Of a DNA stretch of 64,000 bases, positions 1-64,000 are shown piece after piece. The notes beneath the pieces were generated by a model, which did no database searches, was not told the origin of the DNA, and worked only from the letters and a program-made list of their open reading frames with translations. Numbering within the stretch: the stretch's first letter is position 1; every line of letters starts with the position of its first letter. Source of the stretch: Bacilli bacterium (GTDB lineage Bacteria > Bacillota_I > Bacilli_A > RF39 > UBA660); assembly GCA_017941235.1 (NCBI GenBank), contig JAGAWU010000024.1, forward strand, positions 1-64,000. The letters are read 5' to 3'. Position numbers and translations under genes: made by a program.

Positions 1-1
1 C

Positions 2-436
2 ATATATGAATTTAATATGGATTATTACCTTAACTTATGGTATTCTAAAGATGAAAAGTTGATAGATAAATATAAATATTTGATAATGCTTGATTTAAAT
101 AAGAAAGATTTAAATGAACTATCAAAGAAAGATAAGGTGATAAATAAATATATGGAAGAAGTAAATAAAATAAATGAAGATCCAGAATTTTATGAATATA
201 TAAGTGCAGAAGAAGATAATAGAAAGATAGAAAACTCACTTAGAAGTCAGTATAAAAGAGAAGGATTAGCTGAAGGAAGAGCTGAGGGAAGAGCACAAGG
301 AATAAAAGAAGGAATAAAAGAAGGAATAAAAGAAGGAATAAAAGATACTGCTAAGAAAATGAAGAAAGAAAATATAGATATTAATATTATTAGTAAAGTA
401 ACAAATCTTACTAAAGAAGAAATAGAAAAATTATAA
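2..436 (+). CDS. Rpn/PD-(D/E)XK nuclease-family protein, C-terminal part (5' end outside window)
   Basis: The reading frame is open to the left edge, so only the C-terminal part is present. The segment 'YYLNLWYSKDEKLIDKYKYL' followed by a ML(D)L-type stretch and a charged coiled region is typical of the C-terminal half of Rpn (recombination-promoting nuclease / putative transposase) proteins. The tail carries the family's usual repeated E-G-x motif (EGRAEGRAQGIKEGIKEG), encoded by a 12-bp tandem repeat. The catalytic PD-(D/E)XK core would lie upstream and cannot be checked. Family members are RecA-independent DNA endonucleases, often multicopy and prone to repeat-length change. Family assignment is from pattern recognition. 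A strong hairpin terminator follows. Confidence 0.7.
   Translation: MYEFNMDYYLNLWYSKDEKLIDKYKYLIMLDLNKKDLNELSKKDKVINKYMEEVNKINEDPEFYEYISAEEDNRKIENSLRSQYKREGLAEGRAEGRAQGIKEGIKEGIKEGIKDTAKKMKKENIDINIISKVTNLTKEEIEKL
299..346 (+). repeat. Four tandem 12-bp repeats inside the Rpn-like gene
   Basis: Unit ggaataaaagaa occurs four times head to tail (last unit ends in t), encoding G-I-K-E repeats. The repeat is in frame (12 bp), so slippage would lengthen or shorten the C-terminal helix without a frameshift. Confidence 0.9.
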
Positions 437-467
437 AAATATTAAATAATTATATTAATATATTATG

Positions 468-490
468 GGATAGTAAATACTATCCTTTTT
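468..490 (+). terminator. Intrinsic terminator after the Rpn-like gene
   Basis: Stem GGATAGT / ACTATCC with a 4-nt loop, followed by five T. Confidence 0.75.
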
Positions 491-543
491 ATTGCAATGA
501 TATCTTTAATATTATATAATTCTTTATGTAAAAGGAGTCTAAT

Positions 544-1005
544 ATGAATTATAAAATAGTTATTAAATTTATTCTTTTGATTTCTTGGATGACTTTAATA
601 TTTTGTTTTTCTAATCAGAATGCAGATCAGTCATCTGGGATGAGCGATGGTTTTATATATAGAGTTAGTAAAGTTGTTTTAGGTGAGAAATATGAAAAGA
701 TAACTAATAGTAAAACCTATGATACTGTTGTATTTGTAGTTAGAAAAAGTGCTCATATTTTTGTATATTTTGTTCTTTCATTAATAGCATTTTCATTTTT
801 TTATGAATTTTATAATCTTGATAAAAAAGTTATTATTTTTACAATAATATTTTGTTTTCTTTATTCAATAACAGATGAAATACATCAATATTTTATTCCT
901 GGTAGAAGCTGTGAAATAAGAGATATACTTATTGATACAATTAGTTCTAGTATTTCTGCATGTATTAATTATTTTATTAGAAAAAAAATTAAAAAAAGTA
1001 GTTAA
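544..1005 (+). CDS. VanZ-like family membrane protein
   Basis: 153 residues with an N-terminal membrane segment, the early 'FSNQNADQSS' motif, 'RKSAHIFVYF', and the 'DEIHQYFIPGR..E..DILIDT' block that together define the VanZ family. VanZ proteins are small membrane proteins; some confer low-level teicoplanin resistance, while most in gut Firmicutes have unknown cell-envelope roles. The start follows a good ribosome binding site (aaaggagt, 534-541). The last codons run into a hairpin whose 3' arm contains the next gene's ribosome binding site. There is no glycopeptide-resistance cluster nearby, so resistance should not be assumed. Confidence 0.85.
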   Translation: MNYKIVIKFILLISWMTLIFCFSNQNADQSSGMSDGFIYRVSKVVLGEKYEKITNSKTYDTVVFVVRKSAHIFVYFVLSLIAFSFFYEFYNLDKKVIIFTIIFCFLYSITDEIHQYFIPGRSCEIRDILIDTISSSISACINYFIRKKIKKSS

Positions 1006-1011
1006 AGATAG

Positions 1012-1051
1012 TCTCCTATGTTATAATTTATATGAAGGTAGGAGATTTTTT
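1012..1051 (+). terminator. Terminator-like hairpin that encloses the next gene's -10 box
   Basis: Arms TCTCCTA (1012-1018) and TAGGAGA (1039-1045) are perfectly complementary and are followed by six T (1046-1051). The 20-nt loop contains an extended -10 element, TGTTATAAT (1019-1027). The 3' arm plus T-tract is also the Shine-Dalgarno region for the lipoprotein start at 1052. See findings. Confidence 0.6.
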
Positions 1052-2287
1052 ATGTATAAAAGAAAATTTTGTTTTTTAATTCTTTTTGTAACTATTTTTT
1101 TATCAGGGTGTAGTAAATTTGATTCTGATATGAACATAAAAAAAGATGGTTCTATGGATTTTTCTGTACTTTATACTTATGATGGAGCTAATGATCCTAG
1201 TGGTATTATAAATGAGAATAATAGACAGAAGTTACTTAATTCTGGATATGTTTTAGAAGATTATAAAGATGGAAATACTAATGGTATTAGAATAACAAAA
1301 AATATTAAGAATATTGAAGATGTTAGTGAAGAGAATAAACTAGTTAGGTTTGATTTATTTAATTTATTAGAAGATAACGGAGATTTAAAGTTATTTAAAG
1401 TAGAAAAAAATTTCTTATTTGACACTTATACAGCTAGATTTTATATAAGTAATAAAGATGGTATACTTAATGGAAGTAAAAATTTAGAAAACACTGATAA
1501 TGGACAGGTACAATCTTATGATAGTAAGAAATGGGGAGATTCAGATAATTTTAAATTTAATTTAAAAGTTCCATATTTTGTTGGAGAAAATAACGCTACT
1601 ACTGTTTCTGGTAATAGAAGAAATTTAAGTTGGGATCTTTCTAAGTTCTCTAGTCTTTCAACTATTGAATTTAAATTTTATATAATTAATAAACGAGATG
1701 CAATAATTTTAGGTGTAGGTATTGGTTTACTTTTAATATTTATTATTGCCGCTAATGGTAATAAAGATAATCCACAAAAGGATAATGATAAAAATAAAAT
1801 AACTATTCCTAAGAAAGAAACGTATCAAACACCTATAAATATTCCTAGTACACCAGTTACAACAGGTGAAGTAAGTAATTCTGCAAGTTTTGATTTTTTA
1901 AATTCAGATTCTAGGGCAAGTTCAAAAAAAGAAGTTGCAAATGATATATTTGATATAAAAACTAATACTAATTCTACTGATGATGTTAACTTTATTATAG
2001 GCTCACAACTTTATGGTGATAGTAATAATAATAGTAATAGTAATACTTCTAATAATTCTAATACTGGGGTTTCTGGACTTGAAGAATTTATGAATGGTGG
2101 TTCTACTACTAATAGTAATGACAACAATATTACCACTAATAGTATTAATAATAGTAGTAACATTAATGATAGTAGTAACATTAATAATGTTGAACAACCT
2201 GTTACGCCTCCTTTAAATCCAGATGGTGGAATACCTGAATTAATGGTTGGTGTAGAAGAAAATAATGATAATAATAGTATTAATTAA
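1052..2287 (+). CDS. Predicted lipoprotein with a LppM-like domain, one TM helix and an N/S-rich tail
   Basis: The start ATG at 1052 is chosen because it gives a clean lipoprotein signal peptide (MYKRKFCFLILFVTIFLSGC, Cys20 in the lipobox LSGC) preceded by GGAGA; a longer in-frame reading has no site. Residues about 22-210 begin with 'DMNIKKDGSMDFSV', the pattern of LppM/DUF3153-type lipoproteins. A hydrophobic helix follows at about 215-236. The rest is low-complexity, rich in Asn, Ser and Thr, and is likely disordered. The topology (lipid anchor plus TM helix) would put the first domain outside the membrane. The tail would be cytoplasmic if the helix spans once. Function unknown. Confidence 0.75.
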   Translation: MYKRKFCFLILFVTIFLSGCSKFDSDMNIKKDGSMDFSVLYTYDGANDPSGIINENNRQKLLNSGYVLEDYKDGNTNGIRITKNIKNIEDVSEENKLVRFDLFNLLEDNGDLKLFKVEKNFLFDTYTARFYISNKDGILNGSKNLENTDNGQVQSYDSKKWGDSDNFKFNLKVPYFVGENNATTVSGNRRNLSWDLSKFSSLSTIEFKFYIINKRDAIILGVGIGLLLIFIIAANGNKDNPQKDNDKNKITIPKKETYQTPINIPSTPVTTGEVSNSASFDFLNSDSRASSKKEVANDIFDIKTNTNSTDDVNFIIGSQLYGDSNNNSNSNTSNNSNTGVSGLEEFMNGGSTTNSNDNNITTNSINNSSNINDSSNINNVEQPVTPPLNPDGGIPELMVGVEENNDNNSIN

Positions 2288-2311
2288 GAATGCTTTTTCT
2301 GCATTCTTTTT
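2286..2311 (+). terminator. Intrinsic terminator after the lipoprotein gene
   Basis: AAGAATGC / GCATTCTT stem, 7-nt loop, then T-run. Confidence 0.8.
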
Positions 2312-2322
2312 CATTGTGAAAC

Positions 2323-2351
2323 TTTACTTTTTTACTAAAATATGATATAAT
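2323..2351 (+). promoter_or_regulatory. Promoter for the double synthetase gene
   Basis: TTTACT (2323-2328), 17-bp spacer, TATAAT (2346-2351). It leaves a leader of about 80 nt before the ATG at 2436. Confidence 0.6.
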
Positions 2352-2435
2352 ATACTTCCATGAGAAAAGGGGGATACTGGTTCTGTAATATTTTGTATTA
2401 TTAACTAGTATAATTGAAAGGGTGAAATAAAAGTT

Positions 2436-3779
2436 ATGTCAAAACAATCAATTGATTATTTCGACGTTTTAGAGTTAAATGAGTTGGAACTTTCATATGA
2501 ATCAGCTATGGAAATATTACGTACTCATTTAGATGTACTTATTTCAAATTTCGAAATGGTAAATGGTGGTACTAAATCTGTAGAACATTATGGACATCGT
2601 TTAAAAAAAATGTCTAGTGCTATTAATAAGTTAAGGAAAAAGAAATGTGAAATTAGTGCTATCGAAATAGAAAACAATTTAAATGATATGGTTGGAATTA
2701 GACTTGTTTGTCCATTTATAGATGATGTTTATGATATGGTTGAACTAATTAAAGATAGTGATTTAATTGTTGTAGATAAAGTCAAAGATTATATAAAAGA
2801 ACCTAAAAAGTCTGGGTATAGAAGTTGCCATTTACTTGTTAGAGTTCCAGTACCCGTAGGTAATAGTATCAAAATGGTGAAGGCAGAAATTCAAATTAGA
2901 ACACTTGCTATGGATGCATGGGCTGCTATGGAACATAGAATTAAGTATAAACCTACAGGTTCTAAGGCGTTAAATGAAAGACAAAAGAAAATGCTTAAAA
3001 CTTGTGCTAAAGCATTTGATTTTATTGAAGAGTATATGACTAATCTTCTTCCAACTACTGAGCTTACAGTAAAAAACAAAAGAGATGCAGTAAAAAAATA
3101 TATACCAGATTTTGATGAAGATGAATTAAAACAATTTGAATTTGAATATAAGTCTGCTATTAAAATATTAAATTCTCATTTAAAAGTTAGAATTAATAAT
3201 AATGATTATATTAAGGAGACTAAAACAGTAGAACATGCTAATTCACGTTTTAAAGATATGTCTAGTATTTATCGTAAATTATCTGAGAAGGGTATAGATT
3301 TAACACTTGATAATGTTAGAGAAAATGTAAATGATGTTGCTGCTGTAAGACTTGTTTGTCCATTTATAGATGACGTTTATGATTTAGTTAAATTAGTTAA
3401 AGATAGTGATTTAATTGAAGTTTATGAAGAACGAGATTATATGGATAAACCAAAAGAATCTGGATATAGAGGATATCATTTGCTTGTAAAAGTACCTGTA
3501 CCTATTGGTGATGATATTAAAATGGTAAAAGCAGAAATTCAAATTAGAACACTTGCTATGGATGCATGGGCTGCTATGGAAGAAAGAATAAAATATAATC
3601 AAGATTATTATTTTACTGAAGAACAAAAAGCGATGTTAAAAATATGTGCTGATACTTTTCAAGATGTAGAAGTATATATGAACAGTTTACTTAATCCTAC
3701 AGAAGATGATAATTCTAAACTTGATGAATACTTTGAAAGTGTTCAGTATCCAAAAAAATATATAAGAAAAATAGGTTAA
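2436..3779 (+). CDS. Tandem-duplicated RelA/SpoT-type alarmone synthetase (two SAS domains in one chain)
   Basis: 447 residues made of two homologous RelA_SpoT synthetase domains (about 14-205 and 228-420). Copy 1 has 'HRLKKMSS' (54-61), the D84-containing 'NDMVGIRLVC', 'SGYRSCH' (126-132) and 'EIQIRTLAMDAWAAMEH' (151-167). Copy 2 has 'SRFKDMSS', D300 in 'NDVAAVRLVC', 'SGYRGYH' (342-348) and the same EIQIRT block at 367, but the final MEH is MEE. Known single-domain small alarmone synthetases (RelQ/YjbM, RelP/YwaC) transfer pyrophosphate from ATP to GTP/GDP to make (p)ppGpp and act as tetramers. Both copies keep the Asp and Glu that align with catalytic residues, so both could be active, but the H-to-E change in copy 2 suggests divergence. 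No hydrolase (HD) or TGS domain is present. Confidence 0.85.
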   Translation: MSKQSIDYFDVLELNELELSYESAMEILRTHLDVLISNFEMVNGGTKSVEHYGHRLKKMSSAINKLRKKKCEISAIEIENNLNDMVGIRLVCPFIDDVYDMVELIKDSDLIVVDKVKDYIKEPKKSGYRSCHLLVRVPVPVGNSIKMVKAEIQIRTLAMDAWAAMEHRIKYKPTGSKALNERQKKMLKTCAKAFDFIEEYMTNLLPTTELTVKNKRDAVKKYIPDFDEDELKQFEFEYKSAIKILNSHLKVRINNNDYIKETKTVEHANSRFKDMSSIYRKLSEKGIDLTLDNVRENVNDVAAVRLVCPFIDDVYDLVKLVKDSDLIEVYEERDYMDKPKESGYRGYHLLVKVPVPIGDDIKMVKAEIQIRTLAMDAWAAMEERIKYNQDYYFTEEQKAMLKICADTFQDVEVYMNSLLNPTEDDNSKLDEYFESVQYPKKYIRKIG

Positions 3780-3806
3780 TAGCAAATACTGTTATTAACT
3801 TTTTTT
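3775..3806 (+). terminator. Intrinsic terminator overlapping the stop codon
   Basis: GTTAATAGCA / TGTTATTAAC stem (one G-U pair), 5-nt loop, then seven T. Confidence 0.85.
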
Positions 3807-3819
3807 AACTTAATTTTTC

Positions 3820-3848
3820 TTGACTTAGTACTTTAAAAATTATATATT
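3820..3848 (+). promoter_or_regulatory. Promoter for the cysteine desulfurase gene
   Basis: TTGACT (3820-3825), 17-bp spacer, TATATT (3843-3848); 25 bp before the start codon. Confidence 0.7.
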
Positions 3849-3873
3849 ATTTGTGTTAATTGGAGGTGTTAAT

Positions 3874-5004
3874 ATGATTTATTTAGACTATAGTGCTACT
3901 ACATTTGTTAATGATGAGGTTCTTGATACTTATAATAAAGTTACAAAAAGATATATTGGTAATCCTAATTCATTACATAAGTTAGGTTTAGAAGCTAAAA
4001 AAATAATTGATGAATCTACAAATCAAGTTAAGAAAATTTTAAAAACAGATAAAGATGTTATATATACAAGTGGTGCTACTGAATCTAATAATTTAGCTAT
4101 ATTTGGTGTAGTTAACAAGTATAAAAACAGAGGTAAGCATATTATCACAACTCGACTTGAACATTCATCTATAAATGAACCGTTAAAAAAATTAGAGAGT
4201 GACGGGTATAAAATTAGTTATGTTTCATTAAATGATGATGGTACTGTTAATTTAGATGAACTTAATAATTTATTATGTGATGATACTATACTTGTTACTA
4301 TTGCTACTGTTAATAGTGAGATAGGAATTATGCAAGATTTAGATAAAATAAGTGATATAGTTAAAAAATATCCAAAAGTTATTTTTCATACAGATGCTAC
4401 TCAAGTTATTGGTAAAAAAAGTATTAGTTTTGACAATGTAGACTTAGTAAGCATGTCTAGTCAAAAATTTTATGGTATGAAAGGTGTTGGATGCCTTTTA
4501 AAAAACAAGAATTTATTACTTGAACCAATTATATATGGTGGTAAATCAACTACTGAATTTAGAAGTGGTACTCCTGCAACACCTTTAATAGTAAGTTTTG
4601 CTAAAGCTTTAAGATTAGCTTATATAGATTTAGATGAAAGATATAATTATGTTTTTGAATTAAGTAATTATACAAAAAATAAATTATCTGAAATTAGTGG
4701 AGTTATTTTAAACAGTACAAGTAAATCCATTCCACATATAATTAATTTTAGTATATCTAATATTAAAGCTGAAACACTTCTTCATGCACTTGAAGAAGAA
4801 GAAATATTTATATCAACTAGGACAGCTTGCAATAAAAGTGATGATTATAGTGAAGCTGTATTTGCGCTTACAAAAGATAGAGAAAGAAGTATGCATAGTC
4901 TAAGAGTAAGTCTTTCATATCTAACAACTAGGGAAGAAATAGATAAATTTATAGAAGTATTAACTTTAAAAATAGATAGTTTAAACAAATTAAATTATAA
5001 ATAG
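3874..5004 (+). CDS. Cysteine desulfurase (NifS/IscS family)
   Basis: 376 residues; PLP-dependent class V aminotransferase fold that releases sulfur from cysteine as an enzyme persulfide. The start 'MIYLDYSATT' is standard for the family and follows ggaggtg. Visible motifs are 'SGATESNN', 'HTDATQ', the PLP lysine in 'SSQKFYGMKGVG', and a candidate persulfide cysteine in 'STRTACNK' (families usually read SxGSACSS, so this loop is atypical). It stands alone between its own promoter and a terminator, with no IscU, SufU, MnmA or ThiI gene adjacent. Its sulfur acceptor (Fe-S assembly or tRNA thiolation) therefore cannot be told from context. Confidence 0.88.
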   Translation: MIYLDYSATTFVNDEVLDTYNKVTKRYIGNPNSLHKLGLEAKKIIDESTNQVKKILKTDKDVIYTSGATESNNLAIFGVVNKYKNRGKHIITTRLEHSSINEPLKKLESDGYKISYVSLNDDGTVNLDELNNLLCDDTILVTIATVNSEIGIMQDLDKISDIVKKYPKVIFHTDATQVIGKKSISFDNVDLVSMSSQKFYGMKGVGCLLKNKNLLLEPIIYGGKSTTEFRSGTPATPLIVSFAKALRLAYIDLDERYNYVFELSNYTKNKLSEISGVILNSTSKSIPHIINFSISNIKAETLLHALEEEEIFISTRTACNKSDDYSEAVFALTKDRERSMHSLRVSLSYLTTREEIDKFIEVLTLKIDSLNKLNYK

Positions 5005-5024
5005 AAAAAGTTAATACTTTTTTT
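5005..5024 (+). terminator. Weak A/T-rich terminator
   Basis: AAAAAGT, TAAT loop, ACTTTTT followed by more T. Confidence 0.45.
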
Positions 5025-5120
5025 GTAAAATTATGTAAAACTATACATATTTTTTTTGGCTTTTAAAAAATTCCTTTTTATTTATGGTAAAATTACATTA
5101 ATAGAATAGGAGGGATAAGA

Positions 5121-8100
5121 ATGAAAAAGAATGGTTTGTTAGTACTTATTTTTGGTTTGTCATTTATTATTCCTTTTAACGTTTTTGCTTTAACGAGAGG
5201 TGAGATTTCTTCTCGTAATGTTTGCTCTAAATATGAAGTTGCTATTGCTAAAGAAGATAGAGCAGGAGATCCTAGTAGTACTAGACTTGAAAAGGTTTCT
5301 TGTTATGATGATTATAATAGTGCTTTAAGTGCTATGAATAGTAATAGTAATATGGATACTATTTTACTTGAGAGAAAAGATGGTAATACTAAAATTGTTA
5401 ATGCTAAGGCTGCACTTGTTAATTTAACTTTAAGAGGTGGTAGTGTCACATATTATTATCCAACTGCTAGTTCATGGGATTATGATAATTATATGGTTAC
5501 AAATAGTAGTACTGGTGCTGTTGATGGTGCTTTTCTTGATTTTGATATTAATTCTAGAAGAGCTAAAGTTAAAGTTGCTGGCTATACTGGATGGGTAAAT
5601 GAAGATGCATATGATATAGTTCCTATAGTTTGGGTTTATTCTATTGGATATTATAGAAGTACTAATGATGAATTTAAACATTTTTTTGCTCGTGATATAA
5701 CTACTATTACTAATTCTAGTTATGGTATAGCTTTAAGTAAGAAACCGGATTATTTAAATAATTCAAAAAACTATTTTAGTTATGATGGACATTATTTTTA
5801 TACAAATCAATATAAAATGATTACTGATTATAAAAATGGTAACTATAATAATGCTGTAAATAAGAATAATCCATATTATAATTATTATCAATATTTACCT
5901 AATCATTCTAAAACTAATTATTCTAGTTCTAATATAAATAAATATATTAGAGATGGATTAGGCTTCTACTATACTACATTTGGTAATACCTTAGATATTA
6001 AGGGTAACTTTGATACTGGGAATGTTTCTAAACTTTATGGTATGGGTACATATTTTATATATGCTCAAGAACAATATGGTGCTAATGCTATACTTTCATT
6101 TGGACTTAATAGAAATGAAAGTGGAGATGGAAGAAGTAAAATTTCTACTTTGAAGAATAATGGTTTTGGGCAAGGCGCTGTTGATTCATCTCCTTTTGGT
6201 TCTGCATATGGATTTTTAACATATCAGGGTGGTATTTATAATCATGCACAACATTTTGTTAATGATATGTATGAAAATGCTAATCATAGTTATTATAATG
6301 GTGGACAATTTGGTAATAAACAAGGTGGATGGAATATAGTGTATGCTTCTGATCCTTTCTGGGGTGAGAAAGCTGCTTCTTATTATTATAGGTTTGATAG
6401 ATATTTTGGATTTCAAGATTATAATTTTTATCAACTTGCTATTAATACTACTAGTGTACAAGCTAAAGCTTCTGCTAGTAATTCGGCTAGAACAATCTAT
6501 ACATTAAAAAATAAAGAAATACCTATAATTATTTTAGAAGAAGTAAAGGGTGATAATGTAGGTGGAAGTAATATTTGGTATAAAATAGTTTCAGATTTAA
6601 ATATAGATAGTAATAAAAATTCATATTCTAAATATCCTGAAAAGTTTGATTGGGATAATAGTTATGTATATGTACCTAGTTCATATTTTAAAAAGATTAA
6701 TACTGCTAGAGATGGAATTAAATCATTTAATGATGTTTATCCTTATGTAGAAAATACTTATAAATATGCATTTTATAATGACGGAGAAAAGTTAACTCCT
6801 AAAGTTGGTAAATCATTAAGAGATACATCATATTATTATGATGGGGGATTAATTGAAAAGAAAAATAGTATATTACTTAAAGATAAGTATGTAATGGTTT
6901 ATGATAGAGCTGTTGATAAGAATGGCAATGTAGTTAGTTATCAGGTTACTAGTGATTATAAATATGATCAAAAAGAGTGGGTTAGCGCTAAGGATATAAG
7001 TATAGTTGGTGGAGCTTATGGTAAACAAACTGTAATTCCTACTGGTTATAGTTCTAATGTATTTAGTGAATCTCGTGAAAGTAGTCATATAATTAGTGGT
7101 ATTTATGATGGATGCTTTGTACCAATACTTGAAGAATTAGTTGGTAGTGATGGAAAAACTTATTATAAAGTTCCTGTTTCCCTAACAAGTAATTCTAATA
7201 GTTATGGTTATACTTTAAAATCAGATAGTGATGCTTATATTACATCTTATAATAGTGAAGCAATTGTTAAAAATAATTATCCTGTTATAGAAGTAAGTGA
7301 TAAACAAATAAAAGAAGGAGAAAGTATTGATCTTAAGAAGATAGTTAAAGTAGCTGATGAAGATAGTGATATTTTAACTAAACTTCAAATAAATGGTAAT
7401 GTTAATACTAATATTCCAGGTTCATATAAAGTTACTTATAGTGTTACTGATAATGGTGGTTTAAAATCTGAGAAAACAATTACTGTTACTGTAATTAAGG
7501 ATGAACTTCCTGTAATAGTTGCTAAAGATAAAGAAATATTTGTTGGTGAAGATATTAATTTATTAGATGGAGTTAGTGCTAGTGATAAGGAAGATGGTAA
7601 TTTAATAAATAAAGTAAAAATAATTACTAATGAGTTAAATAATAAAAAAACTGGTTCATATAAAGTAGTTTATAGTGTTAGTGATAGTGTTAACCATAAT
7701 GTTACTAAAACTATAATAGTTACTGTAAAAGAAAAAGTTAGCTCTCCTAAAACAGAAGATACAGAAATTACTAAATCAAATGATAACAATAGTGATAAGG
7801 TTTTAACTCAAAAATCTGGAGAATTTTATCTTAATGAATTATCATTTGATAATAATAAGAAAAAATACTTAATAAGTGGTTATTTAATTATTAAAGAAAG
7901 TAATAATAAATATTCTGATAATATTAGTTATGAATTAGTATTACGAAATATTGATACTAATAAAGAAAAAACTATTTCTATTGATAGATGGACTAATAAT
8001 GTTCCTTTTGATTTAGGTACTGAAAATGGTTATGACTATAGTGGAAGTTGGTTTAAAGGATATATTGATTTTTCAGCAAATGATTTAGCTGGTGATTATG

Positions 8101-8738
8101 AAGTTTATATGAAAGCTAGTAATTCTGATAGTTTTGCTTTAGAAAAGGTTGTTAATTCATTTAATATAGATTTTACTAGAAGAGCAGAGGATGCTAAATA
8201 TGGTTATAATTTTAAAGTTAATTTATCTTCTAAATCACGTGAATTTACTTTAAATATCAGAAAAGGAAATTTGATTACTACAGGAGTTAGTAATACATAT
8301 CGTAATATGTCTAATAATTATGATGATATGAAATTTATTGATAATAAACTTAATGTAATTGGAACGTCTTATAACTATGGTATATCTTATGATAAAGATA
8401 ATTTTGTGGAAAGAAAATTAATTCTTGAAAATACTAGTAGTTTTAATAGATATACTTATGATTTAGGTTCTACTAATACAGGTGGTTATGTTGTTAATAT
8501 AAAAGATGGTAAGGATAAAACACTTGCATGGTATAATAATACTATAGATGTTAGTAATCTTGATAAAGGTGTATATTCTATGATTGTTTACACAAAGACT
8601 AAAGATGTTTCTGATTATGGAGAAATTACAGATGTATTTGCTTCTATAAATGAAGCGAAAGCTGATATAAATGGTAAAAAGTACTATATTAGACTAAATA
8701 AAAATAGAGGCAATCGTATAGAATTAGTTATCGAATAG
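5121..8738 (+). CDS. Secreted glucosaminidase (peptidoglycan hydrolase) with SH3-like and Ig-like domains
   Basis: 1205 residues. An N-terminal signal peptide ends near 'FNVFALTRG'. Residues about 270-430 form a mannosyl-glycoprotein endo-beta-N-acetylglucosaminidase (LytD/Atl-type) domain, with the likely catalytic Glu333 in 'NRNESGDGRSK' and the downstream 'SPFGSAYGF' region. Bacterial SH3-like segments flank it (for example 440-525 and 590-700). Two DUF5011/HYR-type Ig-like repeats follow (about 722-790 and 795-865), each with 'PGSYKVTYSV' or 'TGSYKVVYSV'. The C-terminal 340 residues are beta-rich and unassigned. The enzyme would cleave glycan strands outside the cell in wall turnover or separation. 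The start follows aggaggg. There is no LPXTG signal, so retention is probably by the SH3-like regions. Confidence 0.85.
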   Translation: MKKNGLLVLIFGLSFIIPFNVFALTRGEISSRNVCSKYEVAIAKEDRAGDPSSTRLEKVSCYDDYNSALSAMNSNSNMDTILLERKDGNTKIVNAKAALVNLTLRGGSVTYYYPTASSWDYDNYMVTNSSTGAVDGAFLDFDINSRRAKVKVAGYTGWVNEDAYDIVPIVWVYSIGYYRSTNDEFKHFFARDITTITNSSYGIALSKKPDYLNNSKNYFSYDGHYFYTNQYKMITDYKNGNYNNAVNKNNPYYNYYQYLPNHSKTNYSSSNINKYIRDGLGFYYTTFGNTLDIKGNFDTGNVSKLYGMGTYFIYAQEQYGANAILSFGLNRNESGDGRSKISTLKNNGFGQGAVDSSPFGSAYGFLTYQGGIYNHAQHFVNDMYENANHSYYNGGQFGNKQGGWNIVYASDPFWGEKAASYYYRFDRYFGFQDYNFYQLAINTTSVQAKASASNSARTIYTLKNKEIPIIILEEVKGDNVGGSNIWYKIVSDLNIDSNKNSYSKYPEKFDWDNSYVYVPSSYFKKINTARDGIKSFNDVYPYVENTYKYAFYNDGEKLTPKVGKSLRDTSYYYDGGLIEKKNSILLKDKYVMVYDRAVDKNGNVVSYQVTSDYKYDQKEWVSAKDISIVGGAYGKQTVIPTGYSSNVFSESRESSHIISGIYDGCFVPILEELVGSDGKTYYKVPVSLTSNSNSYGYTLKSDSDAYITSYNSEAIVKNNYPVIEVSDKQIKEGESIDLKKIVKVADEDSDILTKLQINGNVNTNIPGSYKVTYSVTDNGGLKSEKTITVTVIKDELPVIVAKDKEIFVGEDINLLDGVSASDKEDGNLINKVKIITNELNNKKTGSYKVVYSVSDSVNHNVTKTIIVTVKEKVSSPKTEDTEITKSNDNNSDKVLTQKSGEFYLNELSFDNNKKKYLISGYLIIKESNNKYSDNISYELVLRNIDTNKEKTISIDRWTNNVPFDLGTENGYDYSGSWFKGYIDFSANDLAGDYEVYMKASNSDSFALEKVVNSFNIDFTRRAEDAKYGYNFKVNLSSKSREFTLNIRKGNLITTGVSNTYRNMSNNYDDMKFIDNKLNVIGTSYNYGISYDKDNFVERKLILENTSSFNRYTYDLGSTNTGGYVVNIKDGKDKTLAWYNNTIDVSNLDKGVYSMIVYTKTKDVSDYGEITDVFASINEAKADINGKKYYIRLNKNRGNRIELVIE

Positions 8739-8765
8739 GGTAAGATTTTCTTACTCTATTTTTTT
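8734..8765 (+). terminator. Intrinsic terminator after the glucosaminidase gene
   Basis: Twelve-bp stem AATAGGGTAAGA / TCTTACTCTATT (with G-U), 3-nt loop, T-run. Confidence 0.85.
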
Positions 8766-8767
8766 GC

Positions 8768-8794
8768 AAAAAAAAAATTAGTTATTAAACTAAT
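8768..8794 (-). terminator. Intrinsic terminator of the ferredoxin gene
   Basis: Read on the minus strand: ATTAGTT, TAAT loop, AACTAAT, then a long T-run. It faces the glucosaminidase terminator a few bases away. Confidence 0.8.
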
Positions 8795-8796
8795 TC

Positions 8797-8991
8797 TTAT
8801 TCTTCAACTTCTTCAATTGCACTAGTTGGGCATGAATCAATTGCATCTCTTGCACTTTCTTCATCTTCAGCTGCTACTTCAGTAGCTATTACTTTAGATA
8901 ATCCTTCATCATCTATTTCAAAAACATTAGGTGCTAAAGCTGCACAAGCTCCACAGCCAATACATTGATCTTTATTAACATTAACTTTCAT
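8797..8991 (-). CDS. [4Fe-4S] ferredoxin
   Basis: 64 residues with Cys10-x2-Cys13-x2-Cys16 and Cys54-Pro, the ligand pattern of a single-cluster 4Fe-4S ferredoxin (C-I-G-C-G-A-C near the N-terminus). The protein is very acidic, as expected for a soluble one-electron carrier. The start follows gaaaggaagt on the minus strand. It is a single-gene unit with its own terminator, convergent with the glucosaminidase gene. Redox partners (for example pyruvate:ferredoxin oxidoreductase) are not in the window. Confidence 0.93.
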   Translation of the reverse strand: MKVNVNKDQCIGCGACAALAPNVFEIDDEGLSKVIATEVAAEDEESARDAIDSCPTSAIEEVEE

Positions 8992-9150
8992 AGTATTACT
9001 TCCTTTCTTTTTTGTTATATCTAAAATATCATATTTATTTTAATAACACAATATTCTTTTTTATCTTTTACATTTTTAAATTTTATACTTTAAATAAATA
9101 TCAATATATGTTATGATTAATATGATAGAGTGTAGAGAGTAGGTGATAGG

Positions 9151-10077
9151 TTGGAACGAAGAATGCAAAGATATGATGAAGTCAGCGAAAATCCTAAAGT
9201 TAGTAGAAGACAACTGAATCAAGAATTGTATAATAGGCTTAATGATAATAGTTCTGTTACTACTTATACTGACATTAATAAAGCCAACCAATATGTATTA
9301 GATGCCGCTAGTAAAAATTATAGAACTAGAGAGGGATATCAAAAGTTAAAGGAATATGGTGATTTAGTTCCTAAACCAAAAGTAAAAAAAGAGTTAGATG
9401 ACTTTACTAATCTTTATAAAGAAACAGAAAATAAAGTCTATGATATTAACAGTGTTATAGAAGAAGCAAAGAGAAATAGAAAAACTACTGAAGAAGAGTT
9501 AAAAAGAAAATTAAAGAATTATAATATTTTATCTAATATTTCTGATGAAAAGATAGAAGAATATAAGAAAAATAGAAAGAAAGTAGTTAGAGCTAACGAA
9601 GATGAAATAAAAGAAATTATTAATACTATTACGACGAAGGCTATAAATGGTGAAATAGATCAAGAAACTAGTGTTAACTTATTAAGTGATTTAATGGCTA
9701 CTCAACAACTTGATATGGTTGAAGGAATAGATCTTTCAGAAGAAAATAAAGAAGAAATCATTAAAAAGAATGAAGAAAAATTTGATAGTATTAATACTTT
9801 AAGCAGTGAAGATATAAAAGAAGTAGAAGAAAAGAAAATAGAAGATGATTTGAAAGATAAAGAATATCAAGAAAAAAATCAGAGTAAAAATATATTTAAG
9901 GATATGGACCAGTCTTTCTACACTAGAAGTATGGACTTATCTGATAAGGATTTTGATATTGATAATGATGAAGAAAAAGTAAAAAAGAAACATCCAATTT
10001 TAAAGTTTTTTATAATACTTATTATTATGGCTATAATTGGTGTTTTAGTTTATTATTTTAGAGATAAAATATTTTAA
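9151..10077 (+). CDS. Hypothetical charged coiled protein with a C-terminal membrane anchor
   Basis: 308 residues. The start is taken as TTG 9151 because TAGGTG lies 6 bp upstream; an ATG at 9163 is the alternative. The body is highly charged (Lys/Glu-rich, likely coiled coil at about 80-245), with no recognised domain. The only hydrophobic stretch is at about 283-303 ('FFIILIIMAIIGVLVYYF'), followed by RDKIF, suggesting a tail-anchored protein with the bulk in the cytoplasm. It is followed 11 bp later by a small DUF1292-like gene and then the large repeat protein, probably one operon. I do not recognise a function. Confidence 0.6.
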   Translation: MERRMQRYDEVSENPKVSRRQLNQELYNRLNDNSSVTTYTDINKANQYVLDAASKNYRTREGYQKLKEYGDLVPKPKVKKELDDFTNLYKETENKVYDINSVIEEAKRNRKTTEEELKRKLKNYNILSNISDEKIEEYKKNRKKVVRANEDEIKEIINTITTKAINGEIDQETSVNLLSDLMATQQLDMVEGIDLSEENKEEIIKKNEEKFDSINTLSSEDIKEVEEKKIEDDLKDKEYQEKNQSKNIFKDMDQSFYTRSMDLSDKDFDIDNDEEKVKKKHPILKFFIILIIMAIIGVLVYYFRDKIF

Positions 10078-10088
10078 AGGAGAATATT

Positions 10089-10322
10089 ATGGGATTAGAA
10101 GAAGGACGAATAATAGAATTTGATGGTATGAATTTATGCATACTTAATGTTCAAAAAATAAATGATTTGGATTATATATATGTTGCAGAAATGGTTGATG
10201 ATGATATAACAGGAAATTTTTATGTTTATAAGATTGAAAATGATAATATAGAAAAAGTTATTAATTCAGATGAATTAAAAGATATATTACCTATTTTTAT
10301 TAAATCTATGAGTAGTGATTAG
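10089..10322 (+). CDS. Small DUF1292-like protein (copy 1 of 3)
   Basis: 77 residues, acidic, predicted mostly beta: 'EGRIIEFDGMNLCILNVQKI...YIYVAEMVDD...GNFYVYKIENDN'. The pattern (polar start, gene-product-wide beta strands, Y-V-A/L-A, final short helix with D-E-L) resembles DUF1292 (YrzB-type) proteins; the match is by eye only. It starts after aaaggagaat, lies 11 bp after the anchored coiled protein and 14 bp before the repeat protein. Two relatives sit at 14081 and 33331, each after a large accessory protein. The role is unknown; a partner or chaperone of the adjacent protein is conceivable. Confidence 0.6.
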   Translation: MGLEEGRIIEFDGMNLCILNVQKINDLDYIYVAEMVDDDITGNFYVYKIENDNIEKVINSDELKDILPIFIKSMSSD

Positions 10323-10336
10323 GAAGGAAAACAACA

Positions 10337-13300
10337 ATGAATGATATTAGTAATTTACAAAATTTATTAAATAGTGCGACTGATAATTATCAACAAATAT
10401 ATGATGAAATTCAAGAAATTCGGAATAGAATTTCTGATTTAGGTGATATTCCTGGTCCACATACTGATGAAAATCCACGAAATGCATCACAAGATAAATT
10501 TGATGAGGAAAAACAAAAATTAAATGAAAAATATGAAGAGTTGAAAAATGCTGGTGAGAAAATTGCGGAAATTCAAAACAAAATTGATGAATTGGAAAAA
10601 GCTTCTAATTTGAATCTTGTGAATGAACAACCTATTCAAGCACCAGTAATAGATAATGATGCTGCACCAGTTGTAGGTGATGAACAATCAGTTCAAACAC
10701 CAGTAATAGATAATAATTCAACACCAGTTGTAGGTGAAAGGCAACCAATTCTAACTCCAGTAATAGATAATAATGCTGCACCGGTTGTAGGTGAAGGACA
10801 ATCAGTTCAAACACCAGTAATAGATAATGATGCTGCACCAGCTGTAGGTGATGAGCAATCAGTTCAACCACCAGTAATTGATAATAATTCAACACCAACT
10901 GTAGGTGATGAGCAATCAGTTCAAACACCAGTAATTGATAATAATTCAACACCAGTTGTAGGTGATGAACAACCAGTTCAAACATCAGTAATTGATAGTG
11001 ATTCAATACCAGTTGTAGGTGAAGGACAATCAATTCAAACTCCAGTAATTGATAGTGATTCAACACCAGTTGTAGAGAAAGAACAATCAGTTCAAACACC
11101 AGTAATTGATAATAATGATGCACCAGTTGTAGGTGAAGGACAACCAATTCAAACTCCAGTAATAGATAATAATGCTGCACCGGTTGTAGGTGAAGGACAA
11201 TCAGTTCAAACTCCAGTAATAGATAATAATGCTGCACCGGTTGTAGGTGAAGGACAATCAGTTCAAACACCAGTAATTGATAGTGATTCAATACCAGTTG
11301 TAGAGAAAGAACAATCAGTTCAACCACCAGTAATTGATAATAATGATGCACCTGTTGTAGGTGAAGGACAACCAGTTCAACTACCAGTAATTGATAATAA
11401 TTCAACACCAGTTGTAGGTGATGAACAACCAGTTCAAACATCAGTAATTGATAATGATGCTGCACCAGCTGTAGGTGGTGAACAAACTATTCAACCACCA
11501 GTAATTGATAATGATGCTGCACCAGTTGTAGGTGAAGGACAACCAATTCAAACTCCAGTAATAGATAATAATTCAACACCAGTTGTAGGTGAAGGACAAT
11601 CAGTTCAAACACCAGTAATAGATAATGATGCTGCACCAGCTGTAGGTGGTGAACAAACTATTCAACCACCAGTAATTGATAATAATTCAACACCAGTTGT
11701 AGGTGATGAACAACCAGTTCAAACATCAGTAATTGATAGTGATTCAATACCAGTTGTAGAGAAAGAACAATCAGTTCAAACACCAGTAATTGATAATAAT
11801 TCAACACCAGTTGTAGGTGATGAACAAAATATTATGCAAGAATCTGGAGAAAAAGGTAATCTGCCAATAAGAGGAGATGATGGACAAATTATGGATAATA
11901 ATATATTAGATAATGATGTAGTAGTAACATCTAATGAAAATAAAACTATTCTTGAAGGTACTATTGCTCCAGGAATGCTAACACCAGAAGAAGAATTTAA
12001 AAGAGTAACTGGACAAGAATTTGATCCTGAAAGATATGAAATTCTATATCATGGTGCTGATAACGATTTTGCTGCTGATGAGCCATATGTTCCTTATACT
12101 ATTGTGGAAAAAGTGCTTGATGATGAGATTACAAAAACAGATAATAGTGAGGAAGAAATAGAAAAAGCTTATAGAACAGCTGTTGATGATGCGATTGCTT
12201 TATATAATCTACCAGAACCAACTGATAGTTATGAAAGAAAAGCTTATAATGAAGAATATATAGCTAGAAGTGAGGAAATTCGAAAAGCTTTAGAAATTTT
12301 GACACCTGAAAAAATAAAAGAAGCAGAAGAAGAATTTAAGAGAGTAACTGGACAAGAATTTGATTTTGATAAGTATGAAATTGAATCGACTGATACTGAA
12401 AATTATGGAGAAAAAGTAGATATAAAAGATTTATCAGATGACGAGTTGGATAAAGAAATAGAAGATTTTGAAAATGCTGATACAGATATTTCTTTCACTG
12501 ATCCTAAATATCAAAGATATACAGAATTAAAAAATGAAAAAGAAAAAAGATTAAATAGTAATCAAAATCATGAAGAAAAATCTTATTCTGAAATGAATGA
12601 TGAAGAACTTGATGAAAGTATTAAACAAAAGTGGGCAAAATTAAATCCTATATATGGTGAAATAGACGAAAATGATCCTCGTTATATTGAATATTGGAAA
12701 TTAATGCGTGAAAGAGAAAGAAGAAATAAAGAAAAAGAGGAAGCTAATAAAAAGGTTGATGAAAAAGAAAATGATGATAAAGAAAATGATGAAAAAAAGA
12801 ATGATGGTTGGGAAATTTCATCAATAGAGGTTCCTTTAGATATTCTTAAAAAGAATAAAAATAATACAAATGATAATAATAATGTAAATAGCAATAATAA
12901 TCCAACTAATAATAATACAAATAATAGCAATAATCCAGTTAATAGTAATCCAACTAATAATAATGTTCCTGTTAATAATTCTTTAAGTAATGAGACTGTA
13001 AAGATTATGTTTATGAATGATGGTAAATTAATTCCTAATTATGGAAACATTGTGATTGAAAAAGGTGGAACTATTAAACATGGTCCTGTTATTGATCCTG
13101 TTCCTTTAAATAAGAAAGGTAAACCAAAGAAGTTAACTGCTAAAACTTTCTCTCATTGGGAAGATCAATATGGTAATGTAGTGGACTTCAGTCAACCAAT
13201 TACTGAGGATATGATTTTAACTGCTGCTTATAAGTTTGATAAGAAAAAAGCAGTTTCTATTGGTTTAGGTGCTGCTATTGGAGCACTTGCGTATGTTGCT

Positions 13301-14071
13301 GATCTTGCAATCCCTGTACCTGTACCTGTAGTATCTATGATTGGTGCAGCAGGAACTAAAATAGCTAATCATTTTGTAAAGAAAAATTTAAATAATTTAA
13401 CTGTTGATAATATGAATGAAGCTAGAACTATTACTGCTGTGGATGATATTCCTGAAGAACTTGCTCAAAATATTCTTGAACAAAAGAAAAAAGGATATAT
13501 TTCTACATTCCTTAAAACAGCAACTGTTGCTTGTACTATTTCTTCAGCTGCTCATTTATTAAAGGCTTCACATGCAGCTGAGAAGGGATTAGATAATGTT
13601 AAATCAACTCCTAATAAGAATATAACAAATGGTAGTGATGGACTTACTAATCCAGATCCTTCTCATAATATGGTTAATAGTAATGATCCTATTATTGGTC
13701 AGACTACTAATCCAACACCTACTAAAATAAGTTCGCCAACATCAACTCCTAATACTGTTTCTACTGATGTATTAGGTGGATATGAACCTACTGGAGAAGT
13801 TTATAAGTCAGCTGCTGATGCTTTAAGTGGTACTAATGGTTCTGCTGCTTATGCTCCATCTTTTGCTGGAGAAGAAACTTTTGAAGCATATAATGCAGTA
13901 ACTGGTGCAAGACATGGTATTTCTCGTGGTCAAGAGTTATCTGAAATAATGAAAATGGTTGGTGCAAGTGATCCATCACAAGTTGCAGTAAATGTTATGA
14001 ATGCTGATGGAGTTCCACTTACATGGCAGTCTATGTCTTCTATGGCTGAAACTGTTACAAAAACTTTATAG
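10337..14071 (+). CDS. Large repeat-containing membrane/surface-type protein (21 x 19-residue repeats)
   Basis: 1244 residues. Residues 1-95 are a coiled coil ('IRNRISDLG...KLNEKYEELK'). Residues 97-495 are 21 tandem 19-residue units of consensus EQSVQTPVIDNNSTPVVGD. Residues about 546-666 form a module ('TPEEEFKRVTGQEFD...') nearly identical to part of the protein at 31415, followed by a degenerate restart (FKRVTGQEFDFDKYEI). Then come acidic/Lys-rich coils and an Asn-rich linker at about 840-885. An InlB B-repeat-like domain follows ('IMFMNDGKLIPNYGN...HWEDQYGN'), then two hydrophobic regions (about 970-1010 and 1055-1075) and a C-terminal Ser/Thr/Pro-rich tail. No signal peptide or LPXTG is seen, so localisation is uncertain. 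Function unknown; the repeats resemble stalk regions of surface proteins. Confidence 0.65.
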   Translation: MNDISNLQNLLNSATDNYQQIYDEIQEIRNRISDLGDIPGPHTDENPRNASQDKFDEEKQKLNEKYEELKNAGEKIAEIQNKIDELEKASNLNLVNEQPIQAPVIDNDAAPVVGDEQSVQTPVIDNNSTPVVGERQPILTPVIDNNAAPVVGEGQSVQTPVIDNDAAPAVGDEQSVQPPVIDNNSTPTVGDEQSVQTPVIDNNSTPVVGDEQPVQTSVIDSDSIPVVGEGQSIQTPVIDSDSTPVVEKEQSVQTPVIDNNDAPVVGEGQPIQTPVIDNNAAPVVGEGQSVQTPVIDNNAAPVVGEGQSVQTPVIDSDSIPVVEKEQSVQPPVIDNNDAPVVGEGQPVQLPVIDNNSTPVVGDEQPVQTSVIDNDAAPAVGGEQTIQPPVIDNDAAPVVGEGQPIQTPVIDNNSTPVVGEGQSVQTPVIDNDAAPAVGGEQTIQPPVIDNNSTPVVGDEQPVQTSVIDSDSIPVVEKEQSVQTPVIDNNSTPVVGDEQNIMQESGEKGNLPIRGDDGQIMDNNILDNDVVVTSNENKTILEGTIAPGMLTPEEEFKRVTGQEFDPERYEILYHGADNDFAADEPYVPYTIVEKVLDDEITKTDNSEEEIEKAYRTAVDDAIALYNLPEPTDSYERKAYNEEYIARSEEIRKALEILTPEKIKEAEEEFKRVTGQEFDFDKYEIESTDTENYGEKVDIKDLSDDELDKEIEDFENADTDISFTDPKYQRYTELKNEKEKRLNSNQNHEEKSYSEMNDEELDESIKQKWAKLNPIYGEIDENDPRYIEYWKLMRERERRNKEKEEANKKVDEKENDDKENDEKKNDGWEISSIEVPLDILKKNKNNTNDNNNVNSNNNPTNNNTNNSNNPVNSNPTNNNVPVNNSLSNETVKIMFMNDGKLIPNYGNIVIEKGGTIKHGPVIDPVPLNKKGKPKKLTAKTFSHWEDQYGNVVDFSQPITEDMILTAAYKFDKKKAVSIGLGAAIGALAYVADLAIPVPVPVVSMIGAAGTKIANHFVKKNLNNLTVDNMNEARTITAVDDIPEELAQNILEQKKKGYISTFLKTATVACTISSAAHLLKASHAAEKGLDNVKSTPNKNITNGSDGLTNPDPSHNMVNSNDPIIGQTTNPTPTKISSPTSTPNTVSTDVLGGYEPTGEVYKSAADALSGTNGSAAYAPSFAGEETFEAYNAVTGARHGISRGQELSEIMKMVGASDPSQVAVNVMNADGVPLTWQSMSSMAETVTKTL
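10625..11821 (+). repeat. 57-bp coding tandem repeat array, 21 units
   Basis: Twenty-one complete units of 57 bp (19 codons) with no spacer and a twenty-second that breaks down after EQNIM. Units vary mainly at codons 11-14 (NNST, NDAA, NNAA, NNDA, SDSI, SDST) and at 18-19 (GD, GE, EK, GG). Multi-unit blocks recur (units 15-16 versus 18-19), which suggests unequal exchange of groups of units. The array keeps a long open frame on the opposite strand by chance. Confidence 0.95.
11972..12334 (+). repeat. Shared 363-bp coding module, copy A
   Basis: Differs from 31451-31813 at 7 of 363 positions (about 98% identical) with no gaps. It starts at ggaatg and ends at gaagaagaa, after which the two genes are unrelated. 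Copy B lies 19.5 kb away in the same orientation. Confidence 0.95.
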
Positions 14072-14080
14072 GAGGTATTT

Positions 14081-14314
14081 ATGAATACTAATTATAGAAA
14101 TAAGTTAATTACTATGTCTGATGGTGAACAGTATGTGGTTTTAAGTGAAGCAAGTTATAAAGGTAAAACATATGCTTTAGCTAATGATATTATTAACAAT
14201 AATTTGGGTTCTAATATGACATTATTTAGAATAGAAGATTTAAATGGGGAACTTAATTTTGTTATTGAACGTGATTTAGATATAGTAAGTACTATATTAA
14301 CTAAAATGGCTTAA
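14081..14314 (+). CDS. Small DUF1292-like protein (copy 2 of 3)
   Basis: 77 residues. 'ITMSDGEQYVVLSEASYKGK' followed by TYALAN, then MTLFRIEDLNGELNFVIERD and a terminal helix match the DUF1292 layout (D-G-x-x-Y-x-V-L...Y-x-L-A...hydrophobic strand...E-D/L-D) better than the other two copies. It begins 9 bp after the large repeat protein with ggaggt as ribosome binding site and ends at a strong terminator, so it is the last gene of that operon. Function unknown. Confidence 0.65.
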   Translation: MNTNYRNKLITMSDGEQYVVLSEASYKGKTYALANDIINNNLGSNMTLFRIEDLNGELNFVIERDLDIVSTILTKMA

Positions 14315-14343
14315 GAAACTATGAAAATAGTTTCTTTTTTTTT
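14313..14343 (+). terminator. Strong intrinsic terminator
   Basis: AAGAAACTAT, GAAA tetraloop, ATAGTTTCTT and a long T-run; closes the 9.1-14.3 kb gene group. Confidence 0.92.
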
Positions 14344-14386
14344 AATAATTATGATATTATATTATTGTTAGAGTGGTGGTAATTAT

Positions 14387-15223
14387 ATGAATTTAAAATT
14401 TATAGTAAATGAATATGTGCTTATTTGGTATTTATTATTTCAACAATCTATATCAGATGAGTTAAATGATTATAAACAGAAAATATGGAATAATTTAAAG
14501 AAAGAGTATACTTCGTTTCAAAAAGAGAAACATATTATACTTGAAGATCCTAAAAATTATATTCCTAATGATGATACTATTTATGATATGGTTAAAGATT
14601 TTGAACAGTATGATAGTATATTAAAAGAAACAGAAAAATTTAAAACTTCTGTTATAAAAGTATGGGATAATTATAAGAAAAAAATAGATCAAAATATATT
14701 TAAGATTTTAAAATTTGATATACCTAATTATAATATACTTTTAGTTAATCCTAGACTTAATGTTATTGATATATCTTCTAATAAAGAAAATAAAATACAT
14801 ACTATAGTTTATGGTAAAAAATTAAATTCAGATAATATTCAAATAGTACTTGAAATTATATATATGATTATTAGAAAAGAATTTAAAAATTTTGATTCTG
14901 AAAATAATGATATAGTTGAGGCAATACTTGAACTTGCTATACTTCATGAATTAGGTACTAGAATTACTGGTAAGAGTTGTTATTTATTTAAAGATAGTAA
15001 GAATAGTTTAATAAAGAGACAAATTTATCCTTATTTTTTAATGTATTTAGGTGTTGATAGGGATGATTTAGTTTCTTATATGAGACGTGATGGTATTGTT
15101 TTTGATGCTAGTAATTATACTAATGAAGTTCAACTTAGAAAAATTAATATAAAGGAATTTATGAGTTTTTGTATAAATAATAAAAAGATTATTCTTAGAT
15201 TAGATAAACTTGGAGTTAAATAA
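14387..15223 (+). CDS. Hypothetical protein upstream of polC
   Basis: 278 residues, Lys/Asp-rich, no signal peptide or clear TM helix; first 15 residues are hydrophobic. A helical region around 'AILELAILHELGTRITGKS' looks like a conserved core, but the sequence HELGT lacks the second His of a HExxH zinc motif. I do not recognise the family. The gene ends 15 bp before polC, whose ribosome binding site lies in the gap, so the two are probably co-transcribed from a promoter near 14350-14370 (TATTATATTATTG). Confidence 0.6.
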   Translation: MNLKFIVNEYVLIWYLLFQQSISDELNDYKQKIWNNLKKEYTSFQKEKHIILEDPKNYIPNDDTIYDMVKDFEQYDSILKETEKFKTSVIKVWDNYKKKIDQNIFKILKFDIPNYNILLVNPRLNVIDISSNKENKIHTIVYGKKLNSDNIQIVLEIIYMIIRKEFKNFDSENNDIVEAILELAILHELGTRITGKSCYLFKDSKNSLIKRQIYPYFLMYLGVDRDDLVSYMRRDGIVFDASNYTNEVQLRKINIKEFMSFCINNKKIILRLDKLGVK

Positions 15224-15238
15224 TAGGGAGGGTTAATA

Positions 15239-18200
15239 ATGGATGATAAAATTAAAATACTTTTAGATAGATTGCAAATAAGAAATGACCATTATCCCTC
15301 TTTTTATGGTAGTAAATTAACTAAAATTAAGGTTAATAAAAAGAATAATTCATGTATTATATATATTACAAATGATAAGATGTATGATGTAGATATTATT
15401 AGAGAATTAGATGCGAATAAAAATTTAATTGATAAAAGTATTAGTAATGTTGAGATAGTGTATGATTTTAAAGAAAAAGATAATAATATATATATTTCTT
15501 ATTATTCTTTTGTTTTGGAAAAAGTTAAAGATATACTTAGAGTTATTGAAATATATAAAGATAAATTAAAAATTCAAGATAATAAATTTGTACTTGTTGC
15601 TAATAATAAAGTTGAGGAGACTAAACTTAATAATGCACTTCCAAAAATAAATGAAATTTATCATAGTTTAGGATTAGAAACTGATCTTCAGGTAGTTTAT
15701 CAAGAAGAACACTCGGTTAGGGATGAGATTACTAAGAGTTTAAATAATAGTATTGATAATATGAGGGCTTCTATAGAAGAATATAATAATAAGTCAGTTC
15801 AGAAAGAAGTAGTAGCTAAACCTAAATATCCTACAAGAAGAAGTACTAAAAAAGATCCTAATAGTGTTATTGGGGTTATGATTGAGGATATGCCTATTCC
15901 TATTCATTCAATTATAGGTGAAGATAATAATGTTACTATTTGGGGAGAAATATTTGGAATAGATTATTTTGAATCAAGTAAAAGTGATTTTAAGATAATT
16001 ACACTTAAAGTAACTGATTATGAAGATAGTATTTATTGTAAAGTTTTTGCAAGGGAACAAGAAGAATATAAAAGAATATGTTCTGAGTTAAAAAAAGGTA
16101 AATGGTATAAAATTAGGGGTTATGTTAAAAGTGATCATTTTTCTAATGATGAACTTGTTTTAAATGCTAGAGATATTATTTTAGAGGATAAGCCTAAGAA
16201 GAAGAGAGAAGACAATGCTTTAGAAAAAAGAGTAGAACTTCATGCACATACTAAGATGAGTCAAATGGATGGTATTTGTGATGAAGTTGAACTTGTAAAT
16301 CAGGCTATTAGTTTTGGACATAAAGCAATAGCAATTACTGATCATAATGGTTGTCAAGCATTTCCACATGTTTTTAACACAGTAACTTCTTATAATAAGA
16401 ATCAGGCTGATGAAGATAAGTTTAAAGCAATATATGGTTGTGAATTAACATTAATAGATGATAGTGTTGATATAGTAATTAGACCTACGGATGAAGTTAT
16501 GCTTGATCTTGAATATGTAGTTTTTGACTTTGAAACTACTGGTTTTAATGCTGGTGGAAAAGACTCAATTATTGAAATTGGAGCTGTTAAGATTAAAGAT
16601 GGTGTTATAACCGAGAAATATGATGAATTAATTAATCCTGGTGTTAAACTTTCACAAAAAATAATAGATGTAACAAGTATTACAGATGAGATGCTTGAAG
16701 GAAAAGATAATGAAGAAAATGCAATAAAGAGATTCATTGAGTGGTTTGGAGATTTACCAATGGTTGCTCATAATGCTAAATTTGATGTTTCTTTTTTAGA
16801 GATGGCATATAAAAAATATAATTTAGGTACTTTTAAAAATACAGTAATTGATACCTTAGAATTATCACGTACTCTTGATAATACTTATGCAAGACATAGT
16901 TTGAGTGCACTTGTTAAAAGATATGATGTTCCTTGGGATGAAGAAAGTCATCATAGAGGAGATTATGATGCTGAAGGAACTGCACTTGTATTTTATAAAA
17001 TGCTAAAAAAACTTGATAATCGTAATATAGAAAGAATGAATCAACTTGATGAATTAGTGTCTCGTGATGAGATACATAAGTATGGTAAGAGTTATCATGT
17101 TAATTTACTTGCTAAAAATAAGATTGGACTTAAAAATTTATTTAAACTTATTAGTTTAGCTAATACTAAATATTTATATAAGACTCCTAGAATTCTTCGT
17201 AGTGAAATAGAAAATAATAGAGAAGGACTTCTTGTAGGTAGTGGATGTTATGAAAGCGAAGTTTTTTTACAAGCACGTAGTAAGGCTGATCAAGAATTAA
17301 CTAATATAATAAGATTTTATGATTATGTAGAAGTACAACCTCTTGAATGTTATGGACATTTGATACAAAGTGGTGACTTTGCTAATGAGTATGAGCTTTC
17401 TCATCATTTAAGAAAAATTATTAGAGTAACAGAAGAAGCAGGTAAAATAATAGTTGCTACTGGTGATGTACATCATATAAATAGAGAAGATAAGGTTTAT
17501 CGTGAGATAATAGTTAATCAAAAAGTACCTGGTGGTGGTAGACATCCACTTGCTCGTAATAATATAAAAGAAATACCATCTAATCATTTTAGAACTACTG
17601 AAGAAATGCTTGATGATTTTAAATTCTTAGAAGATGAGGCACTTGCTCATAAAATAGTAGTTGAAAATCCTAATAAGATAGCTGATATGGTTGATATAAT
17701 TGAAGTAATTATTGATACAGGGGGTATACCATTTTCACCTCGTGTAAAAGCTGATGATGGTAAGAGTTACTTAGATTGTCCTGTAGTTGTTACTGATTTA
17801 GTATATACTAAAGCAAAAGATTGGTATGGGGATCCACTTCCTTATTCAATAGAAGAGCGTATTGCTACTGAGTTATACGGAGATATTGTTTTTAAAGTTG
17901 TAAAAGATAATTTGGAAAAGGATAATTTATCTGAACAAGATTTTATTATTCAATCTCATAAAAATCTTCATGATGTTATTTTATCTGGTAAAGATAAAGT
18001 ATTTGGGCTTGTCAGTGATTATTTAAAAAGAACAAGTGAAGAAGAGCTTGATGATAAAGCTTTAGAAAAAGCTACATCTAAGGCAATGGGTGGTGTAATT
18101 GGTGGAGGTTTTGATCCTATATACTTAATTGCTCAAAGACTTGTTAAACACTCTAATGATGAAGGATATTTAGTTGGTTCTCGTGGTTCTGTAGGATCTA

Positions 18201-19876
18201 GTTTCGTTGCTACTATGATGGGAATTACTGAGGTTAATCCACTTGCTGCTCATTATAGATGTAGTAAGTGTAAAATTAGTATTTTTGAAGATGAAGATGG
18301 TAATCCATATGGTGCTGATTATTCTTCTGGTTTTGATTTACCTGATAAGGAATGCCCTAATTGTCATATACCATTAATTAAAGATGGACAAGATATGCCT
18401 TTTGCTACTTTCCTTGGATTTAATGCAGATAAAGTTCCAGATATTGATTTAAACTTCTCAGACTTAAATCAAGCAAGTGCTCATGCTTATACAAAAGTAT
18501 TATTTGGTGAGGATAATGTTTATAGGGCTGGAACTATTGGTACTGTAGCTGATAAAACTGCATTTGGTTTTGTTAAGGGATGGGCTGAGGAACATCAGAA
18601 GGAAATTAGAACGGCAGAAGTTGAAAGACTTGCTATGGGATGTACAGGTGTTAAAAGAACTACTGGTCAACATCCTGGTGGAATTGTTGTTGTTCCTGAT
18701 TATATGGAAGTATTTGATTTTACACCTTTTCAATTTCCTGCTGAAGATGCAACTGCTGAGTGGAGAACAACACACTTTGATTATCATGCTATTGATCAAT
18801 GCTTATTAAAACTTGATATCTTAGGTCATTCAGATCCAACACAACTTCGTTTGATACAACTTCAATCTGGTACTGATATTATGAAAGTTCCTATGGATGA
18901 TAAAGAGACTATGAGTATTTTTACTTCTACAGATGCTCTTGGTGTTACTAAGGAAAAAATTATGTGTAATACTGGTACACTTGGTATACCTGAATTTGGT
19001 ACTCCATTTACTATTAAATTAGTTGAAGATACTAAGCCAACTACATTTGGTGAACTTATAAAAATTTCAGGTCTTTCACATGGTACTGATGTTTGGCTTG
19101 GTAATGCACAAGATTTAATTGCTAATAAAATAGTACCTTTTAAAGATACAATTGGCTGTCGTGATGATATTATGGTTTATTTAATGTATAATGGTGTTCA
19201 ACCGCTTAAAGCATTTAAGATTATGGAGTTTGTTCGTAAAGGAAAAGCTAGTAAAGATCCAGAAACTTGGGAAGGACATGTTAAAACAATGAGAGATGCT
19301 AAAATTCCTGAATGGTTTATTGGATCTTGTCAAAAGATTAAATATATGTTCCCTAAAGCTCATGCTGCTGCTTATGTTATTTCAGCATTTAGAATTGCTT
19401 GGTATAAAGTTCATATGCCTGTATATTTTTATGCGTCCTGGTATTCATCTAAAGCAACAGATGTTGATGTCGAAGCAATGATAGGTGGTTATGATAAAAT
19501 AAAACAAACACTTTTAGATATTCAAGCTAAAGGATATGAGGCTTCTAATAAAGAGAATGGTCAAGCTGAAAGTTTGAAGGTTGCACTTGAAGCAACAGCA
19601 CGTGGAATTAAATTCTTAAATGTTGATCTTTATGAAAGTGAGGCCACAACTTGGAAAGTAAAAAGTGATACTGAAATATATCCTCCATTCAATTCAATTG
19701 CTGGACTAGGGGATACAGTTGCTAAAAATATAGTAAAAGAAAGAGAAAATAAATCTTTCTTAAGTATAGAAGATGTACAAATTAGAGGAAAAGTTTCTGG
19801 TACTTTAATTGAGAAAATGAAAGAAATGGGAATATTAAAAGATTTACCTGATTCTAATCAACTTTCATTATTTTAA
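15239..19876 (+). CDS. polC: DNA polymerase III alpha subunit, PolC type
   Basis: 1545 residues; the replicative polymerase with built-in proofreading found in low-GC Gram-positives. Domains in order: N-terminal region; OB fold (about 222-310, 'ITIWGEIFG...SIYCKVFAR'); PHP domain starting 'RVELHAHTKMS' (about 331) and later 'TGDVHHINRED'; DEDD exonuclease starting 'VVFDFETTG' (about 427) with 'VAHNAKFDVSFLE' and 'HHRGDYDAEGT'. The polymerase core has 'GSRGSVGSSF' (about 980), a CxxC...CxxC zinc module ('YRCSKCKIS', 'KECPNCHIP') and the metal-binding 'PDIDLNF' (about 1066). A helix-hairpin-helix and C-terminal tail follow, ending NQLSLF, a likely clamp-binding peptide. It is about 100 residues longer than typical PolC (about 1440), with the extra in the N-terminal part. 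Confidence 0.98.
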   Translation: MDDKIKILLDRLQIRNDHYPSFYGSKLTKIKVNKKNNSCIIYITNDKMYDVDIIRELDANKNLIDKSISNVEIVYDFKEKDNNIYISYYSFVLEKVKDILRVIEIYKDKLKIQDNKFVLVANNKVEETKLNNALPKINEIYHSLGLETDLQVVYQEEHSVRDEITKSLNNSIDNMRASIEEYNNKSVQKEVVAKPKYPTRRSTKKDPNSVIGVMIEDMPIPIHSIIGEDNNVTIWGEIFGIDYFESSKSDFKIITLKVTDYEDSIYCKVFAREQEEYKRICSELKKGKWYKIRGYVKSDHFSNDELVLNARDIILEDKPKKKREDNALEKRVELHAHTKMSQMDGICDEVELVNQAISFGHKAIAITDHNGCQAFPHVFNTVTSYNKNQADEDKFKAIYGCELTLIDDSVDIVIRPTDEVMLDLEYVVFDFETTGFNAGGKDSIIEIGAVKIKDGVITEKYDELINPGVKLSQKIIDVTSITDEMLEGKDNEENAIKRFIEWFGDLPMVAHNAKFDVSFLEMAYKKYNLGTFKNTVIDTLELSRTLDNTYARHSLSALVKRYDVPWDEESHHRGDYDAEGTALVFYKMLKKLDNRNIERMNQLDELVSRDEIHKYGKSYHVNLLAKNKIGLKNLFKLISLANTKYLYKTPRILRSEIENNREGLLVGSGCYESEVFLQARSKADQELTNIIRFYDYVEVQPLECYGHLIQSGDFANEYELSHHLRKIIRVTEEAGKIIVATGDVHHINREDKVYREIIVNQKVPGGGRHPLARNNIKEIPSNHFRTTEEMLDDFKFLEDEALAHKIVVENPNKIADMVDIIEVIIDTGGIPFSPRVKADDGKSYLDCPVVVTDLVYTKAKDWYGDPLPYSIEERIATELYGDIVFKVVKDNLEKDNLSEQDFIIQSHKNLHDVILSGKDKVFGLVSDYLKRTSEEELDDKALEKATSKAMGGVIGGGFDPIYLIAQRLVKHSNDEGYLVGSRGSVGSSFVATMMGITEVNPLAAHYRCSKCKISIFEDEDGNPYGADYSSGFDLPDKECPNCHIPLIKDGQDMPFATFLGFNADKVPDIDLNFSDLNQASAHAYTKVLFGEDNVYRAGTIGTVADKTAFGFVKGWAEEHQKEIRTAEVERLAMGCTGVKRTTGQHPGGIVVVPDYMEVFDFTPFQFPAEDATAEWRTTHFDYHAIDQCLLKLDILGHSDPTQLRLIQLQSGTDIMKVPMDDKETMSIFTSTDALGVTKEKIMCNTGTLGIPEFGTPFTIKLVEDTKPTTFGELIKISGLSHGTDVWLGNAQDLIANKIVPFKDTIGCRDDIMVYLMYNGVQPLKAFKIMEFVRKGKASKDPETWEGHVKTMRDAKIPEWFIGSCQKIKYMFPKAHAAAYVISAFRIAWYKVHMPVYFYASWYSSKATDVDVEAMIGGYDKIKQTLLDIQAKGYEASNKENGQAESLKVALEATARGIKFLNVDLYESEATTWKVKSDTEIYPPFNSIAGLGDTVAKNIVKERENKSFLSIEDVQIRGKVSGTLIEKMKEMGILKDLPDSNQLSLF

Positions 19877-19935
19877 AAAATACTTTTATTATATAAAAAA
19901 ATATGTTACAATCTGTATAGAATAGAGGTTAGAAT

Positions 19936-20772
19936 ATGAAAAAGAAGAGTTTTGATTTTTGTAAATTTTATAAAAAAATATGGATTAATAAAAAGTATAG
20001 AAAAGTATTTTTAACTTCAGTGTTAGGTATTTTTACAATAATACTATTAATTATTGTTATATCTAATTCACATACATTAACTTCAATTGAAGAAAGAGAA
20101 CTAAAGAAAAATAGTGAAGTTGTAATGGGATATATGGAAGAAATTGAAAATGTAAAAAAAGTTGAATTATCTTCTTATATAATCTATGCTATGGAATATA
20201 ACTATAATGAAAATGATAAAACTACATTATCTTTAAAAAATATGGTTAAATTACTTGAAAATGTATTTAATAAAAAGTTTAACGAAAAAGAGTTAGAAAA
20301 AATTGGTATTACTCCTGATATGCTTAGTAAGAATATTACTTATGATTTTAGTACTAAAAAATATGTAATTGATAAGGGTTCTTATAGTTATGCTGATATA
20401 GCTCAGACTAAAATAGTTAAATATGAATTACAAAAAATTAAAAAGAATAGTAAGAATAAATTTACAGGTATTTATAGAAAATATGTTGTTTCTAATCCAT
20501 ATGAAGTTTTAAATTATTATGATGCATTAAATAGTAGTAATAATATAAAATCTAATAAAAAGGCAAATAAAGTAAAAAAATATGATACTACTGATATATT
20601 TAATTATTTAACCGGAAAAGAAAAATTAAAAGTAATGAAGAAATATATTACTAATGAAAGTGCTAAAAAAGTAGCTAAGGATAAAGGTGAAATTGAGGTA
20701 AAATATATAATTTCAGGTGATAAAATTTTAGTTAAAGAGATTAAATCTGATAAAAATAAAATTGAGTATTAA
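19936..20772 (+). CDS. Hypothetical N-terminally anchored protein
   Basis: 278 residues. A basic N-terminus (MKKKSFDFCKF...) is followed by one TM helix (about 33-53, 'LTSVLGIFTIILLIIVISN'), then a Lys-rich domain with no recognised motif, probably extracytoplasmic. The start follows agaggt, and a -10-like TTACAAT lies at about 19905-19911, giving its own promoter. It ends at a terminator, so it is a single-gene unit between polC and the beta-helix protein. Function unknown. Confidence 0.6.
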   Translation: MKKKSFDFCKFYKKIWINKKYRKVFLTSVLGIFTIILLIIVISNSHTLTSIEERELKKNSEVVMGYMEEIENVKKVELSSYIIYAMEYNYNENDKTTLSLKNMVKLLENVFNKKFNEKELEKIGITPDMLSKNITYDFSTKKYVIDKGSYSYADIAQTKIVKYELQKIKKNSKNKFTGIYRKYVVSNPYEVLNYYDALNSSNNIKSNKKANKVKKYDTTDIFNYLTGKEKLKVMKKYITNESAKKVAKDKGEIEVKYIISGDKILVKEIKSDKNKIEY

Positions 20773-20782
20773 AAATATTTGT

Positions 20783-20814
20783 AAAAAGGAGAGAATTAGG
20801 TTTCTCTTTTTTTT
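20783..20814 (+). terminator. Intrinsic terminator
   Basis: AGAGAA / TTCTCT core extended by G-U and A-T pairs, followed by a run of T. Confidence 0.8.
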
Positions 20815-20863
20815 GTTTTATGTTATACTTTTAATAGGGTAGTATATAGTGACGAGGTGTCTT

Positions 20864-23800
20864 ATGAGATATAAAAAAAATAAAAAGAAATTAACCTTAT
20901 TATTTGTAGCATTTATAATTTTAATAGGAGTAGGATATGCTTTTTTATTTAGAAATCCTAAGATAAATGGATTAAGTGGAGTTAAAACTGGAAAATGGGT
21001 TATATATTTTGATAGAGTCCAAAATGAGAGTGGAGTAGTATCTACTGAAACTAAAATAACTGATAATAAAAAGCAGGTTGATTTTAATATTAATTTGAAA
21101 AAACCTGGTGATTATTATGAATTTGATGTAGATACAGTTAATGATGGTAATATTGATGCTATGATTGATTCGGTTGAATTTGGTCAAATAGATAATACTA
21201 TTGAACCTTATTTAGATTTTGATGTTTCTTATAAAGATGGAACTTCTATAGAAAAATGTGATTTACTTCCTAAGAATTCCAGAAAGACAATTACTGTTAA
21301 AGTAAAAATGGATGAAGGACTTACTGAAGAAGAATTAATTACTCAAACTAAAAACTTAAACTTGAATTTTAAAATTAATTATGTACAAAAAGATGTATGT
21401 GAAAACAGGCCAACTTTAATAGTTGATCCTAACGGTGGTAAATATAATGGTACAAGAAAGTTAACTAAGATTAAGGTTAATAAGAATAGTAATACAGTTT
21501 TAGATGAGCCTTTAAGAACTGGTTATAATTTTTTATACTTTACAGATAATAGTGGAACTGAACTTCCAAAAGATCAAGAAGGTAAAACTACAGTGCATGT
21601 AGGAAATACAGATGTAAAAGTAACAGCTAATTGGGAAGAAATACCAATAATTTCTAAATATGAATTAACTATTAATCCTAACGGAGGAGTTTATAATAAT
21701 ATAACTCAAAATACTATAGTTTCTTTGGAGGAAGAAGAAACGTTAACATTAGATGAGCCAACTAGAGAAAACTATGTATTTGAAGGTTGGGAGGAAGTAA
21801 CTGAAACAAATAGTTTAAGTGGTAATATTGTTACAATGCCATCTGAACCAGTTACAGTAAGAGCTATATGGAATTCAGTTGAAAATTATGTAGCTAGAAT
21901 AAATACAAAATATTATACAACAATACAAAAAGCATTTGATGCAGCAGTAGATGGGGATACAGTTCACTTACTAAAATCAACTACAGAAAATGGTAATAAT
22001 ACTAAGAATATAACATTTAATTTAGGTGGATTTACAGTAACAGGAACTATAACAAATAGTGGAACTATAACAGTAGATAATGGTAGAATTGAAAATATAG
22101 TATCTAGTCCATTTGTTAATACTGGTACAGTAAATGTAGGAACTCATGATGGAAACATGGTTGCTGATAGTATAGTAATATTTGGTGGAGAACTTGTTAA
22201 TGGTCTTACTCAAAATGGAACATTTAACTTCTATGATGGATATATAGAGGGTAAACTAGCAGTAACTGGTGGATATAATGAACTTGAAACTGGATACTAC
22301 TATATAGTAGCTCATGATAATGATAACAATTGTCAAAAAGCATATCTATCACCAGATATAGATGCTGTTGCTAGAGTTGTTGTAAATAATAATGATATTT
22401 ACTTTAAATTACTTCAAGATGCAATTGATATGACAACAAATGATAATCCTAATGTCTATGCGATTAAAGATTTTGAAAACTCTACTATATTAAACATATC
22501 CGATAATCAAAAATTGGTATTTGATTTAAAAGGATTTAATGTTAAACAAGGTTCTAAAATAACAAATAATGGAACATTTACTATAATAGATACTGCTTCT
22601 ACTAAGGGAAGTCTTTCAGTTGCTATTGCTATAGAAAATAATGGAACACTTAATTTAACAGATGTTACTATGTCACAGTCTACGACTGATGGTAATATTG
22701 TAGAGAATTCTGGTAATATTAATTTGTCAAAAGCTAATTTAACTGCTAAAAATGGTAATTCTTTATATATTACTGGTGGTGGAACAATTACTGTTGATGA
22801 AAACACTTCACTTTCAGCTACAGAATATGGAATATATAACAATTCATCTGAACCTGTTACTATAGTTGGAGGAAATTTAACCGGAGTTTATAATAATGGT
22901 ACAGAGTTAACTATTAATGGTAGTAGTATTACTAATATTGGAAATAAAAGTTATGCAGTTTATAGTGCGGATGGAACACTTAATTTAAATAACGTATCTG
23001 TTGATTCATCAAAAAATGGTATTTATATAAAAAAGGGTAATTTTAATATAGTGGGTGGAACTTTTGATTCTCAGCAAAATACTATATATACTGTGTCTGG
23101 TACAACTAATATTAGTATTAAAGATTCATATATTACAACAAGAGCTGGTTCTTCTTTTCAAGCTATTTATGCTATAAATTCAAGTTCAGGTACTTGTGTA
23201 ATTTCAAATACTACTATTGATGGTAAAAAAACTGCCGCTTTATCTGGATATCTTTACGGATTAACAATTAAGGACAATTGTATTATTAAATCACAAAATA
23301 GGTTGGCTGCTAGTATTAGTAGTTCTGGTAATGTAGCTGCAATTATTAAAGATTCAGAATTTGAGTCACAAGATGGTTACGGATTACAAGTTAGTGGAAA
23401 GATTGAAATAGATAATGCTAGTATTACTTCAGAAAATAATCATGCAGTTTATAGTGCTGGTGGTGGTACAATTTCTATTAAAAATAGTAATATTACATCA
23501 AATTCTAAAGTTGGGTTATATAATTATTCAACTGCTATATTTAATATTTTACCTGGAAATGTTATAAAAGGTAAGACATATGGTGTTCAGAATTATTCTA
23601 CTGGAACTATTAATTTAACTGATCAAGAAGATACAATAGATAGTACTTCTCCAGTTCTAATAGGAGAAATGTATGGATTATATGTTAATAATGGAACTGT
23701 AAATTTCTATGATGGTATACTTAAAGGTAAAACAGATGGTTATTATGGTGTTATAACAAATGTTGCTGCTGATTCAACATATAATAATGGTATCGAAATT

Positions 23801-26800
23801 ATAAATGAAGAGCAGTATAAAACTGTTACATTAAAACAGCAAACTAAGTTTTTACAAGTTGTAGGTGGTGAAAGATATTCTTCACTTCAGGATGCTTTTA
23901 ATGCAGTTGGAACAAGTGGTACTATTAAAGTTGTAGAAGATGCTTCATCTACTGAAACTTCATCTATTGCTTCTGATCAAAATATTATTTTTGATCTTAA
24001 TGGTCATACTTTAGAACTTACTAAGACTATTACTAATAATGGTACTTTAACTTTAGAAGATAATTCTGAAAATGAATCTGGATTACTTGCTAATTATGTG
24101 GATACTTTAATTGAAAATAAAAATATGGTGACTATTAATAGTGGTGCTTATCAGTCTGGTAAGATGGCTATTAGTCAATCTAATAATACTGCTAAGGTTC
24201 GTGTAAATAGTGGTAAAGTCTTAGGAACTGAGTATTCGATTTATTCAACTGGTAGAGCAGAAAATGCTGTATATATTGAAGATGGTGAATTTAATTCTAT
24301 TTATGCTAGTAGCTCAAGTAGTACTACAATTAAAGGTGGTATAATAAATTCTCCAAAAAATACAGGTTTATATGTTGGAAAAGATTCATACATAGAAAAT
24401 TTAGTTATAAATCATAGTGGTACTGCTAATGGTAGTTATGCAATTACTGTAGGTGGTGGTAATGATATAACATTTAAAAATGTTACTGTAAATAATACTA
24501 GTGGTTACAGTTCATTTTCTAAGGGGAGTTGCAATAAATTAACTATTGATGGTTGCCAATTTAATTCTAAGAAGAGTGCATTCTATGCTAGTGGTGGAAG
24601 TTCTACTGATGAAATTTATATTAAAAATACTATTTTAACCTCAAGTGAATCTAGTGGTATAGTTGTTGGTATGAATTCAAGCGGTTCTTCTAATAATATT
24701 GGAATTATATATATCAAAGATAATACTCAAGTGTTAGGTAAAACATATGGTATAAAGTTTAATATAAATTCACGAGTTATTTTAGGTGAAAATGGATCAG
24801 GTGTTGTTACTACTAGTCCTCTTATTAAGGGTGAAAAATATGGAATTTATTCTTATAATGATACTGGTATTATTGAATTCTATGATGGTATAGTTAAGGG
24901 TAAAACAGATAGTACTATTGTTTATCCTGATATTATTGAAAATGGCTATGATATTAAATTTGATACTGAAATGATTGATGGAGAGGAGTATAAAACCGCT
25001 ACAATAGAAGCACAACCTGAAGATTTTTTACAAGTTGGAAATTCTACATTTAATAATTTACAAGATGCAATAGATAGTATAGATACTGTAGGAGTTATTA
25101 ATGTTATAAGTAATGGTACTTTAGTAAATTCTTCTGAAATTCCTAGTGGTAAAACTATTACACTTGATTTAGGCGTAAATACGCTTACTACTGTAAATAC
25201 AATTACTAATAAAGGTACATTAATAATGAAAGATAGTAGTCAAGATAATACAGGTACTATTATTTCTAAGAAAAATATTTTAGTTGAAAACTTAGGCCAA
25301 GTAACTGTTGAATCTGGTACTTATACTTCTGTTGCTAGAACTTCAAAATATAGTAATATAATTCACCAAGGAACTGAAACAGCAGTTATTACAATTAACG
25401 GTGGTTATTTATCTGGTGGTAATACTGGTGCTAATTCTTCTTTATCAACTACAATTTATAATGATGGTGGAATCTTAGAAATAAATGGTGGAACTATTAC
25501 TAATAGTACATGTGCTGCAATTCATATTTATAAGGGTACTACAACTATTAATGATGTTAATAATACAGAAATACTTAGTGATAAATCTAGTAGTAATTCT
25601 ATTAATTGCTATGGTGATCTTACTATAAATGGTGGTACTTTTAAAAATACTGTAAGTATTAGTATTTCTAGTGGTGGCAGAGGAGTATTAAATATGTATG
25701 GCGGTAGCATAACAACTAGTTCAGGTTATGGAATTAATAATTCTGGTACTTCTAGTATATATGGTGGTTCTGTTAAGGGAAAGACATATGGTATTTATAC
25801 TTCATCTTCTGCTTTAGTAATAGGAAAAGATGATTCTGTTATTAGTACTAGTAGTCCTATAATAGAAGGTGAAACATATGGTGTTGGATGCTATTCTTCT
25901 AATCAGGTAGAATTTTATGATGGTATAGTAAAAGGTAAAACTGGAAGATTTCAGTATGTCCCTAAAACTATAGCATCTGGTACAAATTTAATTGAGGATA
26001 CTGAACTTGACCAAGATAGTCAAACAATTTTAACTGCTTATCTTGAAAAACAAATAGATTTTATTGAAAATGTAAATAAATCAAAAGTTTATAAGAATTT
26101 TAAAACTGCAGTTAGTGAAGCCTCAGCTGGAGATTTACTTAGATTAATAGATAGTTCTTCAAACTTTGAAGATGTAACTATTGATAAAAACTTAACTATT
26201 GACTTAAATAATAATACGTTAACTACTTCAAAAACAATTGTTAATACAGCAAATTTAACTATTAAAGATGATAGTACTCAGAAAAATGGTATGTTAACTA
26301 CAGGTAGTGGTGTAAATATTATTAATAATTCTGGTACATTAATTGCAAAAAATATTCATCTTAGCAGTGTTTCTACAATAACTGATACATATGTAATAAA
26401 TAGTACGGGTAAGGTAGATTTAACAAATGTTTCTATTAATTCAACTTCTGCAGGTGGAATACGAAGTTTTAATGACTTAGATTTAAATAGTTGTGATATA
26501 AATACATATACTTATTCTATTTATTCATATGCTGGTGATAATGATATTAAATTAAATATTTTAGATAGTAATACTTATAGTAAAGATTATAGCTCTATAT
26601 ATTCTTCTACAGGATTATCTTATAAATATAATTTTTTACTTGATGGTGGTACTTATAAAAGTAATAGAGGTATTACTAGTATATTAGCTTTATCTACTCA
26701 GACCTCTAATAGTGAGGCAATAATAAAGAATGCTAATTTTGCTTCTAATAATACTGTAACTGTAAATGTTAATTCAACTGTTGATAATATTACTACTATA

Positions 26801-27454
26801 TCTGATATTTCATTTGGAAATTATGAGCATAATTTTACTAATTCAACAGTTTCATTAGTACGAAATAGCGGAGATTTAACTATTAATGATGTAACAGTAA
26901 ATGGTAGTTATGGATATGAGGGTGGTGTATTTAAAAATACTGGTAATGTTGATGCTACTGATTTAAATATAATAACTACTAATTCTCAAATTGCTCTTAA
27001 TAATGAATCTGGAGTATTTAATTTCAATAGTGGTCAAATTACTAATACATCTTCATCTTATGGTAATTATTGTGTGTATATAAAAGATGGAACTTTCAAC
27101 TTAAAGAGTGGAACTATAAAAAATAATAGTACTGGTAGTAATGATTCATATGGTATTTATATGAAAGATGGTACTCTAACTATAGGTACATATTTTGGAG
27201 GAGGAGTAGAGTCAACAGATGTTTCTACAACTAATCCTCACATAGAATCTATTAATACTAATTCTCGGGTTAACTATAATGGTATTGGTGTTAAAGTTTT
27301 GGCAGGAACATTTAATTATTATGATGGTTTAATTATAGGTTCAACAGAAGCTAAACCTGAAGCTCCTACTGCAATAGAACCAAGATATAGGGTATTTAAT
27401 ACTACTGATATTAATGGATATGATAATTGTGTTTTACAGTATGTACCACAATAA
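20864..27454 (+). CDS. Giant beta-helix surface protein with InlB-type repeats
   Basis: 2196 residues; start ATG 20864 chosen for GAGGTG upstream (a GTG 15 bp earlier overlaps that site). An N-terminal signal/anchor helix 'LTLLFVAFIILIGVGYAFLF' is followed by a domain of about 150 residues ('GKWVIYFDRV...FDVDTVNDGNIDAMI') resembling TasA/camelysin-like exported proteins. Two InlB B-repeats follow, starting at 'LIVDPNGGKY' and 'TINPNGGVY'. The remainder is five successive right-handed beta-helix modules. Each opens with 'Y..LQDAFDAV'-type sequence and 'FDLNGHTL...TITNNGTLTL', then Ser/Asn/Gly-rich rungs, and closes with an FYDG(x3)KGK motif (five copies). No LPXTG or C-terminal anchor is visible, so the N-terminal helix may hold it. 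Likely an adhesin or polysaccharide-interacting protein; specificity unknown. Confidence 0.8.
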   Translation: MRYKKNKKKLTLLFVAFIILIGVGYAFLFRNPKINGLSGVKTGKWVIYFDRVQNESGVVSTETKITDNKKQVDFNINLKKPGDYYEFDVDTVNDGNIDAMIDSVEFGQIDNTIEPYLDFDVSYKDGTSIEKCDLLPKNSRKTITVKVKMDEGLTEEELITQTKNLNLNFKINYVQKDVCENRPTLIVDPNGGKYNGTRKLTKIKVNKNSNTVLDEPLRTGYNFLYFTDNSGTELPKDQEGKTTVHVGNTDVKVTANWEEIPIISKYELTINPNGGVYNNITQNTIVSLEEEETLTLDEPTRENYVFEGWEEVTETNSLSGNIVTMPSEPVTVRAIWNSVENYVARINTKYYTTIQKAFDAAVDGDTVHLLKSTTENGNNTKNITFNLGGFTVTGTITNSGTITVDNGRIENIVSSPFVNTGTVNVGTHDGNMVADSIVIFGGELVNGLTQNGTFNFYDGYIEGKLAVTGGYNELETGYYYIVAHDNDNNCQKAYLSPDIDAVARVVVNNNDIYFKLLQDAIDMTTNDNPNVYAIKDFENSTILNISDNQKLVFDLKGFNVKQGSKITNNGTFTIIDTASTKGSLSVAIAIENNGTLNLTDVTMSQSTTDGNIVENSGNINLSKANLTAKNGNSLYITGGGTITVDENTSLSATEYGIYNNSSEPVTIVGGNLTGVYNNGTELTINGSSITNIGNKSYAVYSADGTLNLNNVSVDSSKNGIYIKKGNFNIVGGTFDSQQNTIYTVSGTTNISIKDSYITTRAGSSFQAIYAINSSSGTCVISNTTIDGKKTAALSGYLYGLTIKDNCIIKSQNRLAASISSSGNVAAIIKDSEFESQDGYGLQVSGKIEIDNASITSENNHAVYSAGGGTISIKNSNITSNSKVGLYNYSTAIFNILPGNVIKGKTYGVQNYSTGTINLTDQEDTIDSTSPVLIGEMYGLYVNNGTVNFYDGILKGKTDGYYGVITNVAADSTYNNGIEIINEEQYKTVTLKQQTKFLQVVGGERYSSLQDAFNAVGTSGTIKVVEDASSTETSSIASDQNIIFDLNGHTLELTKTITNNGTLTLEDNSENESGLLANYVDTLIENKNMVTINSGAYQSGKMAISQSNNTAKVRVNSGKVLGTEYSIYSTGRAENAVYIEDGEFNSIYASSSSSTTIKGGIINSPKNTGLYVGKDSYIENLVINHSGTANGSYAITVGGGNDITFKNVTVNNTSGYSSFSKGSCNKLTIDGCQFNSKKSAFYASGGSSTDEIYIKNTILTSSESSGIVVGMNSSGSSNNIGIIYIKDNTQVLGKTYGIKFNINSRVILGENGSGVVTTSPLIKGEKYGIYSYNDTGIIEFYDGIVKGKTDSTIVYPDIIENGYDIKFDTEMIDGEEYKTATIEAQPEDFLQVGNSTFNNLQDAIDSIDTVGVINVISNGTLVNSSEIPSGKTITLDLGVNTLTTVNTITNKGTLIMKDSSQDNTGTIISKKNILVENLGQVTVESGTYTSVARTSKYSNIIHQGTETAVITINGGYLSGGNTGANSSLSTTIYNDGGILEINGGTITNSTCAAIHIYKGTTTINDVNNTEILSDKSSSNSINCYGDLTINGGTFKNTVSISISSGGRGVLNMYGGSITTSSGYGINNSGTSSIYGGSVKGKTYGIYTSSSALVIGKDDSVISTSSPIIEGETYGVGCYSSNQVEFYDGIVKGKTGRFQYVPKTIASGTNLIEDTELDQDSQTILTAYLEKQIDFIENVNKSKVYKNFKTAVSEASAGDLLRLIDSSSNFEDVTIDKNLTIDLNNNTLTTSKTIVNTANLTIKDDSTQKNGMLTTGSGVNIINNSGTLIAKNIHLSSVSTITDTYVINSTGKVDLTNVSINSTSAGGIRSFNDLDLNSCDINTYTYSIYSYAGDNDIKLNILDSNTYSKDYSSIYSSTGLSYKYNFLLDGGTYKSNRGITSILALSTQTSNSEAIIKNANFASNNTVTVNVNSTVDNITTISDISFGNYEHNFTNSTVSLVRNSGDLTINDVTVNGSYGYEGGVFKNTGNVDATDLNIITTNSQIALNNESGVFNFNSGQITNTSSSYGNYCVYIKDGTFNLKSGTIKNNSTGSNDSYGIYMKDGTLTIGTYFGGGVESTDVSTTNPHIESINTNSRVNYNGIGVKVLAGTFNYYDGLIIGSTEAKPEAPTAIEPRYRVFNTTDINGYDNCVLQYVPQ

Positions 27455-27468
27455 AATAGTAATAAAAC

Positions 27469-27502
27469 AATAGACTAATTAATGACTAATTAGTCTATTT
27501 TT
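27469..27502 (+). terminator. Perfect 13-bp hairpin terminator
   Basis: AATAGACTAATTA / TAATTAGTCTATT, 5-nt loop ATGAC, T-run. Confidence 0.92.
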
Positions 27503-27507
27503 CTTTT

Positions 27508-27537
27508 CCCATAATTTCCCATAATTCTTTGATAATT
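27508..27537 (+). promoter_or_regulatory. Helically phased direct repeats ahead of the response regulator gene
   Basis: CCCATAATT occurs at 27508-27516 and 27518-27526, and a weaker TTGATAATT at 27529-27537; the ATAATT cores are spaced 10 and 11 bp. OmpR/PhoB-family regulators bind direct repeats with this period, so this may be an autoregulatory site. Inference only. Confidence 0.35.
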
Positions 27538-27643
27538 CTTCTATACTTTTTTTATATACTTAATTTGTAAGAAAGGAGGAATGCCAATAAGTAAATAGAT
27601 TATTTAAATTAAAAATGTTATACTACTATTGGTAGGTGGTAGA

Positions 27644-28300
27644 ATGTATAGAATATGTTTTGTGGAAGATGAAAAAGACCTTTCTGATTTAGTAAAAGTT
27701 TACTTAGAAAAAGCTGGATATGAAGTTATAGTCTTCAGTAAAGGACATGATGCGATTAGTTATATAGATCAAAAGCCTAACCTTTGGATACTTGATATTA
27801 TGTTAGAAGATGATATTAGTGGTTATGATTTGATAAAAGAAATTAGAAATAAAGACCAAAATGTTCCTGTTATTTTTACTTCAGCTAGAGATCAAGATCT
27901 TGATAAAATATTAGGGTTAGAACTAGGAAGTGATGATTATATTACTAAACCTTATTCTAGTAAAGAACTTGTTCTTAGAGTAAACAATATTATAAAGAGG
28001 GTATATGGTAAAGATATAGAAACACTTTCCTATGATAATTATCAGGTTTTTCTTGAAAAGAGAATAGTTAAATATGATAATAAAGAAATAAAACTAACTA
28101 CATTAGAATTTGATTTACTCACATTACTCTTAAAAAATAAAAATAAAGTTTTTTCAAGAGAAGAGATACTTAATAGTGTTTGGGGAGAAGATTATTTTGG
28201 AAATGATAGGGTTGTTGATGACCTTATTCGAAGACTTAGAAAAAAAATGCCTAAACTTAATATAGGTTCTATTTATGGATTTGGGTATCGATTATCATGA
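27644..28300 (+). CDS. OmpR/PhoB-family response regulator
   Basis: 218 residues. Start ATG 27644 gives 'MYRICFVEDEKDL' with acidic pocket E8/D9 and follows taggtgg. Receiver domain: phospho-acceptor Asp51 in 'LWILDIMLED', Thr/Ser in 'PVIFTSARD', Lys in 'YITKPYSSKEL'. The C-terminal winged helix ('YDNKEIKLTTLEFDLLTLLL...VFSREEILNSVWG...VDDLIRRLRKKM') is the Trans_reg_C fold. It overlaps the kinase gene by 4 bp (ATGA), so the two are translationally coupled. The regulon is not evident; the beta-helix gene upstream and phosphohexomutase downstream are only neighbours. Confidence 0.95.
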   Translation: MYRICFVEDEKDLSDLVKVYLEKAGYEVIVFSKGHDAISYIDQKPNLWILDIMLEDDISGYDLIKEIRNKDQNVPVIFTSARDQDLDKILGLELGSDDYITKPYSSKELVLRVNNIIKRVYGKDIETLSYDNYQVFLEKRIVKYDNKEIKLTTLEFDLLTLLLKNKNKVFSREEILNSVWGEDYFGNDRVVDDLIRRLRKKMPKLNIGSIYGFGYRLS

Positions 28301-29568
28301 AAAGACAAAAACAATCGTTAGTTAAACAATTAATAATTATTATTTTACTTGTATTCTCAATTTCATTTATTCTACTTGGAATAGTTCTTCCTAAGACATT
28401 AATACCATTAGCTGAAGATAATATATATAGATATTTAAGTGAACCTTTAAAATTTATTAATTCTGATTTTAATAGTGAACTTGAGTCTTCTGAAGTTGCT
28501 TACTTTTATGTTTTTAACGATAAGATTGTAGTAAGTGATAATTTAGATGATTTAGTTGATATAAAAGATCCTGTAATCCTTTTATCGTATTTTAAAAATA
28601 ATTATGGTAAATTTTCTTATAAGCATAGTACATATTATTATTATATGGTTAAATCAGATAATAATGTTAAGGTAGCTTTAACAAATGATAGTTATATATT
28701 AAAAACTAAGGCTGATATACTTAAACAAATCTTACCAATAGTGTTAGGTACCATCTTGACTGTGAGTTTAGTACTTTTAGTTTGGTCTTATTCTATTATT
28801 TATAAGATAGAAAGATTAAAAATGAAAGTAGATAATATTGATAATTCAGATTATAATCATAAAATAAATTTTAAGACAGATGATGAAATAAAGTCGTTAG
28901 AATATGCAATTGAGGATATGCGTATTTCACTTAAAAATCAAGAAGAATATCGTAATACTATGTATCAAAATATATCACATGATTTTAAAACACCTCTTAC
29001 CGTTATAAAATCATATATAGAAGCTGTTCATGATGATGTTGAAGATAAAGATAAAGCAATAGATGTTATAGAACAGCAAACTTTAAAATTAGAAAACAAA
29101 GTACACTCACTTCTTTACTTAAATAAGCTTGACTATTTAAAAGATAAAAAAGCTAATATAGTATTAGTTGATATTAATAAGTTAATTAATGAGGAAGTAT
29201 CTAAATTTAAATGGAAGAGAAAAGATATAACATTTAGTGTTAATGTTGATTCAAAATCTAAAATCTATGGTACAGTTGAAAATTGGGAAACTGTTTTAGA
29301 TAACCTTTTAAATAACTTTATGAGATATGCTGAAAAAAGTATTAAGATTAATGTTAAACAAAATAAATTAACTTTATATAATGATGGACCAAATATTGAT
29401 GATGATTTTCTTGAAGGAATTTTTACTCCGTTCCGAAAAGGAATCAAAGGAGAATTTGGTTTAGGACTTTCAATTGTAGAAAAGACTTTAAAAATGATGG
29501 GTTATAGTATTAGAATAGAAAATGAAAAAAAAGGTGTTACTTTTATAATAACAAGGAACCAGAAATAG
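28297..29568 (+). CDS. Sensor histidine kinase of the two-component pair
   Basis: 423 residues. TM helix 1 (about 12-32), an extracellular sensor of about 110 residues, TM helix 2 (about 146-168), and HAMP (about 170-222). HisKA with phospho-accepting His228 in 'NISHDFKTPLT' follows. The ATPase domain has the N-box 'NLLNNFMRYA', G1 'NDGPNI', F-box 'FTPFRKG' and G2 'GEFGLGLSIV'. It phosphorylates the response regulator encoded just upstream. The sensor shows no recognised fold, so the signal is unknown. The stop codon lies inside the terminator stem. Confidence 0.95.
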   Translation: MKRQKQSLVKQLIIIILLVFSISFILLGIVLPKTLIPLAEDNIYRYLSEPLKFINSDFNSELESSEVAYFYVFNDKIVVSDNLDDLVDIKDPVILLSYFKNNYGKFSYKHSTYYYYMVKSDNNVKVALTNDSYILKTKADILKQILPIVLGTILTVSLVLLVWSYSIIYKIERLKMKVDNIDNSDYNHKINFKTDDEIKSLEYAIEDMRISLKNQEEYRNTMYQNISHDFKTPLTVIKSYIEAVHDDVEDKDKAIDVIEQQTLKLENKVHSLLYLNKLDYLKDKKANIVLVDINKLINEEVSKFKWKRKDITFSVNVDSKSKIYGTVENWETVLDNLLNNFMRYAEKSIKINVKQNKLTLYNDGPNIDDDFLEGIFTPFRKGIKGEFGLGLSIVEKTLKMMGYSIRIENEKKGVTFIITRNQK

Positions 29569-29580
29569 TTTCTTGTTTTT
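29550..29580 (+). terminator. Terminator overlapping the kinase stop codon
   Basis: AACAAGGAAC / GTTTCTTGTT (one G-U), 8-nt loop, T-run. Confidence 0.75.
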
Positions 29581-29620
29581 CTTTTTATACTTTGATAAAA
29601 TTATTTTAAGGAGGATTTGA

Positions 29621-31003
29621 ATGGAAATTAATAAGAATATAAATAGAAAAATTTTTAGAGAATATGATATAAGAGGAGTATATCCTGTTGATATTGATGA
29701 ATCTGTAAGTTATACAATTGGACTTGCTTTCGGTAGTATAATACAAAAGAAAGGTTTTAATACTTGTTTAATTGGTCATGATAATAGATTATCCAGTGAT
29801 AGTTTATATGAAAACTTAATTGATGGATTAAAGTCTACTGGTGTAAATATAGTATCGCTTGGATTGTGTACTACACCTATGTATTATTATGCTAGTATAA
29901 AACTTAATATAGCATCTGGAATTATGATTACGGCTTCACATAATCCAAAGGATGATAATGGTTTTAAGATTTCATTTGAAACACTCAATACAAGTGGTAA
30001 TTCTAAAGGTAAAGAAATTCAAGATTTTTATGATTATATTCAAAATGGTGAAATACTTTCAGGTGAAGGTACTATTCGTGAATATGATATTAAAGATGAA
30101 TATTTTGAATTATATAAAAAGTCATTAAACTTTGGGGATAAACGTATTAAAGCAGTAATAGATTCTGGAAATGGTACTACTAGTATTATTGCAGAAGAAT
30201 TATATAAGTTATTTCCTATTGATATAATTCCAATTTTTACTGAAAGTGATGGACGTTTCCCAAATCATCATCCGGATCCAGCTGTTGAAGATAATCTTAC
30301 TGTGCTTAAGGAAACTGTATTAAGAGAAAATGCTGATATTGGTGTTGGATTTGATGGTGATGGAGATAGAGTAGGAATTATTACGAATGAAGGTAAATTC
30401 TTACCTATGGATCATTATCTAATATTAATGATTAGAGATATTTTTGATAAAGTAGAAAAGAAGAGCTTTTTATATGATGTTAAATGCTCTAAAGCAGTAG
30501 AAGATGTTATTAATGAACTTGGTGGTGAATGTGTTTGCTCTAGAACTGGTAATTCTTATACTAGAGCTGGAGTGTATGAGAAAAAACTTCCAATAGGTGC
30601 TGAACTTAGTGGACATGTATATTTTAATGATCGTTTTCCAGGTTTTGATTCAGGACTTTATGCTGGACTTAGAATTATTGAACTATTATCTAGAACTGAT
30701 AAGAAATTAAGTGAACTTACTTTAGATATTCCTAAATACTTTTCTACAGATGAATTAAAAATAAAAACTCGTGATGAGATTAAATTTGAAATAATTGATA
30801 AAGTTAAAGAATATGTAATAAATAAAGGTTATAAGTATTTAGATATAGATGGTGTAAAAGTATTATTTGATGATGGGTTTGCACTTGTTAGGGCAAGTAA
30901 CACTGGTCCTAATTTAACAATGAGATTTGAAGCTAAGAGTGAAGAAGGTTTATCTCAATTAAGTAATGAATTTGTAGAATTAGTTAACAAATTAAATAAT
31001 TAG
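29621..31003 (+). CDS. Phosphomannomutase/phosphoglucomutase
   Basis: 460 residues of the alpha-D-phosphohexomutase family, which interconverts hexose 1- and 6-phosphates. Motifs: 'FREYDIRGVYP' at the N-terminus; catalytic phosphoserine in 'TASHNPKDDNGFK' (about 105-117); Mg-binding 'DGDGDRVGI' (about 245); sugar-recognition loop 'GAELSGHVYFND'; phosphate-binding 'RASNTGPNLTMRFEA'. These match the dual-specificity ManB/AlgC-type group. Likely supplies sugar nucleotide precursors for glycans. Start follows aaggagg; own terminator. Confidence 0.92.
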   Translation: MEINKNINRKIFREYDIRGVYPVDIDESVSYTIGLAFGSIIQKKGFNTCLIGHDNRLSSDSLYENLIDGLKSTGVNIVSLGLCTTPMYYYASIKLNIASGIMITASHNPKDDNGFKISFETLNTSGNSKGKEIQDFYDYIQNGEILSGEGTIREYDIKDEYFELYKKSLNFGDKRIKAVIDSGNGTTSIIAEELYKLFPIDIIPIFTESDGRFPNHHPDPAVEDNLTVLKETVLRENADIGVGFDGDGDRVGIITNEGKFLPMDHYLILMIRDIFDKVEKKSFLYDVKCSKAVEDVINELGGECVCSRTGNSYTRAGVYEKKLPIGAELSGHVYFNDRFPGFDSGLYAGLRIIELLSRTDKKLSELTLDIPKYFSTDELKIKTRDEIKFEIIDKVKEYVINKGYKYLDIDGVKVLFDDGFALVRASNTGPNLTMRFEAKSEEGLSQLSNEFVELVNKLNN

Positions 31004-31007
31004 TATT

Positions 31008-31037
31008 AAAGGTATATTTTATATGTACCTTTTTTTG
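31008..31037 (+). terminator. Intrinsic terminator after the phosphohexomutase gene
   Basis: AAAGGTA / TACCTTT stem with 11-nt loop and a seven-T tail. Confidence 0.8.
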
Positions 31038-31053
31038 TTTTTTTAAATTTTAC

Positions 31054-31082
31054 TTGATTTATATACTTAACTATGTTATAAT
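31054..31082 (+). promoter_or_regulatory. Promoter of the structured RNA candidate
   Basis: TTGATT (31054-31059), 17-bp spacer ending in TG-T, TATAAT (31077-31082). No start codon with a ribosome binding site follows; the first plausible product is a non-coding RNA beginning near 31089. Confidence 0.7.
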
Positions 31083-31089
31083 CAACTGT

Positions 31090-31260
31090 CGAAAGAGGAG
31101 TATATACTTTCAAAATAAGATTATTATTTACAAATAAAGTGTGGTTTTAACTATTATTATTATTATGTATTAAATATCTTCTAAATAAAAATTTACTTCC
31201 AAGTTAGATTGATATTTTATTTGTAGGTGTAATCTTTTGAAAATATATTCTCTTTTTTTT
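31090..31260 (+). ncRNA. Structured non-coding RNA candidate, about 170 nt (6S-like architecture)
   Basis: The two ends are complementary over about 50 nt: AAAGAG, TATATA, TTTCAAAA and AGATTA on the 5' side pair with AATCT, TTTTGAAA, TATATT and CTCTTT on the 3' side. An inner 10-bp helix (TACAAATAAA 31129-31138 with TTTATTTGTA) continues it, enclosing an AT-rich apical region. The 3' strand ends in eight T (31253-31260), so the closing stem doubles as terminator. A consensus promoter sits 7 nt upstream. A long irregular closing rod with internal loops and a large apical region is the shape of 6S RNA, but no conserved 6S sequence could be confirmed, and SRP, tmRNA and RNase P signatures are absent. 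Confidence 0.5.
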
Positions 31261-31282
31261 GTTTATAAGAAAGGAATTTTGA

Positions 31283-31323
31283 TTGGTGATGACCAAAGTG
31301 ATTTAAGTAAACTTAAATCTTTT
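31283..31323 (+). other. Pair of hairpins between the RNA candidate and the next promoter
   Basis: TTGGT-GATG-ACCAA (31283-31296) followed by GATTTAAG-TAAA-CTTAAATC (31300-31319) and four T. The second could act as an additional terminator. The rest of 31004-31414 holds the RNA candidate, this pair and the promoter at 31332; no protein gene is seen. Confidence 0.5.
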
Positions 31324-31331
31324 GTTCTTTG

Positions 31332-31360
31332 TTGACTAAAAAACTAAAAAATGTTATGAT
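31332..31360 (+). promoter_or_regulatory. Promoter of the 31.4-kb gene
   Basis: TTGACT (31332-31337), 17-bp spacer with TG-T before TATGAT (31355-31360). Confidence 0.75.
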
Positions 31361-31414
31361 TTTATAGAGTATATAATAGGTTATTTTATGCATTAAAAGG
31401 TAGGAGATTGAAAT

Positions 31415-33316
31415 ATGAGAAATGAAGTTTTAAGTGGATATCAAGGTTATGGAATGCCAACACCAGAAGAAGAATTTAAAAGAGTAACTGGACAAGAATT
31501 TGATCCTGAAAGATATGAAATTCTATATCATGGTGCTGATAACGATTTTGCTGGTGATGATCCATATGTTCCTTATACTATTGTGGAAAAAGTGCTTGAT
31601 GATGAGATTACAAAAACAGATAATAGTGAGGAAGAAATAAAAAAAGCTTATAGAACAGCTGTTGATGATGCGATTGCTTTATATAATTTACCAGAACCAA
31701 CTGATAGTTATGAAAGAAAAGCTTATAATGAAGAATATATAGCAAGAAGTGAGGAAATTCGAAAAGCTTTAGAAATTTTAACACCTGAAAAAATAAAAGA
31801 AGCAGAAGAAGAAATTGCTAGAAAGACTAAAAATAGGTCTAATACTAATTTTGATGATGTTACTGAAAATGAAAATGTAATCCAACCTGAGGTGTCTTCT
31901 GAAGATGAAAATGTGGTTGAACCTGAAATTTCTAATGAAGAGAATGAGGTAAAAGAAGAGACTAATACAAATGATTCAAAGACTAAAAATAAATATATAA
32001 TTGACCCTAATGGTATTATAGTTAATTTTCCTTCTGATAATGAATTTAAAGATGCTATTAGTAATTATATCAATAATACAAATGAAAATACTGATCATGA
32101 AGAAATTATAAGAAATAATGATGATTTAGATAATAAATTTGAAAAATATGTACCAAAAACTCATAAAAACCAAAGAGTTGGAGTTTTAAAAAGGGTTGTT
32201 TCAAGGTTTAACTTAATACCTTTAATTGCAACTGCTGCTGCACTTGTTGTTTCTGCCTTTGGAAGATCTTCTATTAGTAAGGCTTCTAAGGATAAAGAAA
32301 TAAAAGAATTTACTAAGAATTCAGCTTCTTATTCAATTTCTACTGAAGATAAGCAAGAACCAATATATGAGACTAGAGAAGAAGCTATACAGAAAACTAT
32401 TGATGGAATGAGAACAGGAGATAAAATTCATGTTGATAGTGGAGTAGATTATCATTATTCAAGTGATTATGAATATGCTGGGTATGATAGAACTGGTAAT
32501 TTTGGTTCTGAAATAAGAAAAGATGGGGATTACACATTAGATTATGTTTCTATAATTGATCCTTCAACTGGTTTAATTAGAAATGTTGAATATGATAAAG
32601 GCAAAAATGTAGAAGACTTTATTAATGATACAGCTAAAGATATAGGAATTGATCGTGATAAATTAGAAGTTAAAATTGAAATAGGTGGACCTCAAACAGG
32701 ATGGATTGATTATGATGATTATATATCTTGTATCGATAATGGAAGTATTAAACAAGAGGTTGTTGAAACAAAAATTGTTCCTGGAACACAAATAGTTGGA
32801 AAACAATATAATTTTGATTCTAAAGTTACATTTATTGATGAGAATGGTAAGAGTGCTAAAGTTGATTTTAAGAAAGATGATGGCTCTTATTATAAAGTTG
32901 GAGAGAATGTTACTGCTTCTAATGGTCAAACATATAGAATTGATAAATTTGATATTGATACTGAAACTAAGACTGAGAAAGTAGATAGACCTTCTAAAAT
33001 GTCTATTCCTCACAACAAAATAACATTTGGACTTTCAAATATTTCATTATTGGAAGCTTTAGGTGCTGCTGCAATATCACTTATTGGTATTCCTTTAACT
33101 TATAGAAGAAAAACAGAAGAAAAGGAAATGACAGATGTTGAATTTAGGAATATAGTAGGATTTGGTGGTTATGAGCCTAAGAAAAATGATCCTGAAAGTT
33201 ATTATGGTAGTTGGTGGGATGGTTTAACTCATAACAAGGAAACAATTAAATTTATTCCTGATGATAGTAAAGATACATTTTCGTTTGATGATTTTGAGAA
33301 TAAGAAAACTAGATAA
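31415..33316 (+). CDS. Two-TM accessory protein sharing a module with the large repeat protein
   Basis: 633 residues. Residues about 13-133 are the 'TPEEEFKRVTGQEFD' module that is 98% identical at DNA level to the gene at 10337. Then follow an acidic linker with three short E-N-V-V/I-Q/E-P-E repeats, a TM helix at about 269-288 ('LIPLIATAAALVVSAFG'), an extracellular-size beta-rich segment (about 290-535) with no known fold, and a second TM helix (about 545-565). The C-terminus is hydrophilic. The predicted topology places the middle domain on one side and both ends on the other. Start ATG 31415 follows taggag. Probably an operon with the small gene at 33331. Function unknown. Confidence 0.65.
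   Translation: MRNEVLSGYQGYGMPTPEEEFKRVTGQEFDPERYEILYHGADNDFAGDDPYVPYTIVEKVLDDEITKTDNSEEEIKKAYRTAVDDAIALYNLPEPTDSYERKAYNEEYIARSEEIRKALEILTPEKIKEAEEEIARKTKNRSNTNFDDVTENENVIQPEVSSEDENVVEPEISNEENEVKEETNTNDSKTKNKYIIDPNGIIVNFPSDNEFKDAISNYINNTNENTDHEEIIRNNDDLDNKFEKYVPKTHKNQRVGVLKRVVSRFNLIPLIATAAALVVSAFGRSSISKASKDKEIKEFTKNSASYSISTEDKQEPIYETREEAIQKTIDGMRTGDKIHVDSGVDYHYSSDYEYAGYDRTGNFGSEIRKDGDYTLDYVSIIDPSTGLIRNVEYDKGKNVEDFINDTAKDIGIDRDKLEVKIEIGGPQTGWIDYDDYISCIDNGSIKQEVVETKIVPGTQIVGKQYNFDSKVTFIDENGKSAKVDFKKDDGSYYKVGENVTASNGQTYRIDKFDIDTETKTEKVDRPSKMSIPHNKITFGLSNISLLEALGAAAISLIGIPLTYRRKTEEKEMTDVEFRNIVGFGGYEPKKNDPESYYGSWWDGLTHNKETIKFIPDDSKDTFSFDDFENKKTR
31451..31813 (+). repeat. Shared 363-bp coding module, copy B
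   Basis: Matches 11972-12334 with 7 substitutions and no gaps; flanks are unrelated. Confidence 0.95.
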
Positions 33317-33330
33317 AAGAGGTGTATGGT

Positions 33331-33576
33331 ATGAATAAGATAATGGAAAGTGAGATACTAACTCTAGAAAATAATGAAGAATATATATGTGTTGCTAGAA
33401 TTGAAGATAATGAAGATAGTTATTTAGCTTTAATTAGTAACACTAAACCTATAAGTTTTAGATTTGCTAAAGAAATTATCGAGGGTGATGATGTAACTTT
33501 AGAAATTGTTTATGATCAAGATGAAAAAGAAAAAGTTTTAAAACTTTATGAAGAAGAAATAAGAAAAAGAATATAA
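33331..33576 (+). CDS. Small DUF1292-like protein (copy 3 of 3)
   Basis: 81 residues; start ATG 33331 chosen because agaggtg lies 6 bp upstream. 'SEILTLENNEEYICVARIED' then SYLALISN and a late acidic 'EIVYDQDEKEKV' plus terminal helix follow the same layout as the small genes at 10089 and 14081. It starts 14 bp after the 633-residue protein, repeating the large-protein/small-protein arrangement. Function unknown. Confidence 0.6.
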   Translation: MNKIMESEILTLENNEEYICVARIEDNEDSYLALISNTKPISFRFAKEIIEGDDVTLEIVYDQDEKEKVLKLYEEEIRKRI

Positions 33577-33590
33577 ATTATTCTTTTTTT
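33564..33590 (+). terminator. Terminator overlapping the stop codon of the small gene
   Basis: AAAAAGAATA / TATTCTTTTT, 5-nt loop, T-run. Confidence 0.8.
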
Positions 33591-33638
33591 TATGTTTTTT
33601 TTGAACTTTTTTTGAATAATACATATGGAGGTGATTTT

Positions 33639-34340
33639 ATGTCTTTTCATTATAGACATAGAAAGATTATTATCATATGTATTTTATTTTTTACTTTTTG
33701 TATTTCTATTTTCTTTTTTTATTATAAAAACTCTTATAAAAAGAAGAATAGGAGTAGAATTGTTCAAAGTAAAAAAATAGTTAAGGATAATAATAAAATT
33801 AGTGTTAAGAAAGAGAATAGCCATAATAAAAATATTTTTAAAGTTGATATTAAGGGACAAATTGTTTTTCCTGGAATATATGAGCTTGAAGAAGATAGTA
33901 GGGTTATTGATGTAATTAATAAAGCAGGTGGTTTAACTGAAGATGCTGATACTACTGTAATTAACTTAAGTAAAAAGATAAAAGATGAAATGGTTATTAT
34001 TGTTTATAGTAAGGAAGAAGTTAATGATTTTAAGAAGACTAAGGAAATTGAGAAAGAAACTTTAAGTAAATGTGCTCAAAAAGATAATGATTCTGTAATA
34101 AACGATGCATGTATAGACAGTGAAAAAGGAAGTGTTCAGGATAATTCTTTATTAATAAATATTAATACTGCTTCTTTAGATGATCTTAAAACTTTATCTG
34201 GAATTGGTGAAGCAAAGGCTAAAAGTATAATAGATTATAGAAATTCTAATGGATTATTTAATAGTATAGAAGATTTAAAAAATGTTGATGGTATAGGTGA
34301 ATCTCTTTATGATCAAATTAAGAACTCTATTACTATATGA
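33639..34340 (+). CDS. comEA: Competence DNA receptor ComEA
   Basis: 233 residues; start ATG 33639 follows ggaggtg. One N-terminal TM helix (about 9-29), a Lys-rich linker, an SLBB domain (about 70-130, 'VDIKGQIVFPGIYELEEDSRVIDVINKAGGLT') and a C-terminal helix-hairpin-helix pair ('ININTASLDDLKTLSGIGEAKAKSII...NVDGIGESLYDQI'). ComEA binds incoming double-stranded DNA outside the membrane and delivers it to ComEC. It overlaps comEC by 32 bp, the usual comEA-comEC operon order. Confidence 0.95.
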   Translation: MSFHYRHRKIIIICILFFTFCISIFFFYYKNSYKKKNRSRIVQSKKIVKDNNKISVKKENSHNKNIFKVDIKGQIVFPGIYELEEDSRVIDVINKAGGLTEDADTTVINLSKKIKDEMVIIVYSKEEVNDFKKTKEIEKETLSKCAQKDNDSVINDACIDSEKGSVQDNSLLININTASLDDLKTLSGIGEAKAKSIIDYRNSNGLFNSIEDLKNVDGIGESLYDQIKNSITI

Positions 34341-36408
34341 TAAGTTTTATTATTTAATTTTATTATTAACTATTATTATTACTGTTGTTAGATTTTATTT
34401 TCCTAATAAAAGTTTTATTTCTCCTAGTTCGAATATAATTGAAGGAACTATAGTTAGTATTAAATATGATGGTAATAATTTAAACTTATTACTAAAAGTT
34501 AATAATCGTGAAAACATTATTTGTAATTATTATTTTAAGAAATATAGTGAGTATTCAAGTATTAAGAAAAAATTATTATTAGGTCAAAAGATTAGACTAT
34601 ATGGAAATATCAATACTATTTCTAATAATTCTGTTGATAATACTTTCTCTTATAAAAAGTATTTAAAAATTAAACATATTAATTATATATTTAGTGCTAA
34701 AAAAATAGTAGTAATAAATAATAGAATTGGTCCTTTTTATATAATAAAAAATTTAATACTTAAGTATTTAAGTTTTTTTAAGTCGGGCTCTTATATTAAA
34801 ATGCTTCTTTTAGGTGATACTAGTTTTGTTTCTAATAGGGTTATAGATAGTTTTAGAAAAAATGGTATTAGTCACTTGTTTGCCATATCAGGAACACAAG
34901 TGACTGTTTTAGCAGAGTTTATAGTTAGTAATTTAAAAAGAGTTAGTGTTAAAGAAAAAAATAGGTATATAGTAGTTAATATTTTTATATTCTTTTATAT
35001 GTTTTTGACGGGCAGTCCTCCTGCAATACTTAGAGCAGTTTTATTCTTTTTACTTTCTTCAATTAACAAATATAATTATTTTTATGTGACTAATCTTAAT
35101 TTATTTATTTTAACACTATGTATTACACTTTTAATTAATCCGTATTATGTATATGATTTGGGATTTCTATATTCCTATATTATTAGTATGGCCTTAATAA
35201 TGTGTTCTAAAATTCTTGATGATAAGAAATATTTTTATTCATTATTTTTAACTTCATTAATTTCTTTTTTAGTTAGTATTCCTATAACTTTATATAATTT
35301 TTATGAGCTTAATTTTATGAGTATAATTTATAATCTATTTTATGTTCCTTTTGTTAATAATTTATTATTTCCTCTAGCAATTATTTCTATATTTTTTTAT
35401 CCTTTTGATTATGTTCTAAGTTTTTTTATTTATATTTTAGAAAGTAGTTCTTTGTTTTTAAGTAGTGTTAGTTTTGGAAGAATTGTATTTCCAAAATTAA
35501 GTATTTTATATTACTTGCTATATTATGTCTTGCTTTTTGTAATATATAAATATAATAAAAAAATTTGGTGGTTTATTCTTGCTTTAGTTTTGATTATTCA
35601 TTTTAATTTTTATACTATTTTTAATTATGATTATGTTTATTATTTTGATGTAAAACAAGGTGATTCTATATTTTTTCATAGTACTAATTATAATATTCTT
35701 ATTGATACTGGAGGTATTGAAAAGCATTATCAGTATTCTTGGATGAAAAGAGAAAATAGTAGTTCTATATCTATTAATTTACTTATCCCATATTTTAAGT
35801 CTAAAGGAATAAAGAATATAGATTATTTAATACTTAGTCATGGGGATTACGACCACATGGGAGAAGCTATTAATTTAGTTAATAATTTTAAAGTAGAAAA
35901 AGTAATCTTTAATTGTGGTGAGTTTAATGATTTAGAAAAAGAATTAATTAAAATATTAGATAAGAAAAAGATAAAATATTATTCATGTATTAAAGAATTA
36001 AATATTGATAAGAATAAATTATATTTTTTGCAAACAAAAGAATATGATAATGAAAATGATAATAGTAATGTTATATATACTGAACTTAATGGTTATAAGT
36101 TTATGTTTATGGGAGATGCAAGTGTTACTACTGAAAAAGAGATATTAGATAAATATAATTTACCTAATATAGATGTATTAAAAGTAGGTCATCACGGAAG
36201 TAAGACAAGTAGTAGCAAAAGTTTTATTAATGAAATTAATCCTAAGTATTCAGTTATAAGTGTAGGCAAGAACAATAGATATGGGCATCCAAACAAAGAA
36301 GTATTAGAAAATTTAGATAAATCAAAAATATATAGAACGGATCAAGATGGAAGTATTATGTTTATGATTAAAAATAATAAGTTAAGAATTGAAACATGTA
36401 GTCCATAG
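34309..36408 (+). CDS. comEC: Competence DNA-transport channel ComEC
   Basis: 699 residues from ATG 34309 (aggtg 8 bp upstream; a GTG at 34297 overlaps that site). N-terminal OB-like extracellular segment, then the Competence domain with multiple TM helices ('GDTSFVSNRVIDSFRKNGIS' followed by HLFAISGTQVTV), and a C-terminal metallo-beta-lactamase domain with 'VKQGDSIFF', 'LIDTGG', 'LSHGDYDHMGEA' (about 508-519), 'MFMGDAS' and 'KVGHHGSKTSSS'. It moves one DNA strand across the membrane; the MBL domain is thought to act on the other strand. Degraded copies of its 3' end occur at 38011-38220 and possibly 39204-39317. Confidence 0.95.
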   Translation: MIKLRTLLLYDKFYYLILLLTIIITVVRFYFPNKSFISPSSNIIEGTIVSIKYDGNNLNLLLKVNNRENIICNYYFKKYSEYSSIKKKLLLGQKIRLYGNINTISNNSVDNTFSYKKYLKIKHINYIFSAKKIVVINNRIGPFYIIKNLILKYLSFFKSGSYIKMLLLGDTSFVSNRVIDSFRKNGISHLFAISGTQVTVLAEFIVSNLKRVSVKEKNRYIVVNIFIFFYMFLTGSPPAILRAVLFFLLSSINKYNYFYVTNLNLFILTLCITLLINPYYVYDLGFLYSYIISMALIMCSKILDDKKYFYSLFLTSLISFLVSIPITLYNFYELNFMSIIYNLFYVPFVNNLLFPLAIISIFFYPFDYVLSFFIYILESSSLFLSSVSFGRIVFPKLSILYYLLYYVLLFVIYKYNKKIWWFILALVLIIHFNFYTIFNYDYVYYFDVKQGDSIFFHSTNYNILIDTGGIEKHYQYSWMKRENSSSISINLLIPYFKSKGIKNIDYLILSHGDYDHMGEAINLVNNFKVEKVIFNCGEFNDLEKELIKILDKKKIKYYSCIKELNIDKNKLYFLQTKEYDNENDNSNVIYTELNGYKFMFMGDASVTTEKEILDKYNLPNIDVLKVGHHGSKTSSSKSFINEINPKYSVISVGKNNRYGHPNKEVLENLDKSKIYRTDQDGSIMFMIKNNKLRIETCSP

Positions 36409-36423
36409 AAAGGAGAATAATAA

Positions 36424-37245
36424 ATGAATGAAATAAAAGAATATACAGAAAAAGTTTTTGAAGATATAAAACATATAGATGAATTTGGAAATGAATATTG
36501 GTTAGCAAGAGAATTAGGGAAAATATTAGAATATGGTGAATACAGAAAGTTTTTACCATCAATTAAAAAAGCAATGATCTCATGTGAAAAGAGTGAGCAA
36601 AATGTTGAGAACCATTTCGCCCAAATGGACGTAATGGTGGATATAGGTTCAAACGCGAAAAGAAAGCTAAAAGATTTTAGATTAACTAGATATGCATGTT
36701 ATTTAATAGTTCAAAACTCTGATTCCTCAAAATCAGTAGTGGCTCTTGGACAAACTTACTTTGCCATCCAAACAAGGAAACAAGAACTAAGTAAAAAAGA
36801 ATATAGTGAACTAACTGAGAATGAGAAAAGACTATATCGAAGAAATCAAGCAAGAAAAGGAAACTATAATTTAAATAAAACAGCAGTTAATAGTGGAGTA
36901 AAAGATTTAGCCAGATTTCATAATGCAGGATATAAAGGACTTTATAATGGTGAAACTGCAGATGATATTTTTAAAAGAAAAAATTTAAGGTATAGAGAAG
37001 ATATATTAGATAATATGGGTAGTGAAGAACTCGCTGATAATATATTTAGAATTGCTCAAACAGATGCTAAATTAAAAAGAGATAATGTAGATAATGAATA
37101 TACTGCAAATTCTATTCATTATGAAGTAGGTAAAAAGGTAAGAAATACAATTAAAGAATTAGGAGGTACCATGCCAGAAAATTTACCAACACCTGAAAAA
37201 AGTTTAAAAGAATTGGAAAAAGAGAGGAAAAAGTTAAAAGAATAG
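36424..37245 (+). CDS. DinD-like protein (DNA-damage-inducible protein D family)
   Basis: 273 residues. 'VFEDIKHIDEFGNEYWLARELGKIL' (in parts), 'LTRYACYLIVQNSDSSK', 'VVALGQTYFAIQTRKQEL' and 'GYKGLYNGETADDIF' are the recognisable DinD blocks; the N-terminus is a BRO-N-like fold. E. coli DinD inhibits RecA-mediated strand exchange; DinD homologues are common on mobile and defence islands. It begins 15 bp after the comEC stop with aaaggag and no separate promoter, so it may be transcribed from the competence operon. It lies between comEC and a degraded comEC copy, consistent with insertion. No LexA-type operator was seen just upstream. Confidence 0.85.
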   Translation: MNEIKEYTEKVFEDIKHIDEFGNEYWLARELGKILEYGEYRKFLPSIKKAMISCEKSEQNVENHFAQMDVMVDIGSNAKRKLKDFRLTRYACYLIVQNSDSSKSVVALGQTYFAIQTRKQELSKKEYSELTENEKRLYRRNQARKGNYNLNKTAVNSGVKDLARFHNAGYKGLYNGETADDIFKRKNLRYREDILDNMGSEELADNIFRIAQTDAKLKRDNVDNEYTANSIHYEVGKKVRNTIKELGGTMPENLPTPEKSLKELEKERKKLKE

Positions 37246-37283
37246 ATAAATAGGTGTTATAATAATTATGGTAGGTGATTGTG

Positions 37284-37949
37284 TTGGGATATATTGCATC
37301 TAATTATAAAAAAAGTAACTATAAAATTGTTCTGTCTGAGCAAGTATATACTAGATTGCTTGGATTAATTAATTTATGTGGTTTAAATATAAATGGAGAA
37401 TATGATGAATTTGGTTCGTTATTTTATGGAAAATTTGAATCAAATGGTGTTATTTTTTTAGAAAGTCCGAGCGAAGTACAAGACTATCAAATTCAATCTA
37501 AATCATTTTCAATGACTGATTCCATGTGGAAAGAATTAGAAAGTAAAATTGATGATGATAATTGCAGAATTTTTGCTCATTTTCATACACATCCATATTT
37601 TCAAGATGATAGAAATAGATTGTATTCTACGGAAGATATATCATTTTATCAAAATCTTGCTATTGGATTAAATAGCAATCGAAAGAATGAAGACCAAATA
37701 ATAGTATTGGGATGTATGGCTTCGGTAAGTGGTAGAAATATTTCGTCTTTGGATGATATTTCATTTGTTTATTATGATATGAGGCAACATGAGATGATTT
37801 ACGTTCCATCTATTTTTGTAAAAATAGGTAATCAAGAGTATGAATTGGAACATGTTCCAGATGAGTATTCATATAACGGAGTATCTTTTCCGATAGACAG
37901 AACATTATTAGAAATTAATACTGATGAATCACAAAAAAGACATCGATAA
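37284..37949 (+). CDS. JAMM/MPN-domain metalloprotease-like protein
   Basis: About 221 residues; start uncertain (TTG 37284 lies 6 bp after taggtg; GTG 37281 and GTG 37275 are alternatives). Zinc-type motif: Glu42 in 'DEFGSLFYGK' (the E-x-G-x-L-x-G of MPN domains), H99/H101/H103 in 'FAHFHTHP', then Ser115 and Asp118 in 'YSTEDISF'. The H-to-D spacing is a few residues longer than in RadC-type JAB domains. Family members are isopeptidases or proteases acting on ubiquitin-like tags or, in bacteria, on conjugates in defence and sulfur-transfer systems. No E1, E2 or ubiquitin-like gene is adjacent. It follows dinD at 38 bp and ends in a terminator. Confidence 0.65.
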   Translation: MGYIASNYKKSNYKIVLSEQVYTRLLGLINLCGLNINGEYDEFGSLFYGKFESNGVIFLESPSEVQDYQIQSKSFSMTDSMWKELESKIDDDNCRIFAHFHTHPYFQDDRNRLYSTEDISFYQNLAIGLNSNRKNEDQIIVLGCMASVSGRNISSLDDISFVYYDMRQHEMIYVPSIFVKIGNQEYELEHVPDEYSYNGVSFPIDRTLLEINTDESQKRHR

Positions 37950-37966
37950 AAAATTGATGTCTTTTC
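37937..37966 (+). terminator. Terminator of the dinD-JAMM cassette
   Basis: AGACATCGAT / ATTGATGTCT with one G-U, A5 loop and TTTTCTTT tail. Confidence 0.82.
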
Positions 37967-38010
37967 TTTGAATAAATTCTTTCATTCGACTTACTTTTTG
38001 ACAATCACCA

Positions 38011-38220
38011 CATGGGGATTACGACCACATGGGAGAAGCTATTAATTTAGTTGATAATTTTAAAGTAGAAAAAGTAATCTTTAATTGTGGTGAGTTTAAT
38101 GATTTAGAAAAAAAATTAATTAAAGTATTAGATAATCTAAAAAATTCTAAAATATATAGAACAGACCATGATGGGAGTATTATGTTTAAAATTAAAAATA
38201 ATAAATTGAAAATAGAATAA
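38011..38220 (+). pseudogene. Degraded duplicate of the comEC 3' end
   Basis: 38011-38135 matches comEC 35839-35963 with 3 mismatches in 125 bp, starting exactly at the 'HGDYDHMG' codons. From 38127 it switches to sequence related to the comEC extreme 3' end (36301-36390), deleting about 340 bp at a shared TATTAGA. The fusion is in frame (63 codons from 38029, ending in KIE) but lacks the domain core and a good ribosome binding site, so it is almost certainly non-functional. Its terminal segment differs from the intact gene much more than the first block, suggesting an origin from another comEC allele. Confidence 0.85.
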
Positions 38221-38262
38221 ATAAAAAAGTGTGATATAATAATTATAAGGTGTGATAATAAT

Positions 38263-39141
38263 ATGGTAGATGTAAAATTGTTAAAACTACAGCATTTTTT
38301 CGAAGTCGATTTTAAAATAAAAAAAGAAATGCTTGATATAGCTCCACCAAGTGATAATTTATATGCTGATGTCGAAAAATATTCGAATAGTGTTAATGAT
38401 TCCTTAATATATATATTTAGTGAATTAAAATGTGTAACTGCAGATATTTTTGGATTTGAATCACAAATCATGAGCAAAATAACTGAGATGGAAAATATTA
38501 TTAAAAATAATTTTTATTCATGTGGTTATGATATTGATAAATTACGTTTGTTCTATAAAAATTTTGTTAGTAATATGGAATTAGATTTTATTAATGCTGT
38601 AAAGGAAGAATGCGTTGGATATACCTTTGGCGGTGTTTCTTCTGCAAAAAATGCAAAGACAATTAATGAAATATTACATTTTATGCATTCATTTATTTTA
38701 AATAATGAACAAATTTTGCAATCTATTCCGTTGATTGATAAAAAGGAAAATGATTATAAATATTCAATATCGTTAAGAGGGGTTAAAGTACCTGTATTTG
38801 AACAATTATTAGCACTATTTCCCAATGATTTAGATGTTGGATGGACTGATATGATTGCTATTAATGAAAGAAAGTTATTGATGATGGTTAGAGATAGAGG
38901 GCATGCCCTAACGATAGAAATAACTTTAAATTTACAAACAGCTAGGATCGAATACTTTATTCCAAAAATATGTAATGTTGATATGGTAAACAATTTACCA
39001 GGAATTAATAAAGTTAATCAAGATAGTGTTGGAGCTACAGGTATTATTGAAATACCTATAAGTGATTTGCCAAATACTTTATTTAGCTTTATCTCTAAAG
39101 TTCCTATGGATAGTGATATGATTATAAGTAATATACGTTAG
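38263..39141 (+). CDS. Hypothetical protein of the comEC-adjacent island
   Basis: 292 residues, soluble, no signal peptide or TM helix. The N-terminal half is helical; the second half is beta-rich ('YKYSISLRGVKVPVFEQLL', 'RDRGHALTIEITLNLQTARI') with two recurring phrase types '...IPKICNVDMVNNLPGINKV' and 'IIEIPISDLPNTLFSFI'. No family recognised. It has its own promoter (TGATATAAT at about 38232-38240) and aaggtg site, and a terminator. It lies between two comEC-derived fragments, so it is probably a second inserted cassette. Its use of codons such as tcg, ccg and gtc is somewhat unlike the core genes. Confidence 0.65.
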   Translation: MVDVKLLKLQHFFEVDFKIKKEMLDIAPPSDNLYADVEKYSNSVNDSLIYIFSELKCVTADIFGFESQIMSKITEMENIIKNNFYSCGYDIDKLRLFYKNFVSNMELDFINAVKEECVGYTFGGVSSAKNAKTINEILHFMHSFILNNEQILQSIPLIDKKENDYKYSISLRGVKVPVFEQLLALFPNDLDVGWTDMIAINERKLLMMVRDRGHALTIEITLNLQTARIEYFIPKICNVDMVNNLPGINKVNQDSVGATGIIEIPISDLPNTLFSFISKVPMDSDMIISNIR

Positions 39142-39169
39142 AATTATCTGTTTGATAGTTCTTTTTTTT
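39140..39169 (+). terminator. Terminator of the 292-residue gene
   Basis: AGAATTATC / GATAGTTCT (one G-U), 5-nt loop, T8. Confidence 0.82.
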
Positions 39170-39203
39170 ATTTCTAAATTCGTATGCATAGCTTATATCA
39201 CTA

Positions 39204-39317
39204 CATTGTGATTATGATCATATGGTAGATATTATAATTTGTAAACAAGATAATGAGTATGTAATTAAATATTGTTCTGATGATAGGATTATTGCTAGAG
39301 AGTACGAATTAGTATGA
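39204..39317 (+). pseudogene. Possible second comEC-like remnant
   Basis: An open stretch of 37 codons beginning H-C-D-Y-D-H-M resembles the comEC metal-binding segment (H-G-D-Y-D-H-M); about 27 of 38 bases agree with 35839-35876. Beyond that the peptide (KQDNEYVIKYCSDDRIIARE) does not match comEC. No ribosome binding site. Short and AT-rich, so chance cannot be excluded. Confidence 0.35.
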
Positions 39318-39343
39318 TATAATATTTAAAGGAGATGGTATTA

Positions 39344-39991
39344 ATGGTGATAGAAAAGAGTAATTTTATAATTTATTATGATGAAGAACTTTCTTATATT
39401 CCAGAAGTTGTTGAATATTTGGAATTAAGAATGGATGAAATTATGAGTTTTTTTAAATTGGATTCATTAAGCTCAAAGAAAAAAATAATTGTATATAATG
39501 ATTTGGAATTATATAAAAGACATATTGAAAAGTTCTATCAATATCAAGATTATATGAGAGCTGATACTAATGATGGTAATATTAATTTATTATCTGTGGA
39601 AGCAGCTCATAATACAAAAGAACATTCACAAATGACAGTAGATGAATTAAAGAGTACTATTCTTCATGAGTTTGTTCATATATGTCAGCAAGAAGCTCAA
39701 AAAGAAACGATAGATAATGAAATTATATGGTTTTGGGAAGCACTTGCAACTAACTTGGGAAATCCTGAGAAATTTTCAAAGATTCTAATAACTGCTACTA
39801 ATGATGAGATTAATAATTTTATTTTTCTACCATATAATTATCCTATAGCTTTTACAATTGGTAATTATATACTTGAGAATTATACTAATGAAGAAATCTT
39901 AGAATATGTAAAATATCCTACAAAGTTATTAAACGATTCTGAGCTTATTTTAAATGATGCACGAAGATGGAGTAATAGTAAAAGATTATAG
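39344..39991 (+). CDS. HExxH metallopeptidase-like protein
   Basis: 215 residues; start ATG 39344 is 8 bp after aaaggaga (an ATG at 39335 overlaps that site). Zinc motif 'TILHEFVHICQQ' (His108) with a downstream Glu in 'WFWEALATNLGNP' matches the gluzincin / peptidase-MA-like pattern. No signal peptide, so probably cytoplasmic. Substrate unknown. The promoter box TATAAT (39318-39323) sits at the end of the comEC-like remnant. May belong to the island or be the first resident gene after it. Confidence 0.65.
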   Translation: MVIEKSNFIIYYDEELSYIPEVVEYLELRMDEIMSFFKLDSLSSKKKIIVYNDLELYKRHIEKFYQYQDYMRADTNDGNINLLSVEAAHNTKEHSQMTVDELKSTILHEFVHICQQEAQKETIDNEIIWFWEALATNLGNPEKFSKILITATNDEINNFIFLPYNYPIAFTIGNYILENYTNEEILEYVKYPTKLLNDSELILNDARRWSNSKRL

Positions 39992-40019
39992 TGTTTTGTT
40001 TGAATAAGATGGGTTTTGA

Positions 40020-40048
40020 TTGACAAACTGTGTAAAGTGTGGTATAAT
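40020..40048 (+). promoter_or_regulatory. Consensus promoter of the fusion gene
   Basis: TTGACA (40020-40025), 17-bp spacer, TATAAT (40043-40048): a perfect sigma-A match. Confidence 0.9.
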
Positions 40049-40073
40049 GTATACAATTTTAAGGGGGATAAAA

Positions 40074-43000
40074 ATGAAAATTGGTATTGATATTGATGGT
40101 GTTTTAAATTATATAGAACAGTTTCAATTAGAACATGGTATTCCATGGTTTAAAGAAAGAGGATATGAAGTAGTAAATCCTAATGGTTATGATATTAAGG
40201 ATATTTTTGGATGCTCTGATGAAGTAAGAAGAGAATTCTGGAAATCTTATGCTTCAGGTGGAAAAACAATATTAGATGCTTTATTATTTGATTTAGCAAA
40301 AAATGCTAAGATGAGACCTGGTGTAAAAGAATTACTTGATAAATTAGATCAAGATGGAGATAAAGTTTATATTATAACAGAGAGATATGGTACAAATAAA
40401 AAAGGTGCTATTGGATCTTTTAATAAAAAACTAGTTTATGACTGGTTAAAAAATAATGGTGTTAATATACCTAAAGAAGATATTATATTTGTACCTGAAG
40501 GTAAAACAAAAAAAGATATTTATAAAGAAAAGAATATAGATGTAATATTAGAAGATAAAGTTGATAATATTAAAGCTATTGAAGAAATAGATGATTTATA
40601 TGCTATTGTTTTTAATGCTGGATTTAATAAAGATTATAATAATGATAAAGCATATAGGGTTGATTTACCTATTGAAGCTTATAGTAAAATAAAAGAAATA
40701 GAAAAAATAAAAGTACAAAAAGAAAAAGATAAAAAAATAGTTAGACCAAATCAATTTAGTTCAACTACTGGTATTCCTTCAGTTGATAAAGTATGGAGAC
40801 AATATTATACTGAACAAGAAGAGAATATTGAAGTACCTAAGATGAAGATGATTGATTATTTAAAGGAACGTGCAAAAGCGTTTCCAGATGCAATTATGAT
40901 AGAAGATGATTTTGGTCATAAATATACATATAAAGAATTTTTATATGAACTTGTGCCTCAATATGCTAAAGCATTTAAAAACTATGGGGTTAAACCTAAT
41001 GAACCTGTAGTAATTGCTCTTCCTAATGTTATTGCTACTCAAGCTGCTAAATTTGCATTAAATGAAATAGGTGCTATTCCTGTTATGGCTAATCCATTAT
41101 CTAATGAAGATGAATTTGGTAGATACTTATCATTAGAAGTTGATGGTAAAAAACCTAGAGTTATGTTAATGTTTAATAGAAGTTTTGATACTGTTAAAAA
41201 GGCAATTAAAAATAATAATGTTTCATTAGAACATATTGTTAATATTGGTGTTAATTCAGATTTTGATTTTCCATATAATTTAGGATATAAGCTTACTCAA
41301 AGTAAATTTGATCCTAAAGATAAGGATTTAAAAGAAGTTCAAATTATTTCTAGTTTAAAAGAATTTTTAGATGGTGCTAAGAATGTAGAATCTTATGATA
41401 AGTCTTCATATCATGAAAATGATACTGCTGTTATTTATTTTACTGGTGGTACGACAGGAAAAGAAAAAGCTGTTGAATGTACTAATGAGAATGCAATTGC
41501 TATTGCAAAACAGTTTACAATTTTAATTAAGAATGGTCAGATAAATGATGTTACTGTAAATGCGATGCCTTGGTTCCATGTTTTTGGAGATAACCAAATA
41601 TTCTACTTTGCTGCTTGTAATGGTATGACTAACTATACAATGCCAAAATTCAACAGAAAAGATGTCGATAAGATGTTTAAAAAAGATATAGTTAATTATA
41701 ATGGTGTTCCAGCTTTCTTAGTTGCTACCCATGCTAATCTTACAGATAAATCTAGATATGAATCTGTCAAATATATGATTTCTGGTGGTGCTGCATTACC
41801 ATATGCTTCTCAAGTTGCTATTAATAAAGCATTAAAGAAGAGTGGTTCAAAAGCTGTTGTTGAAGTTGGATATGGTATTACTGAAGGTGCTGGTGGAGTT
41901 TGTTATACTCTAGTTGGTGCAGATGAAGCTAATTGTATTGGTATTCCAACACCAGGAACTAATATGAAAATTGTAAAACCTGGTACTAATGAAGAATTAA
42001 CTTATGGTCAAGATGGTGAAATTTGCTTTAGTGGTCCATCAGTTATGAAGGCATATTTAAATAATCCAGAAGAAACTGCAAAAAGTTTAAGAGTTCATGA
42101 AGATGGTAATGTTTGGTTCCATTCTGGTGATATGGGAAAAGTTAAAGAAAATGGGTTGTTCTATTTTAGTGATCGTATTAAAAGAATGATAATTGTAAGT
42201 GGAGAAAATGTATATCCAAATAGAATAGAGAAAGAGATAATTGATAACTTTGGTGATATTGTTGATCAATGTTATATAATTCCTAAAAGTGATGCAGCAA
42301 AAGGTGAAGTCCCAGTTGCAAAAGTTTTACTAAAAAATGGTGTTACTCCAAGTTTAGAAGTTAAAAATGCAATATTAAATACTATTAAAGAAAAATTTAA
42401 GAATAAAAAATACTGGCCTACAGAATTAGATTTTATTAAATCAGTTCCTCAAACTAAAATGAGTAAAGCTGATTATAAAAAATTAAATGATCCTGAATTA
42501 GTCATTGATATAGAAGAAAAAATTGATACTAATACGTCAAAACATACTAAATTAAAAGATAATTATGCAGGTAATAGATTTTATAAAGCATTTTCTGATA
42601 TATATTCACCAATTTATAAATCTAAATTATTAGGTAGGGATGTTACATATATTGGTGAAGAGAACTTACCTAAACAAGGTTCAGGTATTATTACAATGAA
42701 TCATTTAAATGCACAAGATCAAAATGCTGTTTTAGCAAGTGTTGATAGGATTGTATCTTTACCTGCTAAAAAAGAGTATTTTGATAGTAAACTTTCAAAT
42801 TATTTTATGAGTAAAATGGAAATGATTCCTGTTGATAGATATGGTGATATTGAATATGCTAAGGAATGGATTAAAGGGTTAATAACAACTATTCCATTAC
42901 AAGACTTTGAAACTCAAAATGAAATAGTTAAAAATATAAATTCTTATGTAGATTCAGTTGATTCTAAGGAAATAAAAAATCCAACTAATTTGGTTAATAA

Positions 43001-43589
43001 TATTATAAATTATATTAATTCTAAATCTTATGGTTATGTATCTGATGAAGCTGTTAGAAGAATTTCTAATATGCCAACATCTGGTATTGAAAATGGTTAT
43101 GGTAGAGCACTTAAAATTAATGAAGAAGTTGCTAAAAGACTTAATGCAGGTAGATTAGTTGCTGTATTCCCTGAGGGAACTAGAAATAAAGATTTTTCTG
43201 AGACAGGAACTTTATTACCTTTCCATAGTGGTGCTGTATACTGGGCTAGAGATTCTTATTCTCCTATAATACCTACTGCAGTAACTGGAGAACATAAACG
43301 TGGTGGAAGTATTTTAGTAAGATCTGGAGAGCCAATGAAGATAGATAGTGATTTATCTGATTCAGATGTAAAAGATGCTACTAGAGAGTTAGAAAATAGA
43401 GTTTATGAACTTGTTTTATTAAACTTAGTTGATCAAGATAATGTAGAAAATAATAAAGCTTTAAAGAATGCTATTGAATATCTAAAAAACAAAAATGATT
43501 CTAAGAGTAAAGCATTACTTGAAATTATTTTTAAAGAATTAAGCATTAATGATATAGAAAGAAATAAAGAGTTTTTAAAGAGAATATAA
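40074..43589 (+). CDS. HAD-like / acyl-activating enzyme / acyltransferase triple fusion
   Basis: 1171 residues from ATG 40074 (aaggggg upstream). Residues 1-215: HAD-superfamily domain of the 5'-nucleotidase type ('MKIGIDIDGVLNYIE', 'VYIITERYG', 'VILEDKVDNI'). Residues about 262-810: AMP-binding adenylate-forming domain with P-loop 'AVIYFTGGTTGKEKAVE' (about 450), 'EVGYGITEGAGG', 'WFHSGDMGK' and 'RMIIVSGENVYPNRIE'. Residues about 850-1150: PlsC-type 1-acyl-glycerophosphate acyltransferase with H-x4-D in 'ITMNHLNAQDQ' (about 873) and 'VAVFPEGTRNKD' (about 1030). The latter two activities suggest fatty-acid activation and transfer to a lysophospholipid, as in Aas, but in reversed order and with an added HAD domain. 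The spacing between the acyltransferase motifs is about 80 residues longer than usual. Confidence 0.85.
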   Translation: MKIGIDIDGVLNYIEQFQLEHGIPWFKERGYEVVNPNGYDIKDIFGCSDEVRREFWKSYASGGKTILDALLFDLAKNAKMRPGVKELLDKLDQDGDKVYIITERYGTNKKGAIGSFNKKLVYDWLKNNGVNIPKEDIIFVPEGKTKKDIYKEKNIDVILEDKVDNIKAIEEIDDLYAIVFNAGFNKDYNNDKAYRVDLPIEAYSKIKEIEKIKVQKEKDKKIVRPNQFSSTTGIPSVDKVWRQYYTEQEENIEVPKMKMIDYLKERAKAFPDAIMIEDDFGHKYTYKEFLYELVPQYAKAFKNYGVKPNEPVVIALPNVIATQAAKFALNEIGAIPVMANPLSNEDEFGRYLSLEVDGKKPRVMLMFNRSFDTVKKAIKNNNVSLEHIVNIGVNSDFDFPYNLGYKLTQSKFDPKDKDLKEVQIISSLKEFLDGAKNVESYDKSSYHENDTAVIYFTGGTTGKEKAVECTNENAIAIAKQFTILIKNGQINDVTVNAMPWFHVFGDNQIFYFAACNGMTNYTMPKFNRKDVDKMFKKDIVNYNGVPAFLVATHANLTDKSRYESVKYMISGGAALPYASQVAINKALKKSGSKAVVEVGYGITEGAGGVCYTLVGADEANCIGIPTPGTNMKIVKPGTNEELTYGQDGEICFSGPSVMKAYLNNPEETAKSLRVHEDGNVWFHSGDMGKVKENGLFYFSDRIKRMIIVSGENVYPNRIEKEIIDNFGDIVDQCYIIPKSDAAKGEVPVAKVLLKNGVTPSLEVKNAILNTIKEKFKNKKYWPTELDFIKSVPQTKMSKADYKKLNDPELVIDIEEKIDTNTSKHTKLKDNYAGNRFYKAFSDIYSPIYKSKLLGRDVTYIGEENLPKQGSGIITMNHLNAQDQNAVLASVDRIVSLPAKKEYFDSKLSNYFMSKMEMIPVDRYGDIEYAKEWIKGLITTIPLQDFETQNEIVKNINSYVDSVDSKEIKNPTNLVNNIINYINSKSYGYVSDEAVRRISNMPTSGIENGYGRALKINEEVAKRLNAGRLVAVFPEGTRNKDFSETGTLLPFHSGAVYWARDSYSPIIPTAVTGEHKRGGSILVRSGEPMKIDSDLSDSDVKDATRELENRVYELVLLNLVDQDNVENNKALKNAIEYLKNKNDSKSKALLEIIFKELSINDIERNKEFLKRI

Positions 43590-43610
43590 AAAATTAATTT
43601 ACATATTTAT

Positions 43611-43639
43611 AAAAAAGTACTTTTGATGTACTTTTTTTT
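43611..43639 (+). terminator. Intrinsic terminator
   Basis: AAAAAAGTAC / GTACTTTTTT with 7-nt loop. Confidence 0.85.
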
Positions 43640-43689
43640 CTTTAAAAAATAGGTGAAATATGTTATCATTATGATGAGGATATGATGTT

Positions 43690-46749
<3,060 letters not shown>

Positions 46750-46751
<2 letters not shown>

Positions 46752-46780
46752 AATATCACTTAATATTGTGATATTTTTTT
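46750..46780 (+). terminator. Bidirectional terminator between tgt and the YqfQ-like gene
   Basis: AAAATATCAC / GTGATATTTT with 8-nt loop; T-rich on both strands, and it overlaps the end of both convergent genes. Confidence 0.8.
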
Positions 46781-47093
46781 ATAGATAAAAAATAGGGGAG
46801 TAAGATTTCTTTTCTTCATCTCTTTTATAGTTATTATTATAACTATTATTTATATATTGTTTATTATTGTTATGGTTATTCGTTTCCTTTAATCCATTTG
46901 CAATTTTAAATACAGTTTTTGCATTTGATATTATTGGTTTTATTTGATATACAATAGGTATGGCTTGATTTATTACTCCTAGTGTTTTTCCTGCATTACC
47001 TAAAAAAGTTCCCCAATTTATATTTTTTAGCATTCCTAGTATTCCAGGCTTTAGTAAGTTTTGATTAGTATATATAAATGGATTGTTATACAT
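46779..47093 (-). CDS. YqfQ-like small protein
   Basis: 104 residues. The central block 'NWGTFLGNAGKTLGVINQAIP...YQIKPIISNAKTVFKIANGLKE' resembles the conserved part of VrrA/YqfQ-like proteins of Bacilli; the tail is Asn-rich and disordered. The role of the family is unknown. The start is preceded on the minus strand by gaggaagtgag. It lies alone between tgt and pilC. Assignment is by pattern only. Confidence 0.55.
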   Translation of the reverse strand: MYNNPFIYTNQNLLKPGILGMLKNINWGTFLGNAGKTLGVINQAIPIVYQIKPIISNAKTVFKIANGLKETNNHNNNKQYINNSYNNNYKRDEEKKSYSPIFYL

Positions 47094-47201
47094 TTTCTCA
47101 CTTCCTCAATTTATTATATGAAAAAAAGTAAAAAAGTTTTATAATTATCTTTTTTTTTAATTAATTATTTGATAAAATTATATAAGATAGGAGTGTTTTG
47201 T

Positions 47202-48494
47202 ATGAGTGAAGAAAAGAAAATAGAAAATGCTAATTCTGCAACTTCTAAAAAAAATTCTAAGAAGATTAATAAACATAGTGATAGACCACTTTTTCCTTTC
47301 AGATATACTGCAAAAACAGCTAGTGGTAGAAAAATAACTGGTATTTTTGAAGCAGAAAGTGTAAATGATTGTAGACATTTACTTGAAGTTCAAGGTTATA
47401 CAGATATTGAGGTTAATCTTAAGAAAAAATATGATGTTGATATCATTTTAACTACAAAAATTGCTCCAGGTGATTTAGCTTTTGATTTAACTCAGCTTTC
47501 TACTTATATAAAAGCTGGTATTCCACTTGTTGATTCGGTAAAAATACTTTCACATCAATCAACAAAGCCTGCACAAAGAAGAGCTTATCAACTTTTACTT
47601 TATGATTTGCTTAGAGGTGATAATTTAAGTGATGCTATGGATAAACAAGAAAATGTTTTTCCAGCACTTTTAGTTAATATGGTAAGGACAGCTGAGATGA
47701 CAGGTGATCTGCCTACTATACTTGATGATATGGCTGAATATTATGAATCAATTGAGACAGTAAAGAAAGAAATGAGAAGTGCAATGACATATCCAGTTAT
47801 TGTTATAATACTTGCTATTGGAGTACTTGTATTTATGCTTTTATACTTAGTACCACAGTTTGTTTCATTGTATGAAGATCAAGGAGCCACGCTTCCAACT
47901 ATTACACTAGTTGTAATTGGAATGTCTAATTTTCTCAAAAATAATTATTTAATTATTTTAATAGTTTTATTTGCAATAATAGTATCATTCTGGTATTGTT
48001 ATTCAAATATTAAATCATTTAGATCTTTTGTACAGAAAGTACTTATGCATTTTCCTGTAATAGGAAATATAATTATATATAAAGAAGTTTATAATTTTAC
48101 CAAAACATTTGCTTCTCTTACTAATCATGGTGTTTTTATAACTGATTCAATGGAGATACTTGGTAAAATTACTACTAATGAAGTTTATAAAAGAATAATT
48201 AATAAAACAATGACAAACTTATCAAAAGGTGATCCAGTATCTGAAGCTTTTAAAGGTGAGTGGGCATTCCCTGAAATAGCATATCAAATGCTTGTTACAG
48301 GAGAAAATACTGGTCAGCTTGGACTTATGATGGAAAAGGTATCAGAACATTATCAAATGCTTCATAAAACAGCAACTAATCAATTAAAAAGTATGATTGA
48401 ACCAGCAATGATAATTATACTTGCTGGAATAGTAGGAGTATTATTACTTTCTATTGTTACACCAATGTTTGATATTTATAATCAAATAAATTAG
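47202..48494 (+). CDS. Type IV pilus / type II secretion inner-membrane protein (PilC/GspF family)
   Basis: 430 residues; start ATG 47202 follows taggag. An N-terminal cytoplasmic segment has 'FRYTAKTASGRKITGIFEAE', typical of PilC/GspF rather than ComGB. Two T2SF repeats ('LTQLSTYIKAGIPLVDSVKI' and 'FTKTFASLTNHGVFITDSM'), each followed by TM helices, and the final 'LLLSIVTPMFDIYNQI'. Acts as the platform protein of a pilus-type machine. Followed 12 bp later by the prepilin peptidase. ATPase and pilin genes must be elsewhere. May provide the DNA-uptake pilus working with ComEA/ComEC. Confidence 0.92.
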   Translation: MSEEKKIENANSATSKKNSKKINKHSDRPLFPFRYTAKTASGRKITGIFEAESVNDCRHLLEVQGYTDIEVNLKKKYDVDIILTTKIAPGDLAFDLTQLSTYIKAGIPLVDSVKILSHQSTKPAQRRAYQLLLYDLLRGDNLSDAMDKQENVFPALLVNMVRTAEMTGDLPTILDDMAEYYESIETVKKEMRSAMTYPVIVIILAIGVLVFMLLYLVPQFVSLYEDQGATLPTITLVVIGMSNFLKNNYLIILIVLFAIIVSFWYCYSNIKSFRSFVQKVLMHFPVIGNIIIYKEVYNFTKTFASLTNHGVFITDSMEILGKITTNEVYKRIINKTMTNLSKGDPVSEAFKGEWAFPEIAYQMLVTGENTGQLGLMMEKVSEHYQMLHKTATNQLKSMIEPAMIIILAGIVGVLLLSIVTPMFDIYNQIN

Positions 48495-48506
48495 GAGCTA
48501 TTATTG

Positions 48507-49265
48507 ATGAAAATGTATTTAATTATATTCTACATATTTGGTGCTATAATTAGTTCCTTTTTATGTGTAGTAGGAATGAGACTTCCAAAAAAAATAGACT
48601 TTATAAAAGGTAAATCTAGGTGTGACAATTGTGATCATGAATTAAAATTTTATGAACTTGTACCTATATTTTCATATTTATTTCTTGGTGGGAAATGTAA
48701 AAGATGTAAAACTCAAATTTCAGTATTAATTCCTATTTGTGAAATAATAGGTGGACTTCTTGCTAGTATATCATTTTATAGATTTGGTTTTAGTGTTGAA
48801 CTTGTATTTGCACTTTTAATTTCATCACTTTTCTTAATTGTTTTAGTAACTGATGTTAATTACTTTATAATACCTGATGAAATTATACTTGTTTATTCAG
48901 TATTTTTCTTGGTATTACAATTTGCAAATGGTGGATTTAGAAATTTACTTTATCATTTATGTGTTGCAATATTTCTATTTTTTGTGATGTATTTAACAAT
49001 GCTGTTAGGTGAGTTCTTATTTAAAAAAGAATCGCTTGGTGGAGGAGATGTAAAACTATTATTCTTATTTGGATTGGTACTTGATCCATTAGGTGGAGTT
49101 TTAACAATATTTTTAGGTAGTATAATAGCTTTACCTATTTCTCTTATTGTTCTTATAAAAAATAAAACTAATATGATACCATTCGGACCGTTTTTGGTAC
49201 TTGCATTTCTTGTTATTTATTTTTTGAATTTTACACCTACAGATTTTTTAAATTTATTAACTTAA
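48507..49265 (+). CDS. Prepilin peptidase (PilD/ComC family, A24)
   Basis: 252 residues; ATG 48507 is 8 bp after aggagc. N-terminal methylase-type region with zinc pairs 'RCDNCDHELKFYELVPIFSY' and 'CKRCKTQIS'. Peptidase aspartates in 'VTDVNYFIIPDE' and 'LGGGDVKLLFLFG'. Seven to eight TM helices. Cleaves (and may N-methylate) type IV prepilins at the membrane. In operon with the PilC-like gene. Confidence 0.94.
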   Translation: MKMYLIIFYIFGAIISSFLCVVGMRLPKKIDFIKGKSRCDNCDHELKFYELVPIFSYLFLGGKCKRCKTQISVLIPICEIIGGLLASISFYRFGFSVELVFALLISSLFLIVLVTDVNYFIIPDEIILVYSVFFLVLQFANGGFRNLLYHLCVAIFLFFVMYLTMLLGEFLFKKESLGGGDVKLLFLFGLVLDPLGGVLTIFLGSIIALPISLIVLIKNKTNMIPFGPFLVLAFLVIYFLNFTPTDFLNLLT

Positions 49266-49290
49266 ACACTTTAAAAAAAGTGTTTTCTTT
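49264..49290 (+). terminator. Intrinsic terminator of the pilus gene pair
   Basis: AAACACTTT / AAAGTGTTT, 4-nt loop, T-rich tail; overlaps the stop codon. Confidence 0.78.
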
Positions 49291-49330
49291 ATTATAATAT
49301 AAAGTATTAAATTATTTAGGAGGTATATTT

Positions 49331-50647
49331 ATGCATATAACTATTTTACCTGCAGATACTTATGTTGTTATTAATAAAACAGTATTAAATGAGCAAGATA
49401 GAAAAATTATAACAATGCTTTATCAACCTATAATAGGTTTTGCTGCTGTTAGTTTATATTTTACTTTAATAGATGACTTAGATAAAAAAGAAGTAAGAAG
49501 TGATGAACTTACACATCATCATTTAATGGCAACTATGCAACTTAAACTTGATGAAATAGTTGTAGCAAGAGAAAAATTAGAGGGTGTAGGACTTCTAAAA
49601 ACTTATTATAGACAAGATAATGTTAATAATTATGTTTATCTTTTATATTCTCCTATAAGTGCTAATGACTTTTTTAATCATCCAATACTTAATATAGTTT
49701 TATATAATAATTTGGGTAAAGAAGAATATAATAAACTTTTAAATGTATTCAGAATACCAAGAATATTGCTTAAGGATTATGAAGATATAACAAGATCTTT
49801 TGACCAAGTTTTTTCATCAGTTCCTGGTAGAAGTGAAATACTTATAAGTGATGTAGCTAGTAAAAATACATCTAGTATTTTTCTTAATGATAGTATTGAT
49901 TTTGATATGCTTATTTCTAGTATTCCTAAAGATATGGTAAATGAGAAATGTTTTACAAATGAAGTAAAAGAACTGATTAATAATTTAGTGTTTACTTATC
50001 ATATAGATCAATTTCATATGCAGGATTTAGTTAGAGATTCTTTAAATGAGAGAGGATTAATTGATAAGAATGAATTAAGAAAGAATTGTAGAAATATTTA
50101 TCAACTTGATAATTCTGGTAGTTTACCTACACTTGTTTATTCAAAGCAACCAGAATATTTAAAGAAACCAGTTGGTGATAATTCAAAGTGGGCTAAGATG
50201 GTTTATACATTTGAAAACACTACTCCTTATAATTATTTAAAGGCTCAATATAATGGGTCAGAGCCAACTAGTCGTGATTTAAGATTAATAGAAGGACTTC
50301 TTGTTGAACATAAGCTTAATCCTGGAGTAGTTAATGTTTTAATATCTTATGTTCTTAAAATTAATAATCAAAAATTAAATAAGAGTTATTTAGAAACAAT
50401 TGTAGGTCAATGGAAAAGATTAAAAGTTGAAACAGTAGAAGATGCTATGAGAGTAACTGAAAAAGAACATAAAAAGTTAAAGAAACTTATTAATAAAGAT
50501 AAAAATACTACCGTTTCTACTAGAAAATATTCAACACGAAATATTGAAGAAAAACTTCCTGATTGGTTTGATAAAGAAATAGAAAGTAGTGAAACAAGCA
50601 AGCAAGAGCAAGATGAGATGGAAAAACTTTTAAAAGATTTCAATTGA
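49331..50647 (+). CDS. dnaB: Replication initiation/membrane attachment protein DnaB (DnaD-like)
   Basis: 438 residues. The N-terminal winged-helix region ('ILPADTYVVINKTVLNEQDRKIITMLYQPIIGFAAVSLY') is the Firmicutes DnaB type. A C-terminal DnaB_2/DnaD domain follows ('LRLIEGLLVEHKLNPGVVNVLISYVL...YLETIVGQWKRL') and then a charged tail. In B. subtilis this protein helps load the replicative helicase with DnaD and DnaI. dnaI, which usually follows dnaB, is not next: an HD-domain gene is. Start after aggaggt. Confidence 0.88.
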   Translation: MHITILPADTYVVINKTVLNEQDRKIITMLYQPIIGFAAVSLYFTLIDDLDKKEVRSDELTHHHLMATMQLKLDEIVVAREKLEGVGLLKTYYRQDNVNNYVYLLYSPISANDFFNHPILNIVLYNNLGKEEYNKLLNVFRIPRILLKDYEDITRSFDQVFSSVPGRSEILISDVASKNTSSIFLNDSIDFDMLISSIPKDMVNEKCFTNEVKELINNLVFTYHIDQFHMQDLVRDSLNERGLIDKNELRKNCRNIYQLDNSGSLPTLVYSKQPEYLKKPVGDNSKWAKMVYTFENTTPYNYLKAQYNGSEPTSRDLRLIEGLLVEHKLNPGVVNVLISYVLKINNQKLNKSYLETIVGQWKRLKVETVEDAMRVTEKEHKKLKKLINKDKNTTVSTRKYSTRNIEEKLPDWFDKEIESSETSKQEQDEMEKLLKDFN

Positions 50648-50732
50648 CATTATTTACAAAGTTTATTTTACATGATTTGAATTTTTCTTTTAAATATGAT
50701 ATTATTTAATGGATACGTATAAGGAGAATTCG

Positions 50733-51245
50733 ATGAAGAAATTAAAGGAAGAACATTTTTATAAAAATGAAGAGTTTTATTCTATAATAGAGGATATACT
50801 TAATAATGATAAATTTAATGAATTAAAGCTTGTTAGACATCATGGTATTACTAGATTTAATCATTCCCTTAGAGTTTCTTATTATACTTATTTAACTACA
50901 AAAAAATTAAATTTAAATTATGTAGAAGCAACTAGAGCTGCACTTTTACATGATTTTTTTACTGATGAATTAAAAGGTGAAAAAATGAAAGTTGCTTTAA
51001 GAAGACATCCTTTTATAGCATTAGAAAATTCTAAAAAATATTTTGAAATTTCTGATTTACAGGCTGATATAATTGTTAAGCATATGTTTCCTGTTACAAA
51101 AGAATTACCAAAATATAAAGAAAGTTTTATAGTTGATATTATTGACGATATTTCTAGTGTTTATGAAAGAACTTATAGTATTAATACTGAATTTCAAGCA
51201 GCGCTTAATTTTATATTAATAGCTATTCTATTAAGAATAAGATAA
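50733..51245 (+). CDS. HD-domain protein
   Basis: 170 residues; start ATG 50733 is 6 bp after aaggag. Metal-binding HD pattern: His in 'RHHGITRFNHSLRVSYYTY', 'AALLHDFFTD', a further His in 'RRHPFIALENSK' and Asp in 'VDIIDDISSVYERT'. Likely a phosphohydrolase; similar short HD proteins act on nucleotides, and the substrate is not evident. It ends 10 bp before the tRNA. Confidence 0.8.
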   Translation: MKKLKEEHFYKNEEFYSIIEDILNNDKFNELKLVRHHGITRFNHSLRVSYYTYLTTKKLNLNYVEATRAALLHDFFTDELKGEKMKVALRRHPFIALENSKKYFEISDLQADIIVKHMFPVTKELPKYKESFIVDIIDDISSVYERTYSINTEFQAALNFILIAILLRIR

Positions 51246-51255
51246 TTCTTTATTT

Positions 51256-51332
51256 GTTCTCGTAGCTCAGTAGGATAGAGCAATCGCCTCCTAAGCGATA
51301 GGTCGTTGGTTCGATTCCAATCGGGAACACCA
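51256..51332 (+). tRNA. tRNA-Arg (CCU)
   Basis: Acceptor GTTCTCG / CGGGAAC (one G-U), discriminator A, encoded CCA. D-arm GCTC...GAGC, anticodon stem ATCGC / GCGAT with loop CTCCTAA giving anticodon CCT (reads AGG), T-arm GGTTCGATTCC. Confidence 0.96.
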
Positions 51333-51412
51333 TTATGAAATTAATGTATTTTTACATTTATATAATTATAAATACAATATTATAGTAGTTTATTTAATAG
51401 AAGGAGGATTAT

Positions 51413-52030
51413 ATGAATAATGTTGATATAGTTGGTATTGGAAATCTTGATACTGTAATTAATTTGTTTTCGAGTGTAAATGGGTTAGGAGAGGATAATT
51501 GCTTTTTAGTAGTTCTTAATAGAGATTATGTTCCGTCTAGTATTGATCCTAGCAGTACTTTAAAAACTAGTTCTACAGTAGTTGGGGCTAAAGCTGGTGG
51601 AATTGCAGGAGGATTAGTTGGTGGAGCTATTGCTAGTTCAGTGAATGCTTCAATTGAAGAAGCTGTTAATGAATTTAATAGTAAATTAACTGATCAACAA
51701 AAAGTATTATTTAGTAGAAATGTATATTGTGGATTCTTAATTAATGTTGTTGATAAAGGAATAGGTGTTATACCACTAAAAAATAGTGGACAATTAATTC
51801 CTAGAATTAAGGATCTTATAACTGATATAGATAGTTATGTATTTATGAGTAGTGATGAAATAGAAAAGATTAAAATAGAAAAATTACCATTACATTTTTC
51901 ATCAAGAAAATTAGCAGTTTATTTTAAGAATTTAGGTAATACTAGTACACAATGGACATTACCTATGAAAGATAAATTTGTTTCTTATCAACAAGAAAAT
52001 TATAATAAGTTAGCTAATAAATTGAAATAA
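51413..52030 (+). CDS. Hypothetical protein with a glycine-zipper segment
   Basis: 205 residues. 'VVGAKAGGIAGGLVGGAIASSV' (in two parts, about residues 57-78) is a Gly/Ala-rich membrane-active helix inside an otherwise soluble alpha/beta sequence. No signal peptide. Start after aaggagg. Followed 26 bp later by a zinc-ribbon gene, likely co-transcribed. Similar arrangements are seen in stress or secretion-associated small operons, but I do not recognise this one. Confidence 0.6.
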   Translation: MNNVDIVGIGNLDTVINLFSSVNGLGEDNCFLVVLNRDYVPSSIDPSSTLKTSSTVVGAKAGGIAGGLVGGAIASSVNASIEEAVNEFNSKLTDQQKVLFSRNVYCGFLINVVDKGIGVIPLKNSGQLIPRIKDLITDIDSYVFMSSDEIEKIKIEKLPLHFSSRKLAVYFKNLGNTSTQWTLPMKDKFVSYQQENYNKLANKLK

Positions 52031-52056
52031 TATAAAATGAAGGATGGAGGAATTAT

Positions 52057-52464
52057 ATGTTTTGCTCAAATTGTGGTAAGGAAGTTAAAGGTAACTTTTG
52101 TGGAGCATGTGGTACAAAAGTAGTAGGAAACACTGTTCAAGAAGAAAATAGTACTATAAAAGTGGAAGAAGGTACTTCAAGAAATGTAGTATTAACTGTT
52201 ACAAGAACAAAGAAAATTTTGGGATTTGCAATATCCTTTTCAGTATATGTTGATGGTGTGCAAATTGGAAGTTTAGGTAATGGAAAAAGTTTAACTTATA
52301 ATGTATCAGAAGGAAATCATAAAGTAGTATTTAAATGTGTAGAAAAAGATGTGATACAAGAAATCAATGTTCTTAGTACAACTAATAGTGTTGAAGTAGT
52401 ATGCCATGCAAAAATGGGATTAGTTGCTGCAGTAGCTAATGTTGATGAAGTTAAATATAATTAG
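52057..52464 (+). CDS. Zinc-ribbon plus beta-sandwich small protein
   Basis: 135 residues. N-terminal zinc ribbon 'MFCSNCGKEVKGNFCGACGTK' in two CxxC pairs (positions 3, 6 and 15, 18), a short linker, then a PEGA-like beta domain ('SFSVYVDGVQIGSLGNGKSL' followed by TYNVSEGNHKVVFK). No TM helix. Function unknown; possibly a partner of the preceding gene. Start after atggagg. Confidence 0.7.
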   Translation: MFCSNCGKEVKGNFCGACGTKVVGNTVQEENSTIKVEEGTSRNVVLTVTRTKKILGFAISFSVYVDGVQIGSLGNGKSLTYNVSEGNHKVVFKCVEKDVIQEINVLSTTNSVEVVCHAKMGLVAAVANVDEVKYN

Positions 52465-52473
52465 TACTAAATA

Positions 52474-52507
52474 AAAAAATATTAGTTTTTCAACTAATAT
52501 TTTTTTT
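52474..52507 (+). terminator. Bidirectional terminator between the zinc-ribbon gene and arginase
   Basis: AATATTAGTT / AACTAATATT with TTTC loop, A-run before and T-run after; usable on both strands and overlapping the arginase stop. Confidence 0.85.
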
Positions 52508-53399
52508 GGAATTTTCCTTTTTCTTTTTCTATTACTTGTATTATTCTAGCTATAATATTTAGTGCAATTTGTTCTGTTTTTCTATTTTCATCTCTAAGTG
52601 GGTTAAATTCAACCACATCCATTGATGATATTTGAGCGTTATGTTTTAATACTTCTTCAAGTATTTCCATTGCTTCTTTTTCATTAATTCCATCAACTTC
52701 TGGTACTGATACACCAGGAGCAACATCAGGATCTATTACATCTAAATCATAACTTACATGGACAGATTTATTTCTATCCATAGCAATGGCAAATGCTTCA
52801 TCAATTACTGTTTTTATACCTTTAGTTCTTATATCTTCTGTAGAATATACAGTTACACCTGAATATCTAATATTATCTTCTTCCCAAGGATCTATACTTC
52901 TTGCACCAATAATTACTGTTCTTTTAGGGTCTATACAAGTACCATCAAAAAATGTTCTTAGTTCTTCACATTTCCAACCAGTTATTGCGGCACATGGAAG
53001 GCCATGAATATTTCCTGTAACTGTTGTTTCAAAAGTATTGTAATCAGTGTGCGCATCAATCCAAATTAGACCGATTTTTCCATCATTTACTTTAGCGTCT
53101 GCAAGTGTTGATGCAACTGCTATAGAATGATCTCCACCTAAAGTTATTGGAAATAATTTTTCTTCTAATTTTTTAAGCTCTATTTTATATAGGGCAGTAT
53201 TAAATTTTTCTATTTCTACATTGTTTTTCTTTTTGTCTGATAGATTTCTGCTTTTGACGAAATGTTCATCTTGCATTAGGTTAATCATTTCACCAGTGTA
53301 AAAGCTTTTCATATCATTCATTAGTTGTAATGGTCCAAGATGAGCTCCATCTATGTGAACACCTAAATCACTACCAGCACCTATTACTACAGTTTTCAT
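52494..53399 (-). CDS. Arginase (ureohydrolase family)
   Basis: 301 residues. Binuclear Mn site motifs: 'LGGDHSIA', 'WIDAHTDYNTFETT', and 'SYDLDVIDPDVAPGVS'; 'TGNIHGLPCA' after the second motif favours arginase over agmatinase. Hydrolyses L-arginine to ornithine and urea. C-terminal 'SMDVVEFNPLRDENRKTEQIA' is standard. No other arginine-catabolism gene is nearby. Divergent from murE with 140 bp between. Confidence 0.9.
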   Translation of the reverse strand: MKTVVIGAGSDLGVHIDGAHLGPLQLMNDMKSFYTGEMINLMQDEHFVKSRNLSDKKKNNVEIEKFNTALYKIELKKLEEKLFPITLGGDHSIAVASTLADAKVNDGKIGLIWIDAHTDYNTFETTVTGNIHGLPCAAITGWKCEELRTFFDGTCIDPKRTVIIGARSIDPWEEDNIRYSGVTVYSTEDIRTKGIKTVIDEAFAIAMDRNKSVHVSYDLDVIDPDVAPGVSVPEVDGINEKEAMEILEEVLKHNAQISSMDVVEFNPLRDENRKTEQIALNIIARIIQVIEKEKGKFQKKY

Positions 53400-53538
53400 A
53401 TTTTATCACCATTCTTATTTTATATGAAATTTTTTTTATTCTCAAGGGGTTAACACAATTTTAACAAAATCTTTACAAAAAATAGATTACTTAATTATTT
53501 TGTGATATTATTGTAATAGATGGGAAGGTAATAATTAT

Positions 53539-54984
53539 ATGAAAAAGTTAAATGAATTATATGATATAGATAGTGATGTATTGATTAAAAGAATTTGTAT
53601 TAATTCTAAACAAATAGAAAATGGTGATATTTTTGTTTGTACAATGGGTGTTAAAGCTGATCGTCATGATTTTATAGATGAGGCTATTGAAAGAGGTGCT
53701 TCTGCTGTAGTAGTTAGCCGTGATGTAGGAGAGAAAAGTGTACCAATTATTATGGTAGATGATACTAATAAGGAACTACCTAGATTATGTGCTAGATTTT
53801 ATGATTATCCAGATAAAAAACTTACTATGATAGGTATCACTGGTACAGATGGTAAAACAACAACAACTACAGTTATTCAAGCATTAATAGGTAAGAAGAA
53901 TTGTGGTTATATTGGTACTAACGGTTATAGTTATAATGATTTTAAAGGAGATACTGAAAATACAACGCCAGATGCTCATAATCTATATAGATATTTTAAT
54001 GAGTTTGTAGAAGGTGGTTGTAAATACTGTTCAATGGAAGCATCAAGCGAAGCTTATTTTAGAAAGAGACTTGAAGAAATAGAATATGATATTTCGGGTA
54101 TTACAAATATTACTCGTGAACATTTAAATATACATGGTAGTTTTGAAAATTATATTGAATGTAAATGTGAGGTTTTTAGACATACTAAGAAAGATGGTTA
54201 TTGCGTTTTAAACCATGATGATGAACACTTTGAGATTTGCAAGGAAGCTTCAAATGGTAAAGTAGTTACTTATGGAAAAGGAGAAGATAATGATTTACAA
54301 ATAGTAGATTATAAAGTTTATCCTACACATACTGATATAACATATAAATATGATGGGCAGGAATATAAAGTAAAAAGTCCTCTTCTAGCTGAGTTTAATG
54401 TGTATAATTTAGCTTGTGCACTTCTTACATGTTTATCACTTGGGTTTAAGTTTGAAGAATTAGTTAATAATTTTAAAGATATATATGTTGATGGTCGTCT
54501 TGAGATGTTAGATACGAACACACCATACTATGTTATGGTAGATTATGCACACACACCTAATGGTATTAGTAATTTACTTAAGTTTGTTCATACTCTTGAT
54601 ATTAAGAGATCGATTGTAGTTATTGGTTCTGCTGGTGAAAGAGATTATTTAAAGAGACCTATAATGGGTGAAACTGTTTTAAATAATGCTAGTTATGCTA
54701 TATTTTGTTATGAGGATCCTAGGAGTGAAGATCCTAGGGATATAATTGATCAACTTATTTCTACTGCTAAAGAAACACATGATAATTATGAAATAGTTGT
54801 TGATAGACATGAGGCTATTCAAAGAGCTATTGATATAGCAAAAGATGGTGATATTGTTTTAGTACTAGGTAAGGGAAATGAAACATATCAAAAGTTAAAG
54901 ACAGAGACTATATATTTTAATGATGTAGAGGAAGCTTATAAAGCAGTTGAAAATAGAAAGAAAAGAGAAAAAATCAGTATTTAA
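53539..54984 (+). CDS. murE: UDP-MurNAc-dipeptide amino acid ligase (MurE)
   Basis: 481 residues; adds the third amino acid to UDP-MurNAc-L-Ala-D-Glu in the cytoplasm. Domains: N-terminal uridine-binding domain ('NSKQIENGDIFVCTMGVKADRHDFIDEAI' in parts), ATP P-loop 'GITGTDGKTTTTT' (about 98), 'NTTPDA', 'ITNITREHLNIHGS', 'VDGRLEML' and 'VDYAHTPNGI'. The amino-acid-specificity loop reads E-D-P-R at 392-395, where meso-DAP enzymes have DNPR; the Arg is kept. DAP is therefore more likely than Lys, but this is not certain. Single gene, start after gggaagg. Confidence 0.93.
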   Translation: MKKLNELYDIDSDVLIKRICINSKQIENGDIFVCTMGVKADRHDFIDEAIERGASAVVVSRDVGEKSVPIIMVDDTNKELPRLCARFYDYPDKKLTMIGITGTDGKTTTTTVIQALIGKKNCGYIGTNGYSYNDFKGDTENTTPDAHNLYRYFNEFVEGGCKYCSMEASSEAYFRKRLEEIEYDISGITNITREHLNIHGSFENYIECKCEVFRHTKKDGYCVLNHDDEHFEICKEASNGKVVTYGKGEDNDLQIVDYKVYPTHTDITYKYDGQEYKVKSPLLAEFNVYNLACALLTCLSLGFKFEELVNNFKDIYVDGRLEMLDTNTPYYVMVDYAHTPNGISNLLKFVHTLDIKRSIVVIGSAGERDYLKRPIMGETVLNNASYAIFCYEDPRSEDPRDIIDQLISTAKETHDNYEIVVDRHEAIQRAIDIAKDGDIVLVLGKGNETYQKLKTETIYFNDVEEAYKAVENRKKREKISI

Positions 54985-55053
54985 TAAAAAAATAATATTT
55001 TACTTGAAAAATTACTTTAAATATATTATTCTTTTATTAAGGTGTGTGGTAAT

Positions 55054-55137
55054 ATGTTTAAGATTTTGAAAAATATTTTAGGCCTAGATATTTCTTTCTT
55101 ATTCATGTTATCATTTATTTCTTTTATTCTTATTTAA
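55054..55137 (+). CDS. Tiny membrane-peptide ORF in the uraA leader (27 aa)
   Basis: ATG at 55054 preceded by aaggtgtgtgg; 27 codons encode a basic start (MFKILKN), then one hydrophobic segment (ISFLFMLSFISFILI) and a TAA. The stop lies at the foot of the hairpin at 55136-55167. It could be a small membrane protein or a leader peptide. Confidence 0.45.
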   Translation: MFKILKNILGLDISFLFMLSFISFILI

Positions 55138-55167
55138 AGATATTTCGTTTGAAATGTCTTCTTTTTT
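55136..55167 (+). terminator. Hairpin with T-tract in the uraA-upp leader (possible attenuator)
   Basis: AAGATATTTC / GAAATGTCTT (one G-U), GTTT loop, then CTTTTTTT. It sits 31 bp before the uraA start and after the tiny ORF. Confidence 0.75.
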
Positions 55168-55197
55168 TGTAAAGAAACACCTGGAGAGGAGAATTTT

Positions 55198-56640
55198 ATG
55201 AATAAAAAAATGGAATATGATACTAATGAAATGCCACCAATTGGTAAATCAATTATTTTAGCATTTCAACACTTATTTGCAATGTTTGGTGCAACTATAC
55301 TTGTTCCTATACTTGTAAATCAAGCTGCAGGCTCAGAGGTCTTAACAATACCTGTAGCACTTGTAACTTCTGGAATTGGTACACTTATATATATATTGTG
55401 TACTAAAGGTCGTTCACCTGTGTATTTGGGTAGCTCCTTTGCGTTTATAACACCAATTGCAGCAGCTTATTTGAAGGGCGGAATAAGTGGTGCTATGACT
55501 GGGGTTATGGTAGTTGGACTTATTTATATAATAATTGCACTTATTATTAAATTTGTAGGAAAGGATTGGCTTGAAAAACTTTTACCACCAGTAGTTATAG
55601 GACCAATGATTATGATTATTGGGCTTGGACTTGCTCCATCTGCTATAAGCCAGATTGGTCTTTCTTCTGGAACTGATTTAAATATTAAAGTATTAATAGT
55701 TGCTATGGTTTCTTTCTTAGTTACAGCAATTGTTATGACTAAAGCTAAAGGGTTCTTTAAAATAATACCATTTTTAGTAGGGATTATTTGTGGCTATATT
55801 GTAGCAGTTTGTCTTGGAATGATAGATTTTACACCAGTAAAAGAAGCAAGTTTCTTTAGTCTACCTAAGTTTAAAATATTATTTAAAGATTATAGTTTAA
55901 ATTTTTCTGCATTAATAACTATTGCACCAATTGCACTTGTTACATTATGTGAGCATATTGGTGATCATACATCGCTTGGAAATATAATAGGTAAAGATTT
56001 AATTAAAAATCCAGGTCTTGATAGAACACTTTTAGGTGATGGTATTGCAACTTTTGTTGCTGGTTTTCTTGGAGGACCTGCAAATACAACATATGGTGAA
56101 AATACTTCAGTTGTAGGAATGACTAAAGTTGCTAGCGTTAAAGTAATTGGACTTGCTGGTATATTTGCAATTATAATTGGATTTTTAGGTAAATTTACAG
56201 CACTTATTTCAACTATACCTAGTGCAGTACTTGGAGGAGTATCACTTCTTCTATATGGATTTATTGCTGTAAATGGTTTAAAAGTATTGATAAAAAATAA
56301 AGTTGATTTTGAAAATTCTAAAAATATAATAGTTGCAAGTAGTATGCTTGTACTTGGTTTAGGAGGAGCCGCAATTTCAATTACTAAGGGTGATTTATCA
56401 CTTGTTATTTCTGGTATGAGTTTAGCTTCTATAGTAGGTATACTTTTAAATATATTTTTACCAAAAGAAAATGAAACAGAAGTTGCAACTTTAGTAGAGA
56501 AAGAGGTTAAAACATCAAAAACTGATATGTTAAAATTAAAAAAAGATATTAAAGATGAATTAACTGTTGAACTAAAAGAAGATATTTTAGAAGCTATAAA
56601 AGATGAAATGAGTACTTATAAAAAGAAGGGAAAAAAATAA
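55198..56640 (+). CDS. uraA: Uracil permease (NCS2 family)
   Basis: 480 residues, about 12-14 TM helices. 'QHLFAMFGATILVPILV' and 'YLGSSFAFITP' at the N-terminus, the Glu motif 'ALVTLCEHIGDHTSLGNI', and 'FLGGPANTTYGENTSVVG' match UraA-type uracil/H+ symporters. An extra C-terminal hydrophilic helix of about 60 residues (E/K-rich) is unusual for the family. The stop is 1 bp before upp, and the pairing supports uracil as substrate. Confidence 0.93.
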   Translation: MNKKMEYDTNEMPPIGKSIILAFQHLFAMFGATILVPILVNQAAGSEVLTIPVALVTSGIGTLIYILCTKGRSPVYLGSSFAFITPIAAAYLKGGISGAMTGVMVVGLIYIIIALIIKFVGKDWLEKLLPPVVIGPMIMIIGLGLAPSAISQIGLSSGTDLNIKVLIVAMVSFLVTAIVMTKAKGFFKIIPFLVGIICGYIVAVCLGMIDFTPVKEASFFSLPKFKILFKDYSLNFSALITIAPIALVTLCEHIGDHTSLGNIIGKDLIKNPGLDRTLLGDGIATFVAGFLGGPANTTYGENTSVVGMTKVASVKVIGLAGIFAIIIGFLGKFTALISTIPSAVLGGVSLLLYGFIAVNGLKVLIKNKVDFENSKNIIVASSMLVLGLGGAAISITKGDLSLVISGMSLASIVGILLNIFLPKENETEVATLVEKEVKTSKTDMLKLKKDIKDELTVELKEDILEAIKDEMSTYKKKGKK

Positions 56641-56641
56641 A

Positions 56642-57271
56642 ATGGGTAATGTTAAAGAACTTAATCATCCACTTATTACACATAAACTTGCAATACTAAG
56701 AGATAAAAATACTGGTACAAAAGAGTTTAGAGAATTAATAGGTGAACTTGCAATGTTATTATGTTTTGAGGCTTTAAGTGATGTTAAACTTGAAGATGTA
56801 GAAATAGAAACACCTATAGAAAAATATAAAACTGGTAAGTTTGACGAAAGTAAATATGCATTTATACCAATACTTAGAGCAGGACTTGGTATGCTTGATG
56901 GAGTACTTTCTGTGGTACCTAATGCTAAAGTTGGACATATTGGTATGTATAGAGATGAAGAAACTTTTAAACCTGTAAATTACTTTTTTAAAGTTCCTAA
57001 AGATATAGAAAATAAAACTGTAATACTTTTAGATCCAATGCTTGCTACTGGAGGAAGTTGTAATGATGCTATAGATTTACTAAAAGAAAAAGGTGTTAAA
57101 AATATTAAATTTTTATGTATAATAGCAGCTCCTGAGGGAATAGAAGAAGTAAATAAGAAAAACAGTGATATACCAATATATTGTGCACATATTGATAATC
57201 ATTTAAATAAAAATAAATATATTTGTCCTGGCCTTGGAGATGCAGGAGATAGAATATTTGGAACTAAATAA
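56642..57271 (+). CDS. upp: Uracil phosphoribosyltransferase
   Basis: 209 residues; converts uracil and PRPP to UMP. 'NHPLITHKLAILRDKNTGTK', 'PILRAGLGMLDG', PRPP loop 'LLDPMLATGGS' (Asp131), and the C-terminal uracil-binding 'YICPGLGDAGDRIFGTK'. Directly coupled to uraA, so uptake and trapping of uracil are co-expressed. Terminator overlaps the stop. Confidence 0.97.
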   Translation: MGNVKELNHPLITHKLAILRDKNTGTKEFRELIGELAMLLCFEALSDVKLEDVEIETPIEKYKTGKFDESKYAFIPILRAGLGMLDGVLSVVPNAKVGHIGMYRDEETFKPVNYFFKVPKDIENKTVILLDPMLATGGSCNDAIDLLKEKGVKNIKFLCIIAAPEGIEEVNKKNSDIPIYCAHIDNHLNKNKYICPGLGDAGDRIFGTK

Positions 57272-57291
57272 GAGATTTTTATCTCTTTTTT
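57270..57291 (+). terminator. Terminator of uraA-upp
   Basis: AAGAGAT / ATCTCTT, TTTT loop, T6. Confidence 0.8.
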
Positions 57292-57339
57292 CTGTATAAA
57301 AAAACTTTTATAAGTTATAATTAATATAGTGGTGGTAGT

Positions 57340-58542
57340 ATGAAAAAAATAGTAATTATATTAGTTATATTTTTAATAATAGTTATTGGTTTTATATTTG
57401 GTTATAGAATTTATAATAAATATAGGGTTGAGCATGCTAAAAAAATAGTTAAACTTAATGTAGATAAAGTCGATGTTTTCAAAGAGGTTACACTTGAAGA
57501 TTTAATATATGAAATTAATGGTAAACTTATTAAAAACAAAAAAATAGATACTACTACTATTGGTAAAAAGAAAGTTAGTTTTAACTATATAAATGATGAT
57601 AATATTAAAGTTCCTTATACTATAGAGATTGAGGTTATTGATCGGAATCCGCCTTTAATTAAGAAATTTTCTAGTTATAGTACTACAGTAGGTAATGATA
57701 AATTTTATGATAAGTTTTTTTGTGGCGATAATTATGATGATAAACCAAAATGCAGTATAGAGGGAGAGTATGATATTAATACTCCTGGATTATATGATGT
57801 TACTTTTAAAGGGGAGGATTCTTCAGGCAATATTTCAGAAAATAGATTTACTTTAATAGTTAAAGAGCCACCTAAGAATAGTTCATCTAAGTCTGATAAA
57901 AAGGAAGAAGTTATTATTACTGATTTTGATGAAGTTTTAAAAAAATATAAAAAAAATAATAATAAGATAGGAATAGATGTTTCACATTTTCAAGGTGATA
58001 TTGATTTTGAAAAAGTTAAGAATTCAGGTGTAGAGTTTGTTTATATTAGAGTAGGAAGAGGTGGTGGAGTTGGAAAGAAGCCTGTTCTTGATGATAAGTT
58101 TAAACAAAATATAGAGGGGTTTAATAAAGTTAAAATACCAGTTGGGATATATTTTTATTCATATGCTGTTAATGAAAAAGAAGCTGTAAAGGATGCTAAA
58201 TGGGTTATAAAACAAATAAAGGATTATAAAGTAGATTTAGAAGTTGCTTATGATTTTGAAGATTGGATAGACTTCTCTGAATATAATTTAAGTTTTTATC
58301 ATTTGTCTCAAACTGCAGAAGCATTTAATAATAAAATAAAAGAAGCAGGCTATACTGGTATGCTTTATAGTTCTAAATATTATTTAGAAAACATTTGGTT
58401 TAAAACAAAACATCCAATATGGCTTGCTCATTATACTGATAATACTGATTATGATGGGGATTATAAAGTTTGGCAGTTATGTGAGAATGGTAAAGTAGAT
58501 GGTATTAAAGATAATATGGTTGATATAGACATTATGTATTAA
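57340..58542 (+). CDS. GH25 lysozyme with N-terminal anchor and Ig-like domain
   Basis: 400 residues. TM/signal anchor at about 3-22. Residues about 35-180 include Ig-like (DUF5011-type) sequence ending 'PGLYDVTFKGEDSSGNISE'. The glycoside hydrolase family 25 domain (about 205-400) has the catalytic Asp/Glu pattern 'IGIDVSHFQGDIDF', 'FVYIRVGRGGG', 'VGIYFYSYAVN', 'VAYDFEDW' and 'WLAHYT'. An N,O-acetylmuramidase acting on peptidoglycan outside the membrane, perhaps complementing the glucosaminidase at 5121. Converges with the next gene at a 3-bp gap. Confidence 0.92.
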   Translation: MKKIVIILVIFLIIVIGFIFGYRIYNKYRVEHAKKIVKLNVDKVDVFKEVTLEDLIYEINGKLIKNKKIDTTTIGKKKVSFNYINDDNIKVPYTIEIEVIDRNPPLIKKFSSYSTTVGNDKFYDKFFCGDNYDDKPKCSIEGEYDINTPGLYDVTFKGEDSSGNISENRFTLIVKEPPKNSSSKSDKKEEVIITDFDEVLKKYKKNNNKIGIDVSHFQGDIDFEKVKNSGVEFVYIRVGRGGGVGKKPVLDDKFKQNIEGFNKVKIPVGIYFYSYAVNEKEAVKDAKWVIKQIKDYKVDLEVAYDFEDWIDFSEYNLSFYHLSQTAEAFNNKIKEAGYTGMLYSSKYYLENIWFKTKHPIWLAHYTDNTDYDGDYKVWQLCENGKVDGIKDNMVDIDIMY

Positions 58543-58545
58543 TAA

Positions 58546-59226
58546 TTATATATATTTTAATACTTCTATTATAATATGATTACTTTTAGTAGTTTTTAAT
58601 ACTTTGTTAAATTTAAATTTTCCTATTTTTTTAATACTAAAAGTATCGTTATCTTTTAACTTATATGAATCATTTTTTAAGAAGTCATAATTAAGTATGA
58701 TTTCTTTTTTCTTTATCATAGTTTCAATATTTTTTCTTGAAGTATGACATATACTTGATATTACAGTATCAATTCTAGTACTTGATACAATTAGTTCAAT
58801 TTTTTCATAGTTACGCTTATAATCTTTTAAATAATCTAAATCATGTTCTATTAGCTTTATGTGTGCATTTTTTACCATAGTAAAATTAGTTTCAAAATAT
58901 GGCTTAATCATATCAAGAATATAAACATAGTAATGATTATTAATTATTAAAATATCTCCAAAATAACCACTACTAATATTAAGTGAATAAAGACTTCCCA
59001 AAATATCTTGATGACGTACTGGAATAGTTATTTTAATTTCATATAAGACTACTTTAGGTATTTCTTTTTTATAAACAATATTTTTTTCACTATCTTTATA
59101 TGGATAGTATATGTTATATTCATTTTTCTTTAATTTAGAAGTTAAATGTTTTAATTCTTTTGGATCTAAAAAGAAAGTATGATTACCATTTTTTAATCTT
59201 GTTAAATTGTTTTCTATAAAGTACAT
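58546..59226 (-). CDS. YlmH-type S4-domain RNA-binding protein
   Basis: 226 residues. 'IPVRHQDILGSLYSLNISSGYFGDILI' corresponds to the conserved YlmH core (R-H-x-D-x-L-G-x-L-x-x-L-G-I-x-R-x-x-x-G-D). The C-terminal S4 domain begins 'STRIDTVISSICHTSRKNIETMI'. YlmH (RqcP2) takes part in ribosome-associated quality control in B. subtilis. It is often in the div/ylm cluster; here it stands alone upstream of tRNA-Gln on the other strand. Confidence 0.82.
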   Translation of the reverse strand: MYFIENNLTRLKNGNHTFFLDPKELKHLTSKLKKNEYNIYYPYKDSEKNIVYKKEIPKVVLYEIKITIPVRHQDILGSLYSLNISSGYFGDILIINNHYYVYILDMIKPYFETNFTMVKNAHIKLIEHDLDYLKDYKRNYEKIELIVSSTRIDTVISSICHTSRKNIETMIKKKEIILNYDFLKNDSYKLKDNDTFSIKKIGKFKFNKVLKTTKSNHIIIEVLKYI

Positions 59227-59335
59227 AATTATCCCTCTTTTAGGTTATTATATCATTATTTACAGATATTATTAGTTTAATTTTATTAAAATACTTGTCA
59301 TAAATAGAAAATTGGTTTAATATAAATATATATAT

Positions 59336-59410
59336 TGCCCCTTAGCCAAGTGGTAAGGCAGTGCGCTCTGACCGCATTATGCGCTAGTTCGAATCTAGCA
59401 GGGGCAGCCA
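59336..59410 (+). tRNA. tRNA-Gln (CUG)
   Basis: Acceptor TGCCCCT / AGGGGCA, discriminator G, encoded CCA. D-arm TAGCCAAGTGGTAAGGC; anticodon stem GTGCG / CGCAT with loop CTCTGAC giving anticodon CTG; T-arm TTCGAAT. A C34 tRNA for CAG, a rare codon in such an AT-rich genome. Confidence 0.93.
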
Positions 59411-59422
59411 CTAATAAATGGT

Positions 59423-59470
59423 AAAAGTTCTGAAAGTCAATCTAGATTTGATTTACAGAACTTTTTATTT
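59423..59470 (+). terminator. tRNA-Gln terminator
   Basis: AAAAGTTCTG / CAGAACTTTT with a 23-nt loop (itself containing TCAA...TTGA), then T-rich. Confidence 0.75.
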
Positions 59471-59545
59471 TTGCTAGTATTTTCAATGCTTTAATGCATA
59501 TCATAATTGCGTAAATATCCCTATTTTAATATACTTTGAAGATTT

Positions 59546-59585
59546 TTATAATTTGTTATAATTTGTCAATATTTGTTATAATTCT
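59546..59585 (+). repeat. Four 10-bp tandem repeats (iteron-like)
   Basis: TTATAATTTG twice (59546, 59556), TCAATATTTG (59566), TTATAATTCT (59576). One helical turn per unit. Followed by an unusually GC-containing stretch with CTCCCACCAAAGGG (59593-59610 region). The rest of 59471-59816 is plain AT-rich sequence with no gene seen. Confidence 0.7.
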
Positions 59586-59816
59586 CCTACGAAATCTCCC
59601 ACCAAAGGGTATACTTTTTATTAATAATAAAACATAGTTTTTGGAATTGAAATTTTATAACAGTTATGTAATATATAAAAAATATATAGTAATTTATTTT
59701 TATGTGCGAAATATAAGTAATATTGTTAACAAAAAGTAAATAAAAAATTTGATAAAAAAATGATAGAAGATTATATAGAATGGTTTTGCAATCAATATAG
59801 TAAGGAGTAATGGAAA

Positions 59817-60287
59817 ATGGAAAAGAAAAAAGTAATTAACTGGTTATGTTTAAGTGGAGTTTTAAGTATAATATTTTACTTATTACACGATATAGTAGGA
59901 GCAATGAATTATCCAGGTTATAACTTGATGAGTCAAGCAGTTAGCGATTTAACTGCAACAGATAGCCTTTCATTTATTGTTGCAAGTGGATTTGTAACGG
60001 TATATAAAATACTAAGTTGTTTATGTTCTGCTTTACTTTGTATTTTAATAAAAAATGAAAAGAAAAGATCTTTAAAATTAAGTGTATATCTATTTTCAAT
60101 AATGAATTTTATATCAGCAATTGGATATGCTTTATTTCCATTATCAAGTAGTGGATTTGATGGTATAATACATGTTTATGTTTTAACTGCAGTTGTCGTA
60201 TTATTATCAATTATATCTTTAATAATAATTGCAGTGGGATCTTTAAAAGGAGAAAATAAACATAAACTATTAGGGAACTTGCAATAA
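59817..60287 (+). CDS. DUF998 family membrane protein, probably C-terminally truncated
   Basis: 156 residues, four to five TM helices, with the DUF998 signature 'PGYNLMSQAVSDLTATDS' and 'YALFPLSSSGFDGIIH'. Family members are usually about 190-210 residues; this one stops after 'KGENKHKLLGNLQ', lacking the last two helices, so the 3' end may be decayed. Ribosome binding site aaggag 9 bp upstream. Function of the family unknown. Confidence 0.75.
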   Translation: MEKKKVINWLCLSGVLSIIFYLLHDIVGAMNYPGYNLMSQAVSDLTATDSLSFIVASGFVTVYKILSCLCSALLCILIKNEKKRSLKLSVYLFSIMNFISAIGYALFPLSSSGFDGIIHVYVLTAVVVLLSIISLIIIAVGSLKGENKHKLLGNLQ

Positions 60288-60299
60288 TATCTTTAAATA

Positions 60300-60312
60300 A
60301 AATGTAAAAAGT
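60300..60312 (+). promoter_or_regulatory. Upstream half-operator-like repeat
   Basis: AATGTAAAAAGTT, nearly the same as the left part of the palindrome at 60346-60369, lies just before the -35 box at 60315. Confidence 0.4.
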
Positions 60313-60314
60313 TC

Positions 60315-60343
60315 TTGACACTTTATAAATGATATAGTATTAT
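60315..60343 (+). promoter_or_regulatory. Promoter of the CPBP/HTH gene cluster
   Basis: TTGACA (60315-60320), 17-bp spacer, TATTAT (60338-60343). Confidence 0.85.
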
Positions 60344-60345
60344 AC

Positions 60346-60369
60346 AAATGTAAAAAGTATTTTACATTT
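60346..60369 (+). promoter_or_regulatory. Operator-like palindrome over the transcription start
   Basis: AAATGTAAAA-AGTA-TTTTACATTT: ten-bp perfect arms immediately downstream of the -10 box, with no T-tract, so it is better placed as a repressor site than a terminator. The XRE regulator encoded at the end of this cluster is a candidate ligand. Confidence 0.55.
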
Positions 60370-60381
60370 AGGAGGGATAAA

Positions 60382-61053
60382 ATGATTGAGAAAAAAAGTA
60401 AATTTAGCTTAAAATGTTTATTGTTTATTATTGTATATTCAATGATATTAATAGTACCACATATTGATGGAATTAAACATACAAATATTTCTTTAGGTAT
60501 TATTATTTCATTATATACATTATTAGGTATTTTAAGTTTTATAGTATTTAAAGATTTATATAAAGAAGGGCTTGAAGAATGGAAAAAATCTGTTATTAAA
60601 ACTATGATTATAATTCTTGTTATGTATATATTAAAAATTATATTAACCATCATTGCAAGTATTCCATTAGGAATATTTTTCCCTGAATATGAGTCTATTA
60701 ATTCCAACAATATAGCTGAAGTTATCAAAATACTTCCAGCGCCTATAATATTAATTGTATTGGGAGTGCTTGGACCTATTGTTGAAGAAATGATATTTAG
60801 AGGAATATTAGTAGGTAAATTAAAAAAATATATACCAAGTACAATATGCGTTATAGTATCTTCGATACTCTTTATGTTTTTACATATACATGTTTTATCA
60901 ATTCAAGAATTTTTATATTGTTTGCCTTATCTTGTTGCGGGATTGTTATATTCAATTTTATATTTAAAAACTAAAAATATAACACTGTCAATGATATTGC
61001 ATATAATAAATAATTTTTTTCCATTATTATTAATGATTATTTCTATTAAGTAG
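60382..61053 (+). CDS. CPBP-family intramembrane metalloprotease-like protein (CAAX/ABI)
   Basis: 223 residues, about six to seven TM helices. Motif 1 'PIVEEMIFRGILVGKL' (EExxxR), motif 2 His in 'LFMFLHIHVLS', motif 3 'MILHIINNFFP' (HxxxN): the Abi/Rce1-like glutamic-type intramembrane peptidase signature. In Gram-positives such genes often process or give immunity to small peptides. Start after aggaggg; first gene of a four-gene-size accessory cluster with the promoter/palindrome upstream. Confidence 0.88.
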   Translation: MIEKKSKFSLKCLLFIIVYSMILIVPHIDGIKHTNISLGIIISLYTLLGILSFIVFKDLYKEGLEEWKKSVIKTMIIILVMYILKIILTIIASIPLGIFFPEYESINSNNIAEVIKILPAPIILIVLGVLGPIVEEMIFRGILVGKLKKYIPSTICVIVSSILFMFLHIHVLSIQEFLYCLPYLVAGLLYSILYLKTKNITLSMILHIINNFFPLLLMIISIK

Positions 61054-61067
61054 TTAGGAGGTAGTTT

Positions 61068-61352
61068 ATGTTTAAGAAAGATGAAATGGAAAGAGAAATA
61101 GATAGTAAAAGCGTTACAATATCTTATTGTTTTGTAGAAATTATTTTATTGCTAAGTGTTATTGTAAGTATAGTATTAAAGAAAAATGCTATAGTTCCAT
61201 TGTATATTTTAATAACACAAATATTAGTAAAGTATATTTCAAAATTAATTATCAAGAAAAAATATGATGATGATAGATGGGGAAAATTGCTAATTGGACT
61301 ATTAATAGTAGTATTAATAATTATTTTCTTTTTAACAATTTCTGTAGGGTAA
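61068..61352 (+). CDS. Small three-TM hypothetical membrane protein
   Basis: 94 residues with hydrophobic segments at about 17-36, 42-58 and 74-92 and the charged start 'KDEMEREIDSKSVTISY'. It is followed 4 bp later by the XRE regulator. Pairs of small membrane protein and short HTH gene of this type are common in Firmicutes accessory regions. Function unknown. Start after taggagg. Confidence 0.65.
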   Translation: MFKKDEMEREIDSKSVTISYCFVEIILLLSVIVSIVLKKNAIVPLYILITQILVKYISKLIIKKKYDDDRWGKLLIGLLIVVLIIIFFLTISVG

Positions 61353-61356
61353 AGTT

Positions 61357-61548
61357 ATGAAAAATAGAATAAGAGAATTTAGAAAAATTAAAAATATAAC
61401 TCAAGACGAGTTAGCAAGAGAAATTGGCGTTACTAGGCAAACGATAAATGCTATTGAAAATGAAAAATATAGTCCAACATTATTATTAGCTATTAAACTA
61501 GCTAAATATTTAGGAGTTCCTGTTGAAGAATTATTTTTTGATTTGTAA
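61357..61548 (+). CDS. Short XRE/Cro-type transcriptional regulator
   Basis: 63 residues, essentially one helix-turn-helix: 'IREFRKIKNITQDELAREIG' followed by VTRQTINAIENEKYSPTLLLA and LFFDL. Such minimal regulators (YozG/YgzD-like) are cotranscribed with membrane proteins. It may bind the palindrome at 60346-60369 and autoregulate the cluster. Start has a weak site (gtaaag), consistent with coupling to the preceding gene. Confidence 0.9.
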   Translation: MKNRIREFRKIKNITQDELAREIGVTRQTINAIENEKYSPTLLLAIKLAKYLGVPVEELFFDL

Positions 61549-61619
61549 TAAGCATTTATATAGATGCTCAAAATATTTTTGTATTCCGTACAAGATTTAT
61601 TAAAAATTTTTAAAAATAC

Positions 61620-61648
61620 TTGATTTATATATTAAGTTATGTTAAATT
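61620..61648 (+). promoter_or_regulatory. Promoter-like element with no gene behind it
   Basis: TTGATT (61620-61625), 17-bp spacer containing TG, TAAATT (61643-61648). Very similar in sequence to the RNA-candidate promoter at 31054. Transcription would run into the structured segment at 61690-61724. Confidence 0.55.
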
Positions 61649-61689
61649 ATAGCCATAGAATCAAACATAAAATATTATTATAAATACAA

Positions 61690-61724
61690 GCTCATATTTT
61701 TCGCACACGGATGTGTTAAACGAG
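61690..61724 (+). other. Isolated structured segment (nested stems) upstream of the T-box
   Basis: GCTC (61690-61693) pairs with GAGC (61721-61724) and encloses CACA-CGGA-TGTG (61704-61715). It stands out from its AT-rich surroundings. Together with the promoter at 61620 it suggests a short RNA of under 100 nt. The family is not recognised. Confidence 0.4.
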
Positions 61725-61742
61725 CCAATTTTGTTTATTAAT

Positions 61743-61771
61743 TTGCAAAAGTTTGTAAATTATGTTAATAT
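61743..61771 (+). promoter_or_regulatory. Promoter of the T-box operon
   Basis: TTGCAA (61743-61748), 17-bp spacer, TAATAT (61766-61771), placing the start near the base of the T-box Stem I. Confidence 0.6.
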
Positions 61772-61778
61772 ATAATCG

Positions 61779-61994
61779 TTAAATCGATGAAAAAGAAGTA
61801 GTAATAAGAATTCTTACTTAAGAGAGATTATGGTTGGTGTGAATAATCAGTAAAGAACTTATGAATTCGTCTTTTGAGTCTTGTAGCAAAACTACAAGCG
61901 TTAATCACGTTAAGATTTTAAGTGTATAGTAATAACTATAAATTAAGGTGGTACCACGATAATTGTCGCCCTTAAATTTATAGTTATTTTTTTT
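61779..61994 (+). promoter_or_regulatory. T-box riboswitch (tRNA-Phe sensing, inferred)
   Basis: The conserved T-box core AAGGTGGTACCACG is at 61945-61958. A long terminator formed by AACTATAAATTAAGG (about 61933-61948) with CCTTAAATTTATAGTT (about 61970-61986) and T-run to 61994 competes with the antiterminator containing the core. Upstream Stem I has apical 'GGTTGGTGTGA' and AGTAAAGAAC-type elements. The candidate specifier is TTC (61866-61868) in gaattc, which fits Phe and the pheS/pheT genes downstream. Uncharged tRNA would stabilise read-through. Confidence 0.92.
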
Positions 61995-62005
61995 GAGGTG
62001 AGGTT

Positions 62006-62635
62006 ATGAAAAAGGTTGTTTTTGATTTAGATGGTACATTACTTTTTAATAGTTATGAGGATGAAAAAAAGTATTTTGAAAATTGTCTTCCTAAAGAAGT
62101 TTATTTAGATTTAAAAGAAAATATTGGGAACTATTTAAATACTTATGAAAGTCATAATATTAGATATGATGAAGGAGATTTAAAACGATTTTTATCTAGT
62201 GTGACTGGTTTTAATTTTACAGATGAATTCATTAAAGGATGGTTAGAGGTAGGTTCTTATACAAATGATACATTTGATATGGAACTTATTGAAACTTTAG
62301 AGAATTTAAAAAGAAGAGATGTAAGATTAGAGGCTCTTACTAACTGGTTTAGAAAACCACAAGAAGATAGACTTAAGAATTCTGATATATTTGAATATTT
62401 TGATGAAATACATACTGGAGAAGAATTTTTAAAACCACATAAAGAAGCGTATATAAATGCTATAGGTGATTTTAGAAAAGTGGATTGTTTATTTGTTGGT
62501 GATCATTTAGAAAAAGATTATATTGGACCTAAAACTATTGGTGTTAGTTCAGTTTTGTATGATAGAGATAATGTTTATCATGATTCAATTATTAAAATTA
62601 AAAAAATGGGTGAATTAAAAAGGAGAGTAAGATAA
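62006..62635 (+). CDS. HAD-family hydrolase in the pheST operon
   Basis: 209 residues. 'KKVVFDLDGTLLFNS' (nucleophile Asp7), 'LEALTNWFRKP' (motif II Thr), 'FLKPHKEAYINAI' (Lys) and 'CLFVGDHLEKDYIGPKTIG' (motif IV Asp pair). Cap is of the helical C1 type. Likely a phosphatase; substrate unknown. It is the first gene after the T-box and ends 1 bp before pheS, so its expression follows Phe-tRNA charging. Start after gaggtgagg. Confidence 0.85.
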   Translation: MKKVVFDLDGTLLFNSYEDEKKYFENCLPKEVYLDLKENIGNYLNTYESHNIRYDEGDLKRFLSSVTGFNFTDEFIKGWLEVGSYTNDTFDMELIETLENLKRRDVRLEALTNWFRKPQEDRLKNSDIFEYFDEIHTGEEFLKPHKEAYINAIGDFRKVDCLFVGDHLEKDYIGPKTIGVSSVLYDRDNVYHDSIIKIKKMGELKRRVR

Positions 62636-62636
62636 T

Positions 62637-63686
62637 ATGGAAAACAAGAAAATTATTGAAGTAAAAGAAGAATTAGAACAAAGTTTAAATGATATTAAAA
62701 ATATACAGGAACTTAATGATTTAAAAGTTAAATTTTTAGGTAAAAAAGGTTTAATAACTGAACTTAATTCAGAGATTAAAAATATTCCTAATGAAGAAAA
62801 AAAAGAATTTGGTATGAAAGTTAATGAACTTAGAAATACTTTTAATAATTTTTATGAAGAAAAGAGAAAAAGTTTTGAAGAAAAAATTCTTAATGAAAAA
62901 TTAGAAAAAGAATCTATAGATATAACACTTCCAGCTACTAAAGTAGTTAGTGGAGCTCCTAATATACTTGAAAAACTAGTTGAAGAAGTAGAAGAAATAT
63001 TTATATCAATGGGATATGATGTTGTTGATGGACCTGAAATAGAGCTTGATAAATATAATTTTGAAATGCTTAATATTCCTAAAGGACATCCTGCTAGAGA
63101 TGCTCAGGATACATTTTATATTGAAGGGGAAGAAATACTTTTAAGAAGTCAAACTTCACCAGTTCAAGTTAGAACAATGCTTGAAGGAAAAGGTGAAAAA
63201 CCAATTAGAATGATTTGCCCTGGTAAGACTTATAGAAGAGATGATGATGATGCTACTCATTCACATCAATTTATGCAAATAGAAGGACTTGTTGTTGATA
63301 AGAATATATCTATGAGTGATTTAAAGGGAACTATGGATGTATTATTTAAAAAATTATTTGGAGAGGATACAGAGACTCGTTTTCATCCAAGTTATTATCA
63401 ATTTACAGAACCTTCTGTAGAAGTTGATATAACTTGTCATAAATGTCATGGCAAAGGATGTAATATTTGTAAGAATAATGGATGGATTACAGTAGTAGGT
63501 GCTGGTATTGTACATCCTAATGTACTTAGAATGAGTGGATATGATCCAAAAGAATGGACTGGATTTGCTTTTGGTTTTGGTGCTGATAGACTTGCTATGG
63601 AAAAATATGATATTCATGATTTAAGAGCAATTTATAGTACTGACTTAAGAGAAACAAGTACATTTGATAGAAAGGAGAGCGAATAA
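62637..63686 (+). CDS. pheS: Phenylalanyl-tRNA synthetase alpha subunit
   Basis: 349 residues. N-terminal coiled coil for tRNA binding ('LKVKFLGKKGLITEL'), then the class II core: motif 1 'FISMGYDVVDGPEIE', motif 2 'LLRSQTSPVQVRTM' and 'MICPGKTYRRDDDDATHSHQF', motif 3 'GFAFGFGADRLAMEKY'. The insertion 'ITCHKCHGKGCNICKNNGW' has four cysteines, a zinc-knuckle-like element present in some bacterial PheS. Start after aaggagag; followed by pheT. Confidence 0.97.
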   Translation: MENKKIIEVKEELEQSLNDIKNIQELNDLKVKFLGKKGLITELNSEIKNIPNEEKKEFGMKVNELRNTFNNFYEEKRKSFEEKILNEKLEKESIDITLPATKVVSGAPNILEKLVEEVEEIFISMGYDVVDGPEIELDKYNFEMLNIPKGHPARDAQDTFYIEGEEILLRSQTSPVQVRTMLEGKGEKPIRMICPGKTYRRDDDDATHSHQFMQIEGLVVDKNISMSDLKGTMDVLFKKLFGEDTETRFHPSYYQFTEPSVEVDITCHKCHGKGCNICKNNGWITVVGAGIVHPNVLRMSGYDPKEWTGFAFGFGADRLAMEKYDIHDLRAIYSTDLRETSTFDRKESE

Positions 63687-63687
63687 T

Positions 63688-64000
63688 ATGATGAATTTAG
63701 ATTGGGTAGGAGATTATATTGATATATCAGATCAAGATTTAAAAGAGCTTGCAAGAAAGATAACTGAATCAGGTATTAATATAGAAAAAGTTATTACTAA
63801 TCATATTGATAATTTAACTATAGGTGAAGTAGTAGAGTGTGAGAATCATCCTGATAGTGATCATTTACATGTTTGCAAAGTTAATGTTGGTAATGAAGAA
63901 CTTCAGATAGTATGCGGAGCTCCTAATGTTAGAAAAGGACTTAAAGTAGTAGTTGCTCTTCCTGGCGCTATTCTACCAGGCAATTTTGAAATTAAAAAGA
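63688..64000 (+). CDS. pheT: Phenylalanyl-tRNA synthetase beta subunit, N-terminal part (runs off the window)
   Basis: First 104 residues: 'MMNLDWVGDYIDISDQDL', then the EMAP/tRNA-binding domain 'IGEVVECENHPDSDHLHVCK' and 'QIVCGAPNVRKGLKVVVALP'. Start ATG 63688 is 8 bp after aaaggagag (ATG 63691 is equally possible). Forms the alpha2-beta2 enzyme with PheS and carries editing in the missing part. Confidence 0.96.
   Translation, partial: MMNLDWVGDYIDISDQDLKELARKITESGINIEKVITNHIDNLTIGEVVECENHPDSDHLHVCKVNVGNEELQIVCGAPNVRKGLKVVVALPGAILPGNFEIKK

Follow-up and report, generated by a model that had tools for sequence, protein, structure and literature searches.

Introduction

The closest described relative of the protein reported here is RelP (SAS2, YwaC), a small alarmone synthetase (SAS) with crystal structures from S. 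aureus (6EWZ/6FGJ) and B. subtilis (6FGK). Each RelP chain has a single domain, and the chains assemble into a homotetramer with a central cleft and four equivalent sites; a proline in the G-loop marks the enzyme and makes the loop rigid (PMC5794853). In the S. aureus protein (SaRelP) His190 binds the ATP ribose, and Arg91 and Ser84 bind phosphates (PMC5794853). In RelQ (SAS1, YjbM) the G-loop proline is missing and a cleft binds pppGpp (PMC5794853). RelQ, too, is described as a homotetramer of single-domain chains with equal sites. Chains that combine a synthetase with a second domain are represented by RelZ of Mycobacterium smegmatis, a dual-domain SAS in which the partner is RNase HII (PMC7591505), and by long RSH enzymes such as RelA, where the HD domain is inactive (PMC3153485).

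Near the start of the stretch of DNA analysed here (64,000 nucleotides, hereafter the window), an open reading frame with an ATG start at 2436–3779 (+ strand) encodes a protein of 447 residues with two complete RelP-like (p)ppGpp synthetase domains. It resembles RelP in synthetase fold, sequence, G-loop proline and the ATP and Mg residues of its N-terminal domain, but differs in fusing two domains, the second of which lacks ATP-site residues. Fold and motif set are shared with RelQ as well, albeit at lower scores. RelZ has RNase HII where the window protein has a second synthetase, and long RSH enzymes, which likewise hold a catalytic and a degenerate domain in one chain, pair hydrolase with synthetase rather than two synthetases. 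A described double-SAS class, an objection foreseen in the first-pass annotation of this DNA, was not found in the searchable open-licence literature. Domain databases may contain uncommented entries for chains in which RelA_SpoT occurs twice.

Results and discussion

Architecture of the double synthetase

The first-pass annotation, made from the sequence alone, had proposed two full domains in one chain, and the domain searches bear this out: RelA_SpoT (PF04607) matched the protein twice, separately, and each half on its own scored far above the cut-off of 27 bits (104 and 94 bits). Both halves also match NF053588 (YjbM-type GTP diphosphokinase), at 135 and 132 bits, and the whole chain does so at 255; all three scores lie under the curated cut-off of 320 bits. 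A Pfam domain search of the chain returned no HD, TGS, ACT, RNase HII or any further domain. The main features are as follows.

2323–2351, + strand: promoter-like site, TTTACT, 17 nt, TATAAT, with TG ahead of the second hexamer; suggestive only
2416–2424, + strand: ribosome-binding-like GAAAGGGTG ahead of the ATG at 2436, from sequence
2436–3779, + strand: double small alarmone synthetase gene, 447 aa, from domain matches and orthologues in L006 and L007
2466–3050, + strand: N-terminal synthetase domain, about residues 11–205, from domain match, alignment and model
3051–3113, + strand: linker, about residues 206–226, from the AlphaFold model; model confidence between the domains is low
3114–3695, + strand: C-terminal synthetase domain, about residues 227–420, with a degenerate active site, from domain match, alignment and model
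3853–5004, + strand: class-V aminotransferase / cysteine desulfurase (NifS-like), likely start ATG 3874

A promoter scan of the region found sites of the kind at 2323–2351 no more often than in shuffled sequence.

The best PDB sequence matches of both halves are the RelP crystal structures of S. aureus and B. subtilis, and both halves carry the RelP-type G-loop proline (SaRelP Pro146). The structure prediction that had been suggested as a check gave the same picture. An AlphaFold model of the single chain, with 15 double proteins in the input alignment, has two complete synthetase folds at about residues 11–205 and 227–420 (mean pLDDT 85.8, pTM 0.83), with a weak linker near residues 211–220. 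The nearest solved folds are again RelP of S. aureus and B. subtilis (TM-score 0.89, normalised by target, for one domain).

Distribution and independent origins

A search for the double-domain architecture in Bacillota was performed on overlapping samples of genomes from the family (291), order (385), class (395) and phylum (392) of the window, complemented by whole genera; the genomes are incomplete MAG-type assemblies. It returned 16 double synthetases, all in four genera of the family of the window, which comprises small-genome Bacilli, and none outside that family in the class- and phylum-wide samples. Doubles were present in 3 of 4 genomes of the window genus (g1), 3 of 11 of g64 (one cut by a contig end), 5 of 7 of g144 and 5 of 12 of g59. 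In g144 at least two of them (L032, L033) lie directly behind rel.

In trees of the separated halves, g64 contributes one clade that unites its N and C halves (support 97/80; 97/85) and g144 another (98/90; 97/90), both apart from g1. Topology tests on g1, g64 and g144 rejected grouping every N half together (p-AU 3.6e-43) or every C half together (p 1e-5), whereas the evidence against one clade of all halves was modest (p 0.026). A fusion ancestral to all genera is thus rejected on the tree separation and the topology tests, modestly so for the all-halves clade. Because g1, g64 and g144 form separate clades and the constraints were rejected, at least three fusions appear independent, and the sequence comparison supports at least three independent events in the family. 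The doubles of g59 sit on long branches, and we are unsure of their origin. In one g59 locus (L036) a gene for a lone response-regulator receiver domain (896–1297) lies immediately ahead of the double gene (1357–2709), whose C half is strongly degenerate.

Asymmetric loss of active-site residues

Residues are given in SaRelP numbering, which equals the window N-domain residue plus 23 and was checked against Asp107, Tyr151, Glu174 and His190 (PMC5794853). We compared 19 active-site or near-site positions, each with at most one exception among 62 single-domain relatives; the list was picked after a first residue table had been seen, and four of the positions are absent from the cut N half of L086. 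Across the 16 doubles, 5 changes fall in N halves and 58 in C halves. The C half is the worse one in 15 of 16 proteins, with one tie. At 75 moderately conserved background columns, in contrast, N and C divergence is about equal. A mechanical list of all 25 near-invariant columns gave the same direction, with a mean of 2.06 changes in N halves against 5.13 in C halves and the C half worse in 13 of 16. With no more than about four duplications to count, a shared direction in all of them has a probability of about 1 in 8 by event counts alone, and the weight therefore lies on the column counts. Two exceptions should be noted: none of the listed changes occurs in the C half of G951 (L093), and the N half of G001, a species of the window genus, carries S153G.

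The window protein illustrates the asymmetry. All 19 counted residues are canonical in its N-domain, where the ATP and Mg residues R78, K80, S84, K88, D107, R112, E174 and H190 are all present, in agreement with the earlier view of copy 1 as canonical. The proposal of an altered second site also stands: in copy 2, MEH has become MEE and GYRS has become GYRG, with the Asp and EIQIRT retained. His190 and the Arg91 place are both Glu, and the other ATP and Mg residues are kept. The altered codons, all identified by alignment, are listed below by residue number of the window protein.

3285–3287, + strand: E284 codon, at the SaRelP Arg91 place (ATP phosphate contact); Glu in copy 2 of 3/3 species, variable and mostly R/K in singles
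3342–3344, + strand: A303 codon; Gly in 61/62 singles
3471–3473, + strand: G346 codon (GYRG); Ser in 62/62 singles
3582–3584, + strand: E383 codon, at the SaRelP His190 place (ATP ribose contact); His in 62/62 singles, Glu/Asp in copy 2 of 3/3 species
3597–3599, + strand: N388 codon; Lys in 62/62 singles

Within the genus, copy 2 has His190 replaced by Glu or Asp (3/3 species), Lys195 by Asn or Leu (3/3) and Gly110 by Ala (2/3), with Glu at the Arg91 place (3/3). GYRG was rejected as a defining change, because S is found in copy 2 of the sister species G003 and G in copy 1 of G001. What sets copy 2 apart across the genus, on the alignment, is the replacement of His by Glu/Asp and of Lys by Asn/Leu, plus Glu at the phosphate-contact position. 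The other genera lost different sets of residues from their C halves: Ser153 (to Ala) and Gly110 in g64; Ser84, Ser153, Lys195 and once His190 in g144; Arg112, Ser153, His155 and Gln176, mostly together with His190 and Tyr194, in g59. The Mg ligands D107 and E174, as well as K80, K88, G150 and Y151, are retained in every half.

This retention, along with the conservation of C halves between species, could be explained by two active domains with divided roles, the second preferring another substrate pair (e.g. GMP, an adenine acceptor or another donor) and widening the product range; Glu or Asp could bind ribose hydroxyls. Still, the C-domain changes hit residues invariant in 62 singles as well as ATP contacts (His190, and the Arg91 place, where Glu stands). 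This favours weakened donor binding over a new acceptor, and in g59 EIQIRT has in addition lost its Q and GYRSxH its H. We consider a division of roles unlikely.

The repeated loss of active-site residues could alternatively reflect a second domain that is a mere spacer or relic, i.e. the fusion fixed the oligomer and the C half decays under weak constraint. Such decay is distinctly improbable, given that between close species the two halves are conserved to about the same degree (C vs. N identity 68 vs. 65% in g1, 62 vs. 60% in g64) and that reading frame, fold and Mg ligands are intact in all 16. A rough dN/dS estimate for the window and G003 gave 0.24 for the N and 0.40 for the C half, with dS near saturation and an experimental routine.

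Proposed working of the double protein

We regard it as reasonably probable that the N-domain makes the alarmone and that the C-domain, conserved but impaired in catalysis, serves as its partner in a form of the RelP tetramer built from two chains. A RelP-like SAS gene would have been duplicated in tandem and fused in place in the ancestor of three species of the window genus. With its full active site, the N-domain would transfer pyrophosphate from ATP to GDP or GTP (or GMP). The C-domain, having kept the fold, Mg ligands, core lysines and guanine-binding Tyr and lost ATP-site and other residues, would most likely be a poorly active or inactive partner, retained by selection to complete the oligomer; perhaps it binds nucleotide and tunes the N-domain. 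Paired in this way, two chains would give a pseudo-tetramer of RelP-like shape in which two sites are good and two degenerate. Some activity may persist in the C-domain, since Glu or Asp could still be able to bind the ribose of ATP. We infer N-domain activity, C-domain impairment, two-chain assembly and regulation alike from sequence.

Taking the genera together, we read the pattern as repeated evolution of a catalytic N-domain joined to an impaired but selected C-domain. A further-reaching version holds that an asymmetric protein of catalytic domain and pseudo-synthetase arose at least three times, its second domain being a conserved regulatory part (e.g. a nucleotide sensor) that controls the first, and that these proteins form a previously undescribed, self-regulated class of SAS; this is offered tentatively, as a plausible extension rather than our expectation. 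Repeated fusion that spares one active site would amount to a natural experiment on catalytic versus structural or sensing roles of subunits, with ready-made proteins to test, and uncultured small-genome Bacilli would gain a distinct stringent-response enzyme.

Probable ancestral locus and age of the fusion

Two sister species of the window share the double protein. The G003 orthologue is 67% identical and has both flanking neighbours in common with the window; that of G001 is 52% identical and adjoins the same NifS-like gene. In G002, the fourth species of the genus, the gene at the probable ancestral locus encodes a single domain and is closed by a stop codon and then a hairpin-plus-T-run; the upstream genes are those of G001. 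A scan of genome contigs returned the two sister loci and one weak match in a Chitinophaga MAG, nothing else. Single SAS genes adjoin NifS in other genera too (L035, L037, L040, L042, L043, L049), so the NifS-adjacent locus is probably ancestral and the fusion arose in place. The proximity of a NifS-like cysteine desulfurase (window 3874–5004) to the SAS gene in several genera of the family may hint at a functional link.

When the halves are placed in a tree, the G002 single branches as the sister of all six from the genus (95/82; 96/88 with more rows in the alignment). The N halves of the window, G003 and G001 group together, as do the C halves of the window and G003, with the C half of G001 basal. 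This grouping places the fusion before the split of the three species.

A toxic SAS from a toxin–antitoxin or phage-defence pair is highly improbable at this locus. The protein does match a candidate defence model (PADLOC PDC-S33, 171 bits), which looks like a general synthetase-domain match, but its sequence is RelP-like and single relatives occupy the same NifS-linked place in other genera. The neighbours are VanZ-like, lipoprotein-like and cysteine desulfurase genes, with no small antitoxin-like gene among them, and the toxSAS hallmark of a paired antitoxin gene or fused antitoxin domain was found neither at the locus nor in the chain. A mobile or viral origin was likewise rejected: phage and plasmid matches (about 80% query cover) place both halves on one single-domain gene of about 600 bp, and the matched spans on viral contigs are all too short for a double.

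Identical patch and divergence of the halves

Within the gene, two segments of 51 bp had been reported to be identical, which is exact:

2883–2933, + strand: 51-bp patch, copy 1, with copy-2-type residues; probably the conversion recipient, from sequence comparison
3531–3581, + strand: 51-bp patch, copy 2, its end directly abutting the E383 codon, from sequence comparison

When synonymous codons were chosen independently at the codon usage of the window, an identical run of 51 arose in 0.06% of simulations, a value that somewhat overstates the surprise because the halves share more codons than expected outside the patch as well (47 vs. 38.4, sd 3.5). The patch of copy 1 reads A-EIQI with copy-2 codons in the window and G-EIQV in copy 1 of both sister species. 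Of the two explanations first put forward, recent duplication or gene conversion, the latter is supported: the data fit local conversion of copy 1 by copy 2 in the lineage of the window. The patch stops just short of codon 383, the position at which copy 2 lost the active-site His, so the difference between the copies there was preserved.

The patch is a local feature and gives no date for the duplication, since identity between the two halves is no higher than 54% in protein and 67% in DNA. Orthologous halves of the window and G003 are closer to each other (65–66% for N, 68% for C) than the two halves within one protein, and the N and C lineages span species. The duplication is therefore not recent, contrary to the other of the two explanations. 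An assembly artefact, raised beforehand as a possible objection, or a very recent tandem duplication has the 51 shared base pairs in its favour and can be dismissed almost entirely, the halves being just 54% identical, the same architecture recurring in the assemblies of both sister species (G003, G001) and the N and C halves forming separate lineages.

Host genome setting

The host is a gut-type bacterium, and its genome (about 91% complete) encodes one full-length Rel (HD, synthetase, TGS, ACT) and one shorter HD–synthetase–TGS protein; no other SAS was found in it. The full Rel includes an HD hydrolase, so that whatever the double SAS makes can be broken down. Most genomes of the family hold either one SAS or none, so the double takes the place of the usual enzyme instead of adding to it. 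The second Rel-like protein (490 aa; G000:C46:41512-41823; L003:1084-2556, − strand) comprises HD, synthetase and TGS domains without ACT. It has QARIRT in place of EIQIRT and may be a hydrolase only; frames of 480–496 aa resembling it occur in related genomes.

Elsewhere in the window, a protein of 1244 aa (10337–14071) is built from many near-identical repeats of about 20 residues (PVIDNN..PVVGEGQSVQT), and a shorter related protein is encoded at 31415–33316. A protein of 2201 aa (20849–27454) with a hydrophobic start and long repetitive stretches is likely a surface protein.
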